Source: Anaeromusa acidaminophila DSM 3853
Lineage (GTDB): Bacteria; Bacillota; Negativicutes; Anaeromusales; Anaeromusaceae
NCBI RefSeq assembly: GCF_000374545.1
Contig: NZ_KB894585.1
Coordinates: 62,001 to 126,000 of the forward strand
DNA length: 64,000 nucleotides
Direction of reading: 5' to 3'
Part shown: piece after piece, positions 1-64,000 of the stretch
How positions within the stretch are numbered: position 1 is the first letter of the stretch
Layout of the letters: each line of letters begins with the position of its first letter
Made by a program: the position numbers and the translations under genes
Notes under the pieces: model-generated
Databases searched by the model: none
The model's input: the letters and a program-made list of their open reading frames with translations, nothing else
What the model was told of the DNA's origin: nothing

Positions 1-1
1 G

Positions 2-172
2 CTGCTCGTAAGGGGCTATTCGCTTTCGGAAATCGGAGCTAAGCTTTTTTTAAGTGTAAAAACGGTGGATACCTACAAAACGCGGTTGATGGAAAAATTG
101 GGGTTAAGTAAAAAAAGCGAGCTTGTGGAATATTCTTTGAAACATGGATTATTGTCAACAAAAGACATTTAA
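2..172 (+). CDS. LuxR/NarL-type response regulator, C-terminal fragment
   Basis: The window opens inside this gene and 56 residues remain before the TAA. They form most of a LuxR-type helix-turn-helix; the stretch SVKTVDTYKTRLMEKLGL carries the usual recognition helix. Such domains bind DNA after phosphorylation of an N-terminal receiver, which lies outside the window, so input and target are unknown. The stop lies about 380 bases before the next promoter, so the gene is probably not cotranscribed with glpABC. Confidence 0.8.
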   Translation: MLVRGYSLSEIGAKLFLSVKTVDTYKTRLMEKLGLSKKSELVEYSLKHGLLSTKDI

Positions 173-554
173 GAAGTCGCTAATTTATTCACATCTTGCG
201 CCAAACCGGTGCTTTTTCCACCAGACTTTGGCAGAAATCCTCGGCATAGCGCCGCTATTCCTTCGTTTTCTTTCGCGCCTGACGAAAAAAATTATCGGTT
301 TGACGGAGTGTTCATTACATCAGCGGCTTCTTGGGAAGGTATATATATGCTTTAAAGAATGAAAAGAATAAAAATTCAAATAAATTAAAATTAAGAAAGA
401 TGAGGCGCCAATACAGAGAAATTTATATTTTTATTGCTCGGTATGGTTGTTAGCAGAGCTAGAGAAGGCGAAGGTCTTGGATTTACTATATTTTTAGATG
501 TAACCCCGCAGTTGGTGATGAGAACTGCGGGCATTAGGACTGTGAGAGGAGGCC
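173..554. other. Non-coding gap between luxR fragment and glp promoter
   Basis: No gene is recognised here. The open frame at 144-362 has no ribosome binding site and an unconvincing composition. The stretch at 330-480 is AT-rich. A 9-bp hairpin (505-513 with 523-531, sequence CCCGCAGTT/AACTGCGGG) has no T-tract; it could end upstream transcription or be an operator close to the glp promoter. Confidence 0.4.
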
Positions 555-583
555 TTGACAATGCCTTCAGGATGTACTATAAA
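555..583 (+). promoter_or_regulatory. Sigma-A promoter of glpABC
   Basis: TTGACA at 555-560, a 17-base spacer and TATAAA at 578-583 give an almost perfect vegetative promoter. Transcription would start near 590, leaving a leader of about 200 bases before glpA. Confidence 0.8.
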
Positions 584-668
584 AATATTGGGAAAATTTA
601 AAGCCTATCGGCATATTCGCAACAATAGCCATACAAGTGCATACTCTGGATTTGGAGAAAAGAGAAGT

Positions 669-721
669 CCGAAAACACCATGTTTCTGTTGAAATGCACA
701 TGGTTTTTTCGGGCTTTTTTA
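669..721 (+). terminator. Leader terminator in front of glpA (possible antitermination site)
   Basis: A hairpin with 14 of 15 positions paired (669-683 with 698-712) is followed by CTTTTTTT, a classic intrinsic terminator lying between the promoter and the glpA start. A competing pairing is possible upstream: CCAT 629-632 with ATGG 700-703 and GTGCAT 637-642 with ATGCAC 694-699 would take away the 3' arm. In Bacillus the glp leader is controlled by the antiterminator GlpP; that the same happens here is inference. Confidence 0.75.
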
Positions 722-788
722 TTCGACAGTGCAAAGTTGGAATGGTGGCCGAGCAGGCTGATAATTTACGATATGAGGAGGAAAGGCA

Positions 789-2402
789 ATGGATCAGGCG
801 ACAGTGGTAGTCATTGGCGGAGGTGCCACAGGCACTGGGATTTTCCGCGATTTGGCCATGCGTGGCGTGGATGTCGTATTGCTGGAACAAAAAGACTTGG
901 CTTATGGAACCAGCTCTCGGTTTCATGGCTTGCTGCACAGCGGCGGCCGTTACGCAGTTAAGGACGCCGAGGCGGCGCGGGAGTGCATTGAGGAGAATAA
1001 ACTGCTGCGGACGGTAGCGAAACATTGTGTAGAAGAAACAGAAGGACTCTTTGTGCGTCTGCCGGAAGACGACGAAGCTTTTGAACACAAATGGGTGGAG
1101 GCTTGTGCAGCGGCAGGGATTGAAACGACGCAGATTTCTAAAGCGGAGGCGCTGCGTTTGGAGCCAAACTTGACCGGGAAATTGGTCAGCGCTTATAAAG
1201 TGCCTGATTCAGCTATCGATGGCTTTCGTTTGGTGTGGCAGAATGTGCAGTCCGGGCGTCGTTACGGCGGCCGTGTGTACACCTATTCCGAAGTAGTTGG
1301 CGTAGAACAGAGCAACGGCAAAGTAACGGGCGTGACCGTACGCAATACCTTGAACGGTCAGGAAAGCAAGATTTCCTGTGAGTTTTTAGTAAGCGCCGCC
1401 GGTTCCTGGGTCGGCGAATTGGCTGCTTTGGCAGGCATTAAGGTGCATGTACAGCCTGACCGCGGTACGCTGATTGCTTTCAACCATCGTTTCACGAATC
1501 GCGTTGTCAACCGCCTGCGCCCTGCAGGGGATGCTGACATTTTCGTGCCTCACGGCTCCATCGTCATTTTGGGAACTACCTCCTCACCGGCGGAGCTGCC
1601 GGACGATACCATTCCTAAGGCCGAAGAAGTGCTGGCCATGTTGGAAGTGGGCGAAAAAATGTTTGAAGACGTACGGAGCTATCGCTTGCTGCGCGCCTTC
1701 ACCGGTACTCGTCCTCTATATAGTGCGGATCCTTCAGCCATTGGCCGGGCGGCTTCTCGTAACTTCACGATCTTGGACCACAGCAAAGAGGGATTACAGG
1801 GCTTTGCCAGCATCGTAGGCGGCAAGTTTACCACCTATCGCTTGATGGCGGAAAAAATGACCGATTTTGTTTGCGCTCATTTGGGAGTTACCACTCCTTG
1901 CCGGACGGCAGTTGAACCATTGGTTTCCGATGTGGACGCAGCAACGATGGCTCGGGCCCGCAAAGCCTTCCCGGCGTTTGGTTCGCGTTTAGCGGCGGAT
2001 CGTCTGGGAGATTCTTTGGCCCCGGTGGTGGAAGCCATGGAAAAAGATCCGGCGAAGAGCCAACTGGTTTGCGAATGCGAATTGGTTACCTTGGCCGAAG
2101 TAGAGCATGTTGCATCTGACGCTACTAGCCATCAATTGACCGACGTGCGTCGCCGGACGCGTATGGGCATGGGTACCTGTCAAGGCGCTTTCTGCGGTCT
2201 GCGCGGCGTTGGCGCGATTCAAACCGCCGGTTTGTTTCCCGAGCGGGAACCTGCCGACTTGTTCCATGATTTCCTCCAGGGACGCTGGAACGGCATTCGG
2301 CCCATGCTATGGGGCAAGCAGGTAAAAGAAGCCGAGCTGATGCGCGGCATCTATGAAGGAACGCTGAACGTGAGAGGAGAAGTGCCGGGACATGAAAAGT
2401 GA
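789..2402 (+). CDS. glpA: Anaerobic glycerol-3-phosphate dehydrogenase, subunit A
   Basis: This 537-residue FAD flavoprotein oxidises glycerol-3-phosphate to dihydroxyacetone phosphate as the catalytic subunit of GlpABC. The N-terminal dinucleotide-binding motif GGGATGTG is at residues 8-15, followed by the DAO-type fold. The last 130 residues hold a BFD-like [2Fe-2S] domain with Cys motif CECE and a later GTCQGAFCG. The start has a good GGAGGAAA site. It is the first gene of glpABC and overlaps glpB by 11 bases, which suggests translational coupling. A GlpD-type aerobic enzyme would lack the Cys-rich tail, so the assignment is firm. Confidence 0.95.
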   Translation: MDQATVVVIGGGATGTGIFRDLAMRGVDVVLLEQKDLAYGTSSRFHGLLHSGGRYAVKDAEAARECIEENKLLRTVAKHCVEETEGLFVRLPEDDEAFEHKWVEACAAAGIETTQISKAEALRLEPNLTGKLVSAYKVPDSAIDGFRLVWQNVQSGRRYGGRVYTYSEVVGVEQSNGKVTGVTVRNTLNGQESKISCEFLVSAAGSWVGELAALAGIKVHVQPDRGTLIAFNHRFTNRVVNRLRPAGDADIFVPHGSIVILGTTSSPAELPDDTIPKAEEVLAMLEVGEKMFEDVRSYRLLRAFTGTRPLYSADPSAIGRAASRNFTILDHSKEGLQGFASIVGGKFTTYRLMAEKMTDFVCAHLGVTTPCRTAVEPLVSDVDAATMARARKAFPAFGSRLAADRLGDSLAPVVEAMEKDPAKSQLVCECELVTLAEVEHVASDATSHQLTDVRRRTRMGMGTCQGAFCGLRGVGAIQTAGLFPEREPADLFHDFLQGRWNGIRPMLWGKQVKEAELMRGIYEGTLNVRGEVPGHEK

Positions 2403-3633
2403 TGTAATTGTAATCGGCAGCGGCATGGCCGGATTGGTTGCCGCCGCAGCCGCAGCGCAGCGAGGCAAGAAAACGACGCTTTTGAGCAAAGGCGCGGGCA
2501 CCTTGGTCATCGGCGGCGGAATCGTCGACATTCTCGGTTATACCGAAGCAGGCAAAGCCATTTTGAATCCCGGGGCGGCAGTGGCGCAGGCGCAAGAAGC
2601 GCACCCTTACGCTAAGCTGGGGTTGGAGAACGTCAGGCAGGCAGCTAAATTCTTACAGGAAATTTGCGAGCAAGAAGGCTATGCCTATGTGGGCGATTTG
2701 GAACATAACCAATGGGTGCCTACTGCGGCAGGAACGTTGAAGCCTACTTGCCTGGTGCCGCGGACGATGGACGCTAGCCGTCTTTGCGAGGCAGAAGAAA
2801 TTGTCGTCGTAGGTCTGAAAGGCTTGAAAGACTATCCGACAGAACTGATCAGCAAGGGCTTGGAACGTCTGTTTGGCGCCAATGCCAAAGTGACGCAGGT
2901 GGAAATTTCCTTGTCTGTGGAGGATGGCCGCGACGTTACGGCGCTGGACATGGCTCGCTGGCTGGACAGCAAAGCGGGGCTGGAAGAGTGCGCCGCCAAG
3001 CTGCGCCAAGTTGTTAAAAGCGGCGCTACGCTGATTATGCCTCCGGTTTTAGGAACCAAGCCTTCTTACTATGCTTTTGAAACCTTGCAGGAAGCAACAG
3101 GTTGCCATATTATCGAAACTTCCTCCATGCCGCCGGCTGTGACTGGTTTGCGTTTGCGCAAAGCCCTTCTGGCTTATGCCAAACGGCAGGGCGTGACCGT
3201 TGTAGACAATGCAGAAGCGGTGCGGGCGGATGTAAAAAATGGACGCTGCACAGCTATCTATACCCAAGGCTTCGGGCGGGAGCATTGCTATGAAGCGGCG
3301 GAAGTCATTGTGGCTACCGGCGGTTTGTATGGCGGCGGCTTGGTTGCCGAACCCAATGTTATTCAAGAACGAATTTTCGGCTTGCCTGTGGCGGCGCCGG
3401 CAGAGTCTGAACTATGGGGTATTCAAGAACTGTTTTCTTCCGGCGGTCAGCCCTTTGCCAAGTTTGGCGTTACCGTAGACAATACACTGCGTCCGGTCGA
3501 TGCGGCCGGTACTGTATTGCTGGAAAATGTGCGTTTTGCGGGACGCAATTTGGCTGGGTATGACTTCAGCTATGAAAAATCAGGCAATGGCGTGGCGCTG
3601 ACAAGCGGCTACTGCGCCGGCATGACGGTGTGA
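2392..3633 (+). CDS. glpB: Anaerobic glycerol-3-phosphate dehydrogenase, subunit B
   Basis: The 413-residue product is the GlpB flavoprotein subunit, thought to pass electrons from GlpA to the iron-sulfur subunit GlpC at the membrane. It begins with an FAD-binding motif GSGMAGL at residues 8-14 and has a second glycine cluster near the C-terminus (VATGGLYGGG). The length matches the family. The ATG lies inside the last codons of glpA, and AGGAGAAG just upstream serves as ribosome binding site. Confidence 0.93.
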   Translation: MKSDVIVIGSGMAGLVAAAAAAQRGKKTTLLSKGAGTLVIGGGIVDILGYTEAGKAILNPGAAVAQAQEAHPYAKLGLENVRQAAKFLQEICEQEGYAYVGDLEHNQWVPTAAGTLKPTCLVPRTMDASRLCEAEEIVVVGLKGLKDYPTELISKGLERLFGANAKVTQVEISLSVEDGRDVTALDMARWLDSKAGLEECAAKLRQVVKSGATLIMPPVLGTKPSYYAFETLQEATGCHIIETSSMPPAVTGLRLRKALLAYAKRQGVTVVDNAEAVRADVKNGRCTAIYTQGFGREHCYEAAEVIVATGGLYGGGLVAEPNVIQERIFGLPVAAPAESELWGIQELFSSGGQPFAKFGVTVDNTLRPVDAAGTVLLENVRFAGRNLAGYDFSYEKSGNGVALTSGYCAGMTV

Positions 3634-3649
3634 GGAGGAAGGAAACGAC

Positions 3650-4855
3650 ATGGCTAAACATCGGATCAATCCGGACGATTGTATTGCCTGCACTACTTGT
3701 GTGGCGCATTGTCCTGTAACAGCGGCCACCCGCAAATTCCGCGGACCTAAAATGCTGGGGCCGGCTTTGGAGCGCTTCCGCATTTCAGAGGAAGACTATG
3801 AACCATCTTTGGAGTATTGTTCAAACTGTAAGAATTGCGACTTGTCTTGCCCGTCCGGCGTGCCTGTTTCTACGCTGAACATGCTGGCTAAGGCCGCCTA
3901 TTACAAGAAAAACCCCCAGAGCATGCGGGATCATATGCTTTCGCATGGTGAAAATATGGCTAAGATGGTCAATGCCATTCCCTTTGGGGCGGCGCTGGCC
4001 AATGTGGGCATGCACAACCCGGTTTCCCGAGCGGCGATGAAGCAAATCGGCATTTCCGATAAAGCGCCCATGCCGATGTATGCTGCGACCAGCTTTGTAA
4101 GCTGGTTCAAAAACCAGAAGCAAACTCCGTGCGAAGAAAAAGTCGTCTTTTTCCCGGGCTGCTTTATCAACTACAATCAGCCTCAGGTGGGCAAAGATTT
4201 GGTGGCCGTGCTGCAACACAATGGCATTGAAGTCATTGTACCGGAAGAATTCGTTTGCTGCGGCTCGCCGTTGGTAACTGGTGGTTATTTGGAAGAAGCG
4301 GAAAGCAACGCCCGGAAGAACGCAGCAGAGATTGCAAAATGGGCGGCTAAAGGTTATAAAATCCTGACGGCCTGCACCAGCTGCGGCTTGATGCTGAATC
4401 AAGAATATCAAGAATTGTTCCCTGCGATTGAAGGCTTGGCTCAAAATGCAGTATCGTTATATGACGCCTTTGAATTTCTGGCGGAGCGAGCTGCAGAAGG
4501 TAAGCTGAAAACCGACTTCGCGCAGGTAGCGGAACATTTTATGTACCATGTTCCTTGCCATCTGCGGGTGCAGGGCATTGGCCTGCCGGCTTTGACGCTG
4601 CTGCGGCAAATTCCCGGCTTGTCTATCGAAGAAGCCGATGCCGGTTGTTGCGGTATTTCCGGAAACTATGGCTTCCGGGATGAAAAATACGAAATATCCA
4701 TGGCTGTGGGCGCGGAACTTTTTCAGCGCATTAAAGACAGCGGCGTAAAGACGGTAGTTTGTGACTGTGGCACTTGCCGTCTGCAGATTGGTCATGGAAG
4801 CGGCGCTGCTACAGCGCATCCTATCAGTATTTTGCGCAAAGCGTACCAGCTGTAA
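3650..4855 (+). CDS. glpC: Anaerobic glycerol-3-phosphate dehydrogenase, iron-sulfur subunit C
   Basis: GlpC connects GlpAB to the quinone pool. The 401-residue protein has two N-terminal 4Fe-4S motifs, CIACTTCVAHCPV and CSNCKNCDLSCPSG (residues about 12-70), and two CCG domains typical of heterodisulfide-reductase-like subunits: CC at about 204 and DAGCCG at about 331. No membrane helix is visible, so anchoring must be peripheral, as in the family. It lies 16 bases behind glpB behind a GAGGAAGG site and ends the operon in front of a terminator. Confidence 0.94.
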   Translation: MAKHRINPDDCIACTTCVAHCPVTAATRKFRGPKMLGPALERFRISEEDYEPSLEYCSNCKNCDLSCPSGVPVSTLNMLAKAAYYKKNPQSMRDHMLSHGENMAKMVNAIPFGAALANVGMHNPVSRAAMKQIGISDKAPMPMYAATSFVSWFKNQKQTPCEEKVVFFPGCFINYNQPQVGKDLVAVLQHNGIEVIVPEEFVCCGSPLVTGGYLEEAESNARKNAAEIAKWAAKGYKILTACTSCGLMLNQEYQELFPAIEGLAQNAVSLYDAFEFLAERAAEGKLKTDFAQVAEHFMYHVPCHLRVQGIGLPALTLLRQIPGLSIEEADAGCCGISGNYGFRDEKYEISMAVGAELFQRIKDSGVKTVVCDCGTCRLQIGHGSGAATAHPISILRKAYQL

Positions 4856-4888
4856 GAAACAACTGCAATACAGGGAATTAAGGGAAGA

Positions 4889-4935
4889 AAAGGAGGAACA
4901 GTGACAAAGAAAAGAATAACTGTTCCTCCTTTTTC
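4889..4935 (+). terminator. Terminator of glpABC
   Basis: A perfect 14-bp stem (4889-4902 with 4919-4932) is followed by TTTTTC. It separates glpABC from the glycolytic genes. Confidence 0.85.
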
Positions 4936-5100
4936 AGTTATAAAAAGTAAGTGAATAGAATACCGGGCTTTTTCGTTTATATTTTGTGAAAAAGCAGGGA
5001 AACCTGGCTTGCAGCAAGAAATACCATTAGTATGCGGCAGGGATATGTGGTTCCTGCCAACAATTTGTTTGCGCAAGCAAGAAAGGGTGGTCAAAGACAT

Positions 5101-6852
5101 ATGTTCAAAAAAACCAAAATCGTGTGTACCATGGGACCCAGCACTGACCAGCCGGGTATTGTGGAAAAGATGCTCGAAGCGGGCATGAATGTAGCGCGTT
5201 TCAATTTTTCCCATGGTTCGCATGAAGAGCACCAGGGACGCATGGCGCGGGTTCGGGAAGCGGCGGCCAACGTCAACAAAAATGTAGCCATTTTGCTGGA
5301 TACCAAAGGCCCGGAAATGCGGCTAGGCTTGTTTAAAGAAGGCAAAGTGGAACTGGTGACCGGTCAGAAATTCGTGCTTACGGCGGAAGTGATCGAAGGT
5401 ACGGTTGAACGGGCTACGGTGAATCATCCCGGCTTACCGCAAGACGTGAAAGCAGGAGACACGATTCTTCTTTCTGATGGACTTGTCAGTTTGAAAGTAG
5501 AAGCGGTGGAAGGCACGGAAATCATCACGACAGTACAGAATAACGGCGTCATCGGCAATCGCAAGCGCGTCGCCGCTCCTGGCGTGGCTGTGAATCTGCC
5601 TCCGCTTTCCGAACAGGACGTAGCGGACATTCGCTTCGGACTGACCAAAGGCATCGACTTTATTGCGGCTTCCTTTATTCAGCGGGCGGCTGACATTTTG
5701 GCTATCCGCAAGATATTGGAAGAAGCCGGCGCGGAAGTAGACATTATCGCCAAGATTGAAAATGTCGAAGGCGTGCGTAACATGGACGAAATCCTGCAGG
5801 TTGCCGACGGCATCATGGTCGCTCGCGGCGATTTGGGCGTGGAAATTCCTGCAGAAGACGTGCCTCTCATCCAAAAAGAACTGATTATGAAATGCAATAC
5901 CGTGGGCAAGCCGGTTATTACGGCTACGCAGATGCTGGAGTCCATGGTTAACAACCCGCGGCCGACTCGGGCGGAAGCCAGCGACGTAGCGAATGCTATT
6001 TTCGACGGCACCGACGCGATCATGCTCAGCGGCGAAACGGCTTCCGGCGACTATCCGGTGGAAGCGGTAGAAACTATGGCGCGCATTGCGGTGCGTACGG
6101 AAAAATCCCTGCCTTATGCGGAGATTTACACCTCCCGCGGCGCTTTGGCCAACCAAGTGACCACGGAAGCCATCAGCCATGCGACGGTGCAGATTGCGCA
6201 GGAGCTGTCGGCTGCTGCGATTGTTACGTCCAGTGAAAAAGGTTACACGGCGCGGATGGTATCGAAATATCGCCCGAAAGCGGCCATTGTGGCTGTATCC
6301 CAGCACCCGGCGACCATTCGTCGCATGCAGCTGTACTGGGGCGTCGTGCCGGTTCCTGGCAACGCTTCCTGCGGCACGGATGAAATGGTGGAAAATGCGG
6401 TAGAGGGCGCTTTAGAGTCCGGAGCCGTCAACCCCGGTGATTTGATTGTTATTACTGCCGGTGTGCCTTTAGGTATGTCCGGTACGACTAATATGATCCG
6501 CGTTCATGTTGTAGGCGACGTGCTGCTCCGCGGCATTGGCTTGGGACAAAAAGCGGCTACAGGCAAGGTTTGCGTGGTAAATTCCGCAGCCGACCTGGTT
6601 CGCTTCAAAGCAGGCGATATTATGGTTGTGAAAAGCATCCATGAAGAAATCGCCGCCAGAGCATCTGAAGCAGCGGCCATTGTAGCGGAAGAAGGCGGTA
6701 TGACTTCTCCGGCGGCAGTGGTGGGCATCAGCTTCGGCATGCCGGTTCTTGTAGGTGTAGAAGGAGCGACCGCGCACCTGCCTGAGGGCATGCTGATTAC
6801 CGTCGACCCGGTCCGCGGCCAAGTGTATCATGGCAAGGCCAACGCGCGCTAA
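5101..6852 (+). CDS. pyk: Pyruvate kinase
   Basis: Pyruvate kinase makes pyruvate and ATP from phosphoenolpyruvate and ADP. The ATG at 5101 gives MFKKTKIVCTMGPS, the conserved N-terminus of the family; an upstream in-frame ATG at 5032 lacks a ribosome site and is rejected. The 583-residue length includes the extra C-terminal PEP-utiliser-like domain (about residues 475-583, with GGMTSPAAVVG), as in Bacillus-type enzymes. The catalytic region with MVARGDLGVEIP and ATQMLESM is intact. It is the first of six glycolytic genes on the same strand, and no CggR-type regulator is present. Confidence 0.96.
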   Translation: MFKKTKIVCTMGPSTDQPGIVEKMLEAGMNVARFNFSHGSHEEHQGRMARVREAAANVNKNVAILLDTKGPEMRLGLFKEGKVELVTGQKFVLTAEVIEGTVERATVNHPGLPQDVKAGDTILLSDGLVSLKVEAVEGTEIITTVQNNGVIGNRKRVAAPGVAVNLPPLSEQDVADIRFGLTKGIDFIAASFIQRAADILAIRKILEEAGAEVDIIAKIENVEGVRNMDEILQVADGIMVARGDLGVEIPAEDVPLIQKELIMKCNTVGKPVITATQMLESMVNNPRPTRAEASDVANAIFDGTDAIMLSGETASGDYPVEAVETMARIAVRTEKSLPYAEIYTSRGALANQVTTEAISHATVQIAQELSAAAIVTSSEKGYTARMVSKYRPKAAIVAVSQHPATIRRMQLYWGVVPVPGNASCGTDEMVENAVEGALESGAVNPGDLIVITAGVPLGMSGTTNMIRVHVVGDVLLRGIGLGQKAATGKVCVVNSAADLVRFKAGDIMVVKSIHEEIAARASEAAAIVAEEGGMTSPAAVVGISFGMPVLVGVEGATAHLPEGMLITVDPVRGQVYHGKANAR

Positions 6853-6922
6853 CGTAAATTTGCGCTAGTGCGATTAGGATATGGCTACTATAGCTAAAAG
6901 ATAAAAAACAGGGGGTATTTGA

Positions 6923-7933
<1,011 letters not shown>

Positions 7934-7967
7934 GAAGCAGAAATCCCACAAGTATTGTGCTAGCTAG

Positions 7968-7990
7968 GAAGGGCCACTTTGTGGCCCTTC
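7968..7990 (+). other. Intercistronic hairpin gap-pgk
   Basis: A perfect 10-bp stem (7968-7977 with 7981-7990) with a three-base loop lies between gap and pgk. No T-tract follows, so it fits an mRNA-stabilising or processing hairpin better than a terminator. Confidence 0.55.
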
Positions 7991-8024
7991 TCCTATGAAA
8001 CTTACCTGAGGAGGCGATACGTTC

Positions 8025-9206
8025 ATGGAAAAGAAGTCCCTCAAAGATATCGTAGTCATGGGCAAAAAAGTATTTGTCCGTGTCGACTACAATGTGCCGA
8101 TGAAAGACGGTGTCATTACCAATGATAACCGCATCCGGGCTACGCTGCCTACGCTGGAATACTTGTTGGCGCAAAATGCCGCGCTGGTGTTGGCCAGTCA
8201 TCTGGGGCGCCCGAAAGGCGCGCCGGTGCCGGAATTTACGCTGGCTCCGGTTGCCAAACGTCTGTCAGAGCTTTTGGGCAAGGAAGTGCTCTTTGCGCCG
8301 GACTGCGTGGGCGAAGAAGCGGCTGCTATGGCCCAAGCGCTGAAACCAGGCCAGATCCTGCTGCTGGAAAATCTGCGCTATCACAAAGAAGAAGAAAAGA
8401 ACGATCCCGAATTTTCGCGTCAGCTGGCTTCCTTGGCGGAAGTAGCTGTCAACGACGCCTTCGGCGTTTCCCACCGGGCCCATGCTTCGGTGGAAGGGAT
8501 CACTAAATATATTCCTACCGTAGCCGGTTTCCTGCTGGAAAAGGAAATCCTTTTCTTGGGTCAGGCTGTCAATGATCCGGTGCGGCCTTTTGTGGCCATT
8601 ATCGGCGGGGCGAAGGTTTCGGACAAGATCGGCGTTATTGAAAATTTGCTGACTAAAGTGGACCGCCTAATTATTGGTGGCGGCATGGCTAACACCTTCT
8701 TGGCCGCTAAAGGATTTGCCACCGGCAAATCGTTGGTGGAAGAAGATAAGCTTGAGTTAGCGCGCGAACTGATGGCCAAGGCGAAAACAGCGGGCAAGGA
8801 ATTGTTGCTGCCTGTAGACGTCACCATTGCCGATCGCTTTGCAGCGGATGCAGCCAATAAAGTAGTGGCAGCTGACGCCATTGAAGGCGACTGGATGGCC
8901 CTTGATATTGGCCCGGTTACCAGCCAAGCCTATGCGGAAGCGCTTCGGGATGCCAAAACAGTGGTTTGGAACGGACCGATGGGCGTTTTTGAAATGGATG
9001 TTTTTGCTAAGGGAACTGAGGCAGTAGCTAAAGCGGTAGCGGCTTCCGGTGCGAAGAGCATTGTCGGCGGCGGCGATTCCATCGCAGCTTTGGAAAAACT
9101 GGGCTTGGCCCGTGAAATTACCCATATTTCTACTGGCGGCGGCGCTTCGCTTGAATTCTTGGAAGGTAAAGTCCTTCCCGGCGTAGCAGCTTTAGCCGAC
9201 AAGTAA
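8025..9206 (+). CDS. pgk: Phosphoglycerate kinase
   Basis: The 393-residue enzyme transfers phosphate from 1,3-bisphosphoglycerate to ADP. Visible family marks are [11 protein letters not shown] near the N-terminus, [18 protein letters not shown], and the nucleotide-binding [13 protein letters not shown] near the C-terminus. Length is normal. A GAGGAGGCG site precedes the ATG. It lies 19 bases before tpiA, clearly in one operon. Confidence 0.97.
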
Positions 9207-9225
9207 CGAAAAGGAGAATGGTCTC

Positions 9226-9972
9226 ATGCGCACACCGATTATTGCGGGAAACTGGAAAATGCACAACACCGTAGCAGCTTCGCTGGAGCTGGCGGAAGCC
9301 CTTAAGCCTTTGGTAGCTAATGCCAAAGCGCAAGTAGTGGTTTGCCCTGTATTCACTTCGCTGGCAACTGTGAAAAAAGCGCTGGAAGGCTCCAAGATTG
9401 CCGTCGGCGCGCAGAACATGCACTGGGAAGAAAAAGGCGCTTTCACCGGCGAGATTGCTCCGGCCATGTTGAAGGACGCAGGCTGCGAATACGTGATCCT
9501 CGGCCATTCGGAGCGTCGGCAGTATTTTGCGGAAACCGATGAAACGGTTAACAAAAAAATGCATGCTGCGTTTAACCATGGCTTGACTCCTATCTTTTGC
9601 GTAGGCGAGCTGTTGGAAGAACGCGAAGCCGGTACAACGGAAGCCGTTTTGGAGCGTCAGGTTAAAGAAGGCATGAAAGGCCTTACTGCCGAGCAAGCAG
9701 CTGCTACGGTTATTGCTTATGAGCCTGTTTGGGCGATTGGTACCGGACGTACTGCTTCAGCGGAAGACGCCAATGCAGGCTGCGCGTATATCCGCAGTGT
9801 TGTCAAAGAAGTATTTGGCGCTGCAGCAGCTGATGCGGTTCGTATTCAGTACGGCGGCAGCGTGAAAGCGGCCAATGCAGCGGAACTGATGGGCAAAAGC
9901 GATATCGACGGCGCTCTGGTGGGCGGCGCAGCGCTGCAGGCCGACAGCTTCAGCGGTATTGTCAACTTCTAA
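9226..9972 (+). CDS. tpiA: Triosephosphate isomerase
   Basis: The 248-residue TIM-barrel enzyme interconverts dihydroxyacetone phosphate and glyceraldehyde-3-phosphate, so it links the products of the upstream GlpABC to glycolysis. Family marks are AGNWKMH (catalytic Lys), ILGHSERR (catalytic His), and [11 protein letters not shown] (catalytic Glu in the flexible-loop region). The start has an AAGGAGAA site. Confidence 0.97.
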
Positions 9973-9992
9973 GTGACAGTCTGTATGACGTG

Positions 9993-10044
9993 AAGGGAGA
10001 CCGCGAGCAAACGAAAAACGCGTTCGCCCGGGGCTCCCTTTTTT
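9993..10044 (+). terminator. Hairpin with T-tract between tpiA and gpmI
   Basis: AAGGGAG at 9993-9999 pairs with CTCCCTT at 10034-10040, with further inner pairing around GCGAGC/GTTCGC, and runs into TTTTTT. It looks like a partial terminator that would lower expression of gpmI-eno relative to the genes before it. Confidence 0.55.
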
Positions 10045-10060
10045 AAAAGGGGGAACCTTT

Positions 10061-12915
<2,855 letters not shown>

Positions 12916-12928
12916 GCTAAGACATGAC

Positions 12929-12966
12929 AAAAGCCGCAAGGAAACTTACGTTTCCTTGCGGCTTTT
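12929..12966 (+). terminator. Terminator of the glycolytic operon
   Basis: A perfect 17-bp stem (12929-12945 with 12950-12966) with a TTAC loop ends in the paired TTTT. The intron begins 8 bases beyond its last paired base. Confidence 0.9.
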
Positions 12967-12974
12967 GCAATGTT

Positions 12975-14874
12975 GTGCGCCCGGCATGGGCGATAACTTG
13001 GTGGTGCAAGTCCACTACGCGCTCGGTAGCAGGAAGCGTTAGCCAAAGGCAAGGGTGTCCATCGCGAGGTGGAATCTGAAGGAAGTCGGAGGCAAAGTCC
13101 CGGACCGACGAACAGAAACCGCATATTAAGGCCGGTAGAGGGCGGACAAGTTTGCAACTCAAAACAAAGTCCCATGCTACCCGAACCCTTACCGGTAGAT
13201 GCGGCGGTTATATGGGATGAAGGTTATCGTTCTTACCCGGGGAGGTCTCACGGACGTGGAGTAAGACAATCTGAAACACGGAGTAAAGCTCGCTGTGAGA
13301 AGTCAGCCGAGGTCATAGTACCAGAAGAGGGAAAAAAAACTTTTCGGGAAGGGCCGAACAATCGTAAGTCTTGAGTAAAAGCCGGAAGGAGGCTGATGTG
13401 GTGAAAGCAGAAAACCGAAAGGGCTGCCTGCAGAGGGATGGCGTGGAACGCAAAGAGTATGCAGGAGCGCGGAGCATCAGCGCTCGGGAAAGCGAAGAAA
13501 GAGGCGGTGCAAGAGACCTGTTGGAAAGCATTCTGGAACGGGACAACCTGAACCAAGCCTACAAACAGGTCGAGCGTAACCACGGAGCACCGGGAATCGA
13601 TGGAATGACCATTGAAGACGCGCTTTTGTGGATAAGGAAACATCGGGAAGAACTCCTGCAAAGTATTCGAAAAGGCTGTTACAAGCCAAAGCCGGTACGA
13701 CGGAAGGAAATTCCTAAACCTGATGGCGGGACGCGGAAAATGGGGATACCTACGGTCATCGACCGTATCATCCAACAGGCCATTGCCCAGAAGCTCCAAC
13801 CAATTTTCGAACCGCTTTTCTCGGACGGAAGCTATGGCTATCGACCGAAAAGAAGCGCACGACAGGCGATCCAGAAAGTGAAGGAGCATGCAGAGCAGGG
13901 ATATGGCTATGCAGTAGAAATAGACCTGTCCCAATACTTCGACACCCTGAACCACGAACTGCTATTGGACCTTTTGCGCAAGCAAATCAGCGACACCCGT
14001 GTGACGAGACTTATCAAGAAATATCTTAAGGGCGGCGTCATGGACAACGGAGTGTTCAGCAGAACAGAAGAAGGATCACCGCAGGGCGGACCACTGTCGC
14101 CCCTATTGGCCAACATCTATCTGAATGAATTCGATCAGGAGATGGAAAGGCGAGGCGTGCAAGTGATACGTTATGCGGATGATATTGTGGTGTTAGCAAA
14201 AAGCAAGCGAGCCGCAGAACGTCTGTTGGGAAGCAGTCGCAGGTATTTGGAGGGCAGGCTAAAACTTAGAATAAACCTCCAAAAGAGCAAAGTGGTCAGT
14301 GTACTGGCAATAAAGCACTTCAAATTCCTCGGCTTCTGTCTTGGAAAGAACGGAAATGGCATTTACATACGAGCCCACCGGGATTCCCACGCAAAAGCAA
14401 AACGGAAACTGAAGGAGCTGACCCGCCGAAGTCAGGGCAGGGATGTGCGTAGGGTCATGGAATGCGTGAAGAGCTTCATCCGGGGCTGGCTCGGTTATTA
14501 TTATGTGGCCGACATCAAACGGATACTATTGTCATGGAATGAATGGCTACGCCGAAGGTTTCGGATGTACATCTGGAAACAATGGAAGAAGCCGAGAACG
14601 AGAGTGAAGAATCTGAAGAAACTCGGGATTCCCGACGGGTTGGCTTGCCAATGGGGGAACACCAGGCTTGGGTACTGGCGTATAGCCGGTAGCGCAGTGC
14701 TTTCCCGTTCCATAACAAACAAAAAGCTCGTACAGGCCGGTTATTATGACTTTCCGGCTCAGTACGAGCAATTACGCTTAATGCACTTATGCGGTTGAAC
14801 CGCCGTATACCGAACGGTATGTACGGTGGTGTGAGAGGTCGGCTACCCAACTAATGGGTAGCCTCCTACTCGAT
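12975..14874 (+). mobile_element. Group II intron, IIC-like
   Basis: The 5' end GTGCGCCCGGCATGGGCG at 12975 is a typical group II start. Folded RNA domains occupy about 400 bases before the encoded maturase. Domain V can be read at about 14797-14833, with the stem around CCGCCGTATACC and GGTATGTACGGTGG; its catalytic triad reads CGC, as in IIC introns. Domain VI has the hairpin GGCTACCC/GGGTAGCC, and the intron would end at ...CTCGAT (14874). The 3' boundary is judged by eye. Position just behind an intrinsic terminator is the known preference of class IIC elements. It interrupts no gene. Confidence 0.85.
13401..14798 (+). CDS. ltrA: Group II intron reverse transcriptase/maturase
   Basis: The 465-residue protein should splice and mobilise the surrounding intron. 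Reverse transcriptase blocks are in order: GAPGIDGM (about 67), GSYGYRP, EEGSPQGGPLSPLLANIYL, and the catalytic YADD at about 255. The maturase region X contains FIRGWLGYYY. The protein ends without an HNH endonuclease domain, so retargeting probably relies on single-stranded or hairpin DNA. A GTG at 13401 with AAGGAGG 8 bases upstream is preferred over the TTG ten codons earlier. All catalytic motifs are present, so the element may still be active. Confidence 0.93.
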   Translation: MKAENRKGCLQRDGVERKEYAGARSISARESEERGGARDLLESILERDNLNQAYKQVERNHGAPGIDGMTIEDALLWIRKHREELLQSIRKGCYKPKPVRRKEIPKPDGGTRKMGIPTVIDRIIQQAIAQKLQPIFEPLFSDGSYGYRPKRSARQAIQKVKEHAEQGYGYAVEIDLSQYFDTLNHELLLDLLRKQISDTRVTRLIKKYLKGGVMDNGVFSRTEEGSPQGGPLSPLLANIYLNEFDQEMERRGVQVIRYADDIVVLAKSKRAAERLLGSSRRYLEGRLKLRINLQKSKVVSVLAIKHFKFLGFCLGKNGNGIYIRAHRDSHAKAKRKLKELTRRSQGRDVRRVMECVKSFIRGWLGYYYVADIKRILLSWNEWLRRRFRMYIWKQWKKPRTRVKNLKKLGIPDGLACQWGNTRLGYWRIAGSAVLSRSITNKKLVQAGYYDFPAQYEQLRLMHLCG

Positions 14875-15071
14875 CGGAGGGAACGATTTTTGAACAAGAG
14901 TAAAGGGAGTAGAGGGAGGGTCGATGGAGAAATGGATTGAACAAGAGAACCGGAGCGATCGGAGGGTACGCAGAGGGTTACGTTTACACTCTTAAACCGT
15001 TTCTATTCTCTGGATTTTCTCAGGCATTTCTTTGGCCTTTCTCTGTGTGAAATCATATCTTTCTCCAAAAT

Positions 15072-15106
15072 AAAAATCCCCTAAGGCGCAAGGCCGTCAG
15101 GGGATT
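15072..15106 (-). terminator. Terminator downstream of the HD-GYP gene
   Basis: AATCCCCT at 15075-15082 pairs with AGGGGATT at 15099-15106 around an inner GGC/GCC stem. Read on the minus strand it ends in a T-run, which fits termination of the minus-strand gene that stops at 15243. Confidence 0.6.
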
Positions 15107-15142
15107 CACTAAGCGTATTGATAAAAAAAGCGCTAACTCCTG

Positions 15143-15179
15143 CCTCCCTTGCTAAAGGGAGGTGCCGCCACAGCGGCGG
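15143..15179. repeat. Short double-hairpin repeat
   Basis: Two hairpins lie in series: CCTCCCTT/AAGGGAGG (15143-15150 with 15155-15162) and CCGCC/GGCGG (15165-15169 with 15175-15179). This is a form of a short palindromic repeat common in bacterial intergenic DNA. Confidence 0.5.
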
Positions 15180-15242
15180 AGGGATTCGAAAAGGGTTCTT
15201 TCGTGCCCTCCCTTTACTCCCTCTACTCCTATTAATAAAATA

Positions 15243-15893
15243 TTAGATCCTTCGGTACACCGTCGCCGCTTGCTCTGCGTCGCGTCCCAGGGCGTGAACG
15301 AAGGCCTTCACGACTTCGGGGTCAAAGGCCATGCCGGACAAACTTAAAAGCTCCTGCACCGCCTCAGACTTGGTTTTAACCCAGTTCTGCGTGCAAGGAT
15401 TGATGAAACGATCATAATGGTTCGCTACGGCCAGAATGCGCGCGCCTAAGGGGATGTTGACCCCTTTGAGGCGTTTGGGGTAGCCTTTGCCGTCCCAGCG
15501 TTCATGATGGTACCGTATGTAGGGAATAATTTCTTGGAAACAAGGTATATTTTCCAGCATATAACTGCCAGCATTGCAGTGGCTTTTGTAGGTGGTAGCC
15601 TCCCGTGGCGTCACATAGGGCATTTTTGTGATAATAGCGTTCGGTACAGTGAGTTGGCCAATGTCATGCAACAAAGCAGCTACACGGATGCGCTCCAATT
15701 CTTCACGGGGCAACCCTAGCTTGGCGGCAATGCTCATGGCGTAATTAGCCACTTGGCAACAGTGCTGGTATAATTTGCTGTTTTTCATTTCAATGAGACG
15801 CAGGAAGAAATCCAAGGTCTGCCGGTTTGTCTCTGGATCACCGGGGTACATGCCGGGATCATGCAATAATGTAAGCATACTGTCCATAAGCAA
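15243..15893 (-). CDS. HD-GYP domain protein, putative cyclic-di-GMP phosphodiesterase
   Basis: The 216-residue protein is an almost bare HD-GYP domain. The HD pair lies in LLHDIGQL, and the family-defining HHERWDGKGYP follows about 60 residues later. Such domains hydrolyse cyclic di-GMP, a signal that controls motility; here the gene is next to the flagellar block but on the opposite strand. There is no receiver or membrane segment, so it would be a cytoplasmic stand-alone domain. Activity is inferred from motifs only. The ATG follows an AGAAAGG site on the minus strand. Confidence 0.85.
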   Translation of the reverse strand: MLMDSMLTLLHDPGMYPGDPETNRQTLDFFLRLIEMKNSKLYQHCCQVANYAMSIAAKLGLPREELERIRVAALLHDIGQLTVPNAIITKMPYVTPREATTYKSHCNAGSYMLENIPCFQEIIPYIRYHHERWDGKGYPKRLKGVNIPLGARILAVANHYDRFINPCTQNWVKTKSEAVQELLSLSGMAFDPEVVKAFVHALGRDAEQAATVYRRI

Positions 15894-16080
15894 CCTTTCT
15901 AGCGTGCTTGGTGTCAGCCAAATATAAAGGCATCACAGGGAAACATCCTTAAAAAAAGAAATCCCACTCTATGGAAATTTGGCTGTTTAATGGCAGAATC
16001 CTGCCGGCACAGATAAAAAATATACCACTTTCGGGAAAATAAATCAAATGTCCTATTTTTCAAAAAAAACTATGAGGTTT

Positions 16081-16109
16081 TTGCCAGGCGGATTATTTCA
16101 TGATACACT
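16081..16109 (+). promoter_or_regulatory. Putative promoter of yvyF
   Basis: TTGCCA at 16081-16086, a 17-base spacer ending in TGA, and TACACT at 16104-16109 fit a sigma-A promoter with a weak extended -10. It is 58 bases before the yvyF start. Confidence 0.5.
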
Positions 16110-16166
16110 AGAACTACAGTGGGCTTATCTATTATAACATATAACGCAGATAGAGAGGGGATCTGT

Positions 16167-16553
16167 ATGGGCTTAGGAAATTGCTCAGAATGTGGAAAGT
16201 TGTATATGGAAAATCCGCAGAAGCTTTGCCGAGATTGCTTGGATCGAGTAGATGAAGAAGAAAAAAAGATTGCCGAATACCTGCGAAAAGTAAATCGGGC
16301 AGGAGTGCACCAGATTCAACAAGCTACAGGCGTGCGAGAGAAAACGATCAATCGCATGTTAAAACAAGGTCGTCTGTTTGGAGACTTTACGGTAGAATAT
16401 GCTTGTGAAATGTGTGGGACGACGATTACAGAAGGCCGTGTTTGCGGGCCGTGCTTGAGAAGTTTGGAAGGCGAGACGGCAACGCAAGGAAAGTCTTTAG
16501 AAGAGTCGATCCGGGAAAAACGTCGCATGTACACCAGTGACCGAAAAAATTAA
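16167..16553 (+). CDS. yvyF: Flagellar operon protein, YvyF/TIGR03826 type
   Basis: The 128-residue protein matches the small zinc-finger-like protein found at the head of Firmicute flgMNKL operons. It has an N-terminal pair CSECGKLY and CRDC, a helical middle with a helix-turn-helix look (VHQIQQATGVREKTINRML), and a C-terminal CEMC...CGPC pair. Role is unknown; a regulatory function has been suggested from position. The ATG at 16167 has an AGAGAGGGG site; an in-frame start 16 codons upstream has none. Confidence 0.85.
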   Translation: MGLGNCSECGKLYMENPQKLCRDCLDRVDEEEKKIAEYLRKVNRAGVHQIQQATGVREKTINRMLKQGRLFGDFTVEYACEMCGTTITEGRVCGPCLRSLEGETATQGKSLEESIREKRRMYTSDRKN

Positions 16554-16563
16554 GTTTTTTTTA

Positions 16564-16594
16564 AACCAGGGATTAATGTCCCTGGTTTTTTTTT
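16564..16594 (+). terminator. Terminator between yvyF and flgM
   Basis: AACCAGGGA at 16564-16572 pairs with TCCCTGGTT at 16579-16587 and is followed by a run of T. The stem overlaps the sigma-D-like promoter of flgM. Confidence 0.8.
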
Positions 16595-16600
16595 CGATAG
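16574..16600 (+). promoter_or_regulatory. Possible sigma-D (sigma-28) promoter of flgM
   Basis: TAAT at 16574-16577, 15 bases, then TTCGATAG at 16593-16600 resembles the TAAA-N15-GCCGATAT consensus. It is weaker than the hag and fliD promoters. flgM is a classical sigma-28 target, which supports it. Confidence 0.5.
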
Positions 16601-16654
16601 AATAAATGAGCAAGGCATGGCAGGCTTGCTATTGGGGAAAGAGGAGTGTTGATT

Positions 16655-16939
16655 ATGAATGTATCTGGAAGCCAATTTCACGGCATCCTAAAGTTATATG
16701 GTGAACAGACAAAGGTTAACCGAATGTTGAAGACGACAGCCACTTCTGCGGCTAAAGCGTCTGATTCGGTTGTTTTGTCGCCGAAGGCTCAGGAATTTGC
16801 TGGCTTATTAGCTAAACTTCAGCAAACGCCCGAGGTACGCACAGATGTAGTACAACGTATCTCAGCGCAAGTGGAAAACGGCGAGTACCGCGTAGACTCG
16901 GCGGCGGTGGCGAAGAATCTGCTGGCGGGAGCCGACTGA
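16655..16939 (+). CDS. flgM: Anti-sigma-28 factor FlgM
   Basis: The 94-residue protein should hold the flagellar sigma factor inactive until the hook is complete. The C-terminal half carries the family pattern: VVLSPKAQEF, then VRTDVVQRISAQVENGEYRVDS. The N-terminus is low in structure, as usual. GAGGAG at 16641-16646 sets the ATG at 16655; GTG and TTG codons just upstream are too close to that site. flgN follows after 16 bases. Confidence 0.9.
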   Translation: MNVSGSQFHGILKLYGEQTKVNRMLKTTATSAAKASDSVVLSPKAQEFAGLLAKLQQTPEVRTDVVQRISAQVENGEYRVDSAAVAKNLLAGAD

Positions 16940-16955
16940 GAGGTAGGATACGCCT

Positions 16956-17444
16956 ATGGAGCTTTGGGACGAATTACAGCGAATTTTAGATGAACTGTTG
17001 CTGATATACCAAGCCTTGCTGGAGTGCGGCGAGGAAAAAAAACAGCTCTTGCTTTCTAAACCGGAGCCGGCAGAGCTGGAAGTCCTTGTGAAGCGCGAAG
17101 AGGAATTGCTTTTGCAGGCCGGGATGTTAGAGCAAAAAAAGCAAAGAACCAGCCGGGCGTTAGCCAAGCAACATGGAAGAGGGGATATATTCTTGCCTTT
17201 GTTCCAACTTGTTTTGTTAGCGCCGGCTTATTTTATTCAAGACCGCATCAAAGAGTGGGCGCGTCAAGTTTCACCAATTCTTAAAGCGCTGCAGGAACTC
17301 AATGCGATGAATGGTCGTTTTTTGGAACAAGCCTCTCAATTCGTGCAGTACCAAATTAATCTGCTTAGTCAAGTGACTACGGAAATTAACTATGCACCGG
17401 AAGGCCAGAAAACCAAGGCGCGCAAATTTGAAGGTAGAGGGTAG
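16956..17444 (+). CDS. flgN: Flagellar export chaperone FlgN
   Basis: The 162-residue, largely helical, Glu/Gln/Leu-rich protein fits FlgN, the chaperone of the hook-filament junction proteins FlgK and FlgL. The N-terminal helix contains LLIYQALLECGEEKKQLLL and a second Glu-rich helix follows. Sequence identity in this family is low, so position behind flgM carries weight. Its clients flgK and flgL, usually next in Firmicutes, are not in the window; repeats and small genes occupy the place. Confidence 0.8.
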   Translation: MELWDELQRILDELLLIYQALLECGEEKKQLLLSKPEPAELEVLVKREEELLLQAGMLEQKKQRTSRALAKQHGRGDIFLPLFQLVLLAPAYFIQDRIKEWARQVSPILKALQELNAMNGRFLEQASQFVQYQINLLSQVTTEINYAPEGQKTKARKFEGRG

Positions 17445-17484
17445 TTTTATTGTTTGTAGAGCGCTAAAATAAATATTAAACTGG

Positions 17485-17514
17485 CCCTCGGCGCTAATGC
17501 CGGGGGTTTGTTTT
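17485..17514 (+). terminator. Terminator after flgN
   Basis: CCCTCGGC at 17485-17492 pairs with GCCGGGGG at 17499-17506 (one G-U pair) and is followed by TTTGTTTT. Confidence 0.7.
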
Positions 17515-17633
17515 GAGGAGATTGCTTCGTTCCTGCGGTCCTCGCAACGACAGTAAGTTGACTTTGTGGCAGTAGCGTACTTGTTTCAACGAGCCTTCTT
17601 TGGCGTCATTGCGAGCGCAGCGCGGCAATCTCC
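17515..17633. repeat. 119-base palindromic repeat, copy 1
   Basis: The element begins GAGGAGATTGC and ends GCAATCTCC, with inverted half-sites CGAGGACCGC-like and GCGAGCGCAGC. A second copy in the same orientation at 17964-18082 differs at only a handful of positions. The ends belong to the widespread GTCATTGCGAGCG...GCAATCTC family of bacterial intergenic repeats. The two copies bracket the GIY-YIG gene. Confidence 0.85.
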
Positions 17634-17665
17634 CTGCGATTATAAATACCCAGGAAGTGTTGTAT

Positions 17666-17959
17666 ATGGAACGAAAAGGATATGTTTATATCCTAACCAA
17701 TTGCACACGTTCAGTTTTGTATATAGGTGTTACCAGCAATTTGCAGCGGTGGATTTATCAGCATCGAACGCATTTAATGGATGGCTTTACCGATCAGTAT
17801 AATGTGGTAATCCTAGTTTATTATGAGTGCTATGAAAGTATTCGTGAAGAAATTATTCGAGAAAAACAACTTAAAGCAGGCAGTCGGCTTAAAAAAGAAG
17901 CACTGATCAATGAGAAAAATCCATCTTGGCAAGACCTCTATACTGAAGTTGTCGGTTAA
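17666..17959 (+). CDS. GIY-YIG domain protein (YhbQ/UPF0213 type)
   Basis: The 97-residue protein has the GIY-YIG nuclease pattern: YVYIL at residue 6, LYIGVTSNLQRW, the conserved His in YQHRTH and a C-terminal EEIIREKQLK with catalytic-type Glu. Single-domain proteins of this kind are common and mostly uncharacterised. An in-frame extension upstream lies within the repeat and is not accepted; the ATG at 17666 starts the homology. The gene sits between two copies of the 119-base repeat, which suggests arrival or movement as a cassette. Confidence 0.8.
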   Translation: MERKGYVYILTNCTRSVLYIGVTSNLQRWIYQHRTHLMDGFTDQYNVVILVYYECYESIREEIIREKQLKAGSRLKKEALINEKNPSWQDLYTEVVG

Positions 17960-17963
17960 GACC

Positions 17964-18082
17964 GAGGAGATTGCTTCGTCCCTACGGTCCTCGCAACGAC
18001 AGTAAGCCGACTTTGTGGCAGTAGCGTACTTGTGTCAACGAGCCTTCTTTGGCGTCATTGCGAGCGCAGCGCGGCAATCTCT
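17964..18082. repeat. 119-base palindromic repeat, copy 2
   Basis: This is a direct copy of 17515-17633 with a few substitutions and the same GAGATTGC and GCAATCTC ends. It precedes the toxin-antitoxin pair. Confidence 0.85.
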
Positions 18083-18135
18083 CTTGTAAAAATTCAGTTG
18101 CTTTGTTATACTTTGTTATACAAGGAGGTGGTTTT

Positions 18136-18354
18136 GTGTTGGCAGTACGATTGGATGAAGAAATACAAGGACGGTTGGCAGCACTGGCGAAACTCCAGGG
18201 ACGGAGCAAGAGTTTGATTGTTCGTGAAGCGATTATACGTTATATGGAAGACTGTGAGGATCTGCTTTTAGCGGAAGAAGCAATTCGTCAATATGATCCG
18301 AGCCGAACGAAGTCATTACGGGAAGTGATGCGTGACTATGGCATGGACGGTTGA
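18136..18354 (+). CDS. Ribbon-helix-helix antitoxin, RelB-like
   Basis: The 72-residue product starts with the beta-strand VLAVRLDEEIQGRL and a helix typical of ribbon-helix-helix DNA-binding antitoxins (GRSKSLIVREAIIRYME), followed by an acidic toxin-binding tail. It would neutralise the overlapping RelE-like toxin and repress the pair. AAGGAGGTG at 18122-18130 sets the GTG at 18136; longer frames reach into the repeat. Stop overlaps the toxin start by 17 bases. Confidence 0.8.
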   Translation: MLAVRLDEEIQGRLAALAKLQGRSKSLIVREAIIRYMEDCEDLLLAEEAIRQYDPSRTKSLREVMRDYGMDG

Positions 18355-18607
18355 AGTTGCAGAATCGGCGCAAAAACAATTAGCAAAAATAGATAAGCCA
18401 ATAAGGGAACGTATTCTTCATTATTTATGGGATCGAATTGATGGGTGTAAAAACCCAAAACATTTTGGCGAACCACTTAAAGAAAACTTAGGTGGACTCT
18501 GGAGATATCGTGTAGGAGACTATCGAGTGGTTTGCGAAATTCAGGAACAACGAGTAGTTGTATTGGTGTTGGCTATTGCGCACAGGCGTGAAGTCTATTT
18601 TCGGTGA
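18338..18607 (+). CDS. RelE/ParE-family toxin
   Basis: The 89-residue product has the RelE fold signature: WTVEVAESAQKQLAKID at the start, then PLKENLGGLWRYRVGDYRVVCEI and the basic end AHRREVYFR. RelE toxins cut mRNA at the ribosome; ParE relatives act on gyrase, and motif reading favours RelE. The ATG at 18338 starts the family homology. It is translationally coupled to the antitoxin. The pair lies in the flagellar region next to palindromic repeats, likely a later insertion. Confidence 0.82.
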   Translation: MAWTVEVAESAQKQLAKIDKPIRERILHYLWDRIDGCKNPKHFGEPLKENLGGLWRYRVGDYRVVCEIQEQRVVVLVLAIAHRREVYFR

Positions 18608-18643
18608 GAGTATGTGCGATGAAATAGTATAAGGGGGATTTTT

Positions 18644-19087
18644 ATGAAAATTCAATCAACCCGTTTCGGAGAACTGGATGTAGCTGAAAATGATGTGATT
18701 CATTTTTCCCAAGGCCTGCCGGGCTTTCCGGAGGAATACCATTTTTCCCTGTTGCCGCAAGGAGAGGACAGTCCGTTTTTCTTCCTGCAATCCACGCAGG
18801 ATCCAAACCTCACTTTTTTACTGGTGGACCCCTTTGCTTTTTTCGCAGAATATCATTTTGAGATCGACGATAAGCTGGTGTCTCAACTGGGGCTGTCCGC
18901 CGAACAGCCGCCCATTGCCCTGTGCATCGTGAACGTGCCCCAGGGAAAAATGCAGGATATGACAGCCAATCTGAGTGCGCCTATTGTTATTAACCGTTTT
19001 ACGCGCTTGGGTCGCCAAGTCGTGCTGACTGATACCTCTTATTCTTTGCGGCAGCGTCTTTATCTGGCCCAAGAAGGAGGCCAATGA
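18644..19087 (+). CDS. fliW: Flagellar assembly factor FliW, first copy
   Basis: FliW binds either free flagellin or CsrA; when flagellin is exported, FliW captures CsrA and so frees hag mRNA for translation. The 147-residue product has the family marks MKIQSTRFGELDV, FSQGLPGFPEE, FLLVDPFAFF and NLSAPIVIN. The stop lies one base before the csrA ATG, so the two are coupled. A second fliW gene follows csrA. Confidence 0.95.
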   Translation: MKIQSTRFGELDVAENDVIHFSQGLPGFPEEYHFSLLPQGEDSPFFFLQSTQDPNLTFLLVDPFAFFAEYHFEIDDKLVSQLGLSAEQPPIALCIVNVPQGKMQDMTANLSAPIVINRFTRLGRQVVLTDTSYSLRQRLYLAQEGGQ

Positions 19088-19088
19088 C

Positions 19089-19313
19089 ATGCTTGTTTTG
19101 ACTCGTAAAGTGGGCAGTCGCATCATTATTGACAACGATATTGTGGTGACCGTGGCCGATGTCAAAGGTGACAGCGTGCGTTTGGCGATAGATGCGCCTA
19201 AGGACATTCGCATTTATCGCGGTGAAATCTACGACGCCATTGTCGCGGAAAATAAACAAGCTCCCTTGCCTGCAGGGGAGATCGATTTGAGTCAACTGCC
19301 CAAGGGAAAATAG
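19089..19313 (+). CDS. csrA: Translational regulator CsrA
   Basis: The 74-residue protein is a normal CsrA: MLVLTRKVGSRIIID at the N-terminus with the RNA-binding LTRK strand, then VRLAIDAPKDIRIYRGEIY. It binds GGA motifs in mRNA leaders, and a matching hairpin lies in the hag leader at 20283-20296. Expression is coupled to the upstream fliW; a terminator follows the gene. Confidence 0.96.
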   Translation: MLVLTRKVGSRIIIDNDIVVTVADVKGDSVRLAIDAPKDIRIYRGEIYDAIVAENKQAPLPAGEIDLSQLPKGK

Positions 19314-19348
19314 AAAATGGCAAGCACAACACATTGTGTGAAAAATTA

Positions 19349-19382
19349 GAAAAATCTCTAACTACAAGAGGTTTTTCTTTTT
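19349..19382 (+). terminator. Terminator between csrA and second fliW
   Basis: GAAAAATCTCT at 19349-19359 pairs with AGAGGTTTTTC at 19367-19377 (one G-U), followed by TTTTT. It separates fliW-csrA from fliW2, so the two copies can be expressed at different levels. Confidence 0.7.
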
Positions 19383-19428
19383 GTTTGTCGAAGTAAGAAA
19401 ATGGTAATTTTGGAAAGGGGTGAAGTAC

Positions 19429-19893
19429 ATGCAAATCAAGTCGACTCGTTTTGGCGAATTCGAGGTGTCAGAAGAATTGGTGGTTCAGTTCCCGGAAGGG
19501 CTTCCTGGTTTTGAGGATCAAAAGCAATTTGCATTTCTCCCTTATACGGTGGACGAAGATAATAGTCCTTTCGCGTATATGCAATCAGTGCAAGACCCGG
19601 ATTTGACCTTGCTTTTGGCAGATCCGTTTTTGTTCTTCAAACACTACTCGCTGGATTTGAATGACGAGGACGCAGCGCTGCTAGGCTTAAGCGACTCCGA
19701 AGAAACCGCAGCTGTTTATGGCGTGGTAGCAGTGCCGGAAAAAATAGAGCAAATGACCGTCAACCTTGTGGCTCCGATCGTGGTTAATTGGAAAGAGCAG
19801 AAGGGCATGCAAATTATTTTGAATCGCAGCCCCTATAGCACTAAGCATCGCCTCTTCCCGTTGGGCCTGCCCCAGCAGCAAACGAAAGAATAA
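19429..19893 (+). CDS. FliW paralogue, second copy
   Basis: The 154-residue product aligns with the first FliW along its length (MQIKSTRFGEFEV, FPEGLPGFED, LLLADPFLFF, NLVAPIVVN) but differs in many residues and is a diverged paralogue, not a recent duplicate. It may differ in affinity for CsrA or for flagellin. The ATG at 19429 has a GGAAAGGGG site; a GTG three codons upstream overlaps it. A repeat-filled gap and then hag follow. Confidence 0.9.
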   Translation: MQIKSTRFGEFEVSEELVVQFPEGLPGFEDQKQFAFLPYTVDEDNSPFAYMQSVQDPDLTLLLADPFLFFKHYSLDLNDEDAALLGLSDSEETAAVYGVVAVPEKIEQMTVNLVAPIVVNWKEQKGMQIILNRSPYSTKHRLFPLGLPQQQTKE

Positions 19894-19899
19894 GAGCGA

Positions 19900-20158
19900 G
19901 GGATTGAACAAGAGTCACGGGAGAATCTGAGGGTGTGCAGGAGGGAAATTGTTTTAAGCAGATGCAGAGGAATGGTTGCAGCGGTTAGTGTCATTGCGAG
20001 CGTAGCGCGGCAATCTCCCAGGATCTAAAAGACTCCACTTTTGTCAATTGTTAAAATCTGTCGTACTCTCCCTCTACTCACTCTACTCTTGTTAAAAAAC
20101 CGTAACCCTCCTTCGAGCCCTCTCGTGACTCCGGTTCTCCTGTTCAATCCCTGTTTAA
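19900..20158. repeat. Composite inverted-repeat element between fliW2 and hag
   Basis: A purine-rich arm (19900-19950, GGGATTGAACAAGAGTCACG) and its inverse (20064-20151, with CTACTCACTCTACTCTTGTT and GGTTCTCCTGTTCAATCCC) enclose a half copy of the GTCATTGCGAGCG...GGCAATCTCC repeat at 19990-20019. The two arms belong to the repeat family also seen at about 14.9, 36.4, 41.3 and 45.0 kb. No gene is present in the 19894-20325 gap. Confidence 0.75.
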
Positions 20159-20188
20159 ATTTTTTTGCTTTTTTCGCAAAAAAACTCT

Positions 20189-20215
20189 TAAGTCCATTTT
20201 GCATCCTTGCGATAT
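20189..20215 (+). promoter_or_regulatory. Sigma-D (sigma-28) promoter of hag
   Basis: TAAG at 20189-20192, exactly 15 bases, and TGCGATAT at 20208-20215 closely match the sigma-28 consensus. Transcription would start near 20222, giving a leader of about 100 bases. Confidence 0.8.
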
Positions 20216-20282
20216 ACCTATTGAAACCGGGAACACGGAGCTCAGCCGGCGGCCGACGGTGAAAGCTTCTGCCCACAATAAA

Positions 20283-20316
20283 GGGCAAGGATGCCCTAAT
20301 TGAAAATTCAAGGAGG
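20283..20316 (+). promoter_or_regulatory. CsrA binding sites in the hag leader
   Basis: GGGC (20283-20286) and GCCC (20293-20296) form a short stem that presents AAGGAT in the loop, the preferred CsrA target. A second GGA lies in the Shine-Dalgarno TTCAAGGAGG (20307-20316). Two sites of this kind, one at the ribosome site, are how CsrA represses hag in Bacillus. Confidence 0.75.
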
Positions 20317-20325
20317 AAAAACAAA

Positions 20326-21555
20326 ATGATTATCAATCACAATCTCATGGCGATGAACACCTACAACAAACTGTCTTCCAACAATGCTTCTGCTTCCAAG
20401 TCTTTGGAAAAACTGTCTTCCGGCCTGCGCATCAACCGCGCTGGCGACGATGCTGCCGGTTTGGCGATTTCCGAAAAAATGCGCGGCCAGATCCGCGGCT
20501 TGGATCGCGCTACTTCCAATGCACAGGACAGCATTTCCTTGATTCAGACGGCTGAAGGTGCTTTGACCGAGTCCCACAGCATTCTGCAACGTATGCGCGA
20601 ACTCGCAGTGCAGGCTTCTAATGATACCAACACTGATGATGACCGCAAAGAACTGCAGGCCGAAGTTAACCAATTGATTAGCGAATTAGATCGTATCGGC
20701 AACACCACCGAATTCAACACTAAGAAATTGTTGGATGGTTCGGCGAAGGGCGTAACTGATGCGGAAGCTGGCAATTACCGGCTGAATAATAACTCGGCGG
20801 TAACCTTTGCTGCTACCGGTCAGACGGCCTTGGCAAGTGCATTGAAAGATGCAACGTCCGCAGGCGCTTTGGATGGCGCATATATGTTGATTCGGGTAGC
20901 TGATGATGCATCGACTAGTGCTTATAATGCGACTGACTTCGCTCTTATTGGACCTGATGGGACAAAGTATACTGTTGCTAGTGCAGCAGCAAGCCTAGGG
21001 ATTAACATTGCAGATGGATCGATTGACTTTACTTCTGCGGCAGTTGGGGGTGCAGCAACGCTTGCTCTTGCTACTGGATCCACTCTTGATGATAGCGTTA
21101 AGGTTGGCGAGTCAATTACTTTTGTATTCAAAAAGTATGAAGCTGCAACCAGCGATGTTGCTAACTCCATTATGACTCAGATTGGTGCCAATGCAGGCCA
21201 GACAGCTTTCATTTCCATGAAAGATATGCGTGCAGCTGCAATTGGTGTGGATGATATCGATATCTCCACCAAGTTTGGTGCACAGACCGCTATTGAGACG
21301 GTCAACAATGCAATTACCAAGGTTTCCTCGCAACGCAGCTCCTTGGGTGCCATCCAGAACCGTTTGGAGCACACCATTAACAACTTGACCAGCGCTTCGG
21401 AGAACATCAGCTCGGCTGAATCTCGTATTCGCGACGTCGACATGGCGAAAGAAATGATGAACTACCAGAAGACCAGCATTCTGCAACAGGCTGCTACTTC
21501 GATGTTGGCTCAGGCCAACCAACAGCCGCAGAACGTTCTCAAACTTCTGCAGTAA
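20326..21555 (+). CDS. hag: Flagellin
   Basis: The 409-residue filament protein has the conserved D0/D1 ends: [40 protein letters not shown] and, at the C-terminus, [20 protein letters not shown] and [12 protein letters not shown]. The central 150-290 region is Ala/Ser/Thr-rich, variable and the likely site of glycan attachment, in keeping with the Maf and pseudaminic acid genes that follow. No signal peptide, as it is exported by the flagellar apparatus. Control by sigma-D and by CsrA-FliW is indicated upstream. Confidence 0.97.
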
Positions 21556-21582
21556 TTCAGAAGAGGGTTTGCCAAGAGACTT

Positions 21583-21614
21583 AAAAGGCCAGAGACATTG
21601 TCTCTGGCCTTTTG
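21583..21614 (+). terminator. Terminator of hag
   Basis: A perfect 15-bp stem (AAAAGGCCAGAGACA and its complement) around a two-base loop ends in TTTTG. Strong, as expected behind an abundant transcript. Confidence 0.88.
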
Positions 21615-21661
21615 TTGGATAAAAAATAATGAAAGCTAACGAATGGTTGGAGGAGTAAGAA

Positions 21662-21921
21662 ATGGCAACTGGTTTTTTAGAGGCAATTGATGAATTGCAA
21701 AATGCAATTTTTAAATTTGAAGCAAGCATACTGGAAACAAAAGTAATTGCCATGTTGGACTTATTATCCAAGCATTCCCTTGTTTTGGAGAACGAAGTTT
21801 CTGTGCAAAGGGTTTTGCAAGAACTACTTAAAGCATACCAAACGAAAGACTATTTATTATTGGCAGATGTATTAGAATTCAAATTGAAGCCATTGCTCGC
21901 GGAGAAAAGGCGGGAAAATGT

Positions 21922-21925
<4 letters not shown>
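21662..21925 (+). CDS. Small protein of unknown function, upstream of maf
   Basis: The 87-residue product has no recognised domain. It is predicted largely helical, with two amphipathic stretches (AIDELQNAIFKFEASILETK and VQRVLQELLKAYQTKDYLLL). Its last codons overlap the maf start by 4 bases (ATGA), and TTGGAGGAG precedes its ATG, so it is a real coupled gene. Position suggests a partner or chaperone for the transferase or for flagellin; this is inference. Confidence 0.75.
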
Positions 21926-24806
<2,881 letters not shown>

Positions 24807-25976
24807 ATGAAGTCGATTCCCTATGGCAGACAGAGTATTTCGCAAGAAGATATTGCAGCTGTGGTGGAAGTGTTGCAGTCGGATTGGCTGACGACCGGAC
24901 CCGCGGTGGATGCCTTTGAAGCGGCAGTGTCCGCTTATTGCGGCGTATGTCATGCGGTGGCGGTCAACAGTGCCACTTCGGCCTTGCATATTGCTTGTAT
25001 GGCCTTGGGGCTGCAAAAAGGTGAGGTGCTTTGGACGACGCCCAATACTTTTGTGGCCTCGGCGAATTGTGCTTTGTATTGTGGGGCTGATGTTGACTTT
25101 GTTGATATTGATCCGCAAACCTATAATATGAGTGTAACAGCCTTGCGGCAGAAGCTGGAGGCAGCAAAGAAACAAGGACGGCTGCCGAAAGTGTTGGTTC
25201 CTGTGCATTTTTCCGGGCAGCCTTGCGAGATGCGTAAAATTGCGGCATTGGCGAAAGAGTACGGTTTTGCGGTTATTGAGGACGCGTCGCACGCTATTGG
25301 CTCTTCCTACGAGGATAGCCGAATTGGCGATTGTCAGTACAGCGATATGACGGTCTTTAGCTTTCATCCGGTGAAAATTGTCACTACCGCCGAAGGCGGG
25401 ATGGTAACGACACAGGCCCCGGAGTTGGCGGAACGGCTGCGCATGTACCGCAGTCACGGCATAACAAGGGATTCTGCTAAAATGACGGAAGCTTCTCATG
25501 GCGATTGGTATTACCAGCAAATTGATTTAGGGTACAACTACCGTATTACCGATTTGCAATGTGCCTTGGGGACTAGCCAAATGAAACGAATCGATAATTT
25601 TTTAGCGCGCCGCCGCGAAATTGCGGCCATCTACGATCGAGAACTTCAAGGGCTTCCGGTACTATTGCCAAAACAGCAGGAAAATGTGCAGTCAGCTTGG
25701 CATTTGTATGTGATTCAAATTGATGAAAGCAAGGCCGATAAGAATCGCAAAGAAGTGTTTGATTTTCTGCGCTCTAAAGGAATTGGCGTAAACGTTCATT
25801 ATATCCCGGTCCATACGCAGCCGTATTATCAGCAGCATTTTGGTTTTAAACCCGGAGACTTCCCGGTGTCAGAAGAGTATTATTGCAAGGCGATCAGTCT
25901 GCCTATGTATGCGGAGCTAAGCCAAGAGCAGCAGCAACAAGTAATTAGTGCAGTTAAAGAGGCGGTGGCTCGATGA
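24807..25976 (+). CDS. pseC: PseC aminotransferase
   Basis: The PLP enzyme aminates the PseB product at C4 to give UDP-4-amino-4,6-dideoxy-N-acetyl-beta-L-altrosamine. The 389-residue protein is of the DegT/DnrJ/EryC1 family; the PLP lysine lies in FSFHPVKIVTTAEGGM, and SATSALHIACMALGL binds cofactor phosphate. The start MKSIPYGRQSISQEDI is typical of PseC. Stop overlaps pseF by 4 bases. Confidence 0.94.
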   Translation: MKSIPYGRQSISQEDIAAVVEVLQSDWLTTGPAVDAFEAAVSAYCGVCHAVAVNSATSALHIACMALGLQKGEVLWTTPNTFVASANCALYCGADVDFVDIDPQTYNMSVTALRQKLEAAKKQGRLPKVLVPVHFSGQPCEMRKIAALAKEYGFAVIEDASHAIGSSYEDSRIGDCQYSDMTVFSFHPVKIVTTAEGGMVTTQAPELAERLRMYRSHGITRDSAKMTEASHGDWYYQQIDLGYNYRITDLQCALGTSQMKRIDNFLARRREIAAIYDRELQGLPVLLPKQQENVQSAWHLYVIQIDESKADKNRKEVFDFLRSKGIGVNVHYIPVHTQPYYQQHFGFKPGDFPVSEEYYCKAISLPMYAELSQEQQQQVISAVKEAVAR

Positions 25977-26704
25977 AAACGGTCATTATTGTACAGGCGC
26001 GTATGACCTCAACGCGATTGCCGGGTAAGGTGCTTAAAGAAGTATTGGGGAAACCCTTGCTGGCCTATCAACTGGAACGATTGCGCCGAGTTCAATTGGC
26101 GGATGAGATTGTTTTGGCAACAACAACCAATCAAACAGATGACGTACTCGCCGCGTTTGCCGCTAAAGAAGAGATTCGTTGTTTTCGAGGCGACGAGCAG
26201 GACGTGTTGGATCGGTATTATCAAGCGGCTGTAATGGCGGAGGCGGATGTGGTAGTTAGGGTGACTTCGGATTGCCCTCTGATTGAGCCTGCTATTATTG
26301 ATGAAGTGATTCAAGTATACTTTAAAAGCCCGAGCGTAGATTATGTATCTAATACGTTGAGCCGTACCTATCCACGAGGGCTGGATGTAGAGTGCTTTTC
26401 TTTTAAGACTTTAGAAATAGCCTGGAAGAATGCAAATAAAGCCTATGAGCGGGAACATGTAACACCGTATTTGTATCAGCAGCCCAATTTTATAAAAAAA
26501 GAATTAAAAGCGGCTGGGGACTATTCGGAGTATCGTTGGACTGTGGACACACAAGAAGATTATGAATTAGTGAGACTTTTGCTGGAAGAATTGTATCCAG
26601 TCCAACCGTGTTTTTCTTGGCGTGACGTGCTGCGCGTGCTGGAACGGCATCCGGACTGGAAGCGGCTCAACGCGGAAATTGAGCAGAAGAAGTTGGAAGA
26701 ATAG
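25973..26704 (+). CDS. pseF: CMP-pseudaminic acid cytidylyltransferase, PseF/SpsF type
   Basis: The 243-residue protein has the SpsF-type nucleotidyltransferase start IIVQARMTSTRLPGKVL and later VRVTSDCPLIEP. It would activate pseudaminic acid with CTP, the last step before transfer to flagellin. It is translationally coupled to pseC (ATGA overlap). The family also includes legionaminic-type enzymes; the Pse context decides. Confidence 0.9.
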   Translation: MKTVIIVQARMTSTRLPGKVLKEVLGKPLLAYQLERLRRVQLADEIVLATTTNQTDDVLAAFAAKEEIRCFRGDEQDVLDRYYQAAVMAEADVVVRVTSDCPLIEPAIIDEVIQVYFKSPSVDYVSNTLSRTYPRGLDVECFSFKTLEIAWKNANKAYEREHVTPYLYQQPNFIKKELKAAGDYSEYRWTVDTQEDYELVRLLLEELYPVQPCFSWRDVLRVLERHPDWKRLNAEIEQKKLEE

Positions 26705-26722
26705 CGGAAGAAAGAGAGTGTA

Positions 26723-27349
26723 ATGGTAATGAGTGCATATAAAACCGAACAAGAGTCTTTTTGGGCTGGCGAGTTTGGGGATGCCTATGTGGAACGGAAT
26801 AAAAGCGCGCAATTGGCAGCGGCGAACTTAGCTTTTTTCAGCCGGATTTTAAGTCGGACAACAGAAACCAGTAGTGTGCTGGAGCTTGGGGCTAATATTG
26901 GCATGAACTTAAAGGCGTTACGCCAATTGATTCCGGGGTGCCAATTGACTGCGGTAGAAATTAATCAAACAGCCGTGGAAGAACTTAAAAAGCAAGAGCA
27001 AGTGGAAGTATATCATCAATCTATATTTGATTTTGCCGTACAAGATCGGCAGTGGGATTTGACATTTACCAAAGGCGTATTAATTCACTTGGCACCGGAA
27101 ATGCTGCCGGAAGTGTATAAAACATTATACCAATGCAGTAAAAAATATATTCTTGTAGCGGAATATTATAATCCCTCGCCGGTAGAAATATCTTATCGCG
27201 GTCACGATGGGAAATTGTTTAAACGTGATTTTGCAGGAGAGCTTATAGCTCAATATCCAGATTTGCAGGTTGTAGATTACGGCTTCTGCTGGCATAAGGA
27301 TCCCATGTTTCCTCAAGATGATATTACCTGGTTTTTGTTGAAAAAATGA
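26723..27349 (+). CDS. Pseudaminic acid-associated methyltransferase
   Basis: The 208-residue protein is a SAM-dependent methyltransferase with motif I VLELGANIGMNL at about residue 53 and an acidic VEIN end of strand 2. The N-terminus KTEQESFWAGEFGDAYVERN is characteristic of the methylases linked to pseudaminic acid loci (TIGR03587 group). It probably methylates the nonulosonate or an attached group. ATGs at 26723 and 26729 are both possible; the ribosome site is weak. Confidence 0.85.
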   Translation: MVMSAYKTEQESFWAGEFGDAYVERNKSAQLAAANLAFFSRILSRTTETSSVLELGANIGMNLKALRQLIPGCQLTAVEINQTAVEELKKQEQVEVYHQSIFDFAVQDRQWDLTFTKGVLIHLAPEMLPEVYKTLYQCSKKYILVAEYYNPSPVEISYRGHDGKLFKRDFAGELIAQYPDLQVVDYGFCWHKDPMFPQDDITWFLLKK

Positions 27350-27370
27350 TGGTATGGGGGGACGTGTTTT

Positions 27371-28519
27371 ATGCAATATTGTAAGCGTTGTGTTATGCCG
27401 GATACAAAACCGGATTTGGTATTAGATGATGAAGGAATATGCAATGCCTGCCGCAGCTATGAAAAACGCGTAGAAGTGGACTGGGATGCAAGGAAGATAG
27501 AGTTAGAGAAAGTTGTAGAAAAATACCGTTCTAAAGATGGAAGCTCTTGGGATTGCATTGTACCGGTGAGCGGTGGTAAGGACAGTACGTATCAAGTGGT
27601 ACGTATGCTTCAGTTAGGCATGAATCCGCTGTGCGTGACTGCCACTACCTGCCATTTATCGGAAGTGGGCCGCAAAAATATTGAGAACATTAAACAATTA
27701 GGTGTGGATTATGTAGAGTTTAGTCCTAATCCACTTGTGCGAAGGAAACTTAACCGCATTGGTTTGAAACAAGTAGGAGATATATCTTGGCCAGAACATT
27801 GTGGTATTTTTACGATTCCAGTTCGGGCGGCGGTGCAATACAATGTTCCATTGATTGTGTGGGGAGAAAATTCGCAAAATGAGTATGGCGGTCCAGCGAC
27901 TGCTGCGGAAAATAATGTACTGACGCGGCGGTGGCTGGAAGAATTTGGTGGTTTATTAGGTCTTCGGGTAACGGATTTGATTGGCATGGAAGGGATTGAA
28001 GCGCGGCATTTAATTCCTTATTCATATCCTAGTGATGAAGAGCTTCAACGCGTGGGCGTTACAGGTATCTTTCTGGGATATTATTTGCCTTGGGATGGAT
28101 ATGCGAATGCCCTGATTGCCCAGGCTCATGGGTTTACCACTTTGACCAATACGGTAGAAGGGTCTCTTGTGAGTTATGAAAATTTAGATAATTACCAAAC
28201 CGGGATTCACGACTATTTCAAATATCTTAAATTTGGCTTTGGGCGCGCTACTGACTTAGCTTGTTTGCATGTGCGACGTGGACGAATTACTAGGCAGGAT
28301 GCGGTAGAAATGGTGAGAATGCATGACGGCAAATTCCCTTGGACCTATTTAGGGAAGCCTATTGAAGAGATTTTAGCTCCCCTTAACATGAGTGTGGATG
28401 AATTTATAAAAGTATGTGATCGTTTTACTAATAAAAAGATTTTTGTAACAGATGCAAAAGGCGCTTTAGTAAAAGATCGCCAGGGAAATTTGCAAAAGAA
28501 ACAGTACCCAGAGGCATGA
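27371..28519 (+). CDS. pseA: N-acetyl sugar amidotransferase, PseA/WbpG type
   Basis: The 382-residue protein has an N-terminal metal-binding CKRCVMPDTKP and CNAC, then the PP-loop ATP pyrophosphatase motif VSGGKDSTYQ at about residue 66. It is an ATP-dependent amidotransferase that turns an acetamido group into an acetamidino group. It needs ammonia from HisH/HisF-like partners, and exactly these two genes follow. It implies an acetamidino form of pseudaminic acid on the flagellin. Confidence 0.92.
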   Translation: MQYCKRCVMPDTKPDLVLDDEGICNACRSYEKRVEVDWDARKIELEKVVEKYRSKDGSSWDCIVPVSGGKDSTYQVVRMLQLGMNPLCVTATTCHLSEVGRKNIENIKQLGVDYVEFSPNPLVRRKLNRIGLKQVGDISWPEHCGIFTIPVRAAVQYNVPLIVWGENSQNEYGGPATAAENNVLTRRWLEEFGGLLGLRVTDLIGMEGIEARHLIPYSYPSDEELQRVGVTGIFLGYYLPWDGYANALIAQAHGFTTLTNTVEGSLVSYENLDNYQTGIHDYFKYLKFGFGRATDLACLHVRRGRITRQDAVEMVRMHDGKFPWTYLGKPIEEILAPLNMSVDEFIKVCDRFTNKKIFVTDAKGALVKDRQGNLQKKQYPEA

Positions 28520-28531
28520 GGAGGCCGACTT

Positions 28532-29167
28532 ATGGCAACGGCGATTATTGATTATGGTCTTGGCAATTTAGGGTCCATTCATCGCGCCATTGAAGAATGC
28601 GGGGGCGATGTGTTTTTAGCTGAGTCATCAGCTCAACTTCAGGAGGCAGAACGCATTATTCTTCCTGGAGTCGGAGCTTTTGGCGATGGCATGAAGCTGT
28701 TGCGTCAAGGTGGCTGGGTGGATCCATTGCGTGAAATGGTATTGGATCAAAAAATCCCAGTGTTAGGTATTTGTCTAGGAATGCAGCTTTTAGCGAGTGT
28801 AGGCGAAGAAGGCGGTACTCATCAAGGGTTGGGCTTTATTCAAGGTAAAGTCGTTTTAATGCAGGTTGGAGAGAAAGAACGTTTGCCACATGTGGGCTGG
28901 AACAACATTCACAAGAAAAGGGAGTGTGTATTGTTAAAGAACATTCCTGATGGAGCTGATTTTTATTTTGTGCATAGTTATCATTTTCAACCGCAAGACG
29001 CCAGCGTGGTCGTGGCAACAGGAGATTATGCCAGTGGTTTTGTAGCGGCAGTGGAAGAAAGGAATGTCTTTGGTACACAATTTCATCCGGAAAAGAGCGG
29101 GCCTTATGGGTTTCAAATTATAAAAAACTTTCTGCATTACTATGGAGACGAGGACAGCTCATGTTAA
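28532..29167 (+). CDS. hisH2: HisH-like glutamine amidotransferase for sugar amidation
   Basis: The 211-residue class I glutaminase releases ammonia from glutamine. The nucleophile lies in GICLGMQLLA and the His/Glu pair in FHPEKSG. It is closely related to histidine-pathway HisH, but no other his genes are near, and it lies between pseA and the hisF-like gene with a 7-base overlap. It therefore serves the sugar amidotransferase, as WbpH/HisH2 does in Pseudomonas. Confidence 0.9.
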   Translation: MATAIIDYGLGNLGSIHRAIEECGGDVFLAESSAQLQEAERIILPGVGAFGDGMKLLRQGGWVDPLREMVLDQKIPVLGICLGMQLLASVGEEGGTHQGLGFIQGKVVLMQVGEKERLPHVGWNNIHKKRECVLLKNIPDGADFYFVHSYHFQPQDASVVVATGDYASGFVAAVEERNVFGTQFHPEKSGPYGFQIIKNFLHYYGDEDSSC

Positions 29168-29940
29168 AAGTAAGAGTAATTCCCACGATGTTGCTGAAAG
29201 ATGTTGGTTTAGTCAAAGGCGAAAGCTTTAATAGTTGGAGACGCGTTGGAACGGCTATGCCGGCTGTAAAGGTCTACAATACGCGACAAGTTGATGAATT
29301 GATGCTTATGGATATCACGGCTACAGAAGATCAGAGAGAGCCAGACTATGAGCTGGTGGAAGAATTGGCGCAAGAAACATTTGTTCCTTTTACCGTGGGC
29401 GGTGGTATTACTAACATTGAACAAATACGCCGGCTATTAAAAGCCGGCGCCGATAAAGTCAGCATTAACAGTGCTGCCTACGAAAATCCGCAGCTCATTC
29501 GTGAAGCGGCGGAGCGCTTTGGACGGCAATGCATTGTCGTGAGCATTGATGCGCGTAAAGAAGATGATGGCCGTTATCGTTGTTATCGTCGTTCTGGTAA
29601 GCAGCAGACTACATACACTCCAGGAGAGTGGGCTGCGCAGATGGAGGAAATGGGTGCTGGAGAGATTTTGATTACTTCTATTGAGCGTGACGGTACTCTG
29701 CAGGGGTATGATTTAGAGTTGATTCGTGAAGTAACGACTACAGTCCATAAGATTCCAGTTATTGCTTCAGGGGGAGCAGGGGAATATGAAGATTTTCGCC
29801 TGGCTTTAGTGGAAGGATGTGCAACGGCGGTAGCTGCTGCCAGTATGTTCCACTTTACACAGCAAACGCCCATGGAGGCAAAAAATTATTTGGCGAAGTG
29901 TGGCATACCTGTTCGCAACAGCATTGTGCAATGGGGGTAA
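29161..29940 (+). CDS. hisF2: HisF-like subunit for sugar amidation
   Basis: The 259-residue beta-barrel protein resembles HisF but the start reads VRVIPTMLLKDVGLVKGE, where true HisF has a CLDV-type motif. The phosphate-binding TVGGGIT and ASGGAG are kept. It probably channels ammonia from the HisH-like glutaminase to PseA and need not make imidazole-glycerol phosphate. Confidence 0.88.
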   Translation: MLKVRVIPTMLLKDVGLVKGESFNSWRRVGTAMPAVKVYNTRQVDELMLMDITATEDQREPDYELVEELAQETFVPFTVGGGITNIEQIRRLLKAGADKVSINSAAYENPQLIREAAERFGRQCIVVSIDARKEDDGRYRCYRRSGKQQTTYTPGEWAAQMEEMGAGEILITSIERDGTLQGYDLELIREVTTTVHKIPVIASGGAGEYEDFRLALVEGCATAVAAASMFHFTQQTPMEAKNYLAKCGIPVRNSIVQWG

Positions 29941-29947
29941 GGGTACA

Positions 29948-30979
29948 ATGAAAGTGGTATTCAGAGCCGATGCTTCTGTTGAAATAGGGACAGGCCATGT
30001 AATGCGTTGCCTGGCATTTGCAGAAGAACTTCAGTGTCATGGCATACAGGTTCAATTTGCTTGTGTGGAACAACCGGGACATTTGATAAGGATGATTCGT
30101 GACAAGGGATATACATGTTATGCGTTAAAGGCTATTGACGAAGTACTTACTATCTGTGGTGACTGGCTGGTAGTAGACCATTACCAACTGGATTTAACAT
30201 GGGAATCGGCTATGCGAAAGCAATTCCGGCATATTATGGTTATTGACGATTTGGCTGATCGTCAGCATAATTGTGATATCTTATTGGACCAAAATGATTA
30301 TTTGCAAGATAAAACACGCTATGAGGCATTGATTCCACGGAATTGTGCCTCTTTTCTTGGGCCAGGTTATGCTTTGTTTCGACGCGAATTTATTCAAGTA
30401 AAAGGGAAGTTAGGTTCTCGTGGAATCGAAAAAGTGCAGCGTATTTTACTTTCCTTCGGAGGAACAGACCCAGCTGGAATGACATGGAAGTTTTTACAGT
30501 GGTGGAGTCAGGCTGAGTTTGCCCAAAACAGAGAAATGCACTTAATCGTTGTAATCGGGCATTATTGTGTGAATAGGGACAAAATTGAGCAGTATTGTCA
30601 TGAAAATGAGAATGTTACGTTGCATATCCAAACCTCTAAAATGGCGCAACTTCTTTGTGAAGCAGATATTGCTATAGGCGCTGGTGGGGTCTCATTGTGG
30701 GAACGCTGCTATCTCGGGGTGCCAAGTATTACTGTGGTCGTAGCGGAAAACCAGAAGGCGATTGCTGAAAAAGCAGCTGAAGATGGATTGACCTTGCTCG
30801 CAGGAACGGCCCAGCAGGACAATCTGGAACGAATAGAAGCCTTATTAACCCAATTGATTGAAGATAGGGCGCTACGGCTACAGATGAAAGAAAATATGCA
30901 AGCGTTGTATCCAGAAAAAGACAAGCACGGAGTGGGTGAAATAGTACGAACCATGGAGGAATTGAACCATGCTGGCTAG
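29948..30979 (+). CDS. pseG: UDP-sugar hydrolase PseG
   Basis: PseG removes UDP from UDP-2,4-diacetamido-2,4,6-trideoxy-beta-L-altropyranose. The 343-residue GT-B-like protein starts FRADASVEIGTGHVMRCLAFAEE, with the catalytic His of GTGHVMR, and has the C-terminal nucleotide site GAGGVSLWERCYLGVP. The ATG at 29948 follows GGGGGTAAGGG and sits 7 bases behind the hisF-like gene. The stop overlaps pseH by 11 bases. Confidence 0.93.
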   Translation: MKVVFRADASVEIGTGHVMRCLAFAEELQCHGIQVQFACVEQPGHLIRMIRDKGYTCYALKAIDEVLTICGDWLVVDHYQLDLTWESAMRKQFRHIMVIDDLADRQHNCDILLDQNDYLQDKTRYEALIPRNCASFLGPGYALFRREFIQVKGKLGSRGIEKVQRILLSFGGTDPAGMTWKFLQWWSQAEFAQNREMHLIVVIGHYCVNRDKIEQYCHENENVTLHIQTSKMAQLLCEADIAIGAGGVSLWERCYLGVPSITVVVAENQKAIAEKAAEDGLTLLAGTAQQDNLERIEALLTQLIEDRALRLQMKENMQALYPEKDKHGVGEIVRTMEELNHAG

Positions 30980-31529
30980 TCGATGGAAACTGCGGCCAAT
31001 GGAAGAGGCTGATCTTTTAGTGGTGCTTACTTGGCGGAATAAGCCCTCAATACGTGCAGCTATGTATACGGAGCATGAAATTTCTTTAGAAGAGCATAAA
31101 CACTGGTTCTATAAAACACAACAAAAAGGATATTGTGGAAAACATTTTGTTTTTTGTTGTGACGATATTCCGTTAGGAGTTGTCAATTTTACAGCTATCT
31201 CGCAAAAACATAGACGATTGAATTGGGGATTTTATCTTGGGGTAGATGACGCGCCTAGAGGAAGCGCGTTAGTAATGGGCTTTTTAGCGTTGCAAGAAGC
31301 CTTTGAACGTATGGAGATGCACAAGGTAGTGGGGGAAGTACTTGAAAAAAATGAAAAGAGCTTTCGCTATCATCAGCGACTCGGCTTTTTACAAGAGGGA
31401 TGTTTGAAGGGACACATTTTTAAGGAATATGATGGATATTTAGATGTGGTTTGTTTTGGGTATTTGATAGATTATTGGACGAATATAAAAGATAGTTTAA
31501 TTGCAGAAATCAGAGAGAAATATATTTAA
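30969..31529 (+). CDS. pseH: N-acetyltransferase PseH
   Basis: The 186-residue GNAT-family protein acetylates the 4-amino group of the PseC product using acetyl-CoA. It starts WKLRPMEEADLLVVLTWRN and has the acetyl-CoA end FERMEMHKVVGEVLEKNEKS followed by YHQRLGF. Size and position between pseG and pseI fit. Coupled to pseG by overlap. Confidence 0.9.
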   Translation: MLASRWKLRPMEEADLLVVLTWRNKPSIRAAMYTEHEISLEEHKHWFYKTQQKGYCGKHFVFCCDDIPLGVVNFTAISQKHRRLNWGFYLGVDDAPRGSALVMGFLALQEAFERMEMHKVVGEVLEKNEKSFRYHQRLGFLQEGCLKGHIFKEYDGYLDVVCFGYLIDYWTNIKDSLIAEIREKYI

Positions 31530-31585
31530 ATGGTGAATGAAACTTGAATGTGAAATGAATTTCTATATAAAAGGAGTGTCAACTT

Positions 31586-32455
31586 ATGAAAAGGTATATT
31601 AGAAATTTTCCCGAAGTACTTCGCATTGAGCCTGCTGGTGCGTGTAATTTACGATGCATTCATTGTCCGACTGGAACGACCAATATGAATCGTGGGATCA
31701 TGTCTTCGGAGATATTTAAAAAAATCATCAATGATATTCAAGGGAAAAAGATTCGAGTGGCGGTGTTATATCATGGTGGAGAGCCGTTATTAAATCCCAA
31801 TTTATCCGAGATGATCAAACAAATAAAAAAGATAGGAGTATCTTTTGTAAAAATAGTATCAAATGGCATGCTTCTTACAGCAGAAAGAAGCCGCGAACTT
31901 ATTGAAAGTGGATTGGATTTGATTGAGTTTTCAATTGATGGAGTCGATGCTAATGATAATAATAGCATTCGCAGAGGTGCAAATTTTGATACAGTAATAA
32001 CCAACATTAATGCACTGATCGCGATGAAAAAAGAGTTGGGGTGTTCCCTGCCTGATATTGTTGTTTCATCTACCCAATTTGATTTAGAGCCGACTGTGCC
32101 TGAATTTATCAAGGAAGCATTTCAAGGAGAAATTCATGTTGTTTCTGCAATGAAGTGGCCAGGGCTTAACGAGAAAGAATTTCAGGTAACTGCAAATGGA
32201 AAAGATTGTCCCGAAAATTATTGTGATAATGTAAATAATACAATTACAATTCGCTGGGATGGGGCGGTGGTTCCTTGTTGCTATGATCTTACTAATATGT
32301 ATGTTATGGGAAACATTCTAAATGAGAAGTTAGAAACAATTTGGAATAACCAGCCTATGCTTGCATTTAGAAAAAAGATTGAAGAAGGGGATTTGCCAAA
32401 ACTCTGCGAATATTGTACGGTTTTAGGACGAGGACAATTTCTGCTGAGAAAGTAA
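31586..32455 (+). CDS. Radical SAM/SPASM-like protein of unknown substrate
   Basis: The 289-residue protein has the cluster-binding CNLRCIHC at residues 21-28 and a C-terminal Cys set (PCCYD and CEYC) with WDGAVVP, like the SPASM domain that holds a second iron-sulfur cluster. It is embedded between pseH and pseI in the glycosylation cluster and is one of its most AT-rich genes. Family members oxidise or rearrange peptides or sugars. I cannot name the substrate; modification of the nonulosonate or of flagellin is the natural guess. Confidence 0.85.
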   Translation: MKRYIRNFPEVLRIEPAGACNLRCIHCPTGTTNMNRGIMSSEIFKKIINDIQGKKIRVAVLYHGGEPLLNPNLSEMIKQIKKIGVSFVKIVSNGMLLTAERSRELIESGLDLIEFSIDGVDANDNNSIRRGANFDTVITNINALIAMKKELGCSLPDIVVSSTQFDLEPTVPEFIKEAFQGEIHVVSAMKWPGLNEKEFQVTANGKDCPENYCDNVNNTITIRWDGAVVPCCYDLTNMYVMGNILNEKLETIWNNQPMLAFRKKIEEGDLPKLCEYCTVLGRGQFLLRK

Positions 32456-32484
32456 TAGGGGCTATGTATACAAAGGAGAGCACA

Positions 32485-33504
32485 GTGAATAGAAAACCAT
32501 TTATCATAGCGGAAATGTCTGGAAACCACAATCAATCCTTAGAACGGGCCTTGGCGATTGTGGATGCTGCGGCGGAAACCGGCGTAGATGCATTAAAGAT
32601 TCAGACGTATACGGCGGATACGATGACGCTGGATTTGAACGAACGGGAATTTCGCATTAATGATCCGCAAAGCTTATGGTATGGGCGTTCTTTATATGAT
32701 CTGTACCAAGAAGCCTATACGCCTTGGGAATGGCATGAACCGATTTTTGAACGGTGCAGGGAAAAGGGGATTATAGGCTTTAGTACCCCTTTTGACAGAA
32801 CATCTGTTGAATTTTTAGAAAGCATGGAGATGCCTATTTACAAGATTGCATCGTTTGAGAATATCGACTTACCACTTATGGAGAAAGTGGCGCGAACTGG
32901 CAAACCTATTATTATGTCCACTGGAATGGCGAGTGCAGCGGAATTAGCTGAGGCTGTTGATGCGGTTCGTAAAGCAGGCTGTTCGCAGTTGACTCTATTA
33001 AAATGCACTAGCAGTTATCCAGCATCGCCAGAAGACTCTAATTTGCGGACCATTCCTCATATGAAAGAGTTGTTTCAATGCGATGTAGGGCTGTCGGACC
33101 ATACGCTGGGGTTGGGGGCGGCGGTGGCATCTATTGCCTTAGGGGCCACGGTTATTGAAAAGCATTTTACTTTGTCTCGGGCCGAAGGCGGTGTGGATGC
33201 TGCGTTTTCCTTAGAGCCTAAAGAGATGAAGCAATTGGTTGCTGAATGTCAGCGCGCGTTTCAAGCGTTAGGTACTGTATCTTATCAACGAACCAAGGCA
33301 GAAGAAAAGTCACTGCAGTTTCGACGTTCGTTGTATGTTGTGGAAGATGTTCAAGCCGGTGATCTTGTTACCGAAGAAAATGTGCGAGCAATTCGCCCAG
33401 GTTTGGGTATGGAACCGAAGTATTTAGAGCTTGTGAGAGGGGCTCGCTTTAGTCAGGCTGTTTTAAAAGGAACTGCTTTGAATTGGAATCATCTGCTACG
33501 ATAA
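32485..33504 (+). CDS. pseI: Pseudaminic acid synthase PseI
   Basis: PseI condenses the 6-deoxy-AltdiNAc sugar with phosphoenolpyruvate. The 339-residue protein starts RKPFIIAEMSGNHNQSLERA, has the NeuB-type barrel with LLKCTSSYPA and VGLSDHT, and a C-terminal SAF/antifreeze-like domain (VVEDVQAGDLVTEENVRAIR). The GTG at 32485 has an AAAGGAG site; longer frames enter the radical SAM gene. Ends the pse gene run. Confidence 0.94.
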   Translation: MNRKPFIIAEMSGNHNQSLERALAIVDAAAETGVDALKIQTYTADTMTLDLNEREFRINDPQSLWYGRSLYDLYQEAYTPWEWHEPIFERCREKGIIGFSTPFDRTSVEFLESMEMPIYKIASFENIDLPLMEKVARTGKPIIMSTGMASAAELAEAVDAVRKAGCSQLTLLKCTSSYPASPEDSNLRTIPHMKELFQCDVGLSDHTLGLGAAVASIALGATVIEKHFTLSRAEGGVDAAFSLEPKEMKQLVAECQRAFQALGTVSYQRTKAEEKSLQFRRSLYVVEDVQAGDLVTEENVRAIRPGLGMEPKYLELVRGARFSQAVLKGTALNWNHLLR

Positions 33505-33561
33505 AATGTAATAATCGACCTGAGTAGACTTTAGCATATGCGAAATCTTCTTTAGAGTTCT

Positions 33562-33588
33562 TAAGAATATGTGATTTTTATTCGATAT
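33562..33588 (+). promoter_or_regulatory. Sigma-D (sigma-28) promoter of fliD
   Basis: TAAG at 33562-33565, 15 bases, and TTCGATAT at 33581-33588 match the sigma-28 consensus and the hag promoter. Confidence 0.78.
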
Positions 33589-33629
33589 TCCTTCTAAGAG
33601 GATAAAAGGATTTTAAGGAGGTGCGCAGG

Positions 33630-35093
33630 ATGCGTTTATATGGTTTGTCCGGCTCGGGGTTGGACGTGGATAATTTGGTAAAAGACTTAATGAAAGCGGC
33701 GAATACGCCCCTGAATAAGCTTAATCAGCAGAAAACTACCTTGCAGTGGAAAAAAGAGGATTATTCCAGTATTTACAATACGGTCAATGATTTTCGCAAT
33801 AAAGTCTTTGATTATAAGCTGGATAAGACGTTAACTCCGCAGAAGGTAACATCTAGTAATGAAAGTGCGGTTGTCGCTTTGACAAGCGGCGGAGCAGCAG
33901 CGGTCACTCATACGGTGGAAGTGGATGCTTTGGCAACCGGAGCTGCTTCTATTAGCAGCGGGACGATTACGGCTGCCGGAAATAGCAAAACAACCATTGC
34001 TTCGCAGTTTTCCTTGGCTGCGGATACGACATTATCGTTTCAAGTTAATGGCAAGTCTGTTTCTATTAACACGAATCAAAGCTTGAACGAATTTGCATCT
34101 GCTTTGAATCGCGCTGGCGATGGCGTACAGGCAACCTATGATGCGACAGCGGACCGGATGTATATCTATAGCAGTACGACAGGAAGTACTGCTAAGGTTG
34201 ATTTTACAGGTAGCGCTGACTTGGCCTTTATTACGGACAACTTGAAATTATCAATAAGCAGCACTGGTACAGATGCAAGCGTGAAGATCGATGGGCAGAG
34301 TATTACGCAAAGCAGCAATTCCTTTACGTTGGCAGGTGTGTCGTATACACTAAAAAACAAGACGGCAGGGATATCGGCGACGATTTCGGTTTCTACAGAT
34401 GCAGATAAGACTGTAGAAAATATAAAATCTTTTATTGAAAGTTATAATGCGACACTAAAAGCTATCAATGATAAGGCAAACGAAACGCACAGCCGGAACT
34501 ACGCGCCGCTGACAGATGCGCAGAAGTCGTCTATGAGCGATAGCGAGATTACGGCTTGGGAGAAAATCGCTAAAACAGGCCTTTTGAGCAATGACTCTAT
34601 CTTGCGGCAGGCTGCGACAAACATGCGTAACAGTATTTCAAATCCTGTAGCAGGTATCAGCGGCAACTATACATCGTTATCGTCCATTGGCATTACAACC
34701 GGGTCGTACACGGAAGGCGGCAAATTGTATTTGGATGAGACGAAATTGCGCAAAGCTCTGCAGGAAGATCCGACGGTAGTCAAGAATCTATTTGGTACAG
34801 ACGGAGTAACTTCCTCGCAAGATGGTATTGCACAACGTTTGTATGATTCGTTAAAAGGTACAATGACCCAGCTAAATGACAAAGCGGGGGTTATTGCAGG
34901 CTCATCAGATACTAAGAGTTCTTTGGCTAAAGAGCTGAAGTCGTTGGACTCCAGAATTGATTCGACCACCTCGCGAATTAGCGCAATGCAAGAACGATAC
35001 TATAAACAGTTTGATGCATTGGAAACGATGTTGCAAAAACTCAATAGCCAGTCTTCTTGGCTTAGCCAATTATTTGGCGGAAACTCGCAGTAA
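33630..35093 (+). CDS. fliD: Flagellar filament cap protein FliD
   Basis: The 487-residue hook-associated protein 2 caps the filament and helps flagellin fold. The N-terminus RLYGLSGSGLDVDNLVKDLM and the LNQQKTTLQWKKEDYSSIYN coiled segment are typical FliD_N, and the C-terminal part with GKLYLDETKLRKALQEDPTVVKNLF is FliD_C, ending in a coiled coil. The ATG at 33630 is placed by AAGGAGG at 33615. It heads fliD-fliT-like-flaG-fliS. Confidence 0.94.
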   Translation: MRLYGLSGSGLDVDNLVKDLMKAANTPLNKLNQQKTTLQWKKEDYSSIYNTVNDFRNKVFDYKLDKTLTPQKVTSSNESAVVALTSGGAAAVTHTVEVDALATGAASISSGTITAAGNSKTTIASQFSLAADTTLSFQVNGKSVSINTNQSLNEFASALNRAGDGVQATYDATADRMYIYSSTTGSTAKVDFTGSADLAFITDNLKLSISSTGTDASVKIDGQSITQSSNSFTLAGVSYTLKNKTAGISATISVSTDADKTVENIKSFIESYNATLKAINDKANETHSRNYAPLTDAQKSSMSDSEITAWEKIAKTGLLSNDSILRQAATNMRNSISNPVAGISGNYTSLSSIGITTGSYTEGGKLYLDETKLRKALQEDPTVVKNLFGTDGVTSSQDGIAQRLYDSLKGTMTQLNDKAGVIAGSSDTKSSLAKELKSLDSRIDSTTSRISAMQERYYKQFDALETMLQKLNSQSSWLSQLFGGNSQ

Positions 35094-35096
35094 GCT

Positions 35097-35423
35097 ATGA
35101 ATACGAAGAACAGTCGAGAGTTGTGGAAGGAATACGCGTTTTTGACTACGGAAATGCGGAAATTTGTTTCTGTTCCCGATTGGGCGACACTGGAGGCTTT
35201 ACAACTACAGCGAGAAGAAGTGCAAAACTTGTTGATGCAAGGAACTGACGATTTTCGGGAGACCGAAGAAGGACAGGTGCTTTTAAAGCAAGTTTTGCAG
35301 GAACAAGAGCTATTGGTACAGGCTGTGGACGCACTTAAGCGAAATGTACAACAGCAGCATGCAAATGCCAGTGCTTATCAAGGTGTAGCTGGAGTAATCG
35401 CTCATGTGGAACGTAAAGGATAG
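35097..35423 (+). CDS. FliT-like small flagellar protein
   Basis: The 108-residue helical, Glu/Gln-rich protein lies 3 bases behind fliD and before flaG. Chaperones of FliD named FliT are of this size and occupy this place, but sequence similarity is too weak to be sure. The start MNTKNSRELWKEYAFLTTEM and the LLMQGTDDF segment are consistent with such a helical bundle. Confidence 0.6.
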   Translation: MNTKNSRELWKEYAFLTTEMRKFVSVPDWATLEALQLQREEVQNLLMQGTDDFRETEEGQVLLKQVLQEQELLVQAVDALKRNVQQQHANASAYQGVAGVIAHVERKG

Positions 35424-35434
35424 GAGGATGGAAG

Positions 35435-35890
35435 ATGGAGATCGGATCGCTCACACGCATGGATGCCGGAGCGACGGTGGCGACGGCCAGCTCAGCAGGG
35501 ATGCAGCAGGGGACTGTACAGCAAGGGAATGCGCAACAGCAGGAAACGCAGCGAAAAGCAAGTGACGCTCCTCAAGTTGCAGCAGCGGCAAGCGTAGCAA
35601 CAGTTGATGGAGCAAGTGAGCAAAAGGCTGATAAAGTAGCAATGAAACCGTTGCATTTTTTGCCAACCGCGGAAGAGCTTAAGACAATGTCATATGCAAT
35701 GAATCGATTTGTGGAAATGCTGACTGCTGATTTGAAGTTTGAAGTGCATGAAAAGACTCATGAAGTTATGGTGAAGTTCGTTAATACAAGAACAGGGGAA
35801 GTTTTAAAAGAGTATCCTCCCAAAGAATACCTGGACATGATCGCGAGAATTCGCGATTATGTTGGTATGATGATTGATAAAAAGATTTAG
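35435..35890 (+). CDS. flaG: FlaG family protein
   Basis: The 151-residue protein has a low-complexity Gln/Ala N-terminal half and the FlaG domain at the C-terminus (NRFVEMLTADLKFEVHEKTH, then VMVKFVNTRTGEVLKEYPPK). FlaG influences filament length in other bacteria. It lies 11 bases behind the FliT-like gene with an AGGAGG site. Confidence 0.88.
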   Translation: MEIGSLTRMDAGATVATASSAGMQQGTVQQGNAQQQETQRKASDAPQVAAAASVATVDGASEQKADKVAMKPLHFLPTAEELKTMSYAMNRFVEMLTADLKFEVHEKTHEVMVKFVNTRTGEVLKEYPPKEYLDMIARIRDYVGMMIDKKI

Positions 35891-35924
35891 CAATGGACGG
35901 GAATACTAGGAGGCATTTTTGAAC

Positions 35925-36314
35925 ATGAGTATGATGAATCCTGCAGCGGCATACCGCAATCAACAGATTATGACGGCGTCGCCGGAACAATTGACCTTGA
36001 TGTTGTATGATGGCGCTATACGTTTTTTGCGTGCGTCGATTACCGCGATTGAGGCGAAAGAGATGGAAAAAGCTCATGAGATGAACATGCGAACGCAGGA
36101 AATTATACGGGAGTTTCGGCAGACCTTAAACATGGATATCGAGCTTTCGGAAAACTGGGATAAGCTCTATGAATTTATGGAGTATCGCTTGATGGAGGGC
36201 AATGTGAAGAAAGATAAGGCGATGCTGCAGGAAGTATTGGATTTACTGAAAGAAATGCGGGATACTTGGGCGGAAGCTATGAAGCTGGCTAAAGGAATCG
36301 CGCCGGAAAAATAA
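35925..36314 (+). CDS. fliS: Flagellin chaperone FliS
   Basis: FliS keeps flagellin unfolded before export. The 129-residue protein carries AAAYRNQQIMTASPEQLTLM and LYDGAIRFL, both diagnostic. An ATG at 35925 follows CTAGGAGG; TTG six bases earlier is too near that site. It ends the operon in front of a strong terminator. Confidence 0.94.
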   Translation: MSMMNPAAAYRNQQIMTASPEQLTLMLYDGAIRFLRASITAIEAKEMEKAHEMNMRTQEIIREFRQTLNMDIELSENWDKLYEFMEYRLMEGNVKKDKAMLQEVLDLLKEMRDTWAEAMKLAKGIAPEK

Positions 36315-36347
36315 AAAAAGCCGTCGGCGAATGCTGACGGCTTTTTT
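36313..36347 (+). terminator. Terminator of the fliD-fliS operon
   Basis: AAAAAAGCCGTC and GACGGCTTTTTT form a long stem with a small internal G-U region and a T-run. Confidence 0.88.
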
Positions 36348-36395
36348 GCGGGTACGAGGCACAGGAATGCAGGGTACGACGGAGCTACAAGATTT

Positions 36396-36780
36396 ACACA
36401 GAGAAACAGAGGAAATGCCAGAGGTAACAGAGAGAACATTGGAACGGGGATTGAACAAGAGAACCGGAGAATCTGAGGGTTCGAATGAGGGTTACGGGGA
36501 ACGGTTTTTTAACAGGAGTATAGGGAGTATAGGGAGGGCTTACGGGTAAAGGAACGGAATACAGAGAATCAGAGAAATTGGACAGTAGCACAAGGAGATT
36601 GCCGCGCTGCGCTCGCAATGACGGGTCAGTCGGCTTAGCGGTGAGGGGAGGCTGTGCCGCTAAGATGGCTATTTTGTCATTGCAAGGAGCGAAGTGAAGA
36701 AGCAATCTCTGCGGTAAATAGTTCGGTTTTCCTCTCGGGCATTTCTCTGGCCGTTCTCTGTTACTCTGAGTGAACCGTAT
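36396..36780. repeat. Composite inverted-repeat element between fliS and gmhB
   Basis: From left to right: a CAGAGAAACAGAGG module (36396-36440), the arm GGGATTGAACAAGAGAACC (36447-36465), the arm AACAGGAGTATAGGGAGT with GGGAGGG (36511-36538), a GAGATTGC...GCAATCTC element (36596-36713, with an inner CTTAGCGG/CCGCTAAG hairpin), and the inverse module GGCATTTCTCTGGCC (36739-36753). No gene is present in this 500-base gap. Confidence 0.75.
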
Positions 36781-36813
36781 TCTCCCCAGTATTTTCATGA
36801 GGAGGCTGTTGGT

Positions 36814-37350
36814 GTGCGTAAGGCGTTGTTTTTGGATCGAGATGGTGTGATTAATGTAGAGAAGCATTATTTACATAAAATAGAAGACTTTGAATTTATT
36901 CCGGGAATTATTGAAGTGATGCATCAATATCAGCAAGACGGGTATGTGCTGGTGGTTGTGACGAACCAATCTGGAATTGGGCGCGGCTATTATACAGAGG
37001 AAGATTTCTGGGCGCTGACGGAGTGGATGAAGCAGACATTGGCAGAACAGGATGTTATGATTGAAGGCGTCTACTTTTCCCCCTATCATCCGGAAAAGGC
37101 GATTGGCGAATATCGTCGGGAATCGGATTGTCGTAAGCCAGGGCCGGGGATGCTATTAAAGGCGGCAGAGGAACTGGAGCTTGTTTTGAATGAGTCGGTG
37201 GTGCTTGGTGATAAGGAGTCTGACGTGGAAGCGGGGAGGCGGGCGGGGGTGGCGCAGACTATCCGCTTGTTGGAGAAAGGAAATGTTGTTGAGAATAGTA
37301 AGGCGGACGTAGTGATTTATGACGTGAGGGACCTTTTGCGAAAAAACTAA
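36814..37350 (+). CDS. gmhB: HAD phosphatase, heptose bisphosphatase GmhB-like
   Basis: The 178-residue HADIIIA phosphatase has the nucleophile motif FLDRDGVIN, VVTNQSGIGRG and the Asp-containing VVLGDKESDVEAG. GmhB removes the 7-phosphate of D-glycero-D-manno-heptose 1,7-bisphosphate for LPS core, which fits a diderm cell. The zinc loop is degenerate: where four ligands (Cys, His, Cys, Cys) are expected, the sequence reads SPYHP and ESDC. GTG start with GAGGAGG at 36799. A histidinol phosphatase role cannot be excluded. Confidence 0.8.
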   Translation: MRKALFLDRDGVINVEKHYLHKIEDFEFIPGIIEVMHQYQQDGYVLVVVTNQSGIGRGYYTEEDFWALTEWMKQTLAEQDVMIEGVYFSPYHPEKAIGEYRRESDCRKPGPGMLLKAAEELELVLNESVVLGDKESDVEAGRRAGVAQTIRLLEKGNVVENSKADVVIYDVRDLLRKN

Positions 37351-37355
37351 TTATA

Positions 37356-37384
37356 CTGACAATATGTGATTTTTGCGGTATAAT
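37356..37384 (+). promoter_or_regulatory. Sigma-A promoter of second fliD-like gene
   Basis: CTGACA at 37356-37361, a 17-base spacer and TATAAT at 37379-37384. Unlike fliD this gene thus appears under the housekeeping factor. Confidence 0.75.
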
Positions 37385-37425
37385 AATATAAGGTAAGTAT
37401 ACTCTTTTGCCAGGAGGTGATTAGT

Positions 37426-38706
37426 GTGGCTAATGTTAGCCTGAGCGTGTATAGAAATTTAATGCCTTATACAGGGTATAATTCGGTGTCGCCAACAAAA
37501 GCGGTTGATACGAATCTGCTAAAGCTAGGGAATCAGTATAAATCCCTAAAACAGTCGGCGCAGAATCAGTTTGCTAATTATCGCGCAGAACAGCAAAGCT
37601 ATGCTTCACAGATAAAAGAAGTATCAAGCGCTAATCAACAACTGAAAAGTGCGACAGGACAATTTTCCGGCGCGGAAAATGTATTTGCTAAAAATACCGT
37701 AACCTCAACATCGAGTGCTATTTCGGGGCAGGCTAAAGTGGCGGCCAAGGCGGCAACGTATGAGGTGGAAGTTAGCAAGGTGGCGACGGCGCAGCAAAAT
37801 ACAGGGACCCGCGTTAATGCCCTGGGGTATGGGGCGTTGTCTGCAGGTAATTACACGTTAGGGGTTACCGATAGCAGTGGCAAGGAAAAAAACATATCGT
37901 TTGCAGTGAGTGCTGGGGAAAATAACAGCAAAGTATTAGAGAAGGTAGCAAAAGCGTTTAGTGAAAGCGGTTTGAATATAAACGCTGTAATGAGCAGCGA
38001 TGGAACGAAAACGGGGCTGAATTTGCAGTCCAAGGAAACCGGGGCTGCTCAAAGCTTTACATTGCGGGATGTATCCGGCAATGCGGTTGCGGCTTTGGGA
38101 CTGGGAAATCGTACGCAGCAGGCAGAAAATGCTGTGTATAGCGTGAATGGAAAAGCGGCAACCTCTGCGTCTAATCAAATTTCTTTAGATTACGGTAATG
38201 TGACGCTGAATTTGCAAAAAGCAACAACAGAGAAGGCTGTGGTAACGGTAGGCAAGAACCCTGCGGGCATTGTCACGGCAGCTAAAGAGATGATTACGGC
38301 GTATAATCGCCTGGAAACAGCGGTTACAGGGGCAGATAATGTGACGGCTGCGGGGCAGCGCGTTTTTTCTCGCGTAGACGCGAAGTTTCAGGGATACCAG
38401 AAAAACGAGTTGGCGAATATTGGCATAACGCGTGATTCTCAGACTGGCGAATTGGCGCTGGACGAGAAGCGGCTGACGAGCGCGCTGGCAAAAGATTCAG
38501 GACGAGTGCAGCGACTGTTGGGAGGGGAGAATGGTTTAACTGGCGCACTGAATGCAGTATCTTCAGCTGTCGGTTCAAGTCCTGCGTCTACGCTCTTGAA
38601 GGTTCCCAGTCCGTTGGAGTCTACGTCATCTTACGGGCAGACAGGAAGTTTGGCAGTTGCGGCTTTACGGCAGTCTTCCGGTTTCTTACTGGATTTGTTT
38701 GCATAA
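37426..38706 (+). CDS. FliD-like flagellar cap protein, second copy
   Basis: The 426-residue protein shares the C-terminal FliD pattern with fliD: PAGIVTAAKEMITAYNRLE, then ANIGITRDSQTGELALDEKR and RVQRLLGG. The N-terminus (VSLSVYRNLMPYTGYNSVSP) lacks the normal GLASGLDV-type start, and a Ser/Ala-rich middle follows. It could be a variant cap, an adhesin-like cap or a secreted protein using the flagellar system. GTG start with AGGAGG at 37412. Confidence 0.7.
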   Translation: MANVSLSVYRNLMPYTGYNSVSPTKAVDTNLLKLGNQYKSLKQSAQNQFANYRAEQQSYASQIKEVSSANQQLKSATGQFSGAENVFAKNTVTSTSSAISGQAKVAAKAATYEVEVSKVATAQQNTGTRVNALGYGALSAGNYTLGVTDSSGKEKNISFAVSAGENNSKVLEKVAKAFSESGLNINAVMSSDGTKTGLNLQSKETGAAQSFTLRDVSGNAVAALGLGNRTQQAENAVYSVNGKAATSASNQISLDYGNVTLNLQKATTEKAVVTVGKNPAGIVTAAKEMITAYNRLETAVTGADNVTAAGQRVFSRVDAKFQGYQKNELANIGITRDSQTGELALDEKRLTSALAKDSGRVQRLLGGENGLTGALNAVSSAVGSSPASTLLKVPSPLESTSSYGQTGSLAVAALRQSSGFLLDLFA

Positions 38707-38769
38707 AATCTAGTTTAGGGAACTTCTATATTGACAAACAATTTCAGACAATTTGCTTGTTTTATTCCC

Positions 38770-38798
38770 TTGAAATATTCTGGAAATTGCGTTATAAT
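38770..38798 (+). promoter_or_regulatory. Sigma-A promoter of the structured RNA and zinc-ribbon gene
   Basis: TTGAAA at 38770-38775, a 17-base spacer and a perfect TATAAT at 38793-38798. Transcription would start near 38805. Confidence 0.8.
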
Positions 38799-38804
38799 GA
38801 CCTC

Positions 38805-39045
38805 GGGAAATGTTGCTTAGGTCTGTGGTTGAAAGTCGATGCCAGTCGCAGGCGAAACGATCCACGTAAGGAGCTCGTATAATTTTTCCGAAGCTTTGAG
38901 CATGGTGCGGCTTAGAAGTAAGACCTGCCGGGACGTAAGATCTCGAGAGGGGAAGTAGTGAGCGGATTGGAATCCTCGTAGCGAAACTTCCTGCAGGCGA
39001 GTGTGGGGTCAAAGACCAGGTCGGCTAAGCAACCTCCTTAGAAAC
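38805..39045 (+). ncRNA. Candidate structured RNA upstream of a zinc-ribbon gene
   Basis: About 230 GC-richer bases without a reading frame lie between a strong promoter and gene 39069. The ends can close by a perfect 9-bp helix, GTTGCTTAG (38812-38820) with CTAAGCAAC (39025-39033), and smaller hairpins are visible inside, such as GGTC-AAA-GACC at 39007-39017. It is not recognised as tmRNA, RNase P, SRP or a riboswitch class I know. A raiA-type RNA is one possibility to test. RNA status is inferred from position and pairing. Confidence 0.6.
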
Positions 39046-39059
39046 CAATAAGGTGAGGG
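39034..39059 (+). promoter_or_regulatory. Hairpin able to mask the ribosome site of the zinc-ribbon gene
   Basis: CCTCCTTA (39034-39041) can pair with TAAGGTGAGG (39050-39059) with a two-base bulge. The latter contains the Shine-Dalgarno AAGGTGAG. The anti-Shine-Dalgarno lies immediately after the RNA's closing helix, so folding could control translation. Confidence 0.5.
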
Positions 39060-39068
39060 ATCTCGTGC

Positions 39069-39365
39069 ATGGAATTTCAAGACAAGACATTAACGTGTAA
39101 GGATTGTGGAGCAGAGTTTGTGTTTACTGCAGGTGAACAGGAGTTTTACGCTGAAAAAGGTTTTGAAAACGAACCGACGCGTTGCCGTACCTGCCGCGAC
39201 GCACGTCGCCGGACTCGCGATGGCGGATCTAGCTCGCAGCGCGAAATGCACGATGTAGTGTGCGCTAACTGTGGCGTAACTACCCAGGTGCCTTTCCAGC
39301 CGCGCAATGATCGTCCGGTTTACTGCCGCGAATGCTTCAATTCGATGCGGAACAATAATTACTAA
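39069..39365 (+). CDS. Small zinc-ribbon protein
   Basis: The 98-residue protein has two Cys-pair modules: CKDC...CRTCRDARRR at the N-terminus (with the family phrase GAEFVFTAGEQEFYAEKGF) and CANC...CREC at the C-terminus. The middle is basic and hydrophilic. It matches the probable zinc-ribbon family common in Firmicutes; its role is unknown, with nucleic acid or ribosome binding likely from the charge. A terminator follows. Confidence 0.85.
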   Translation: MEFQDKTLTCKDCGAEFVFTAGEQEFYAEKGFENEPTRCRTCRDARRRTRDGGSSSQREMHDVVCANCGVTTQVPFQPRNDRPVYCRECFNSMRNNNY

Positions 39366-39380
39366 TAGCAACAGCAATGC

Positions 39381-39405
39381 GCCCCGGTCTTGTGCCGGGG
39401 CTTTT
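39381..39405 (+). terminator. Terminator of the zinc-ribbon gene
   Basis: GCCCCGG (39381-39387) pairs with CCGGGGC (39395-39401), followed by TTTT. Confidence 0.85.
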
Positions 39406-39459
39406 ACTTTTGATACGGGGATACGGTTATTGTTTCTTTCAAAAATTTAAGAAAAGCAG

Positions 39460-39490
39460 TTGACTAATTATACGACATGATGCATAATTA
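39460..39490 (+). promoter_or_regulatory. Promoter with inverted repeat ahead of first solute-binding protein
   Basis: TTGACT at 39460-39465, 17 bases, CATAAT at 39483-39488. A perfect inverted repeat TAATTAT/ATAATTA (39465-39471, 39484-39490) overlaps the -35 and -10 regions and is a plausible operator, perhaps for an amino-acid-sensing repressor; identity of the regulator is unknown. Confidence 0.55.
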
Positions 39491-39530
39491 TAAACAAATC
39501 TATGCGAAAGAACGTTAGGGGGAAACAAGA

Positions 39531-40298
39531 ATGTCGAAAAAATGGCTTTCGGTAATGGTATTGGCGATGTTTATGTTGACGTTGGGTTTGGCTGGCTGCG
39601 GCGGTGACAAGCAGCAAGGGAAAAAAGTTTTAAAGATTGGTACGGATCCTGGATTTGCGCCGTTTGAATTCCAAGATGAGAAAAGCAAAGAATATGTAGG
39701 CTTTGATATTGATTTGATTAAAGCGCTAGGCGCGAAAATGGGTTATGAAGTACAAATTCAGAACATGAACTTTGATGGCTTGATTCCGGCGCTGGAAGCT
39801 GGCAATATTGATGCTACCGTTGCGGGAATGACGATTAAAGAAGAACGTGCGAAAAAAGTATTGTTCTCGAAACCTTATTATCAGTCCGGTTTGATTGTTG
39901 CCGTGAAAAACGACAATAACACGATCAAGAACATAAAAGATTTGGAAGGCAAGCGCATTGCCGTACAAATTGGTACTACCGGCGCTGATGCCGCTAAAAA
40001 GATTCCTAATGCTGTCGTTCGCGAGTTCAACAATGCTCCGGAAGCCTTTATGGAATTGAAAGCTGGCGGCGCAGATGCGGTTATTAATGACAAACCGGTA
40101 ACGGCCTACTATTTGAAACAGGGTGGCGATAAGGATGCCAAAATGGTAGGAGATGTTTTGCAAGCTGAAGAATACGGCATTGCTATGAACAAAAAAAGCA
40201 CGGAACTGAAAGAAAAAATGGATAAAGCGTTGGATGAAATGAAAGCCAATGGCGAATATGATAAAATTTATGAAAAATGGTTTGGCAAAAAACAATAA
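39531..40298 (+). CDS. Amino acid ABC transporter substrate-binding lipoprotein, copy 1
   Basis: The 255-residue protein begins with a lipoprotein signal peptide ending LAGCGG (lipid-bearing Cys about 23) and continues as a family-3 periplasmic binding protein (VGFDIDLIKALGAKMGYE, VQIGTTGADAA). These bind polar amino acids or glutamine/cystine-like ligands. No permease or ATPase gene lies near, so it must share a transporter encoded elsewhere. A second, similar gene follows. Confidence 0.92.
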   Translation: MSKKWLSVMVLAMFMLTLGLAGCGGDKQQGKKVLKIGTDPGFAPFEFQDEKSKEYVGFDIDLIKALGAKMGYEVQIQNMNFDGLIPALEAGNIDATVAGMTIKEERAKKVLFSKPYYQSGLIVAVKNDNNTIKNIKDLEGKRIAVQIGTTGADAAKKIPNAVVREFNNAPEAFMELKAGGADAVINDKPVTAYYLKQGGDKDAKMVGDVLQAEEYGIAMNKKSTELKEKMDKALDEMKANGEYDKIYEKWFGKKQ

Positions 40299-40307
40299 AG
40301 TACTACT

Positions 40308-40346
40308 AAAACCTGCGCATCCTGCCGGATGACGCAGGTTTTTTGT
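40308..40346 (+). terminator. Terminator between the two binding-protein genes
   Basis: AAAACCTGCGCATCC pairs with GGATGACGCAGGTTTT across a TGCC loop with one bulge, then TTG and T-rich bases. Confidence 0.85.
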
Positions 40347-40380
40347 TTTTCTTTCATTTTCCGAAACATTGCGCATTTTG

Positions 40381-40429
40381 CATCTTTGTGTAAGATACTT
40401 TATGATTAAAAGTATCTTACACAAAGATG
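40381..40429 (+). repeat. Perfect 20-bp inverted repeat upstream of second binding-protein gene
   Basis: The two arms (40381-40400 and 40410-40429) are exact complements around a 9-base loop, containing CATCTTTGTGTAAGATACTT. It lies 20 bases before the next start codon. It could be a large operator or an RNA hairpin in the leader; there is no T-tract. Confidence 0.75.
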
Positions 40430-40449
40430 AGTGCGAAGGAGATGTACTA

Positions 40450-41238
40450 ATGAAGAAAAATACTTTAATCTGGTTGGTATTGGCGTTATTTACGATCGTT
40501 GTGGGTGTCGCTGGCTGCGGCGGTGAGAAGAAAGCGGATAATACCGGGAAAAAGGTTTTGCGCGTAGGTGCAGAGATGACTTTTCCGCCGTTTGAATTTC
40601 AGGATGACAAGAGTAAAGATTATGTAGGGTTTGATATGGATTTGTCCAGGGCTTTGGCTAAAGAGATGGGAATGGAGTTGGAGATTCAGAGCATGGGCTT
40701 TGATGCGTTGATTCCGGCATTGGACTCCGGTACGATTGATATGATTGCTTCCGGCGTCTCCATTACGCCTGAACGGCAGCAAAAGGTTGCTTTTTCTGCG
40801 CCTTACTACAAATCCGGCTTGAGTATTTTGGTGAAAAACGAGAATACGACCATCAAGAGTTTCAAAGACTTAGAAGGAAAAAAAATTGCCGTGCAAATAG
40901 GCACGACATCTGCGGAAGAAGCTCGTAAAATTCCCGGTGCGGTGGTGCGTGAATTTAATGGTGTGCCAGAAACTTTTATGGAACTGAAAGCTGGCGGTGT
41001 GGATGCCGTTGTGAATGACTTGCCGGTTAACCAATACTACTTGGGGCAGTTTGAAAAAAAAGGCGATGCTTTTGCTAAACTGGCGACAACAGAGCTGAAA
41101 AATGCGGAAGACTATGGTATTGCAGTAGCTAAGAAAAATACTGAATTGGCCAGCAAGGTGAACAAAGCGTTGGAAACCTTAAAAGCCAATGGCGAGTATG
41201 ACAAACTGTATCAGAAATGGTTCGGCAAAAAACAATAA
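40450..41238 (+). CDS. Amino acid ABC transporter substrate-binding lipoprotein, copy 2
   Basis: The 262-residue paralogue of the preceding gene has signal peptide ending GVAGCGG and the same family-3 blocks (FEFQDDKSKDYVGFDMDL, VQIGTTSAEEAR). Ligand-site residues differ (AEMTFPPFEF versus TDPGFAPFEF), so specificity may differ. The ATG at 40450 follows GAAGGAG; an upstream in-frame ATG lies before the inverted repeat and is rejected. Confidence 0.92.
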   Translation: MKKNTLIWLVLALFTIVVGVAGCGGEKKADNTGKKVLRVGAEMTFPPFEFQDDKSKDYVGFDMDLSRALAKEMGMELEIQSMGFDALIPALDSGTIDMIASGVSITPERQQKVAFSAPYYKSGLSILVKNENTTIKSFKDLEGKKIAVQIGTTSAEEARKIPGAVVREFNGVPETFMELKAGGVDAVVNDLPVNQYYLGQFEKKGDAFAKLATTELKNAEDYGIAVAKKNTELASKVNKALETLKANGEYDKLYQKWFGKKQ

Positions 41239-41250
41239 AAGTAGACTTGA

Positions 41251-41285
41251 AAGCCTGCGCATTTTTAGAGTGCGCAGGCTTTTTA
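41251..41285 (+). terminator. Terminator of second binding-protein gene
   Basis: AAGCCTGCGCA (41251-41261) pairs with TGCGCAGGCTT (41271-41281), followed by TTTT. The stem sequence resembles the terminator after copy 1, in line with gene duplication. Confidence 0.88.
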
Positions 41286-41289
41286 AATG

Positions 41290-41620
41290 CGACGGGAATT
41301 GAACAGGAGTCTCGAGAGTCGCGGGAGGGAACGCAGGAGAATTTAAATTATAACAGGAGTAGAGTGAGTAGATGGAGGGCTCGATAAAGTTAAAAATTTA
41401 CAAAGAAAGACCAAGAAAACAATTTTTGGAGGGCGCCGCGTCGTTGCGCTCCTCGCAACGACGTGCTAAGCATGGCTGCCATAGACTAAGCGAAGATGTA
41501 CATCTCTGAAAAACGTTGACTTTCAAAAAATAATATATCGTACCCTCATCGTACCCTCCGATTACTCCCTCTACTCTTGTTCAAAAATTAATCTTCGTGC
41601 ATTCTCGTACGTTTTCTGGC
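41290..41620. repeat. Composite inverted-repeat element before the deacetylase gene
   Basis: Arms GGGAATTGAACAGGAG (41294-41309) and AACAGGAGTAGAGTGAGT with GGAGGG (41352-41379) point right; the inverse arms CCCTCCGATTACTCCC and CTCTACTCTTGTT lie at 41553-41581. The centre has a perfect 10-bp hairpin CGTCGTTGCG/CGCAACGACG (41439-41463). No gene is present in 41239-41678. Confidence 0.72.
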
Positions 41621-41678
41621 AGGACTTCCAGCGGGCTGCGTGGAAGTTTGAGCCGAAGGATATTAGAGGAGTGTGTTT

Positions 41679-42611
41679 ATGGCAAGGAAGCAGAAAAAAT
41701 CGTCACCGCGCATCGTTTGGTGGGTAGTGGCGTTATTGGCGCTAGGGGCGGCAGTTTGGTACGGGATGCAGGATGATGGAAAAAATTCGTTAACCAGCTT
41801 GATGCCGGCAGCCGTTCAAGAGGCGATCGGCGGCAGCGAAAAAGAGAAAGCGAGCAAGGGTGTAGAAGAAAAGGCCAAGGAAAAGACCAAGGAAGCGGCT
41901 AAGGTCGCGGGAGATACAAAAAGTACCCTCCCAGAACCGAGCGGTGAAATAAAGGCGCGCTTAGCTATTGTTATTGATGACTTTGGTTATACCTCAGGAC
42001 CGATAGCGGCGCTTGCGGCGCTGCCGCGTCCGGTAACTTTCGCCATTCTTCCGTATCGGCCTCATTCGGCAGAAGCGCTGCAAGCGGCAAAGGCATCGGG
42101 AAAAGAGGCGATCTTGCATTTGCCGATGATGCCGCAGCAAGCGTCGGCGGCTTCAGAGGAGAATACCATTAGTCCAAGCATGTCGGATGGTGAAATTCGC
42201 AGTATCGTGGAGAAAGCGCTGCATTCGCTGCCAGGAGTGGTCGGTGTAAACAATCACCAGGGATCCTTGGCGACGTCGGACAGCCGGGTCATGAAACAGG
42301 TATTGAGCGTGCTTCATAGTAGAGGACTGTTTTTCGTGGACAGCCGCACCAGCTCTCAGTCGGTAGGGAGGATGACGGCGCGACAGTTGGGGGTTCCGGC
42401 GGCGGAAAATGATTTGTTTTTGGATAACGTGGATGAAGTGGATGCGGTGAAGCAGAAACTGCGGACGGCAGGGAATCTGGCTTTGCGATCCGGCAGCGCC
42501 GTGGTGATTGGTCACGCGCGCATGCATACGGCTACAGCCTTGCGTGAGGTAATCCCGGAGTTAGAGCGCAAAGGGATTCGGTTAGTTTTTGTCTCGCGGT
42601 TGACAGAATAG
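41679..42611 (+). CDS. Divergent polysaccharide deacetylase (YibQ type)
   Basis: The 310-residue protein has one N-terminal membrane helix (IVWWVVALLALGAAVWYGM), a Lys/Glu-rich linker, and a divergent polysaccharide deacetylase domain from about residue 90 (LAIVIDDFGYTSG, ILHLPMMPQQ, VGVNNHQGS, FFVDSRTSS). It would act outside the inner membrane on a glycan of the envelope; substrate unknown. Typical of diderm bacteria. ATG 41679 is fixed by AGAGGAG. Confidence 0.88.
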   Translation: MARKQKKSSPRIVWWVVALLALGAAVWYGMQDDGKNSLTSLMPAAVQEAIGGSEKEKASKGVEEKAKEKTKEAAKVAGDTKSTLPEPSGEIKARLAIVIDDFGYTSGPIAALAALPRPVTFAILPYRPHSAEALQAAKASGKEAILHLPMMPQQASAASEENTISPSMSDGEIRSIVEKALHSLPGVVGVNNHQGSLATSDSRVMKQVLSVLHSRGLFFVDSRTSSQSVGRMTARQLGVPAAENDLFLDNVDEVDAVKQKLRTAGNLALRSGSAVVIGHARMHTATALREVIPELERKGIRLVFVSRLTE

Positions 42612-42696
42612 TTTGAAGCGCAAGAATATCCGATGAATGCACAAGCCAGTGCAGAGGGAAATAAGGGCTTTAAGGCCAATTTAGTAAATGATATTT

Positions 42697-42730
42697 GGGG
42701 ATTGAACAAGAGTATAGGAAATAAAGTGGG
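42697..42730 (+). repeat. Single arm of the purine-rich repeat
   Basis: GGGGATTGAACAAGAG with ATAGGAAATAAAG is a lone, decayed arm of the repeat family. Confidence 0.55.
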
Positions 42731-42785
42731 GGGATAATTTACTGACAGTATAAGCGTATTCGCTAGTATTTTGACAAGCATGTAT

Positions 42786-42837
42786 AGGAAACCAATGATT
42801 TGAGGCGTACTTCGACCCAATCACTGGTTTCCTTTTA
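42786..42837 (+). terminator. Hairpin ahead of the microcompartment vertex gene
   Basis: AGGAAACCAATGATT (42786-42800) pairs with AATCACTGGTTTCCT (42819-42833; one mismatch or wobble), followed by TTTTAAG. It ends 20 bases before the next start, so it may attenuate rather than simply terminate. A weak promoter-like pair CTGACA-16-TAGTAT is at 42742-42769. Confidence 0.5.
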
Positions 42838-42855
42838 AGAAGGAGGCACAAATAT

Positions 42856-43155
42856 ATGTGGTTAGGAAAAGTAGTAGGTACCGTGGTAGCTCCGACAAAA
42901 GATGATACGCTGGTAGGGTGGAAGCTTTTGGTGGTGCAGCCGCTGAACCTTGATGGGTTGAATAATATCAGCATGCAGGTGGCAGTTGATACGGTGGGAG
43001 CGGGCAACGGCGAGACGGTGCTGGTCGCTTCGGGCAGTTCGGCTCGGAGAGTGACGAAAAATGACGACAGTGCGGTGGATGCGGCCATTGTTGGGATTGT
43101 AGACAGTATGGAAATTGAGGGTGTGTCCAAGAGCCAATACTGGATGCAGAAATAA
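42856..43155 (+). CDS. pduN: Microcompartment vertex protein, EutN/CcmL/PduN type
   Basis: The 99-residue protein is a pentamer-forming BMC vertex protein (MWLGKVVGTVVAPTKDD, then VDTVGAGNGETVLVASGSSA). It should cap the corners of the shell made by the pdu genes 10 kb downstream. The Gly-rich VGAGNGE loop and the length fit the family. It stands with corA and eutJ, apart from the main operon. Confidence 0.93.
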   Translation: MWLGKVVGTVVAPTKDDTLVGWKLLVVQPLNLDGLNNISMQVAVDTVGAGNGETVLVASGSSARRVTKNDDSAVDAAIVGIVDSMEIEGVSKSQYWMQK

Positions 43156-43157
43156 TT

Positions 43158-44105
43158 ATGTTATCGGTATATAAAACTCAGGAAGAAGGCCTACGTACGT
43201 TGTCCTTAGAAACGCTGGAGGATGGCTGCTGGATTCACGCCGTGCATCCGACGGCTGAGGAAATTGCTGAAGTGACAAAGAAAGTAGGCGTTCCAGAGGA
43301 CTATTTCCGCTTTGCCTTTGAGGAAGATGGATGCCCACGGGTGTTACGTAGCGCTGGTTGCCTGCTGGTAATTGTCAGTGTACCTGTTTTTCGCGGGCAG
43401 GATCGTTATGACACCATTCCTTTGAGCGTGATTTTAACGCCCAATTGTACGATTACTGTGACGCGGGAAATTACCAGTGTTTTGCCTAAAGGAGGCGAAG
43501 CTGGTCTAGGTTTTGACACGACGAAAAGCGTACATTTTTTCTTTCAGCTTCTTTATCAAGCGGGAAATACGTTTTTACGGCAAATTAACAGCATACGCAA
43601 ACGGACGGACGAAATTGAAATGAAGCTGCGTCGGTCGACAACCAATGAGGAAGTATATCGTTTATTAGACTTGGAAAAAGGTTTGACCTACTTTACGGCG
43701 GCGCTTCGGGCAAATGATATTGTGCTGGATAATATTGTGCGTATGCGGGCTTCGCCGCAGTTTCGCCGTTGGCTGCCGATGAACGAGGAAGACGAGGACA
43801 TTCTGGAAAGCGTTATTATTGAGAATAAGCGAGCCTTAGCATTAGTGCAGACCTATGGCTCCATTCTTAGCAGCATGATGGATGCATTTTCTTCGGTTAT
43901 TGCCAATAATTTGAATCATATTATGAAATTTTTAGCAGGGATCACCATTCTTGTATCGATTCCTACGATGATTTCCAGCTTTTGGAGCATGAGCATGGTC
44001 GTGCCGCTCAGAGAGACGGAGATCGGCTTTTATTTGGTAGTCATGCTTTCGCTTCTGTCGAGCGCTTTAGCTGGACTGTTCTTGCGGAAAAAAAGAATGC
44101 TGTGA
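43158..44105 (+). CDS. CorA-family membrane protein without the GMN motif
   Basis: The 315-residue protein has the CorA cytoplasmic domain, a long helix and two C-terminal membrane helices (FLAGITILVSIPTMISSFW and FYLVVMLSLLSSALAGLFL). The loop that normally reads GMN, needed for Mg2+ selection, reads SMS here (FWSMSMVVPL). It starts 2 bases behind the vertex gene, so it is coupled to it. It may transport another cation or act as a regulator; the substrate is uncertain. Confidence 0.85.
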   Translation: MLSVYKTQEEGLRTLSLETLEDGCWIHAVHPTAEEIAEVTKKVGVPEDYFRFAFEEDGCPRVLRSAGCLLVIVSVPVFRGQDRYDTIPLSVILTPNCTITVTREITSVLPKGGEAGLGFDTTKSVHFFFQLLYQAGNTFLRQINSIRKRTDEIEMKLRRSTTNEEVYRLLDLEKGLTYFTAALRANDIVLDNIVRMRASPQFRRWLPMNEEDEDILESVIIENKRALALVQTYGSILSSMMDAFSSVIANNLNHIMKFLAGITILVSIPTMISSFWSMSMVVPLRETEIGFYLVVMLSLLSSALAGLFLRKKRML

Positions 44106-44118
44106 ATAATAGGGTCTA

Positions 44119-44175
44119 GGATTGAACAAGAGAACCGGAGAACATGAGGGTACGGTGAGGGAACGGAGTGCGGTT
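44119..44175 (+). repeat. Purine-rich repeat arm upstream of eutJ
   Basis: AGGATTGAACAAGAGAACC followed by GGAGAACATGAGGGTACGG is one intact arm of the family. It provides part of the 5' leader of the next gene, whose GTAGGAGG ribosome site continues the purine run. Confidence 0.65.
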
Positions 44176-44202
44176 CTTGAGCAGGAGTAGGAGGATATGG
44201 TA

Positions 44203-45015
44203 ATGGAGGCGTACGAGAAAATATATCAGCTACAGCAATTGATTGAAGATAAGGCATGGACAGGTGTCCCTGGACCGTATCGTGTAGGGGTGGACTTGGG
44301 GACGGCGGATGTGGTGCTTGTCGTAGTGGATGAGGCTGGTTTGCCGGTAGCCGGTGCTATGCGATGGGCTACGGTAGTGCGTGACGGTTTGGTGGTGGAT
44401 TTCCGAGGCGCTATGAATATCGTAGAAGAACTGAAAAAAGAAGTAGAAACCATTGTCGGTGTTAAGCTGGAGTGCGGAGCTACGGCGGTGCCGCCTGGAA
44501 CGGTAGGCCGCAACGCGCAGGCGTGCAGCCATGTCATTGCCGGGGCTGGAATTGAACCCATCGGGCAGGTGGACGAACCGGTTGCAGCAGCGAAAGCATT
44601 GGGAATTAACGACGGCGTGGTAGTTGATATTGGCGGCGGTACGACAGGCATTGCCGTATTGCGCAACGGAGAGATGGTGTTTTCGGCTGATGAGCCAACT
44701 GGCGGGACGCATTTATCCTTGGCTTTGGCAGGGGCGTACCATATTCCTTTTGAAGAAGCGGAATTGATTAAACGCGATACATCAAGACATCGCGAAATTA
44801 TGCCTATTGTCTTGCCGGTAATAGAAAAGATGGCTACTGTGACGCAGCAAATGATGAATCAATGCGGCGATTGTGAAAAACAAGAGGTATACGTAGTGGG
44901 CGGAACGGCCTACTTAGATGGTTTTGAGGAAGCTTTTGGCAAAGCCTTTGGCCGACCGGTGCATGTGCCGCCGCATCCGCTTTTGGTGACTCCCCTGGGC
45001 ATAGCTTTATATTAA
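44203..45015 (+). CDS. eutJ: EutJ-like chaperone of the Hsp70/actin fold
   Basis: The 270-residue protein has the ATPase motifs GVDLGTADVVLVV, GAGIEPIGQVDEPVAAAKA, VVVDIGGGTTGIAVL and VVGGTAYLDGFEEA. EutJ-type proteins occur in eut and pdu microcompartment loci; they are supposed to help assemble or reactivate cargo, but this is not established. TAGGAGG at 44188-44193 favours ATG 44203 over 44197. Confidence 0.9.
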   Translation: MEAYEKIYQLQQLIEDKAWTGVPGPYRVGVDLGTADVVLVVVDEAGLPVAGAMRWATVVRDGLVVDFRGAMNIVEELKKEVETIVGVKLECGATAVPPGTVGRNAQACSHVIAGAGIEPIGQVDEPVAAAKALGINDGVVVDIGGGTTGIAVLRNGEMVFSADEPTGGTHLSLALAGAYHIPFEEAELIKRDTSRHREIMPIVLPVIEKMATVTQQMMNQCGDCEKQEVYVVGGTAYLDGFEEAFGKAFGRPVHVPPHPLLVTPLGIALY

Positions 45016-45023
45016 ACGGCAAC

Positions 45024-45190
45024 GAAACAGGAGAACCGGAGTCGCGAGAGGGTACGGCTGAGGGTTTCGAAATTGACAAGGGGTTACAGATACTCAAAAA
45101 ATAGTATCTGTAACCCCTGTTATGTTTGTTATGTTGTTTTTCTACGTGTCCTCGCTCGTGCCCTCAGTTACTCTGATTCTCTTGTTCGTT
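45024..45190. repeat. Repeat arms and 16-bp palindrome between eutJ and the dehydrogenase gene
   Basis: An arm with CAGGAGAACCGGAG (45028-45041) points right and an inverse arm with CTCTGATTCTCTTGTTCG (45171-45188) points left. Between them AGGGGTTACAGATACT (45079-45094) and its perfect complement (45103-45118) form a strong hairpin that could terminate transcription from both sides. Confidence 0.65.
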
Positions 45191-45195
45191 ATTTA

Positions 45196-46356
45196 TTAAA
45201 GCACGGCCCGGAAGATGGCTTCCATTTCTTCTTGGGTGGCTCGGCGCAGGTTAGTAGCGCCGGTGATGTCTTCCAGGGCGCCAGCGGCAAGGAGAGGAAT
45301 GTCTTCTTCGTTAAATCCCCGCACATCGCGCAAATGCTGCGGCGTGCCTAATGTTTCAATCAAGCTGCGCATAGCCGCAGGCGCTAAACGAGCGGCGTCG
45401 GCTGTAGAAAGGCCGGCGATGGACTGGCCCATGGCGCGGGCGATGTCGGCATAGCGCTTGGGGATGGCGATAAGATTGAAATCTGTTACAGCCGGAAGCA
45501 TGAGGGCGTTCGCTAAGCCATGAGGGAGGCCGTAGCGACCGCCAAGTTGGTGAGCGGCGGCGTGGACATAGCCTAGGCTGGCATTGTTAAAAGCGATGCC
45601 GGCCAGATATTCGGCGTAAACCATTCCTTCGCGGGCGTCTAAATCCTGGCCGTCGACTACGGCGGTAGGAAGATGCTTGGCTATAAGCTCAATGGCCTTT
45701 AAGGCCTTGCAGTCAGTTGCCGGCGTGGCTTGGGTAGAAACATAAGCTTCTACCGCATGGGTGAGGGCATCTAGGCCGGTGGCAGCCGTTAGTCCCGGAG
45801 GCATGGCGGTCATGAGGCAGGCATCGCTGACGGCGACAATGGGGGTAACATGCCAATCGGTGATGGTCATTTTTTTATGCTGCTTTTCATCGGTAATCAC
45901 GCAGAAACGGGTCAATTCACTGCCGGTACCAGCCGTGGTATTGACGGCAATAAGCGGTGCAGCTGGCGCTTTCGATTGGTTAAGGCCGACATAATCATGG
46001 ATGCTGCCGCCGTTGGTCGCTAAAAGAGCAATTCCTTTGGCGCAGTCGTGGGGAGAGCCGCCGCCGAAGGAAATGAGAAAATCGCAGCCGTTGTCTTGGA
46101 AGAGACGCAGGCCATAATCTACCTGTTCAACTGTCGGGTTGGGAGAAACGTTGTCATAGATAATGTAGAAGATACCGGCTTCTTCCAAGACGTTGGTAAG
46201 AGACGCAATCAGGCCGATATCTACAAGCACTTTGTCGCTGACAATGAGCGCTTTGCGAAATCGCATGGGCTTGATGTAGCGGGGAATTTCCTTTAAACAG
46301 TCGCGGCCTAGAATACTGACTGGGGGCATGAAATACTCAAAGGCTTTTCCGGGCAT
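45196..46356 (-). CDS. Iron-containing alcohol dehydrogenase, DhaT/1,3-propanediol dehydrogenase-like
   Basis: The 386-residue protein is a group III Fe-alcohol dehydrogenase. It shows GGGSPHDCAK for NAD binding, NTTAGTGSELTR, and the metal ligands in TGLDALTHAVEAY, LGYVHAAAHQLGG and YGLPHGLANA. It could reduce 3-hydroxypropionaldehyde or propionaldehyde made by the dehydratase encoded further on. The minus-strand ATG at 46356 follows AAGGAGGGCG; an earlier TTG adds 7 residues without homology. It is convergent with eutJ. Confidence 0.9.
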   Translation of the reverse strand: MPGKAFEYFMPPVSILGRDCLKEIPRYIKPMRFRKALIVSDKVLVDIGLIASLTNVLEEAGIFYIIYDNVSPNPTVEQVDYGLRLFQDNGCDFLISFGGGSPHDCAKGIALLATNGGSIHDYVGLNQSKAPAAPLIAVNTTAGTGSELTRFCVITDEKQHKKMTITDWHVTPIVAVSDACLMTAMPPGLTAATGLDALTHAVEAYVSTQATPATDCKALKAIELIAKHLPTAVVDGQDLDAREGMVYAEYLAGIAFNNASLGYVHAAAHQLGGRYGLPHGLANALMLPAVTDFNLIAIPKRYADIARAMGQSIAGLSTADAARLAPAAMRSLIETLGTPQHLRDVRGFNEEDIPLLAAGALEDITGATNLRRATQEEMEAIFRAVL

Positions 46357-46626
46357 AAAGACGCCCTCCTTTTGCAAAGATTGTTCATAATATCACAATC
46401 GTATCATTCGGGAGCAAAGCTTGCAATATCTTTCCGGGAGCATAGCAAGAGCAGACGGTGAAACCGCAAAAGATGAACGTATTCTAGGGAAGGAAAGCGT
46501 TGCTCTTTAGTGGAATTTAATCATAACGATAGTTCTTTATGTATGGAAGTGCCTTTTTGCTGAAATAGACACAAGAACAAGAGCCATACCGGTGATTATT
46601 GGTTCATTACGTGGGAGGCGTGTTGC
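46357..46626. other. Divergent control region between dehydrogenase and cobS genes
   Basis: This stretch holds the start signals for the minus-strand dehydrogenase and for cobS. I see no clear terminator or riboswitch in it. An AT-rich segment at 46500-46560 may contain the cobS promoter. Confidence 0.4.
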
Positions 46627-47385
46627 TTGAAAGCAGGTTATATAGCAGATTTTATACGAGCGTTGCAATTTTTAACGCGATTTCAGTTGGTGAAAGAAGT
46701 GGATTGGTCTCTAGAAGCATTAGGAAGGAGCGTGCGCTTTTTTCCTTGGGCGGGAGGCGTCATTGGCGCGGTTCTGGGCGGCTGCGCCTGGGGTATGGTG
46801 CAGGCTTTTGGAGAATCTTTGCCGATGCATGCGGCAACGGCGTTGCTGATTGTGCTCGAGATTATGCTGACCGGCGGGCTGCATTGCGACGGGTTTATGG
46901 ATACGATGGACGGGATTTTTTCCGGGCGTTCTCGGGAACGAATGTTGGAGATTATGAAAGACAGTCGGGTAGGAGCATACGGGGCGATGTCTTTTGCGTT
47001 GTTAATGCTTGTGAAGTACTCGTTCTACCTGGATATTCCATTGCAATGGCTGCCTATGGCTTCGTTGGTGATGCCTATAGCCGGACGGTGGGCTGTAGTA
47101 GCGCCCCTTGTGCATTATCCCTATGCTCGTCCGCAAGGATTGGGGCAGGGCTTTGGGCAGTATGCCGGGGGGCTGACCGTTTGGGCGAGCTTATTGCTGA
47201 CACTCATTTTGCTGGCCCCGTTGGGATTGTTCGCAATGGGGGCGGGGCTAGCTGCTTCATTGATCGCTTGGGCGGTAGCTTCCTATGCGGCTGGTATTCT
47301 TGGAGGTCTGACAGGCGATGTATATGGAGCGATCATTGAATTATCTCAATTGGGAGCGCTCGCGGTATTTGTCTTCTGGCGGTGA
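46627..47385 (+). CDS. cobS: Adenosylcobinamide-GDP ribazoletransferase CobS
   Basis: CobS joins adenosylcobinamide-GDP to alpha-ribazole, the last assembly step of cobalamin. The 252-residue membrane protein has the family motif GGLHCDGFMDTMDGIFSG and several hydrophobic segments (from VLGGCAWGMV on). The start codon is TTG at 46627, set by GGGAGG 8 bases upstream. It is followed by cobC, so the two form a nucleotide-loop gene pair. Confidence 0.93.
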   Translation: MKAGYIADFIRALQFLTRFQLVKEVDWSLEALGRSVRFFPWAGGVIGAVLGGCAWGMVQAFGESLPMHAATALLIVLEIMLTGGLHCDGFMDTMDGIFSGRSRERMLEIMKDSRVGAYGAMSFALLMLVKYSFYLDIPLQWLPMASLVMPIAGRWAVVAPLVHYPYARPQGLGQGFGQYAGGLTVWASLLLTLILLAPLGLFAMGAGLAASLIAWAVASYAAGILGGLTGDVYGAIIELSQLGALAVFVFWR

Positions 47386-47448
47386 GCTTTGACAGAGAAT
47401 TTCCAGCAATGATGAAATGTTATTAGTTAAAGTGTTAGAGGTGAAAAT

Positions 47449-48003
47449 ATGAAGATTTGGTTTGTGCGGCATGGTGAAACCGAGTGGAACCGGACCAAAC
47501 GGTATCAGGGGCATAGCGATATACCGTTGAATGAAAACGGGCGGAGGCAGGCGCAGGAAACAGCGGCCTTATTAGCAAAGGAGCCGCTGGCGGCGGTCTA
47601 TGCCAGCGATTTGAAACGGGCTGTAGAAACGGCGGAGACAATAGCGCAGCCGCACAGGCTGCAGGTGCAGCAGAAGCCGGAACTGCGAGAGCTTCACTTT
47701 GGACTATGGGAAGGTTTGCGGTATGAGCAGATTATGGAGAAATGGGCCAACGAATTGAGTCTGATGTACGATCATCCTGAGATAGGCTGCGCGCCGGAAG
47801 GCGAAGGGTTTAGCGATCTGGCAAAACGAGCGTGGCCGGCGTTGCAGGCGCTTCGTGAAGCGCATCAAGAAGAGGATGCAATAGCAGTGGTAGCTCATGG
47901 CGGAACCATTCGCGTCTTGCTATGTTTGTTGCAAGGCAAACCATTGCAGCAGCTTTGGGGCGTGGCGGTGGAGCATGGCCAGGCGATGGCGATGGATGTG
48001 TAA
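47449..48003 (+). CDS. cobC: Alpha-ribazole phosphatase-like histidine phosphatase
   Basis: The 184-residue phosphatase has the family motif WFVRHGETEWN with catalytic His and the second His in VVAHGGTIRV. It should remove the 5'-phosphate of alpha-ribazole phosphate or of the finished cobalamin phosphate. Other histidine phosphatases look alike; position between cobS and cobT supports CobC. Confidence 0.85.
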   Translation: MKIWFVRHGETEWNRTKRYQGHSDIPLNENGRRQAQETAALLAKEPLAAVYASDLKRAVETAETIAQPHRLQVQQKPELRELHFGLWEGLRYEQIMEKWANELSLMYDHPEIGCAPEGEGFSDLAKRAWPALQALREAHQEEDAIAVVAHGGTIRVLLCLLQGKPLQQLWGVAVEHGQAMAMDV

Positions 48004-48114
48004 AAAATAGGAGTATTTTGACTACCTTGCCCATTATCTTGTCGAGCCGCTTCCCTGAGGCAGGATTTAATTTGCTTATCAGAGAAAAGAATTTTCAAGA
48101 CAACTGAAAAAGGA

Positions 48115-48310
48115 TGCCACCAAACAGGTGCCTTCGGAAGCGTTGAAAAAGCCGAAGGAGAATAGGGAAGTTCGGACAGGCTGTTTGGCCTGTAAACGAT
48201 GCGGTCGCGCCACTGTATTCGGGGAGAGCTCTTGCGTATGCCACTGGGAAACCGGGAAGGTGCAGGAAGCTTGAGAAACCGTTAGCCAGGATACCTGCCT
48301 GTTTTGGCTG
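48115..48310 (+). promoter_or_regulatory. Cobalamin riboswitch upstream of cobT
   Basis: The classical landmarks are in order: CAGGTGCC at 48125-48132, a GGGAA element at 48168-48173, GCCACTGT (48209-48216), GCCACTGGGAAACCGGGAAG at about 48239-48258, and GCCAGGATACCTGCCTGT at its end. P1 forms from CCAAACAGG (48120-48128) with CCTGTTTTGG (48298-48307). It should sense adenosylcobalamin and turn off cobT. Confidence 0.93.
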
Positions 48311-48367
48311 TCATGCACCCTCGCGCCAAGGGGAATGCCAGAAGGATAGGTACACTTAAGAAAAGAT

Positions 48368-48396
48368 ACCTAGCCTTTGTGGCTGGGTTGTTTTTA
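48368..48396 (+). terminator. Expression-platform terminator of the cobalamin riboswitch
   Basis: ACCTAGCC (48368-48375) pairs with GGCTGGGT (48381-48388; one G-U), then TGTTTTTAT. Lying between riboswitch and start codon it would stop transcription when the aptamer is bound. Confidence 0.72.
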
Positions 48397-48456
48397 TATC
48401 CCTCATCCCCGCTGGTACGGCAGTTGCAGGCTGAACGTGTTGAAGGAGGGGTTTTT

Positions 48457-49491
48457 ATGAGTTTGGAACAGGATGTGAATGAGTGGATTGACGGGGCGGC
48501 TAAACCTCGTCATAGCCTGGGCTTGTTGGAAAAATACCTAAAAAAGATGGTGCTGTCCTGGGGTGAAGTGAAAACAGAGCTTAAGCCCTTTCATTTAGTG
48601 TTTGCAGCGGATAATGGCGTCATTGCTGAGGGCGTGGCTAAGGATCCGGAAGAGATTACGTATTTGCAGGTGCAGAATATGGTAGATGGTCGGGCAACGA
48701 TCAGCTGTTTTTGCCAGCAGTGCGGCATACCTTATCGGGTTATTGATGTTGGCGTCAATTCTACAAGACCTTTTACCGGAATTTCTCGTAAAGCGGCCAT
48801 GGGCAGTCGCAGCTTTCTCAAAGACGAAGCCATGACAGAGACGGAATTTACTGTTGCTTGGGAAGCCGGACAAGAACAGGTCCGTCAACTAGTGGCGAAA
48901 GGCTACAATTTAATTTCTTTAGGAGAGATGGGAATTGGCAATACGACTACCTCATCAGCAGTACTCCACGGCTTAACAGGTATTTTACCGGAGTTTATCG
49001 TCGGCGGCGGCGCCGGACTGCAGACCAGCGAATTGATCAAAAACAAATGCCAAGTGGTTGCTAAAGGCGTGGAGCTACATAAAGAAAAGTTTCATACCGC
49101 CAAGGATGTTCTGCGCTGCGTAGGCGGTTTTGATATGGTGGCTATTTGCGCCGCTATGTTGGAATGTGCGCGACTCAAGACGCCATTTGTTATTGACGGT
49201 TTTATTACGGCGGTTGCCTATATCTGCGCTTCACGATTGGATACGAGCGTGGAAAAGCATGCCATTCCTTCGCATTTGTCTCGAGAGCCGGGCATGGCGT
49301 ATTCCCTGCTGTTGGGGAATATTCCGGCGGAAGAAGTGGTGTTGAAAGCCAATATGGCTTTAGGAGAAGGAACTGGGGCGGTATTGATGGTGTTTTTATT
49401 GAAGACCATGCTTTACACGATGCACAATATGGCGCGGATTACCGATTTCATTCCTGCAGCGACGGAAAAAGAACAACGAGCTGCCTTGTAA
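48457..49491 (+). CDS. cobT: Nicotinate-nucleotide-dimethylbenzimidazole phosphoribosyltransferase CobT
   Basis: CobT makes alpha-ribazole phosphate, the lower ligand precursor of cobalamin. The 344-residue protein shows FAADNGVIAEGVA, SLGEMGIGNTTTSSAVL, FVIDGFITAVAY and the catalytic Glu region ALGEGTGAVL. ATG 48457 follows GAAGGAGGGG. Longer frames cover the riboswitch terminator and are rejected. The upstream riboswitch makes its expression cobalamin-repressed. Confidence 0.95.
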   Translation: MSLEQDVNEWIDGAAKPRHSLGLLEKYLKKMVLSWGEVKTELKPFHLVFAADNGVIAEGVAKDPEEITYLQVQNMVDGRATISCFCQQCGIPYRVIDVGVNSTRPFTGISRKAAMGSRSFLKDEAMTETEFTVAWEAGQEQVRQLVAKGYNLISLGEMGIGNTTTSSAVLHGLTGILPEFIVGGGAGLQTSELIKNKCQVVAKGVELHKEKFHTAKDVLRCVGGFDMVAICAAMLECARLKTPFVIDGFITAVAYICASRLDTSVEKHAIPSHLSREPGMAYSLLLGNIPAEEVVLKANMALGEGTGAVLMVFLLKTMLYTMHNMARITDFIPAATEKEQRAAL

Positions 49492-49653
49492 AATATTGCC
49501 AAAGAAACTGGCGGTTTATGACAAAACTTTCATATCCCGAAATCCTGACGCAGGAAAAACGCATCTGTATAACTAATAGTATTCATTTATGCGAAAACTT
49601 TGACAAGACCAAAATCTGCCGGATGCGTCGTAAAAGGATGGAGGGAAATGAAT

Positions 49654-50880
49654 ATGCAAGTCAGCCGGTTTACGTTAAGTGAAATTGTTGACACTAGTAT
49701 TTTGCAAGAGATCCAAGATAAGTTTGCAGAAGCCACGGGTCTGGCGGCAGTTATTGTGGATCCCGAAGGCCGCCCTATTACTAAGCCCAGCCATTTTGCC
49801 TGTTTTTGCAATTACGTTCGCTCTTTTGATGAAGGCTTTCGTCGCTGCATGAATTGTGATGATAAAAGCGGTCGACGGGCTACTCAAGATAAACGTCCGG
49901 TGGTATATCTTTGTCATAGCGGTCTGACAGATTTGGCGGCGCCGATTATTGTGCAGGATGAGTACATTGGAGCGTTTTTGGCCGGTCAGGTGGTAGTGGA
50001 AACCGAGCACAGCGATATTAAAGAGGTCAAGGAAGAAATGTATCGTCGTGTGGCGGATTTGCCGGTAGACAAAGAAAAAATCGGCGAGCTTTTTGACCAG
50101 GTAGAAATTGTACCGGAGCACCGCATTAAGGCTGGAGCGGATCTGATTTATATCATGTCCAACTACATTGTAGAAATTGGCCTAGCGAATATTGTGCAAA
50201 AGCAGCTGATGCTGGAGATGAAAGCGAAAGCGGAGCTGGAAAGCCTGCTGCAGGTGACTGAATTGAAGGCGCTGCAATCGCAGGTCAATCCTCATTTTTT
50301 ATTTAATACGCTCAACACCATTGCGCGTTTAGCCTTGCTGGAAGGGGCGGAAAAGACGCAGGAGGTAGTTTACGCTTTAGCGGATTTGCTGCGCAATAAT
50401 CTGCGGGATATTGACGTGTTGCGTACGATCGAAGAAGAGGTCAAATCTACTCGGGATTATTTGACCATTCAAAAGGTTCGCTTCGGTGATCGTATTGCCT
50501 CGGATATTCAAATCGATACCGCGCTTTTAGAGGGGCTGATTCCAGCGCTAACGCTGCAACCGTTGGTGGAAAACGCCATTATTCATGGGTTGGAAAACCG
50601 GGTGGAAGGCGGCCGGATTTTTCTGGAAGGGCAGATGGAGAACGGCGATATGGTGCTGACGGTGCGCGATACTGGCGTGGGGATGTCGGCGGAACGTTTG
50701 CAAAGCTTGTTCCGGGAGGAACGTCGGCAAAATTCGCATGGACAGACAACTGGCTTAGGTATCATTAACGTACATAAGCGTATTTGTCATTTTTTTGGAG
50801 AGCAATACGGCCTTTCGGTGGAAAGCATGCCTGGCGAAGGAACTTCGGTAAAGCTGCGTCTGCCGTTTCGGCATAATTAA
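49654..50880 (+). CDS. Sensor histidine kinase with PocR domain
   Basis: The 408-residue kinase starts with a PocR ligand-binding domain (about 8-175, with a Cys cluster FACFCNYV, CMNCDD and CHSGLTD), a helical linker, a LytS-type phosphoacceptor region (QSQVNPHFLFNTLN, His about 214) and a HATPase with NAIIHGLEN and DTGVGMS. No membrane helix is seen, so it senses a cytoplasmic ligand. PocR domains respond to 1,2-propanediol-like small molecules in other species. ATG 49654 is 8 bases behind GGAGGG. Confidence 0.9.
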   Translation: MQVSRFTLSEIVDTSILQEIQDKFAEATGLAAVIVDPEGRPITKPSHFACFCNYVRSFDEGFRRCMNCDDKSGRRATQDKRPVVYLCHSGLTDLAAPIIVQDEYIGAFLAGQVVVETEHSDIKEVKEEMYRRVADLPVDKEKIGELFDQVEIVPEHRIKAGADLIYIMSNYIVEIGLANIVQKQLMLEMKAKAELESLLQVTELKALQSQVNPHFLFNTLNTIARLALLEGAEKTQEVVYALADLLRNNLRDIDVLRTIEEEVKSTRDYLTIQKVRFGDRIASDIQIDTALLEGLIPALTLQPLVENAIIHGLENRVEGGRIFLEGQMENGDMVLTVRDTGVGMSAERLQSLFREERRQNSHGQTTGLGIINVHKRICHFFGEQYGLSVESMPGEGTSVKLRLPFRHN

Positions 50881-50936
50881 AGTATCGTAGAAGGCCGGTC
50901 AGGGAAGACCGGCAGCATTCGGGAAGGAGTAGTTGT

Positions 50937-52580
50937 ATGTATACGCTGTTGATAGCCGACGATGAACAATTGGAGCGACAAGCGTTGCGCTTCATTATTG
51001 AAAAAAACTATCCGCAGGTTCAAATTGTCGGTGAGGCAGGCGATGGCGCCAGCGCCGTCCGGCTGGCCATGGAAGAACGGCCGGATATTGTGCTGATGGA
51101 CATTCGGATGCCGGAGATCAACGGCTTGGAGGCGGCGAAAAGCATTCGAGTGCTGCTGCCGGATACGCGCATTGTGATGCTGACGGCTTTTGACGAATTC
51201 AGTTACGCCAAACAGGCTCTTTCGATGGGGGCGGTAGAATACTTGCTGAAACCAGTGCGACCGGAGGAACTTACGGAAACGCTGCGCAAGGTGGCGGAAG
51301 GCGTCAAGGCCATGAAAAACAAGCATCAAGAAGAAGAAGCGTTGCGTAAAAGCGTGACCGAGGCCATGCCGTTTATTCAGATGTCTTTTGTGTACGACCT
51401 CATTTCCGGGCAAGTAGAGGAGCTGGCTCATTATCGGGAACGGGCTAAGTTTTTGGGCTTGGCTGTGGACCCTGGCGTGGCGCTGGTTATTGATATTGAT
51501 AATTTCCGCAAGTTGACTTTGCAGGCCTCGGAACTAGAAAAACAGGGAATGAAGCAGCGATTGCATCAGAGTATCTGCCGCGCCGTAAGAGCGCGCAGCG
51601 GCGTGGGCAAGGCGGCGCTGGTGGCGCCTACCGGGAGCGACAATATCGTAGTCTTGTTAGGTTTGGAAAATGCGGAGACTGCGGACAGCGCTAAAGCGGG
51701 TGCGCTACGGGAAGCGGAGAGCATTCGCAGCGTGGTAGGCGAGGAGCTGGGGCTTAGCATTACGATTGGCGTGGGCCGATACTATGGGGATCCGAGGGAT
51801 ATTTATCGATCGTATCACGAAGCGATGAGCGCGCTGCGGCAGCGTTTTTATTTGGGCAGCAGCCAGGTGATTCATATTGAAGATGCGCCGCATCTCAGCG
51901 AAGGTCCATTTCATTATCCCTTTCATGCAGAACGGGCGGTCTTGGACAAAGTGCGCTGCGGCGACCGCAAGCAAGCCAAGGAAACCTTAAAAAGCCTCTT
52001 AAGTGAAATCTTTGCCAAGAAAAGTCGGCTGGAAACCGTCAAGGCGTGTGTGTTGGAGTTGCTGGTGGTGCTGTCGCGGTCCGCAGTGGAAGGCGGCGCC
52101 AGTTTAGACAAGCTGACCTTGCTCAACTTTCAGTGCATTCAGCGTTTAAATGAGTGTCATGAGCAAAGCGATATTGAACGCTGGATGATGGAAGCGCTGG
52201 ATCAATTTTTGGATAATATGCTGGAAAACCGCAACAGCATGAATTTGCGGGTTATGAATAAAGCTTGTGAATATATTGTTGCCAATTGTCACCGCAATCT
52301 GCCGTTGGAGGAAGTGGCGCAGACGGTGCATTTAAGTCCCTTTTATTTCAGTCGCTTGTTTAAAAAGGAAAAAGGCTTCAACTTTGCCGATTTTATTACT
52401 CGGGTGCGCTTGGATCGGGCTAAGAAGCTTCTGTTGGATCCGGATTACACGGTGGTGCGGATTGCTACGGAAGTGGGATATCAAGACGCTAGTTATTTTT
52501 GCCGTGTTTTCCGGCAAGCCATGGGGATGACGCCGAACCAGTACCGGCAGGAGTTGCGGGGCGAAAAAACAAAAGTCTAA
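50937..52580 (+). CDS. Response regulator with C-terminal AraC domain
   Basis: The 547-residue protein has a receiver domain with phosphoacceptor Asp at 55 (VLMDIRMPEINGLEA) and conserved Lys in LLKPVRPEEL, a long middle, and two AraC helix-turn-helix motifs at the end (LPLEEVAQTVHLSPFYFSRL and VRIATEVGYQDASYFCRVFR). It follows the PocR kinase by 56 bases and is its likely partner. The nearest downstream target is the pdu operon. Confidence 0.93.
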   Translation: MYTLLIADDEQLERQALRFIIEKNYPQVQIVGEAGDGASAVRLAMEERPDIVLMDIRMPEINGLEAAKSIRVLLPDTRIVMLTAFDEFSYAKQALSMGAVEYLLKPVRPEELTETLRKVAEGVKAMKNKHQEEEALRKSVTEAMPFIQMSFVYDLISGQVEELAHYRERAKFLGLAVDPGVALVIDIDNFRKLTLQASELEKQGMKQRLHQSICRAVRARSGVGKAALVAPTGSDNIVVLLGLENAETADSAKAGALREAESIRSVVGEELGLSITIGVGRYYGDPRDIYRSYHEAMSALRQRFYLGSSQVIHIEDAPHLSEGPFHYPFHAERAVLDKVRCGDRKQAKETLKSLLSEIFAKKSRLETVKACVLELLVVLSRSAVEGGASLDKLTLLNFQCIQRLNECHEQSDIERWMMEALDQFLDNMLENRNSMNLRVMNKACEYIVANCHRNLPLEEVAQTVHLSPFYFSRLFKKEKGFNFADFITRVRLDRAKKLLLDPDYTVVRIATEVGYQDASYFCRVFRQAMGMTPNQYRQELRGEKTKV

Positions 52581-52617
52581 AAAGCTTACGGCAAAATCGC
52601 ATAGTGAATCTGTCATA

Positions 52618-52648
52618 AAAAAAGATTGCCTTCGGGCAGTCTTTTTTT
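52618..52648 (+). terminator. Terminator of the two-component operon
   Basis: AAAAAAGATTGCC pairs with GGCAGTCTTTTTT around a TTCG tetraloop (one G-U). It separates the regulators from the pdu operon, which must then have its own promoter in 52650-52850; I could not pick one out reliably. Confidence 0.88.
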
Positions 52649-52854
52649 GCTTTTATATTAAAAAAATTCGGAAAGATCAGCAAGATCTTATCATCTCAAA
52701 AAAAGAGGAGTGTATTTTTGTCTAAATAGAAGGTTGGGGGCAGCAAGGAACTCCAGTAGGGGAGCAACAAGGACTCAAGGGAGAATGAAGGCAATCGCCA
52801 ATTAATACACATGTAGAATCGTCGAATTATTTGCGAAGATTGCGAGGAAGGCCG

Positions 52855-53196
52855 ATGAGCATGGAAAAGCAGAGAGTTGTACAAGAATATGTACCAGGGA
52901 AACAGGTGACCTTGGCGCACCTGATTGCTCACCCTAAGGAAGCCCTTTGCGAAAAGCTGGGAGTCGGACAAAGCGGCGCTATTGGCATCTTGACCATTAC
53001 TCCTTGCGAGGCGGCTTTGATTGCTGCGGATGTAGCCACTAAAACAGCGGCCGTGGACATTGGATTTATGGATCGTTTCACCGGTTCTGTCGTGCTGGTG
53101 GGCAGCGTTTCTGCTGTGGAAGCGGCGTTGCGCCAGGTAAACGCCGTACTGATGGATGGCCTGGGTTTTACCGGGACTCGCATTACCAGGTCCTGA
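52855..53196 (+). CDS. pduU: Microcompartment shell protein, EutS/PduU type
   Basis: The 113-residue circularly permuted BMC protein ([20 protein letters not shown], then [20 protein letters not shown]) is of the EutS/PduU group. These hexamers carry a small beta-barrel over the pore. It is the first gene of the main pdu run. ATG 52855 follows GAGGAAGG; an ATG two codons later and one eight codons earlier are less likely. Confidence 0.93.
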
Positions 53197-53199
53197 CCT

Positions 53200-53685
53200 A
53201 TGAAACCTACGGTTAAACGCAAGGTCATGATGGTAGGCGCGGTAGGCGCTGGCAAGACTTCGCTAGCGTATGCCTTGGGGCAGCGGGCGAAGGAAGTAAG
53301 CAAGACCAGTGATATTGAATTTTACGACGATGCTATCGATACTCCAGGGGAATATGCGCAAATCCCGCGTTTTTACTCGGCTCTCTTGGTGACCTCCATG
53401 CAAGCGGCAGGCGTGCTGATTGTGCAGGATGCTTCGCAGAGAATGCCAGTACTGCCACCCGGTTTTGCAGGCATGTTTACCAGACCGGTGGTGGGCGTAG
53501 TCACGAAGGTGGATTTAGAACAGGCGGATCGTGAACGCGCAAAACGATTTTTAGTGCAGGCGGGAGTCAAAGAGCCTGTGTTCTTTGTCTCTTCCCATAC
53601 AGGTGAAGGCTTGGATGAATTGACGGATTGTCTGGAACAGATGGACCGAAACTCATCCGCCGGAGGAAAGGAGGACATAAAATGA
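53200..53685 (+). CDS. pduV: Small GTPase of the EutP/PduV family
   Basis: The 161-residue protein has a P-loop [14 protein letters not shown] (residues 13-26), a DTPGEY switch-like motif and TKVD for guanine specificity. PduV has been linked to placement of microcompartments in other bacteria; the exact role is unsettled. It is 3 bases behind pduU and overlaps pduA by 4 bases. Confidence 0.9.
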
Positions 53686-53957
53686 ACGAAGCATTGGGTA
53701 TGGTGGAAACGAAAGGTCTTGTCGGCGCCATTGAAGCGGCTGATGCCATGGTCAAGGCAGCCAATGTACATTTGGTTGGCTACGAAAAAATCGGCTCCGG
53801 CCTGGTGACGGTTATGGTACGTGGCGACGTAGGCGCTGTTAAGGCGGCTACCGACGCTGGCAGCGCTGCTGCCGGCAAAGTAGGCCAGGTTGTCTCCGTA
53901 CACGTCATTCCTCGCCCCCACACGGATGTGGAAAGCATTCTGCCGAAACAGGTTTAA
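53682..53957 (+). CDS. pduA: Hexameric shell protein PduA
   Basis: The 91-residue BMC-domain protein starts [20 protein letters not shown] and ends in [14 protein letters not shown], the standard PduA/EutM pattern. Its hexamers form the shell facets and the pore (KIGSG motif) lets the diol through. A near-identical paralogue lies at 60625. Coupled to pduV by an ATGA overlap. Confidence 0.96.
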
Positions 53958-53982
53958 GCATTAATTTGGAGGTGGAAGACAT

Positions 53983-54780
53983 ATGCAAGAACAGTTAATT
54001 GACAAGGTTATGGATGAAATTAAAAAACGCATGGAGTCTCAAGGAGTTGCTGCTCCGACGGAAGCTCCGGCCGCTGCCGCTTGCACAGCTAACCCGGGAA
54101 TGACTGAATACGTTGGTACTGCTATCGGCGATACTATCGGTTTGGTAATTGCTAACGTAGATCCCATGCTACATGCGCAGATGAAACTGGATCCCAAATA
54201 CCGCTCGATCGGTATCATCGGCGGTCGTACCGGCGCTGGCCCGCACATCATGGCGGCGGACGAAGCGGTTAAAGCGACCAATACGGAAATCGTCACCATC
54301 GAACTGGCCCGTGATACTAAAGGTGGCGCTGGTCATGGATGTCTCATCATTTTTGGTGCGGAAGAAGTGTCTGACGCTCGCCGCGCAGTTGAAGTGGCCC
54401 TGAAAGAACTGGACCGCACCTTCGGCGACGTATACGGCAATGACGCAGGCCATCTGGAGCTGCAATACACCGCTCGCGCCAGCTACGCCATCAACAAAGC
54501 GTTCAATGCGCCTGTTGGCAAAGCGTTCGGCCTGATTGTAGGCGCTCCGGCGGCTATCGGCGTGCTGATGTCCGATGTGGCTGTCAAAACAGCGAATGTG
54601 GAGCTTGTCGGTTATGCCAGCCCTGCTGGCGGCACCAGCTACTCCAACGAAGTGATCATCATGATTACCGGCGACTCCGGCGCGGTTCGCCAGTCGGTTT
54701 TGGCTGCTAAAGATGCAGGCAAGAAGTTGCTCGAAGCCTTGGGCGGCCCGGCTCCGTCCGCGACTAAACCTTATATTTAA
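53983..54780 (+). CDS. pduB: Tandem-BMC shell protein PduB
   Basis: The 265-residue protein has an N-terminal helix (LIDKVMDEIKKRMESQ) that in PduB links shell to cargo, an Ala/Pro linker, and two BMC domains (TAIGDTIGLVIANVDP and APVGKAFGLIVGAPAA). Trimers of such tandem proteins can open a larger pore. It lies just before the dehydratase genes, as in other pdu operons. Confidence 0.95.
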   Translation: MQEQLIDKVMDEIKKRMESQGVAAPTEAPAAAACTANPGMTEYVGTAIGDTIGLVIANVDPMLHAQMKLDPKYRSIGIIGGRTGAGPHIMAADEAVKATNTEIVTIELARDTKGGAGHGCLIIFGAEEVSDARRAVEVALKELDRTFGDVYGNDAGHLELQYTARASYAINKAFNAPVGKAFGLIVGAPAAIGVLMSDVAVKTANVELVGYASPAGGTSYSNEVIIMITGDSGAVRQSVLAAKDAGKKLLEALGGPAPSATKPYI

Positions 54781-54798
54781 TAGCAGGGAGGGAACGAA

Positions 54799-56469
54799 AT
54801 GAAACGATCCAAACGGTTTGAAGCGTTGGAAGCCCGCCCTGTTAACCAGGACGGCTTCGTGGTTGAATGGCCCGAAGTGGGTCTGATTGCCATGGGCAGT
54901 CCCAACGATCCGATTCCTAGCATTAAAATCCAAAACGGCCGTGTAGTTGAAATGGACGGCGTGCCGCGTGATAAATTCGATTTTATTGATCAGTTTATTG
55001 CGGACTATGCCATTGACGTGACGGTAGCGGAAAAATCCATGGCGATGGGCAATGAAGAAATTGCCAAATTGCTTGTGGACGTAAACGTGTCCCGTGACGA
55101 GATCGTCAAGGTCTTTCGTGGCCTGACCGCCGCCAAGATCGTGGCGGTACTTAACACCATGAACGTGGTGGAAATGATGATGGCGCTGCAGAAGATGCGC
55201 GCGCGTAAGCGTCCTTCCAACCAATGCCATATTACCAACGTAGCTGACAATCCGGTGCTGATTGCTGCTGATGCAGCGGAAGCTTCCATGCGCGGCTTCG
55301 ATGAAATGGAAACCACTGTTGCTGTTGTGCGTTACGCTCCGTTCAATGCGCTGTCCATGCTGATTGGCGGCCAAACCGGACGTCGCGGCACCTTGATCCA
55401 ATGCGCTTTGGAAGAAGCTACCGAGCTGCAGCTGGGCATGCGCGGCATTACGGCTTATGCGGAGACTATTTCCGTATATGGCACGGAAAACGTGTTTGTT
55501 GACGGCGATGACACTCCTTGGTCCAAAGCGTTCTTGGCTTCGGCCTATGCTTCGCGCGGCCTGAAAATGCGCTTTACCTCCGGTACTGGCGCCGAAGTGC
55601 AGATGGGTTACGCCGAAGGCAAATCCATGCTGTACTTGGAAGTGCGCTGCATCATGATTACCCGCGGCGCTGGCGTACAGGGCCTCCAGAACGGCTCGGT
55701 AAGCTGCATCGGCGTGCCTGCGGCGGTTCCGTCCGGCATTCGTGCTGTTTTGGCGGAAAACCTGACTACTACCATGCTGGATCTGGAAGTTGCCTCTAGT
55801 AATGACCAGACCTTCACCCATTCCGACATTCGCCGGACAGCTCGTACGCTCATGCAGATGCTGCCTGGCACGGACTTTATCTGCTCCGGTTACAGCGGCG
55901 TGCCTAACTATGACAACATGTTCGCCGGCTCCAACTGGGATGTAGATGATTATGACGACTGGAACATTATCCAGCGTGACCTTAAAGTCGACGGCGGCCT
56001 GCGTCCGGCAGCGGAAGAAGATGTCATTGCCGTACGTAATAAAGCAGCTCGGGCTCTCCAGGCTGTGTACCGCGAGCTGGGCTTCCCGGCCATTACTGAC
56101 GAGGAAGTGGAAGCGGCTACCTATGCTCATGGCAGCAAGGATATGCCCGCCCGTAATATCGTCGAGGATCTCAAAGCCGCTCAGGAAATGATGAGCCGCG
56201 GCATTACCGGCATTGACGTAGTCAAAGCCTTGTCGAAAGCCGGCTTCCAAGACCTGGCGGAGAACGTTCTCAACCTGCTCAAACAGCGCGTATCCGGAGA
56301 TTATCTCCATACGTCGGCTATTTTGGACAGCAACTTCCATGTAGTTAGCGCCGTTAATGACGCCAACGACTATCGCGGTCCCGGAACCGGCTATCGCATG
56401 AGCGATGAGCGCTGGAACGAAATCAAGACCATTCGTCAGGCTTTAAATCCGTCTGACTTTGACGTTTAA
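54799..56469 (+). CDS. pduC: B12-dependent diol/glycerol dehydratase, large subunit
   Basis: The 556-residue catalytic subunit converts 1,2-propanediol to propionaldehyde or glycerol to 3-hydroxypropionaldehyde with adenosylcobalamin. It opens [20 protein letters not shown] and contains the barrel segments [16 protein letters not shown] and [20 protein letters not shown]. Diol and glycerol enzymes cannot be separated by eye. It is followed by the medium and small subunits. Confidence 0.97.
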
Positions 56470-56488
56470 GCGGGGAGGTGCGCCGAAT

Positions 56489-57139
56489 ATGCAAATCAGC
56501 GAACAAATGATTCGTGAGATTGTCGCACAGGTGATGCAAGGCATGGAACAGCCTACTGCCGCCAGTGCGCCTGTAAAAAAAGCGGTTGTCGGCCGTCCGA
56601 TGACCTTGGTGGAAAAAGGCGAAGCAAAAGCGGGAACTTGGGCCGATGAAGTGATCATCGCTCTGGCCCCTGCCTTTGGCAAATACCAGAACAAAACCAT
56701 CGTAGACGTGCCCCACAGCGATGTGCTGCGGGAAATCATCTCCGGTATTGAGGAAGAAGGGCTCAAAGCACGGGTTATCCGCGTGCTGCGCTCTTCGGAT
56801 GTGGCCTTTGTCGCTCATGATGCAACAAAATTGAGTGGTTCCGGCATTTCGATCGGCATTCAGTCTCGCGGCACGACAGTCATTCATCAGAAAGACCTGC
56901 CGCCGCTGAGCAACCTGGAACTATTCCCGCAGTCGCCGCTGCTGGACTTGGAAGCGTACCGCGCCATTGGCCGTAATGCTGCTAAATACGCGAAGGGCGA
57001 ATCTCCGACTCCGGTACCGACTCGGAATGATCAGATGGCCCGGCCTAAATTCCAGGCTAAAGCCGCTATCCTTCACATCAAGGAAACGGAACATGTCGTT
57101 CCCGGTGCTAAAGCGGTAGAAATTGAAGTGCAGTTTTAA
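56489..57139 (+). CDS. pduD: Diol/glycerol dehydratase, medium subunit
   Basis: The 216-residue beta subunit binds the cobalamin with PduC. The first 20 residues ([17 protein letters not shown]) form an amphipathic helix of the type that targets enzymes into microcompartments, followed by an Ala/Pro linker. The body reads [20 protein letters not shown] and [22 protein letters not shown] 56489 follows GGGGAGG; an upstream frame reaches back into pduC. Confidence 0.95.
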
Positions 57140-57160
57140 ACGACGGAGGTGAATCAAACG

Positions 57161-57676
57161 ATGTCTCAAAATAAGATGATTGAAGATATTGTGCGTGAGG
57201 TCATGCGCTCCATGCACCAGGCTCCGCAAGGCGGCGCTGTGGCTGCTGCCGTGCCGACTAAAGGATTCTGCCCGGCTCAGGATTATCCGCTGGCGGAAAA
57301 ACATCCTGACTTGGTCAAGACTCCTAGCGGCAAATCGCTGAACGATATTACGTTGGACAAAGTATTGGGCGGTCAGGTTACGGCCGACGATGTGCGCATC
57401 AGCCCGGAAACGTTGCGTATGCAAGCGGAAATTGCCGACGGCGTAGGCCGGACGCAGTTTGCTGCTAATCTGCGCCGCGCTGCAGAACTGACAGCCATTC
57501 CGGATAACCGTATTTTGGAAATCTACAATGCGCTGCGCCCGAACCGTTCGACCAAAGCGGAACTTTTGGCGATTGCCGATGAAATGGAACATAAATACAG
57601 CGCCAAAATCAATGCCGACTTTGTTCGGGAAGCTGCTGACGTATACGAACGCCGCAATCGTCTCCGCGTAGACTAG
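57161..57676 (+). CDS. pduE: Diol/glycerol dehydratase, small subunit
   Basis: The 171-residue gamma subunit has an N-terminal helix (MIEDIVREVMRSMHQ) that again resembles an encapsulation signal, then DYPLAEKHPDLVKTPSGKSL, diagnostic for the family. A GTG four codons earlier overlaps the ribosome site CGGAGGTG, so ATG 57161 is used. The gene is 9 bases before pduG. Confidence 0.95.
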   Translation: MSQNKMIEDIVREVMRSMHQAPQGGAVAAAVPTKGFCPAQDYPLAEKHPDLVKTPSGKSLNDITLDKVLGGQVTADDVRISPETLRMQAEIADGVGRTQFAANLRRAAELTAIPDNRILEIYNALRPNRSTKAELLAIADEMEHKYSAKINADFVREAADVYERRNRLRVD

Positions 57677-57685
57677 GACACGGTT

Positions 57686-59521
57686 ATGGCGATCATTGCA
57701 GGGGTGGATATCGGCAATTCCACCACAGAAGTATGCCTGGCCAGAATTGATGCAGGTCAGCCCTTGCAATTTTTGGCCAGCAGCATTGTAAAAACAACCG
57801 GGATTAAGGGGACGCTGGCTAATGTGCCGGGCATCGTGCAGGCGATTCAGGACGCCTTAAAGAAGACCGGCCTTACCATGCGCGATTTGTCTCAGGTTCG
57901 TTTGAACGAAGCTACGCCGGTTATCGGCGATTTGGCAATGGAGACCATTACGGAAACCATTATTACCGAATCGACCATGATCGGGCACAATCCTTCCACG
58001 CCGGGCGGAATCGGTCTGGGCGTGGGCGTGACGATTCTTATGGAAGAATTGCCGCGCACCAATGCCGGGGAAAGCGTATTGTGTATTATTCCCCGGGGAG
58101 TTGATTTTGAAGACGCTGCCAAAACGCTCAATGCGGCCTTAGCCCGAGGAGTTGACGTGCAAGGCGCCATCGTCTGTCAGGATGATGCGGTGCTCATTGC
58201 CAACCGGGTAAACAAAGCGATGCCCATTTTGGACGAGGTGGCGTTTATCGACAAAGTTCCTTTGCACATGTTGGCGGCTGTTGAGGTGGCCGAAGCGGGA
58301 CGAACCATTACGACCCTGTCCAATCCCTATGGCATTGCGACGGTCTTTGGCCTGAACGCGGACGAAACCAAGATGGTAGTGCCTATTGCCAGAGCCTTGA
58401 TCGGCAATCGTTCCGCAGTGGTGGTGCGTACGCCTCAAGGGGATGTCAAGGCGCGCGCCATTCCGGCCGGTTTTATTACCGTGCTGGGGCAAAAGGGACG
58501 GAACGAAGTGGATGTGGAGGCTGGCGCCTCGAAAATCATGGAAGCCGTGGAACGTGTGCAGCCGGTACAGGATGTGCAAGGAGAAGCGGGAACCAATGTC
58601 AATGGCATGCTGGAACGTGTGCGGCAGGTCATGGGCGATTTGACGGCGCAGCCTTTAGGCGAAATGAAAATCCAGGACATCTTGGCGGTGGATACCTTTG
58701 TGCCTCAAAAGGTGCAAGGCGGTCTGGCCGGCGAATTTGCCTTGGAGAATGCCGTGGCCTTGGCGGCCATGGTGAAAACCAGCCGGTTGCCGATGCAGCA
58801 GATTGCTGATCGGCTGACGTCCGAACTGGGAATCGGCGTGGTCATCGCCGGCGTAGAAGCGAATATGGCCATTTTGGGAGCCATGACAACACCGGGAACG
58901 GATAAGCCTTTGGCGATTCTGGATATGGGCGGCGGTTCGACCGATGCGGCTATTATCACCCGCGATGAAAAGGTGCATGCCATTCATCTTGGCGGCGCCG
59001 GAGACATGGTGACCATGTTGATCAATTCGGAGCTAGGGTTGAATGATTTGTCCCTGGCGGAAGAAATCAAAAAGTATCCTTTGGCCAAGGTGGAAAGCCT
59101 GTACCATATTCGTCTGGAAGACGGCACAGTGCGCTTTTTCTCGGAGCATCTGCCGCCGCATGTCTTCGCTAGAAACGTAATTTTAAAAGAAGACGATATG
59201 GTTCCCATTCCGACGGATCATGCGCTGGATCGCATTCGCCATGTCCGGCGGGAGGCCAAGAAAAGAGTGTTCGTGACCAATGCGCTGCGGTCGTTGGCGC
59301 GAGTGGCTCCGACGGGAAACATTCGGCACATTGAGTTCGTGGTTCTTGTTGGCGGTTCGGCGCTGGATTTTGAAGTTGCGGATATGGTAAGCGATGCGTT
59401 GGCTGAATATGGCATTGTTTGCGGTCGCGGCAACATTCGAGGTTGTGAAGGCCCGCGCAACGCCGTAGCTACTGGCTTGGTGCTGTCGTATACGCATGAA
59501 GGCCCTGGCAGAGAGGCGTGA
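57686..59521 (+). CDS. pduG: Diol dehydratase reactivase, large subunit
   Basis: The 611-residue ATP-dependent reactivase exchanges damaged cobalamin on the dehydratase. It has actin/Hsp70-like motifs: IAGVDIGNSTTEVCLA at the start and LDMGGGSTDAAII at about 413. Length matches DdrA/PduG. Its last codon overlaps pduH by 4 bases (GTGA). Confidence 0.96.
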   Translation: MAIIAGVDIGNSTTEVCLARIDAGQPLQFLASSIVKTTGIKGTLANVPGIVQAIQDALKKTGLTMRDLSQVRLNEATPVIGDLAMETITETIITESTMIGHNPSTPGGIGLGVGVTILMEELPRTNAGESVLCIIPRGVDFEDAAKTLNAALARGVDVQGAIVCQDDAVLIANRVNKAMPILDEVAFIDKVPLHMLAAVEVAEAGRTITTLSNPYGIATVFGLNADETKMVVPIARALIGNRSAVVVRTPQGDVKARAIPAGFITVLGQKGRNEVDVEAGASKIMEAVERVQPVQDVQGEAGTNVNGMLERVRQVMGDLTAQPLGEMKIQDILAVDTFVPQKVQGGLAGEFALENAVALAAMVKTSRLPMQQIADRLTSELGIGVVIAGVEANMAILGAMTTPGTDKPLAILDMGGGSTDAAIITRDEKVHAIHLGGAGDMVTMLINSELGLNDLSLAEEIKKYPLAKVESLYHIRLEDGTVRFFSEHLPPHVFARNVILKEDDMVPIPTDHALDRIRHVRREAKKRVFVTNALRSLARVAPTGNIRHIEFVVLVGGSALDFEVADMVSDALAEYGIVCGRGNIRGCEGPRNAVATGLVLSYTHEGPGREA

Positions 59522-60018
59522 AGACGATGTTGGGAGATCAGAAAGTCCGGCCCAGTGTATTTCTCGCTGTGGCGGCTCACGACAAGTTGGAGGCCAAACT
59601 GCGCGAGATTAAGGCTGGCATGGAAGAAGAAGGCATACCCTGGAGACTCACAGAGCAGGAAACAGGAGACGCTGCCCGCTTAGCGCATGAAGCAGCCTTC
59701 GCGTCGCCCCTGGGGGTGGGCGTAGGCGTTAGTGGCGAGGGGCTGTGCATCCATTACCGCAAATTGGCACTGGAAGAGCCGCTTTTTATACATCCTGGGC
59801 CTGGAGATCCGAGCGTGTGGCGGTTGTTTGGGTATAACGCCGCCAGGCTTGTCAAAGGCATTCCTTTTAAGGAAAAGGCTGAGGAAGTCGGCGTGCCTGC
59901 CGGCGAGGCGGAAGCGGTAGCGGAAGAAGATCTGACCTCGTTGGTAGCGGAGATTGTCCGCAGGATGTTGCAAGAAACGGCGGGGGCCCCGGGAGGGCCA
60001 GGAGGCCATGGGAGGTGA
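59518..60018 (+). CDS. pduH: Diol dehydratase reactivase, small subunit
   Basis: The 166-residue protein resembles the medium subunit fold ([20 protein letters not shown]) and works with PduG. A GTG start overlaps the pduG stop; an ATG three codons later is an alternative. The end is Gly/Pro-rich. It is 4 bases from the PduK start. Confidence 0.9.
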
Positions 60019-60022
60019 ATGC

Positions 60023-60628
60023 ATGGTCAGACAAGCATTAGGTATGATTGAAGCCGTTGGCTTGCCTGTCGCCATTACGGCGGCGGATGCAGCTGTAAAA
60101 TCGGCTAATGTAAAATTAGTAGGTTATGAATTGGCGAAAGGCAGCGGCATGGTCCTGATCAAAGTGGTCGGCGACGTAGGCGCCGTAAAGGCGGCTGTAG
60201 AAGCCGGCAGCGCCGCTGCGGCAAGAGTGGGGCGCATTGTCGCCACTCATGTCATCCCCCGGCCGCACCAGGAGTTGGATTGTATACTTCTTACCAAAGA
60301 AACGGTAGGAACGAAGCTGGAAACTGCGGTGGAAGAAATGCCGGAAGAGCAAGCAGAGATGGAAGCGGAAGAAGAACCGCCCATAGCGTCGGAGCCGGAA
60401 AAAAACGTGCCGGAAGAAACGTCTGCGGAAGCCGAAATAGAGACCATGGTTGAGGAAGAGCTTGAAACCGTGGAGGAAGAACAGGAACTTCTGAGCGAAG
60501 AGCCAGCCGTTGATCCGGCGGATAGCTGCAATTTGTGTCACGATCCAAATTGCCCGAGGCGTAAGGGTGATCCTCGTAATACTTGCCTGCATTATGGAAA
60601 AAACGACAAGGAGGATGAATCAATATGA
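60023..60628 (+). CDS. pduK: Shell protein PduK with acidic linker and Cys cluster
   Basis: The 201-residue protein has an N-terminal BMC domain ([20 protein letters not shown]), an extremely Glu-rich linker at about 100-165, and a C-terminal CNLC...CPRRKG...C set that fits a metal or iron-sulfur site, as described for PduK. It may sit in the shell with its tail inside. ATG 60023 follows GGAGGTG; a longer frame would run into pduH. The end overlaps pduJ by 4 bases. Confidence 0.9.
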
Positions 60629-60903
60629 GTGGAGAGGCATTGGGAATGGTTGAAACCAAAGGCTTGGTAGGTGCGATCGAAGCAGCTGACGCCATGGTGA
60701 AAGCAGCCAACGTAAGCCTAGTTGGGTATGAAAAAATCGGTTCCGGTTTGGTAACCGTTATGGTGCGCGGTGACGTAGGCGCGGTGAAAGCGGCTACCGA
60801 TACCGGCGCTGCAGCAGCGCAACGGGTTGGCGAGCTGATTTCGGTGCACGTCATTCCGCGTCCGCATACGGACATTGAGAAAATTCTTCCTAAATCTTTA
60901 TAA
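60625..60903 (+). CDS. pduJ: Hexameric shell protein PduJ/PduA-like
   Basis: The 92-residue protein is nearly the same as PduA at 53682 over the BMC domain, with differences mainly at the end ([16 protein letters not shown]). Two close paralogues of this kind, PduA and PduJ, are usual in pdu operons and form the bulk of the shell. ATG overlaps the pduK stop. Confidence 0.95.
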
Positions 60904-60927
60904 TTTCTATGGTAACGAGGTGAGAGG

Positions 60928-61587
60928 ATGGACAGCGCAACGATCGAAGCCATTGTGACCCAGGTTTTGCAGTCTTTGGCGGTAGAGCCGGAAGCAATGG
61001 CGGTGACGGAAGGGATTCCTGTCGGGATATCAAACCGGCACATCCACCTCTCTGCTGAGCATATGGAGATTTTGTTCGGCTGTGGCAGCCAGTTGACTCG
61101 CCAAAAAGATTTGAAACAGGTGGGGGAATTTGCGGCAGCGGAAACAGTGACGTTGGTTGGGCCTAAGGGAGTAATTCGCAATGTGCGCGTCCTAGGGCCC
61201 ATCCGCGGCACGACGCAGGTGGAAATTTCCCGTACCGACGGCTTTGCTTTGGGAGTCAAAGCGCCTGTACGGGATTCCGGCGATATCGAAGGAAGCGCCG
61301 GAATTATCCTAACAGGACCTTGCGGCGCAGTAACTTTGGAAAAGGGTGTTATCTGCGCAGCCAGACATATTCATATGCACAATGATGATGCCCGCCGCTT
61401 CGGTGTGAAAGACGGCGAGCGGGTCATAGTGGAGGTTGACGGTCCGCGAGGAGCGGACTTGAAACATGTTTTGGTTCGGGTGAAAGAAGAGTTTCGCTTG
61501 GAAATGCACATTGATACGGACGAAGCCAATGCCCTGGGCATTGGTCCGGGGGCTACGGTGACACTGCGCCGGGAACAGGAGGCGTAA
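60928..61587 (+). CDS. pduL: Phosphate propanoyltransferase PduL
   Basis: The 219-residue enzyme converts propionyl-CoA (or 3-hydroxypropionyl-CoA) to the acyl phosphate inside the compartment. Two zinc-binding beta-barrel repeats are marked by VGISNRHIHLSAEHM and later CAARHIHMHNDDARRFG. The first 20 residues (SATIEAIVTQVLQSLAV) form an encapsulation-type helix. Confidence 0.95.
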   Translation: MDSATIEAIVTQVLQSLAVEPEAMAVTEGIPVGISNRHIHLSAEHMEILFGCGSQLTRQKDLKQVGEFAAAETVTLVGPKGVIRNVRVLGPIRGTTQVEISRTDGFALGVKAPVRDSGDIEGSAGIILTGPCGAVTLEKGVICAARHIHMHNDDARRFGVKDGERVIVEVDGPRGADLKHVLVRVKEEFRLEMHIDTDEANALGIGPGATVTLRREQEA

Positions 61588-61588
61588 A

Positions 61589-62389
61589 GTGGAACGGGAA
61601 GACATAATCCGTTTGGTGACGGAAGAAGTCATGCGGCGTTTAGGAACGCCGCAGCCTGTGCAGCCAGCGGTCAAACAGGCGCTGGCCTTGTTTACAGGCG
61701 GCGCGTTGGGCCTGGAAGAGGCGCTGGCGCAACTGGCGCAGTTGCAGAATCAGGGCGTTCGTTTAACTGCTGTCTTATCCAAGGCGGCGGAGACGGTGAT
61801 CGGTGTAGAGCGATTGCGCAAGGCGCTGGGAATGGAGCTGGACATTCGTTTGGCGACAGATCCTTTGCCGAAACAAGACCTAAAAGAGGCTGATGTCGTG
61901 CTTGTGCCTGTATTGACGCAGAACACTGCGGCTAAACTGGCTCGCACCTTAGCAGACACAACTATTTCGACCCTGGTGATGCAGGCGCTCTTAATGGGGA
62001 AAGCGGTCATTGCCGCGCGTAATGCCGCGGATCCCAAGGATCCTTGGCGTGTCCATGGAGGCATGGGCGCAGCCAGACCGACGTTAACTCGAGCATTACA
62101 GGATAATCTGAAAACCTTGGAATCCTACGGGGTGGCGTTGGTGGACGCCGGTGCGCTAGCGGCTGAGGCTATGCAACAGCTGGGCGTGACTACTGGCGTG
62201 ATGACGAAAGCAAAAGAAACTGCACAAAAACCGTCTTTGCCCAAAGGGCAGGGAAGGCGGGTTATTGACGCGGCGATGATTCAAGTGCGGGCAGCTCAAG
62301 GGGAATCCATCCTGACGGTTGGTCCCCAAGACCTGGTGACGCCCTTGGCGCGCGATGTGGCTCGGGAGTGCGGTGTGGAACTCAGATAA
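61589..62389 (+). CDS. Flavoprotein-like microcompartment protein of unknown role
   Basis: The 266-residue protein begins with an amphipathic helix (EDIIRLVTEEVMRRLG) similar to those of PduD, PduE and PduL, followed by a Rossmann-like region (LALFTGGALGLEEALAQLAQ, DVVLVPVLTQNTAAKLA, GKAVIAARNAADPK) that resembles the flavoprotein/decarboxylase fold. It has no clear match to a named Pdu protein. GTG start behind AGGAGGCG at the end of pduL. Its location and helix point to a compartment cargo or shell-attached enzyme. Confidence 0.65.
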   Translation: MEREDIIRLVTEEVMRRLGTPQPVQPAVKQALALFTGGALGLEEALAQLAQLQNQGVRLTAVLSKAAETVIGVERLRKALGMELDIRLATDPLPKQDLKEADVVLVPVLTQNTAAKLARTLADTTISTLVMQALLMGKAVIAARNAADPKDPWRVHGGMGAARPTLTRALQDNLKTLESYGVALVDAGALAAEAMQQLGVTTGVMTKAKETAQKPSLPKGQGRRVIDAAMIQVRAAQGESILTVGPQDLVTPLARDVARECGVELR

Positions 62390-62413
62390 CCCAGAGGAAT
62401 GGGAGAATGTAAC

Positions 62414-63418
62414 ATGAGTGTGTATACGCGAACCGGAGATGGCGGTACAACCAGCTTATACAGTAAGGAACGCGTTTCTAAAGACGACATAAGAGTCGAG
62501 GCCTACGGCACGGTGGATGAAGCCAGCGCGGCTATGGGCGCAGCTCGGGCGTTAGTGGCTTGTTTTCCCTGGGCGGAAGAATGCTTGCAAACGCTGCAAA
62601 GCGAGCTGATCGATTTGAATGCCGACTTGGCGACGTACTTTACCGAGCAGGCCCCAGGGCGCATTACTGAAATCCATGTGGCCAGGCTGGAGGCAGTCAT
62701 CGATGAAATGGAGCAACGGCGCATTCCTCAGCATTATTTTGTTACTCCCGGCGAGTCGAAGGCCAGCGCGGCGTTGGATGTGGCGCGCACCATTGTGCGC
62801 CGCGCCGAACGGCGTACGATTACCTTAAGCCAAAAGGCCTTTGTTCCCGAAGCGGACCGCCGTTATTTGAACCGCCTGTCAGATTTACTTTTTGTGATGG
62901 CTCGCTGTGTGGAGCAAGAAGAGGTGGTGCAAAAGGCAACGGCCCAAATTGTGGAGCGTTTGACAAATGGGCAACAGCGTCCGGGAGGCTCGGCTTGCAA
63001 GGAGGCGAAAACCTTGCTGGATAAGGCGAAACAGATTCTTGAAGAAGCGGAATATAAGGCCATGGAAATCGGTGTACCTATGGTTATTGCTGTGGTAGAC
63101 GCCGGAGGCAACTTAGTAGCGCAGCATCGAATGGATGGCTCTCTTTTGGCCAGCATTTCGCTGGCTTTGGATAAAGCCTATACGGCGGCAGCGCTTAAGA
63201 TGTCTACGGAGGAAGTGGCGCAATTGGTGCAGCCGGGAGGTCCCTTGTATGGTCTTAATACGGCGCAGCAAGGACGCTTTGTTGTTTTCGGCGGCGGTTT
63301 GCCGCTGCTAAGCGGCAAAGAGGTCATAGGCGGAATCGGCGTCAGCGGCGGCGCGGTGCATGAAGACGTACAAGTTGCCAATGCGGCTTTGGCCGCCTGG
63401 AAAAACGTCCGAGCCTAA
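62414..63418 (+). CDS. pduO: PduO: cobalamin adenosyltransferase fused to heme-binding domain
   Basis: The N-terminal half (about 1-185) is a PduO-type ATP:cob(I)alamin adenosyltransferase with YTRTGDGGTTSLYSK and RTIVRRAERR; it makes adenosylcobalamin for the dehydratase. The C-terminal half is a GlcG/HbpS-like domain (IAVVDAGGNLVAQHRMDGS) known to bind heme or corrin. The 334-residue fusion is typical of pdu loci. ATG 62414 is used; the upstream frame adds 5 residues. Confidence 0.93.
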   Translation: MSVYTRTGDGGTTSLYSKERVSKDDIRVEAYGTVDEASAAMGAARALVACFPWAEECLQTLQSELIDLNADLATYFTEQAPGRITEIHVARLEAVIDEMEQRRIPQHYFVTPGESKASAALDVARTIVRRAERRTITLSQKAFVPEADRRYLNRLSDLLFVMARCVEQEEVVQKATAQIVERLTNGQQRPGGSACKEAKTLLDKAKQILEEAEYKAMEIGVPMVIAVVDAGGNLVAQHRMDGSLLASISLALDKAYTAAALKMSTEEVAQLVQPGGPLYGLNTAQQGRFVVFGGGLPLLSGKEVIGGIGVSGGAVHEDVQVANAALAAWKNVRA

Positions 63419-63481
63419 GAAAGCGCGGTTTTGGCCGACTGCTTTCGAAACGGCGCAGTAGCGCCGGAAGGAGGAACAAGA

Positions 63482-64000
63482 ATGGTAGTAGATCAGGCGC
63501 TGATAGCAAAAATCACCGCTGAAATTGTAGCTTCATTGCAAGGCGGCGAAGGAAACGCGAAGCAAGTGCAAGACGGCATTTTTGATACGGTTGATGAAGC
63601 CGTTGCCGCCGCTCGCAAGGCGTATAAAGAATTGAAACAATTTTCTCGTATGGAACGGGAAAAGTTCGTGCAGGCTATACGGGATGCCGCTTATACCAAC
63701 GCGTCTACCATGGCGGAAATGGCGGTATGGGAAAGCGGTATGGGCCGTGTAAGCGACAAAATTCTCAAAAATCAGCTGGCAGCTACGAAAAGCCCGGGTA
63801 CGGAGGATCTGAAACCGACCGCCTGGACCGGGGATGATGGCTTGACTCTGCTGGAAATGGGACCGTACGGAGTGATTGGCTCCATTACGCCGACCACCAA
63901 CCCTACGGAAACCATCATTTGCAACGGCATCGGCATGATTGCCGCAGGCAATGCGATTTTCTTCAGCCCTCATCCGACGGCGAAGAATACCTCTCTTTGG
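63482..64000 (+). CDS. pduP: CoA-acylating propionaldehyde dehydrogenase PduP, N-terminal part
   Basis: The window ends after 173 codons. The first 18 residues (VVDQALIAKITAEIVASLQ) are an encapsulation helix, then a linker and the aldehyde dehydrogenase fold with LLEMGPYGVIGSITPTTNPT. It would oxidise propionaldehyde or 3-hydroxypropionaldehyde to the CoA ester for PduL. The ATG has GGAAGGAGG upstream. The catalytic Cys lies beyond the window. Confidence 0.95.
   Translation, partial: MVVDQALIAKITAEIVASLQGGEGNAKQVQDGIFDTVDEAVAAARKAYKELKQFSRMEREKFVQAIRDAAYTNASTMAEMAVWESGMGRVSDKILKNQLAATKSPGTEDLKPTAWTGDDGLTLLEMGPYGVIGSITPTTNPTETIICNGIGMIAAGNAIFFSPHPTAKNTSLW

Follow-up and report, generated by a model that had tools for sequence, protein, structure and literature searches.

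The raiA RNA (ModT; Rfam RF03072) is an abundant, stable and trans-acting transcript in C. difficile (PMC11706538), and genetic work in Clostridia shows that its action in trans affects the growth transition and c-di-GMP (PMC11706538). Its common neighbors, comFC (74%) and the raiA gene (66%), are frequent without being defining, and its gene context was earlier judged uninformative (PMC11706538). Two further points of comparison are OLE RNA, a large RNA, conserved in bacteria, that has a protein partner (PMC11706538), and translational riboswitches such as TPP. We compared these systems with a locus of Anaeromusa acidaminophila DSM 3853 that lies in a 64,000-nucleotide stretch of DNA analyzed as a whole (the window). 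The locus resembles known raiA RNAs in its full-length match to the family, its core sequence, P1, P3 with the pseudoknot pk-1, P4-P5 and the P6-P8 region. It differs in that a type-I zf_Tbcl zinc-ribbon gene follows without a terminator, that the hpf/raiA gene is 93 kb distant on the contig, and that the P1 sequence is frozen in the subgroup linked to this zinc-ribbon gene. As with OLE RNA, a large conserved bacterial RNA may have a protein partner, although the partnership is only proposed here, the zinc-ribbon protein is not an obligate companion of raiA RNA, and binding is putative. Like a translational riboswitch, the RNA is a structured 5' leader before a start codon, but no consistent alternative pairing or sequestration of the Shine-Dalgarno (SD) sequence was found in full-length raiA RNAs.

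Searching the whole window with Rfam 15 (cmscan) gave a single match at this site, the raiA RNA, which scores 190.1 bits (E 1.2e-48 for the whole window) against a curated cut-off of 101.3 bits and covers the model end to end (positions 1-209 of 209) in 222 bases. A sequence-only reading of this DNA had suggested a raiA-type RNA, to be checked with Infernal against Rfam, or else an undescribed element; the full-length match, well over the cut-off, makes the first identity nearly certain and disposes of the second. The same reading was borne out in its description of the surroundings: the perfect 9-bp terminal helix is P1 of the Rfam model and marks the exact ends of the RNA, the promoter and the small downstream zinc-ribbon gene are both present (Table 1), and the region said to be free of reading frames holds only mechanical ORFs of 41 aa (+) and 100 aa (-, with a TTG start). 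The genome carries one copy of the RNA. Its pk-1, a feature of membership in the raiA family, consists of seven pairs, one of them G-U, and the P6-P8 region is present. The assignment of P4 is probable, judging from the structure paper (PMC11751092) and from covariation in short variants. Neither comFC nor the raiA gene lies beside the RNA, whose neighbors are a fliD-like gene and the zf_Tbcl gene. Across the genus (four species) the 222-base RNA and the 35-base linker are identical and the sequence upstream of the promoter diverges; a -10-like box was seen by eye at the equivalent place in most relatives, and transcription is predicted to start just ahead of P1. The folding energy of the RNA is ordinary (z 0.12; 102 of 200 shuffles folded equally well), so single-sequence folding was uninformative as evidence of a structured RNA, and it was the covariance model that revealed the element.

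Table 1. Features of the raiA RNA-zinc-ribbon locus, in window coordinates.
Feature	Position	Strand	Remarks
Promoter, TTGAAA-17-TATAAT	38770..38798	+	11 of 12 consensus bases; kept in the genus
raiA (ModT) RNA, RF03072, full length	38812..39033	+	Covariance model
P1 5' strand, GTTGCTTAG	38812..38820	+	Inner CTTAG frozen in linked loci
P1 3' strand, CTAAGCAAC	39025..39033	+	P1 of the Rfam model
P3 hairpin	38841..38853	+	Matched to the published cryo-EM description (PMC11751092)
pk-1, P3 loop AGTCGCA with TGCGGCT	38844-38850 with 38906-38912	+	Description in PMC11751092
Probable P4, 5' strand GATCCAC with partner GTGTGGGGTC	38859..38865 with 39001-39010	+	
Linker from RNA end to ATG, 35 nt	39034..39068	+	No terminator within
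Ribosome-binding motif in linker, GTGAGGGA	39053-39060	+	
Type-I zf_Tbcl zinc-ribbon gene, 98 aa	39069..39365	+	PF13451 (91 bits), PF23477 (74 bits); TIGR04272; gene tree
Intrinsic terminator closing the raiA-zinc-ribbon transcription unit	39381..39401	+	Lies after the zinc-ribbon gene

Conservation outside the species was one of two points on which the sequence-only reading had made its proposal depend, and within the class the RNA occurs in 168 of 341 genomes. Apart from five, the RNA-negative genomes all belong to one family, f19 (G087-G254), none of whose 168 genomes appears among the raiA matches listed. Most members of this family have kept a zf_Tbcl gene (type I in 15 of the 15 read), making it a natural knock-out of the raiA RNA for comparison. 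Sampling the phylum more broadly, we obtained RF03072 matches in 48 of 398 genomes. A pattern scan of public genomes also recovered the unit in the Negativicutes relatives Sporomusa, Pelosinus, Anaerospora and Lucifera and in MAGs, with a pattern that was built from the Negativicutes P1 and linker and is uninformative on other groups. Pelosinus fermentans and Sporomusa ovata, culturable and non-pathogenic, are among the carriers.

The neighboring zinc-ribbon gene, to which the sequence-only reading attached no weight, turned out to be the most informative feature. We compared 90 raiA loci, drawn from unevenly sampled families and from lineages that are not independent. A zf_Tbcl gene lies directly 3' of the RNA on the same strand in 49 of them, hereafter the linked loci, which span 18 Negativicutes families, four families of other Bacillota (f35, f53, f59 and f137) and two short-RNA families. 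Between the end of the RNA and the ATG lie 32-41 nt in 48 of the 49 (62 nt in the other), and none of the 49 has a terminator between RNA and gene. A further locus, in G074, appears linked and was excluded, its contig ending inside the gene; in this genome contigs C117 and C60 both end in the raiA region (loci L041 and L166), probably an assembly overlap.

A tree of 102 zf_Tbcl proteins, which are short and leave many forks unresolved, splits the linked genes and those of f19, together called type I, from the unlinked paralogs; the f43 genes form a separate branch. Among the type-I rows a single one, T2_L166, was labeled type II, and it comes from a linked locus. Sampled genomes with an unlinked raiA RNA yielded no type-I gene and have other zf_Tbcl types or no zf_Tbcl at all, and wherever the RNA and a type-I gene are both present in a sampled genome they are adjacent. 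Obligate co-occurrence of the two was nevertheless rejected, since each is also found alone: six families (f2, f31-f34 and f69) keep the RNA and lack the type-I protein, and f19 is the one family with the type-I protein that has lost the RNA. The ribosome-binding motif G[TC]GAGGG stands before 47 of the 49 linked genes, before 2 of the 15 type-I genes read in f19 and before 0 of 24 unlinked type-II paralogs, 18 of which have GGAGG (both paralog counts leave out L166). By sequence, the best matches of the zinc-ribbon protein to solved structures were chance-level PRDM9 zinc fingers. We found no literature on zf_Tbcl, although the synteny data of Soares 2024 and Weinberg 2017 may list this neighbor.

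The helix that closes the RNA behaves differently in the two sets of loci. Its inner six pairs occur in 29 strand combinations among the 41 unlinked loci, where 5.56 of the 6 are retained, and this supplies the second point that the sequence-only reading had set for itself, covariation among homologs. Among the 49 linked loci there are only eight combinations, with pairing likewise maintained (5.76 of 6), and the inner CTTAG is present in 48. When loci of different families are compared at any given level of identity elsewhere in the RNA, their P1 helices are 0.94-1.00 identical if linked and 0.35-0.50 identical if unlinked. Taking one locus per family in Negativicutes, the rest of the RNA is 0.74 identical in both sets, and P1 is 0.97 identical in linked against 0.43 in unlinked loci; shuffling labels over 26 Negativicutes families reached this difference in 0 of 5000 trials, in a test that ignores phylogeny, in which linked families partly group together, as do unlinked ones. 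P1 is thus frozen only when linked, and both of its strands are frozen almost equally. One genome, G059, has lost the gene and retained the frozen P1, which may reflect nothing more than recent gene loss. Alternative folding fails to account for the freezing, because pairing between P1 and the linker is weaker than with shuffled linkers. A helix that is frozen yet paired, and lacks an RNA partner, suggests that P1 in linked loci is recognized by a protein.

One Bacillota order carries a much smaller form of the RNA. Its raiA RNAs are 110-121 nt long and lack P6-P8 (L143-L153; for example L149:3088-3205), and in 13 genomes sub-threshold RF03072 matches cover the whole model in 113-120 nt. When six of these loci were scanned with cmscan, raiA was the sole match there, and 20 of the 22 genomes from this order matched a model built from the short RNAs. 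The short RNAs retain P1, P3, pk-1, P4 and a short P5. Between the two short-RNA families, changes on both sides of a helix are seen in P4 (CCCTC/GAGGG versus TCCCAG/TTGGGG), in P5 (CGGGTGG/TCACCTG, GGGTATT/GATACCC and GAGTGG/CCACTC) and in pk-1 (GCCGC/GCGGC versus GCCGTA/TACGGC), the last being imperfect in G519 and G704. Published raiA variants have a short P6 or P6-P8 domain (PMC11751092), and a form without P6 appears to be undescribed so far. In every complete short-RNA locus read, the zinc-ribbon gene comes next, with spacing as in full-length loci; the RNA is about 100 nt smaller, yet the distance to the ATG is unchanged. This natural short raiA indicates which domains can go and offers a smaller RNA for biochemistry.

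We propose, with about even confidence, that the raiA RNA and the zinc-ribbon protein are co-transcribed and work as a unit coupled through P1. A short transcript would begin at the promoter, carry the RNA first and then the gene, and end at the terminator; RNA and gene probably share this transcript. In lineages with the type-I protein the two would act together, with the RNA retaining its general role in trans. P1 would be read sequence-specifically, and we hypothesize that the reader is, most simply, the co-produced zinc-ribbon protein, which might form an RNP with the RNA or feed back on its own message. Two observations count against such coupling: in Clostridia, ModT acts in trans with no zinc-ribbon gene adjacent (PMC11706538), and RNA and protein are separable in f19 on one side and in f2, f31-f34 and f69 on the other. 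A narrower version, in which type-I zf_Tbcl is a dedicated raiA partner, encoded on the same transcript, that recognizes P1, the short-RNA core (P1, P3/pk-1 and P4-P5) is minimal and P6-P8/pk-2 is dispensable, is one we put forward tentatively and regard as rather doubtful. The raiA RNA is widespread, abundant and structurally intricate, and the linkage offers a lead on its unexplained molecular function by supplying a specific protein and a specific RNA element for testing.

The main competitor to a coupled unit is ancestry. The RNA could be an ordinary trans-acting ModT whose inherited neighbor borrows a strong RNA promoter, the pattern reflecting descent and slow drift. This fits the complementation of C. 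difficile ModT deletions from another locus (PMC11706538), the persistence of RNA and gene each alone, and the fact that elsewhere the RNA adjoins comFC and raiA. It fits poorly with a spacing of 32-41 nt held across at least 22 families, even where the RNA is halved, with an SD motif that drifts once the RNA is lost, and with the freezing of P1 alone in an RNA otherwise as divergent as in unlinked loci. We consider mere inheritance possible and the less probable account, and infer that the unit is functional.

We regard it as unlikely that the RNA is a riboswitch-like leader in cis, its folding toggling zinc-ribbon translation through the ribosome site. The fixed distance to the start codon and the conserved GTGAGGGG ribosome site of linked genes would suit such a leader, and in the short-form order this site is predicted to be more closed than with a shuffled upstream linker (0.20 versus 0.48). 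In 38 full-length loci, however, its predicted openness equals that of shuffles, and it neither pairs consistently with one raiA strand nor tracks the P4 GACCC variants; published complementation in trans (PMC11706538) also argues against a switch in cis. Three specific candidates were tried and rejected. For mimicry of the P4 3' strand by the SD (GTGTGGGGTC versus GTGAGGGATC), which looked appealing by eye, the P4 strand seldom came out as the top partner in full-length RNAs. An anti-SD linker hairpin (CCTTA/TAAGG, 39036-39040 with 39050-39054) looked good within the genus, but SD openness equaled shuffles in 31 Negativicutes loci. Attenuator pairing of P1 with the linker or the gene start was weaker than or equal to shuffles, the linkers avoiding P1 pairing. 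The predictions thus do not support P4 exchange, linker hairpin closure or alternative pairing of P1 as cis switches in full-length RNAs. We think it very improbable that P1 DNA is an operator or processing site for a DNA-binding regulator or endonuclease, with the 3' strand following to preserve pairing: P1 starts about 14 nt past the -10 box, where initial-transcribed-region effects are possible, and freeing ModT RNA from linked transcripts would require processing, but no candidate regulator was found and the two strands are almost equally frozen.

Flagellar genes (fliD-like and fliS-like; 33621-38706) lie directly 5' of the unit, and relatives of fliS and fliD are likewise found upstream of raiA RNA in many other families. 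On the 3' side are tandem amino-acid ABC transporter binding proteins (39531-40298 and 40369-41238). Across families, the gene seen most often on the downstream side near raiA RNA encodes a related binding protein. Elsewhere, the window contains matches to group II intron domains (RF02001 and RF01998) at 13058-13354 and a cobalamin riboswitch (RF00174, 85.7 bits) at 48109-48316.
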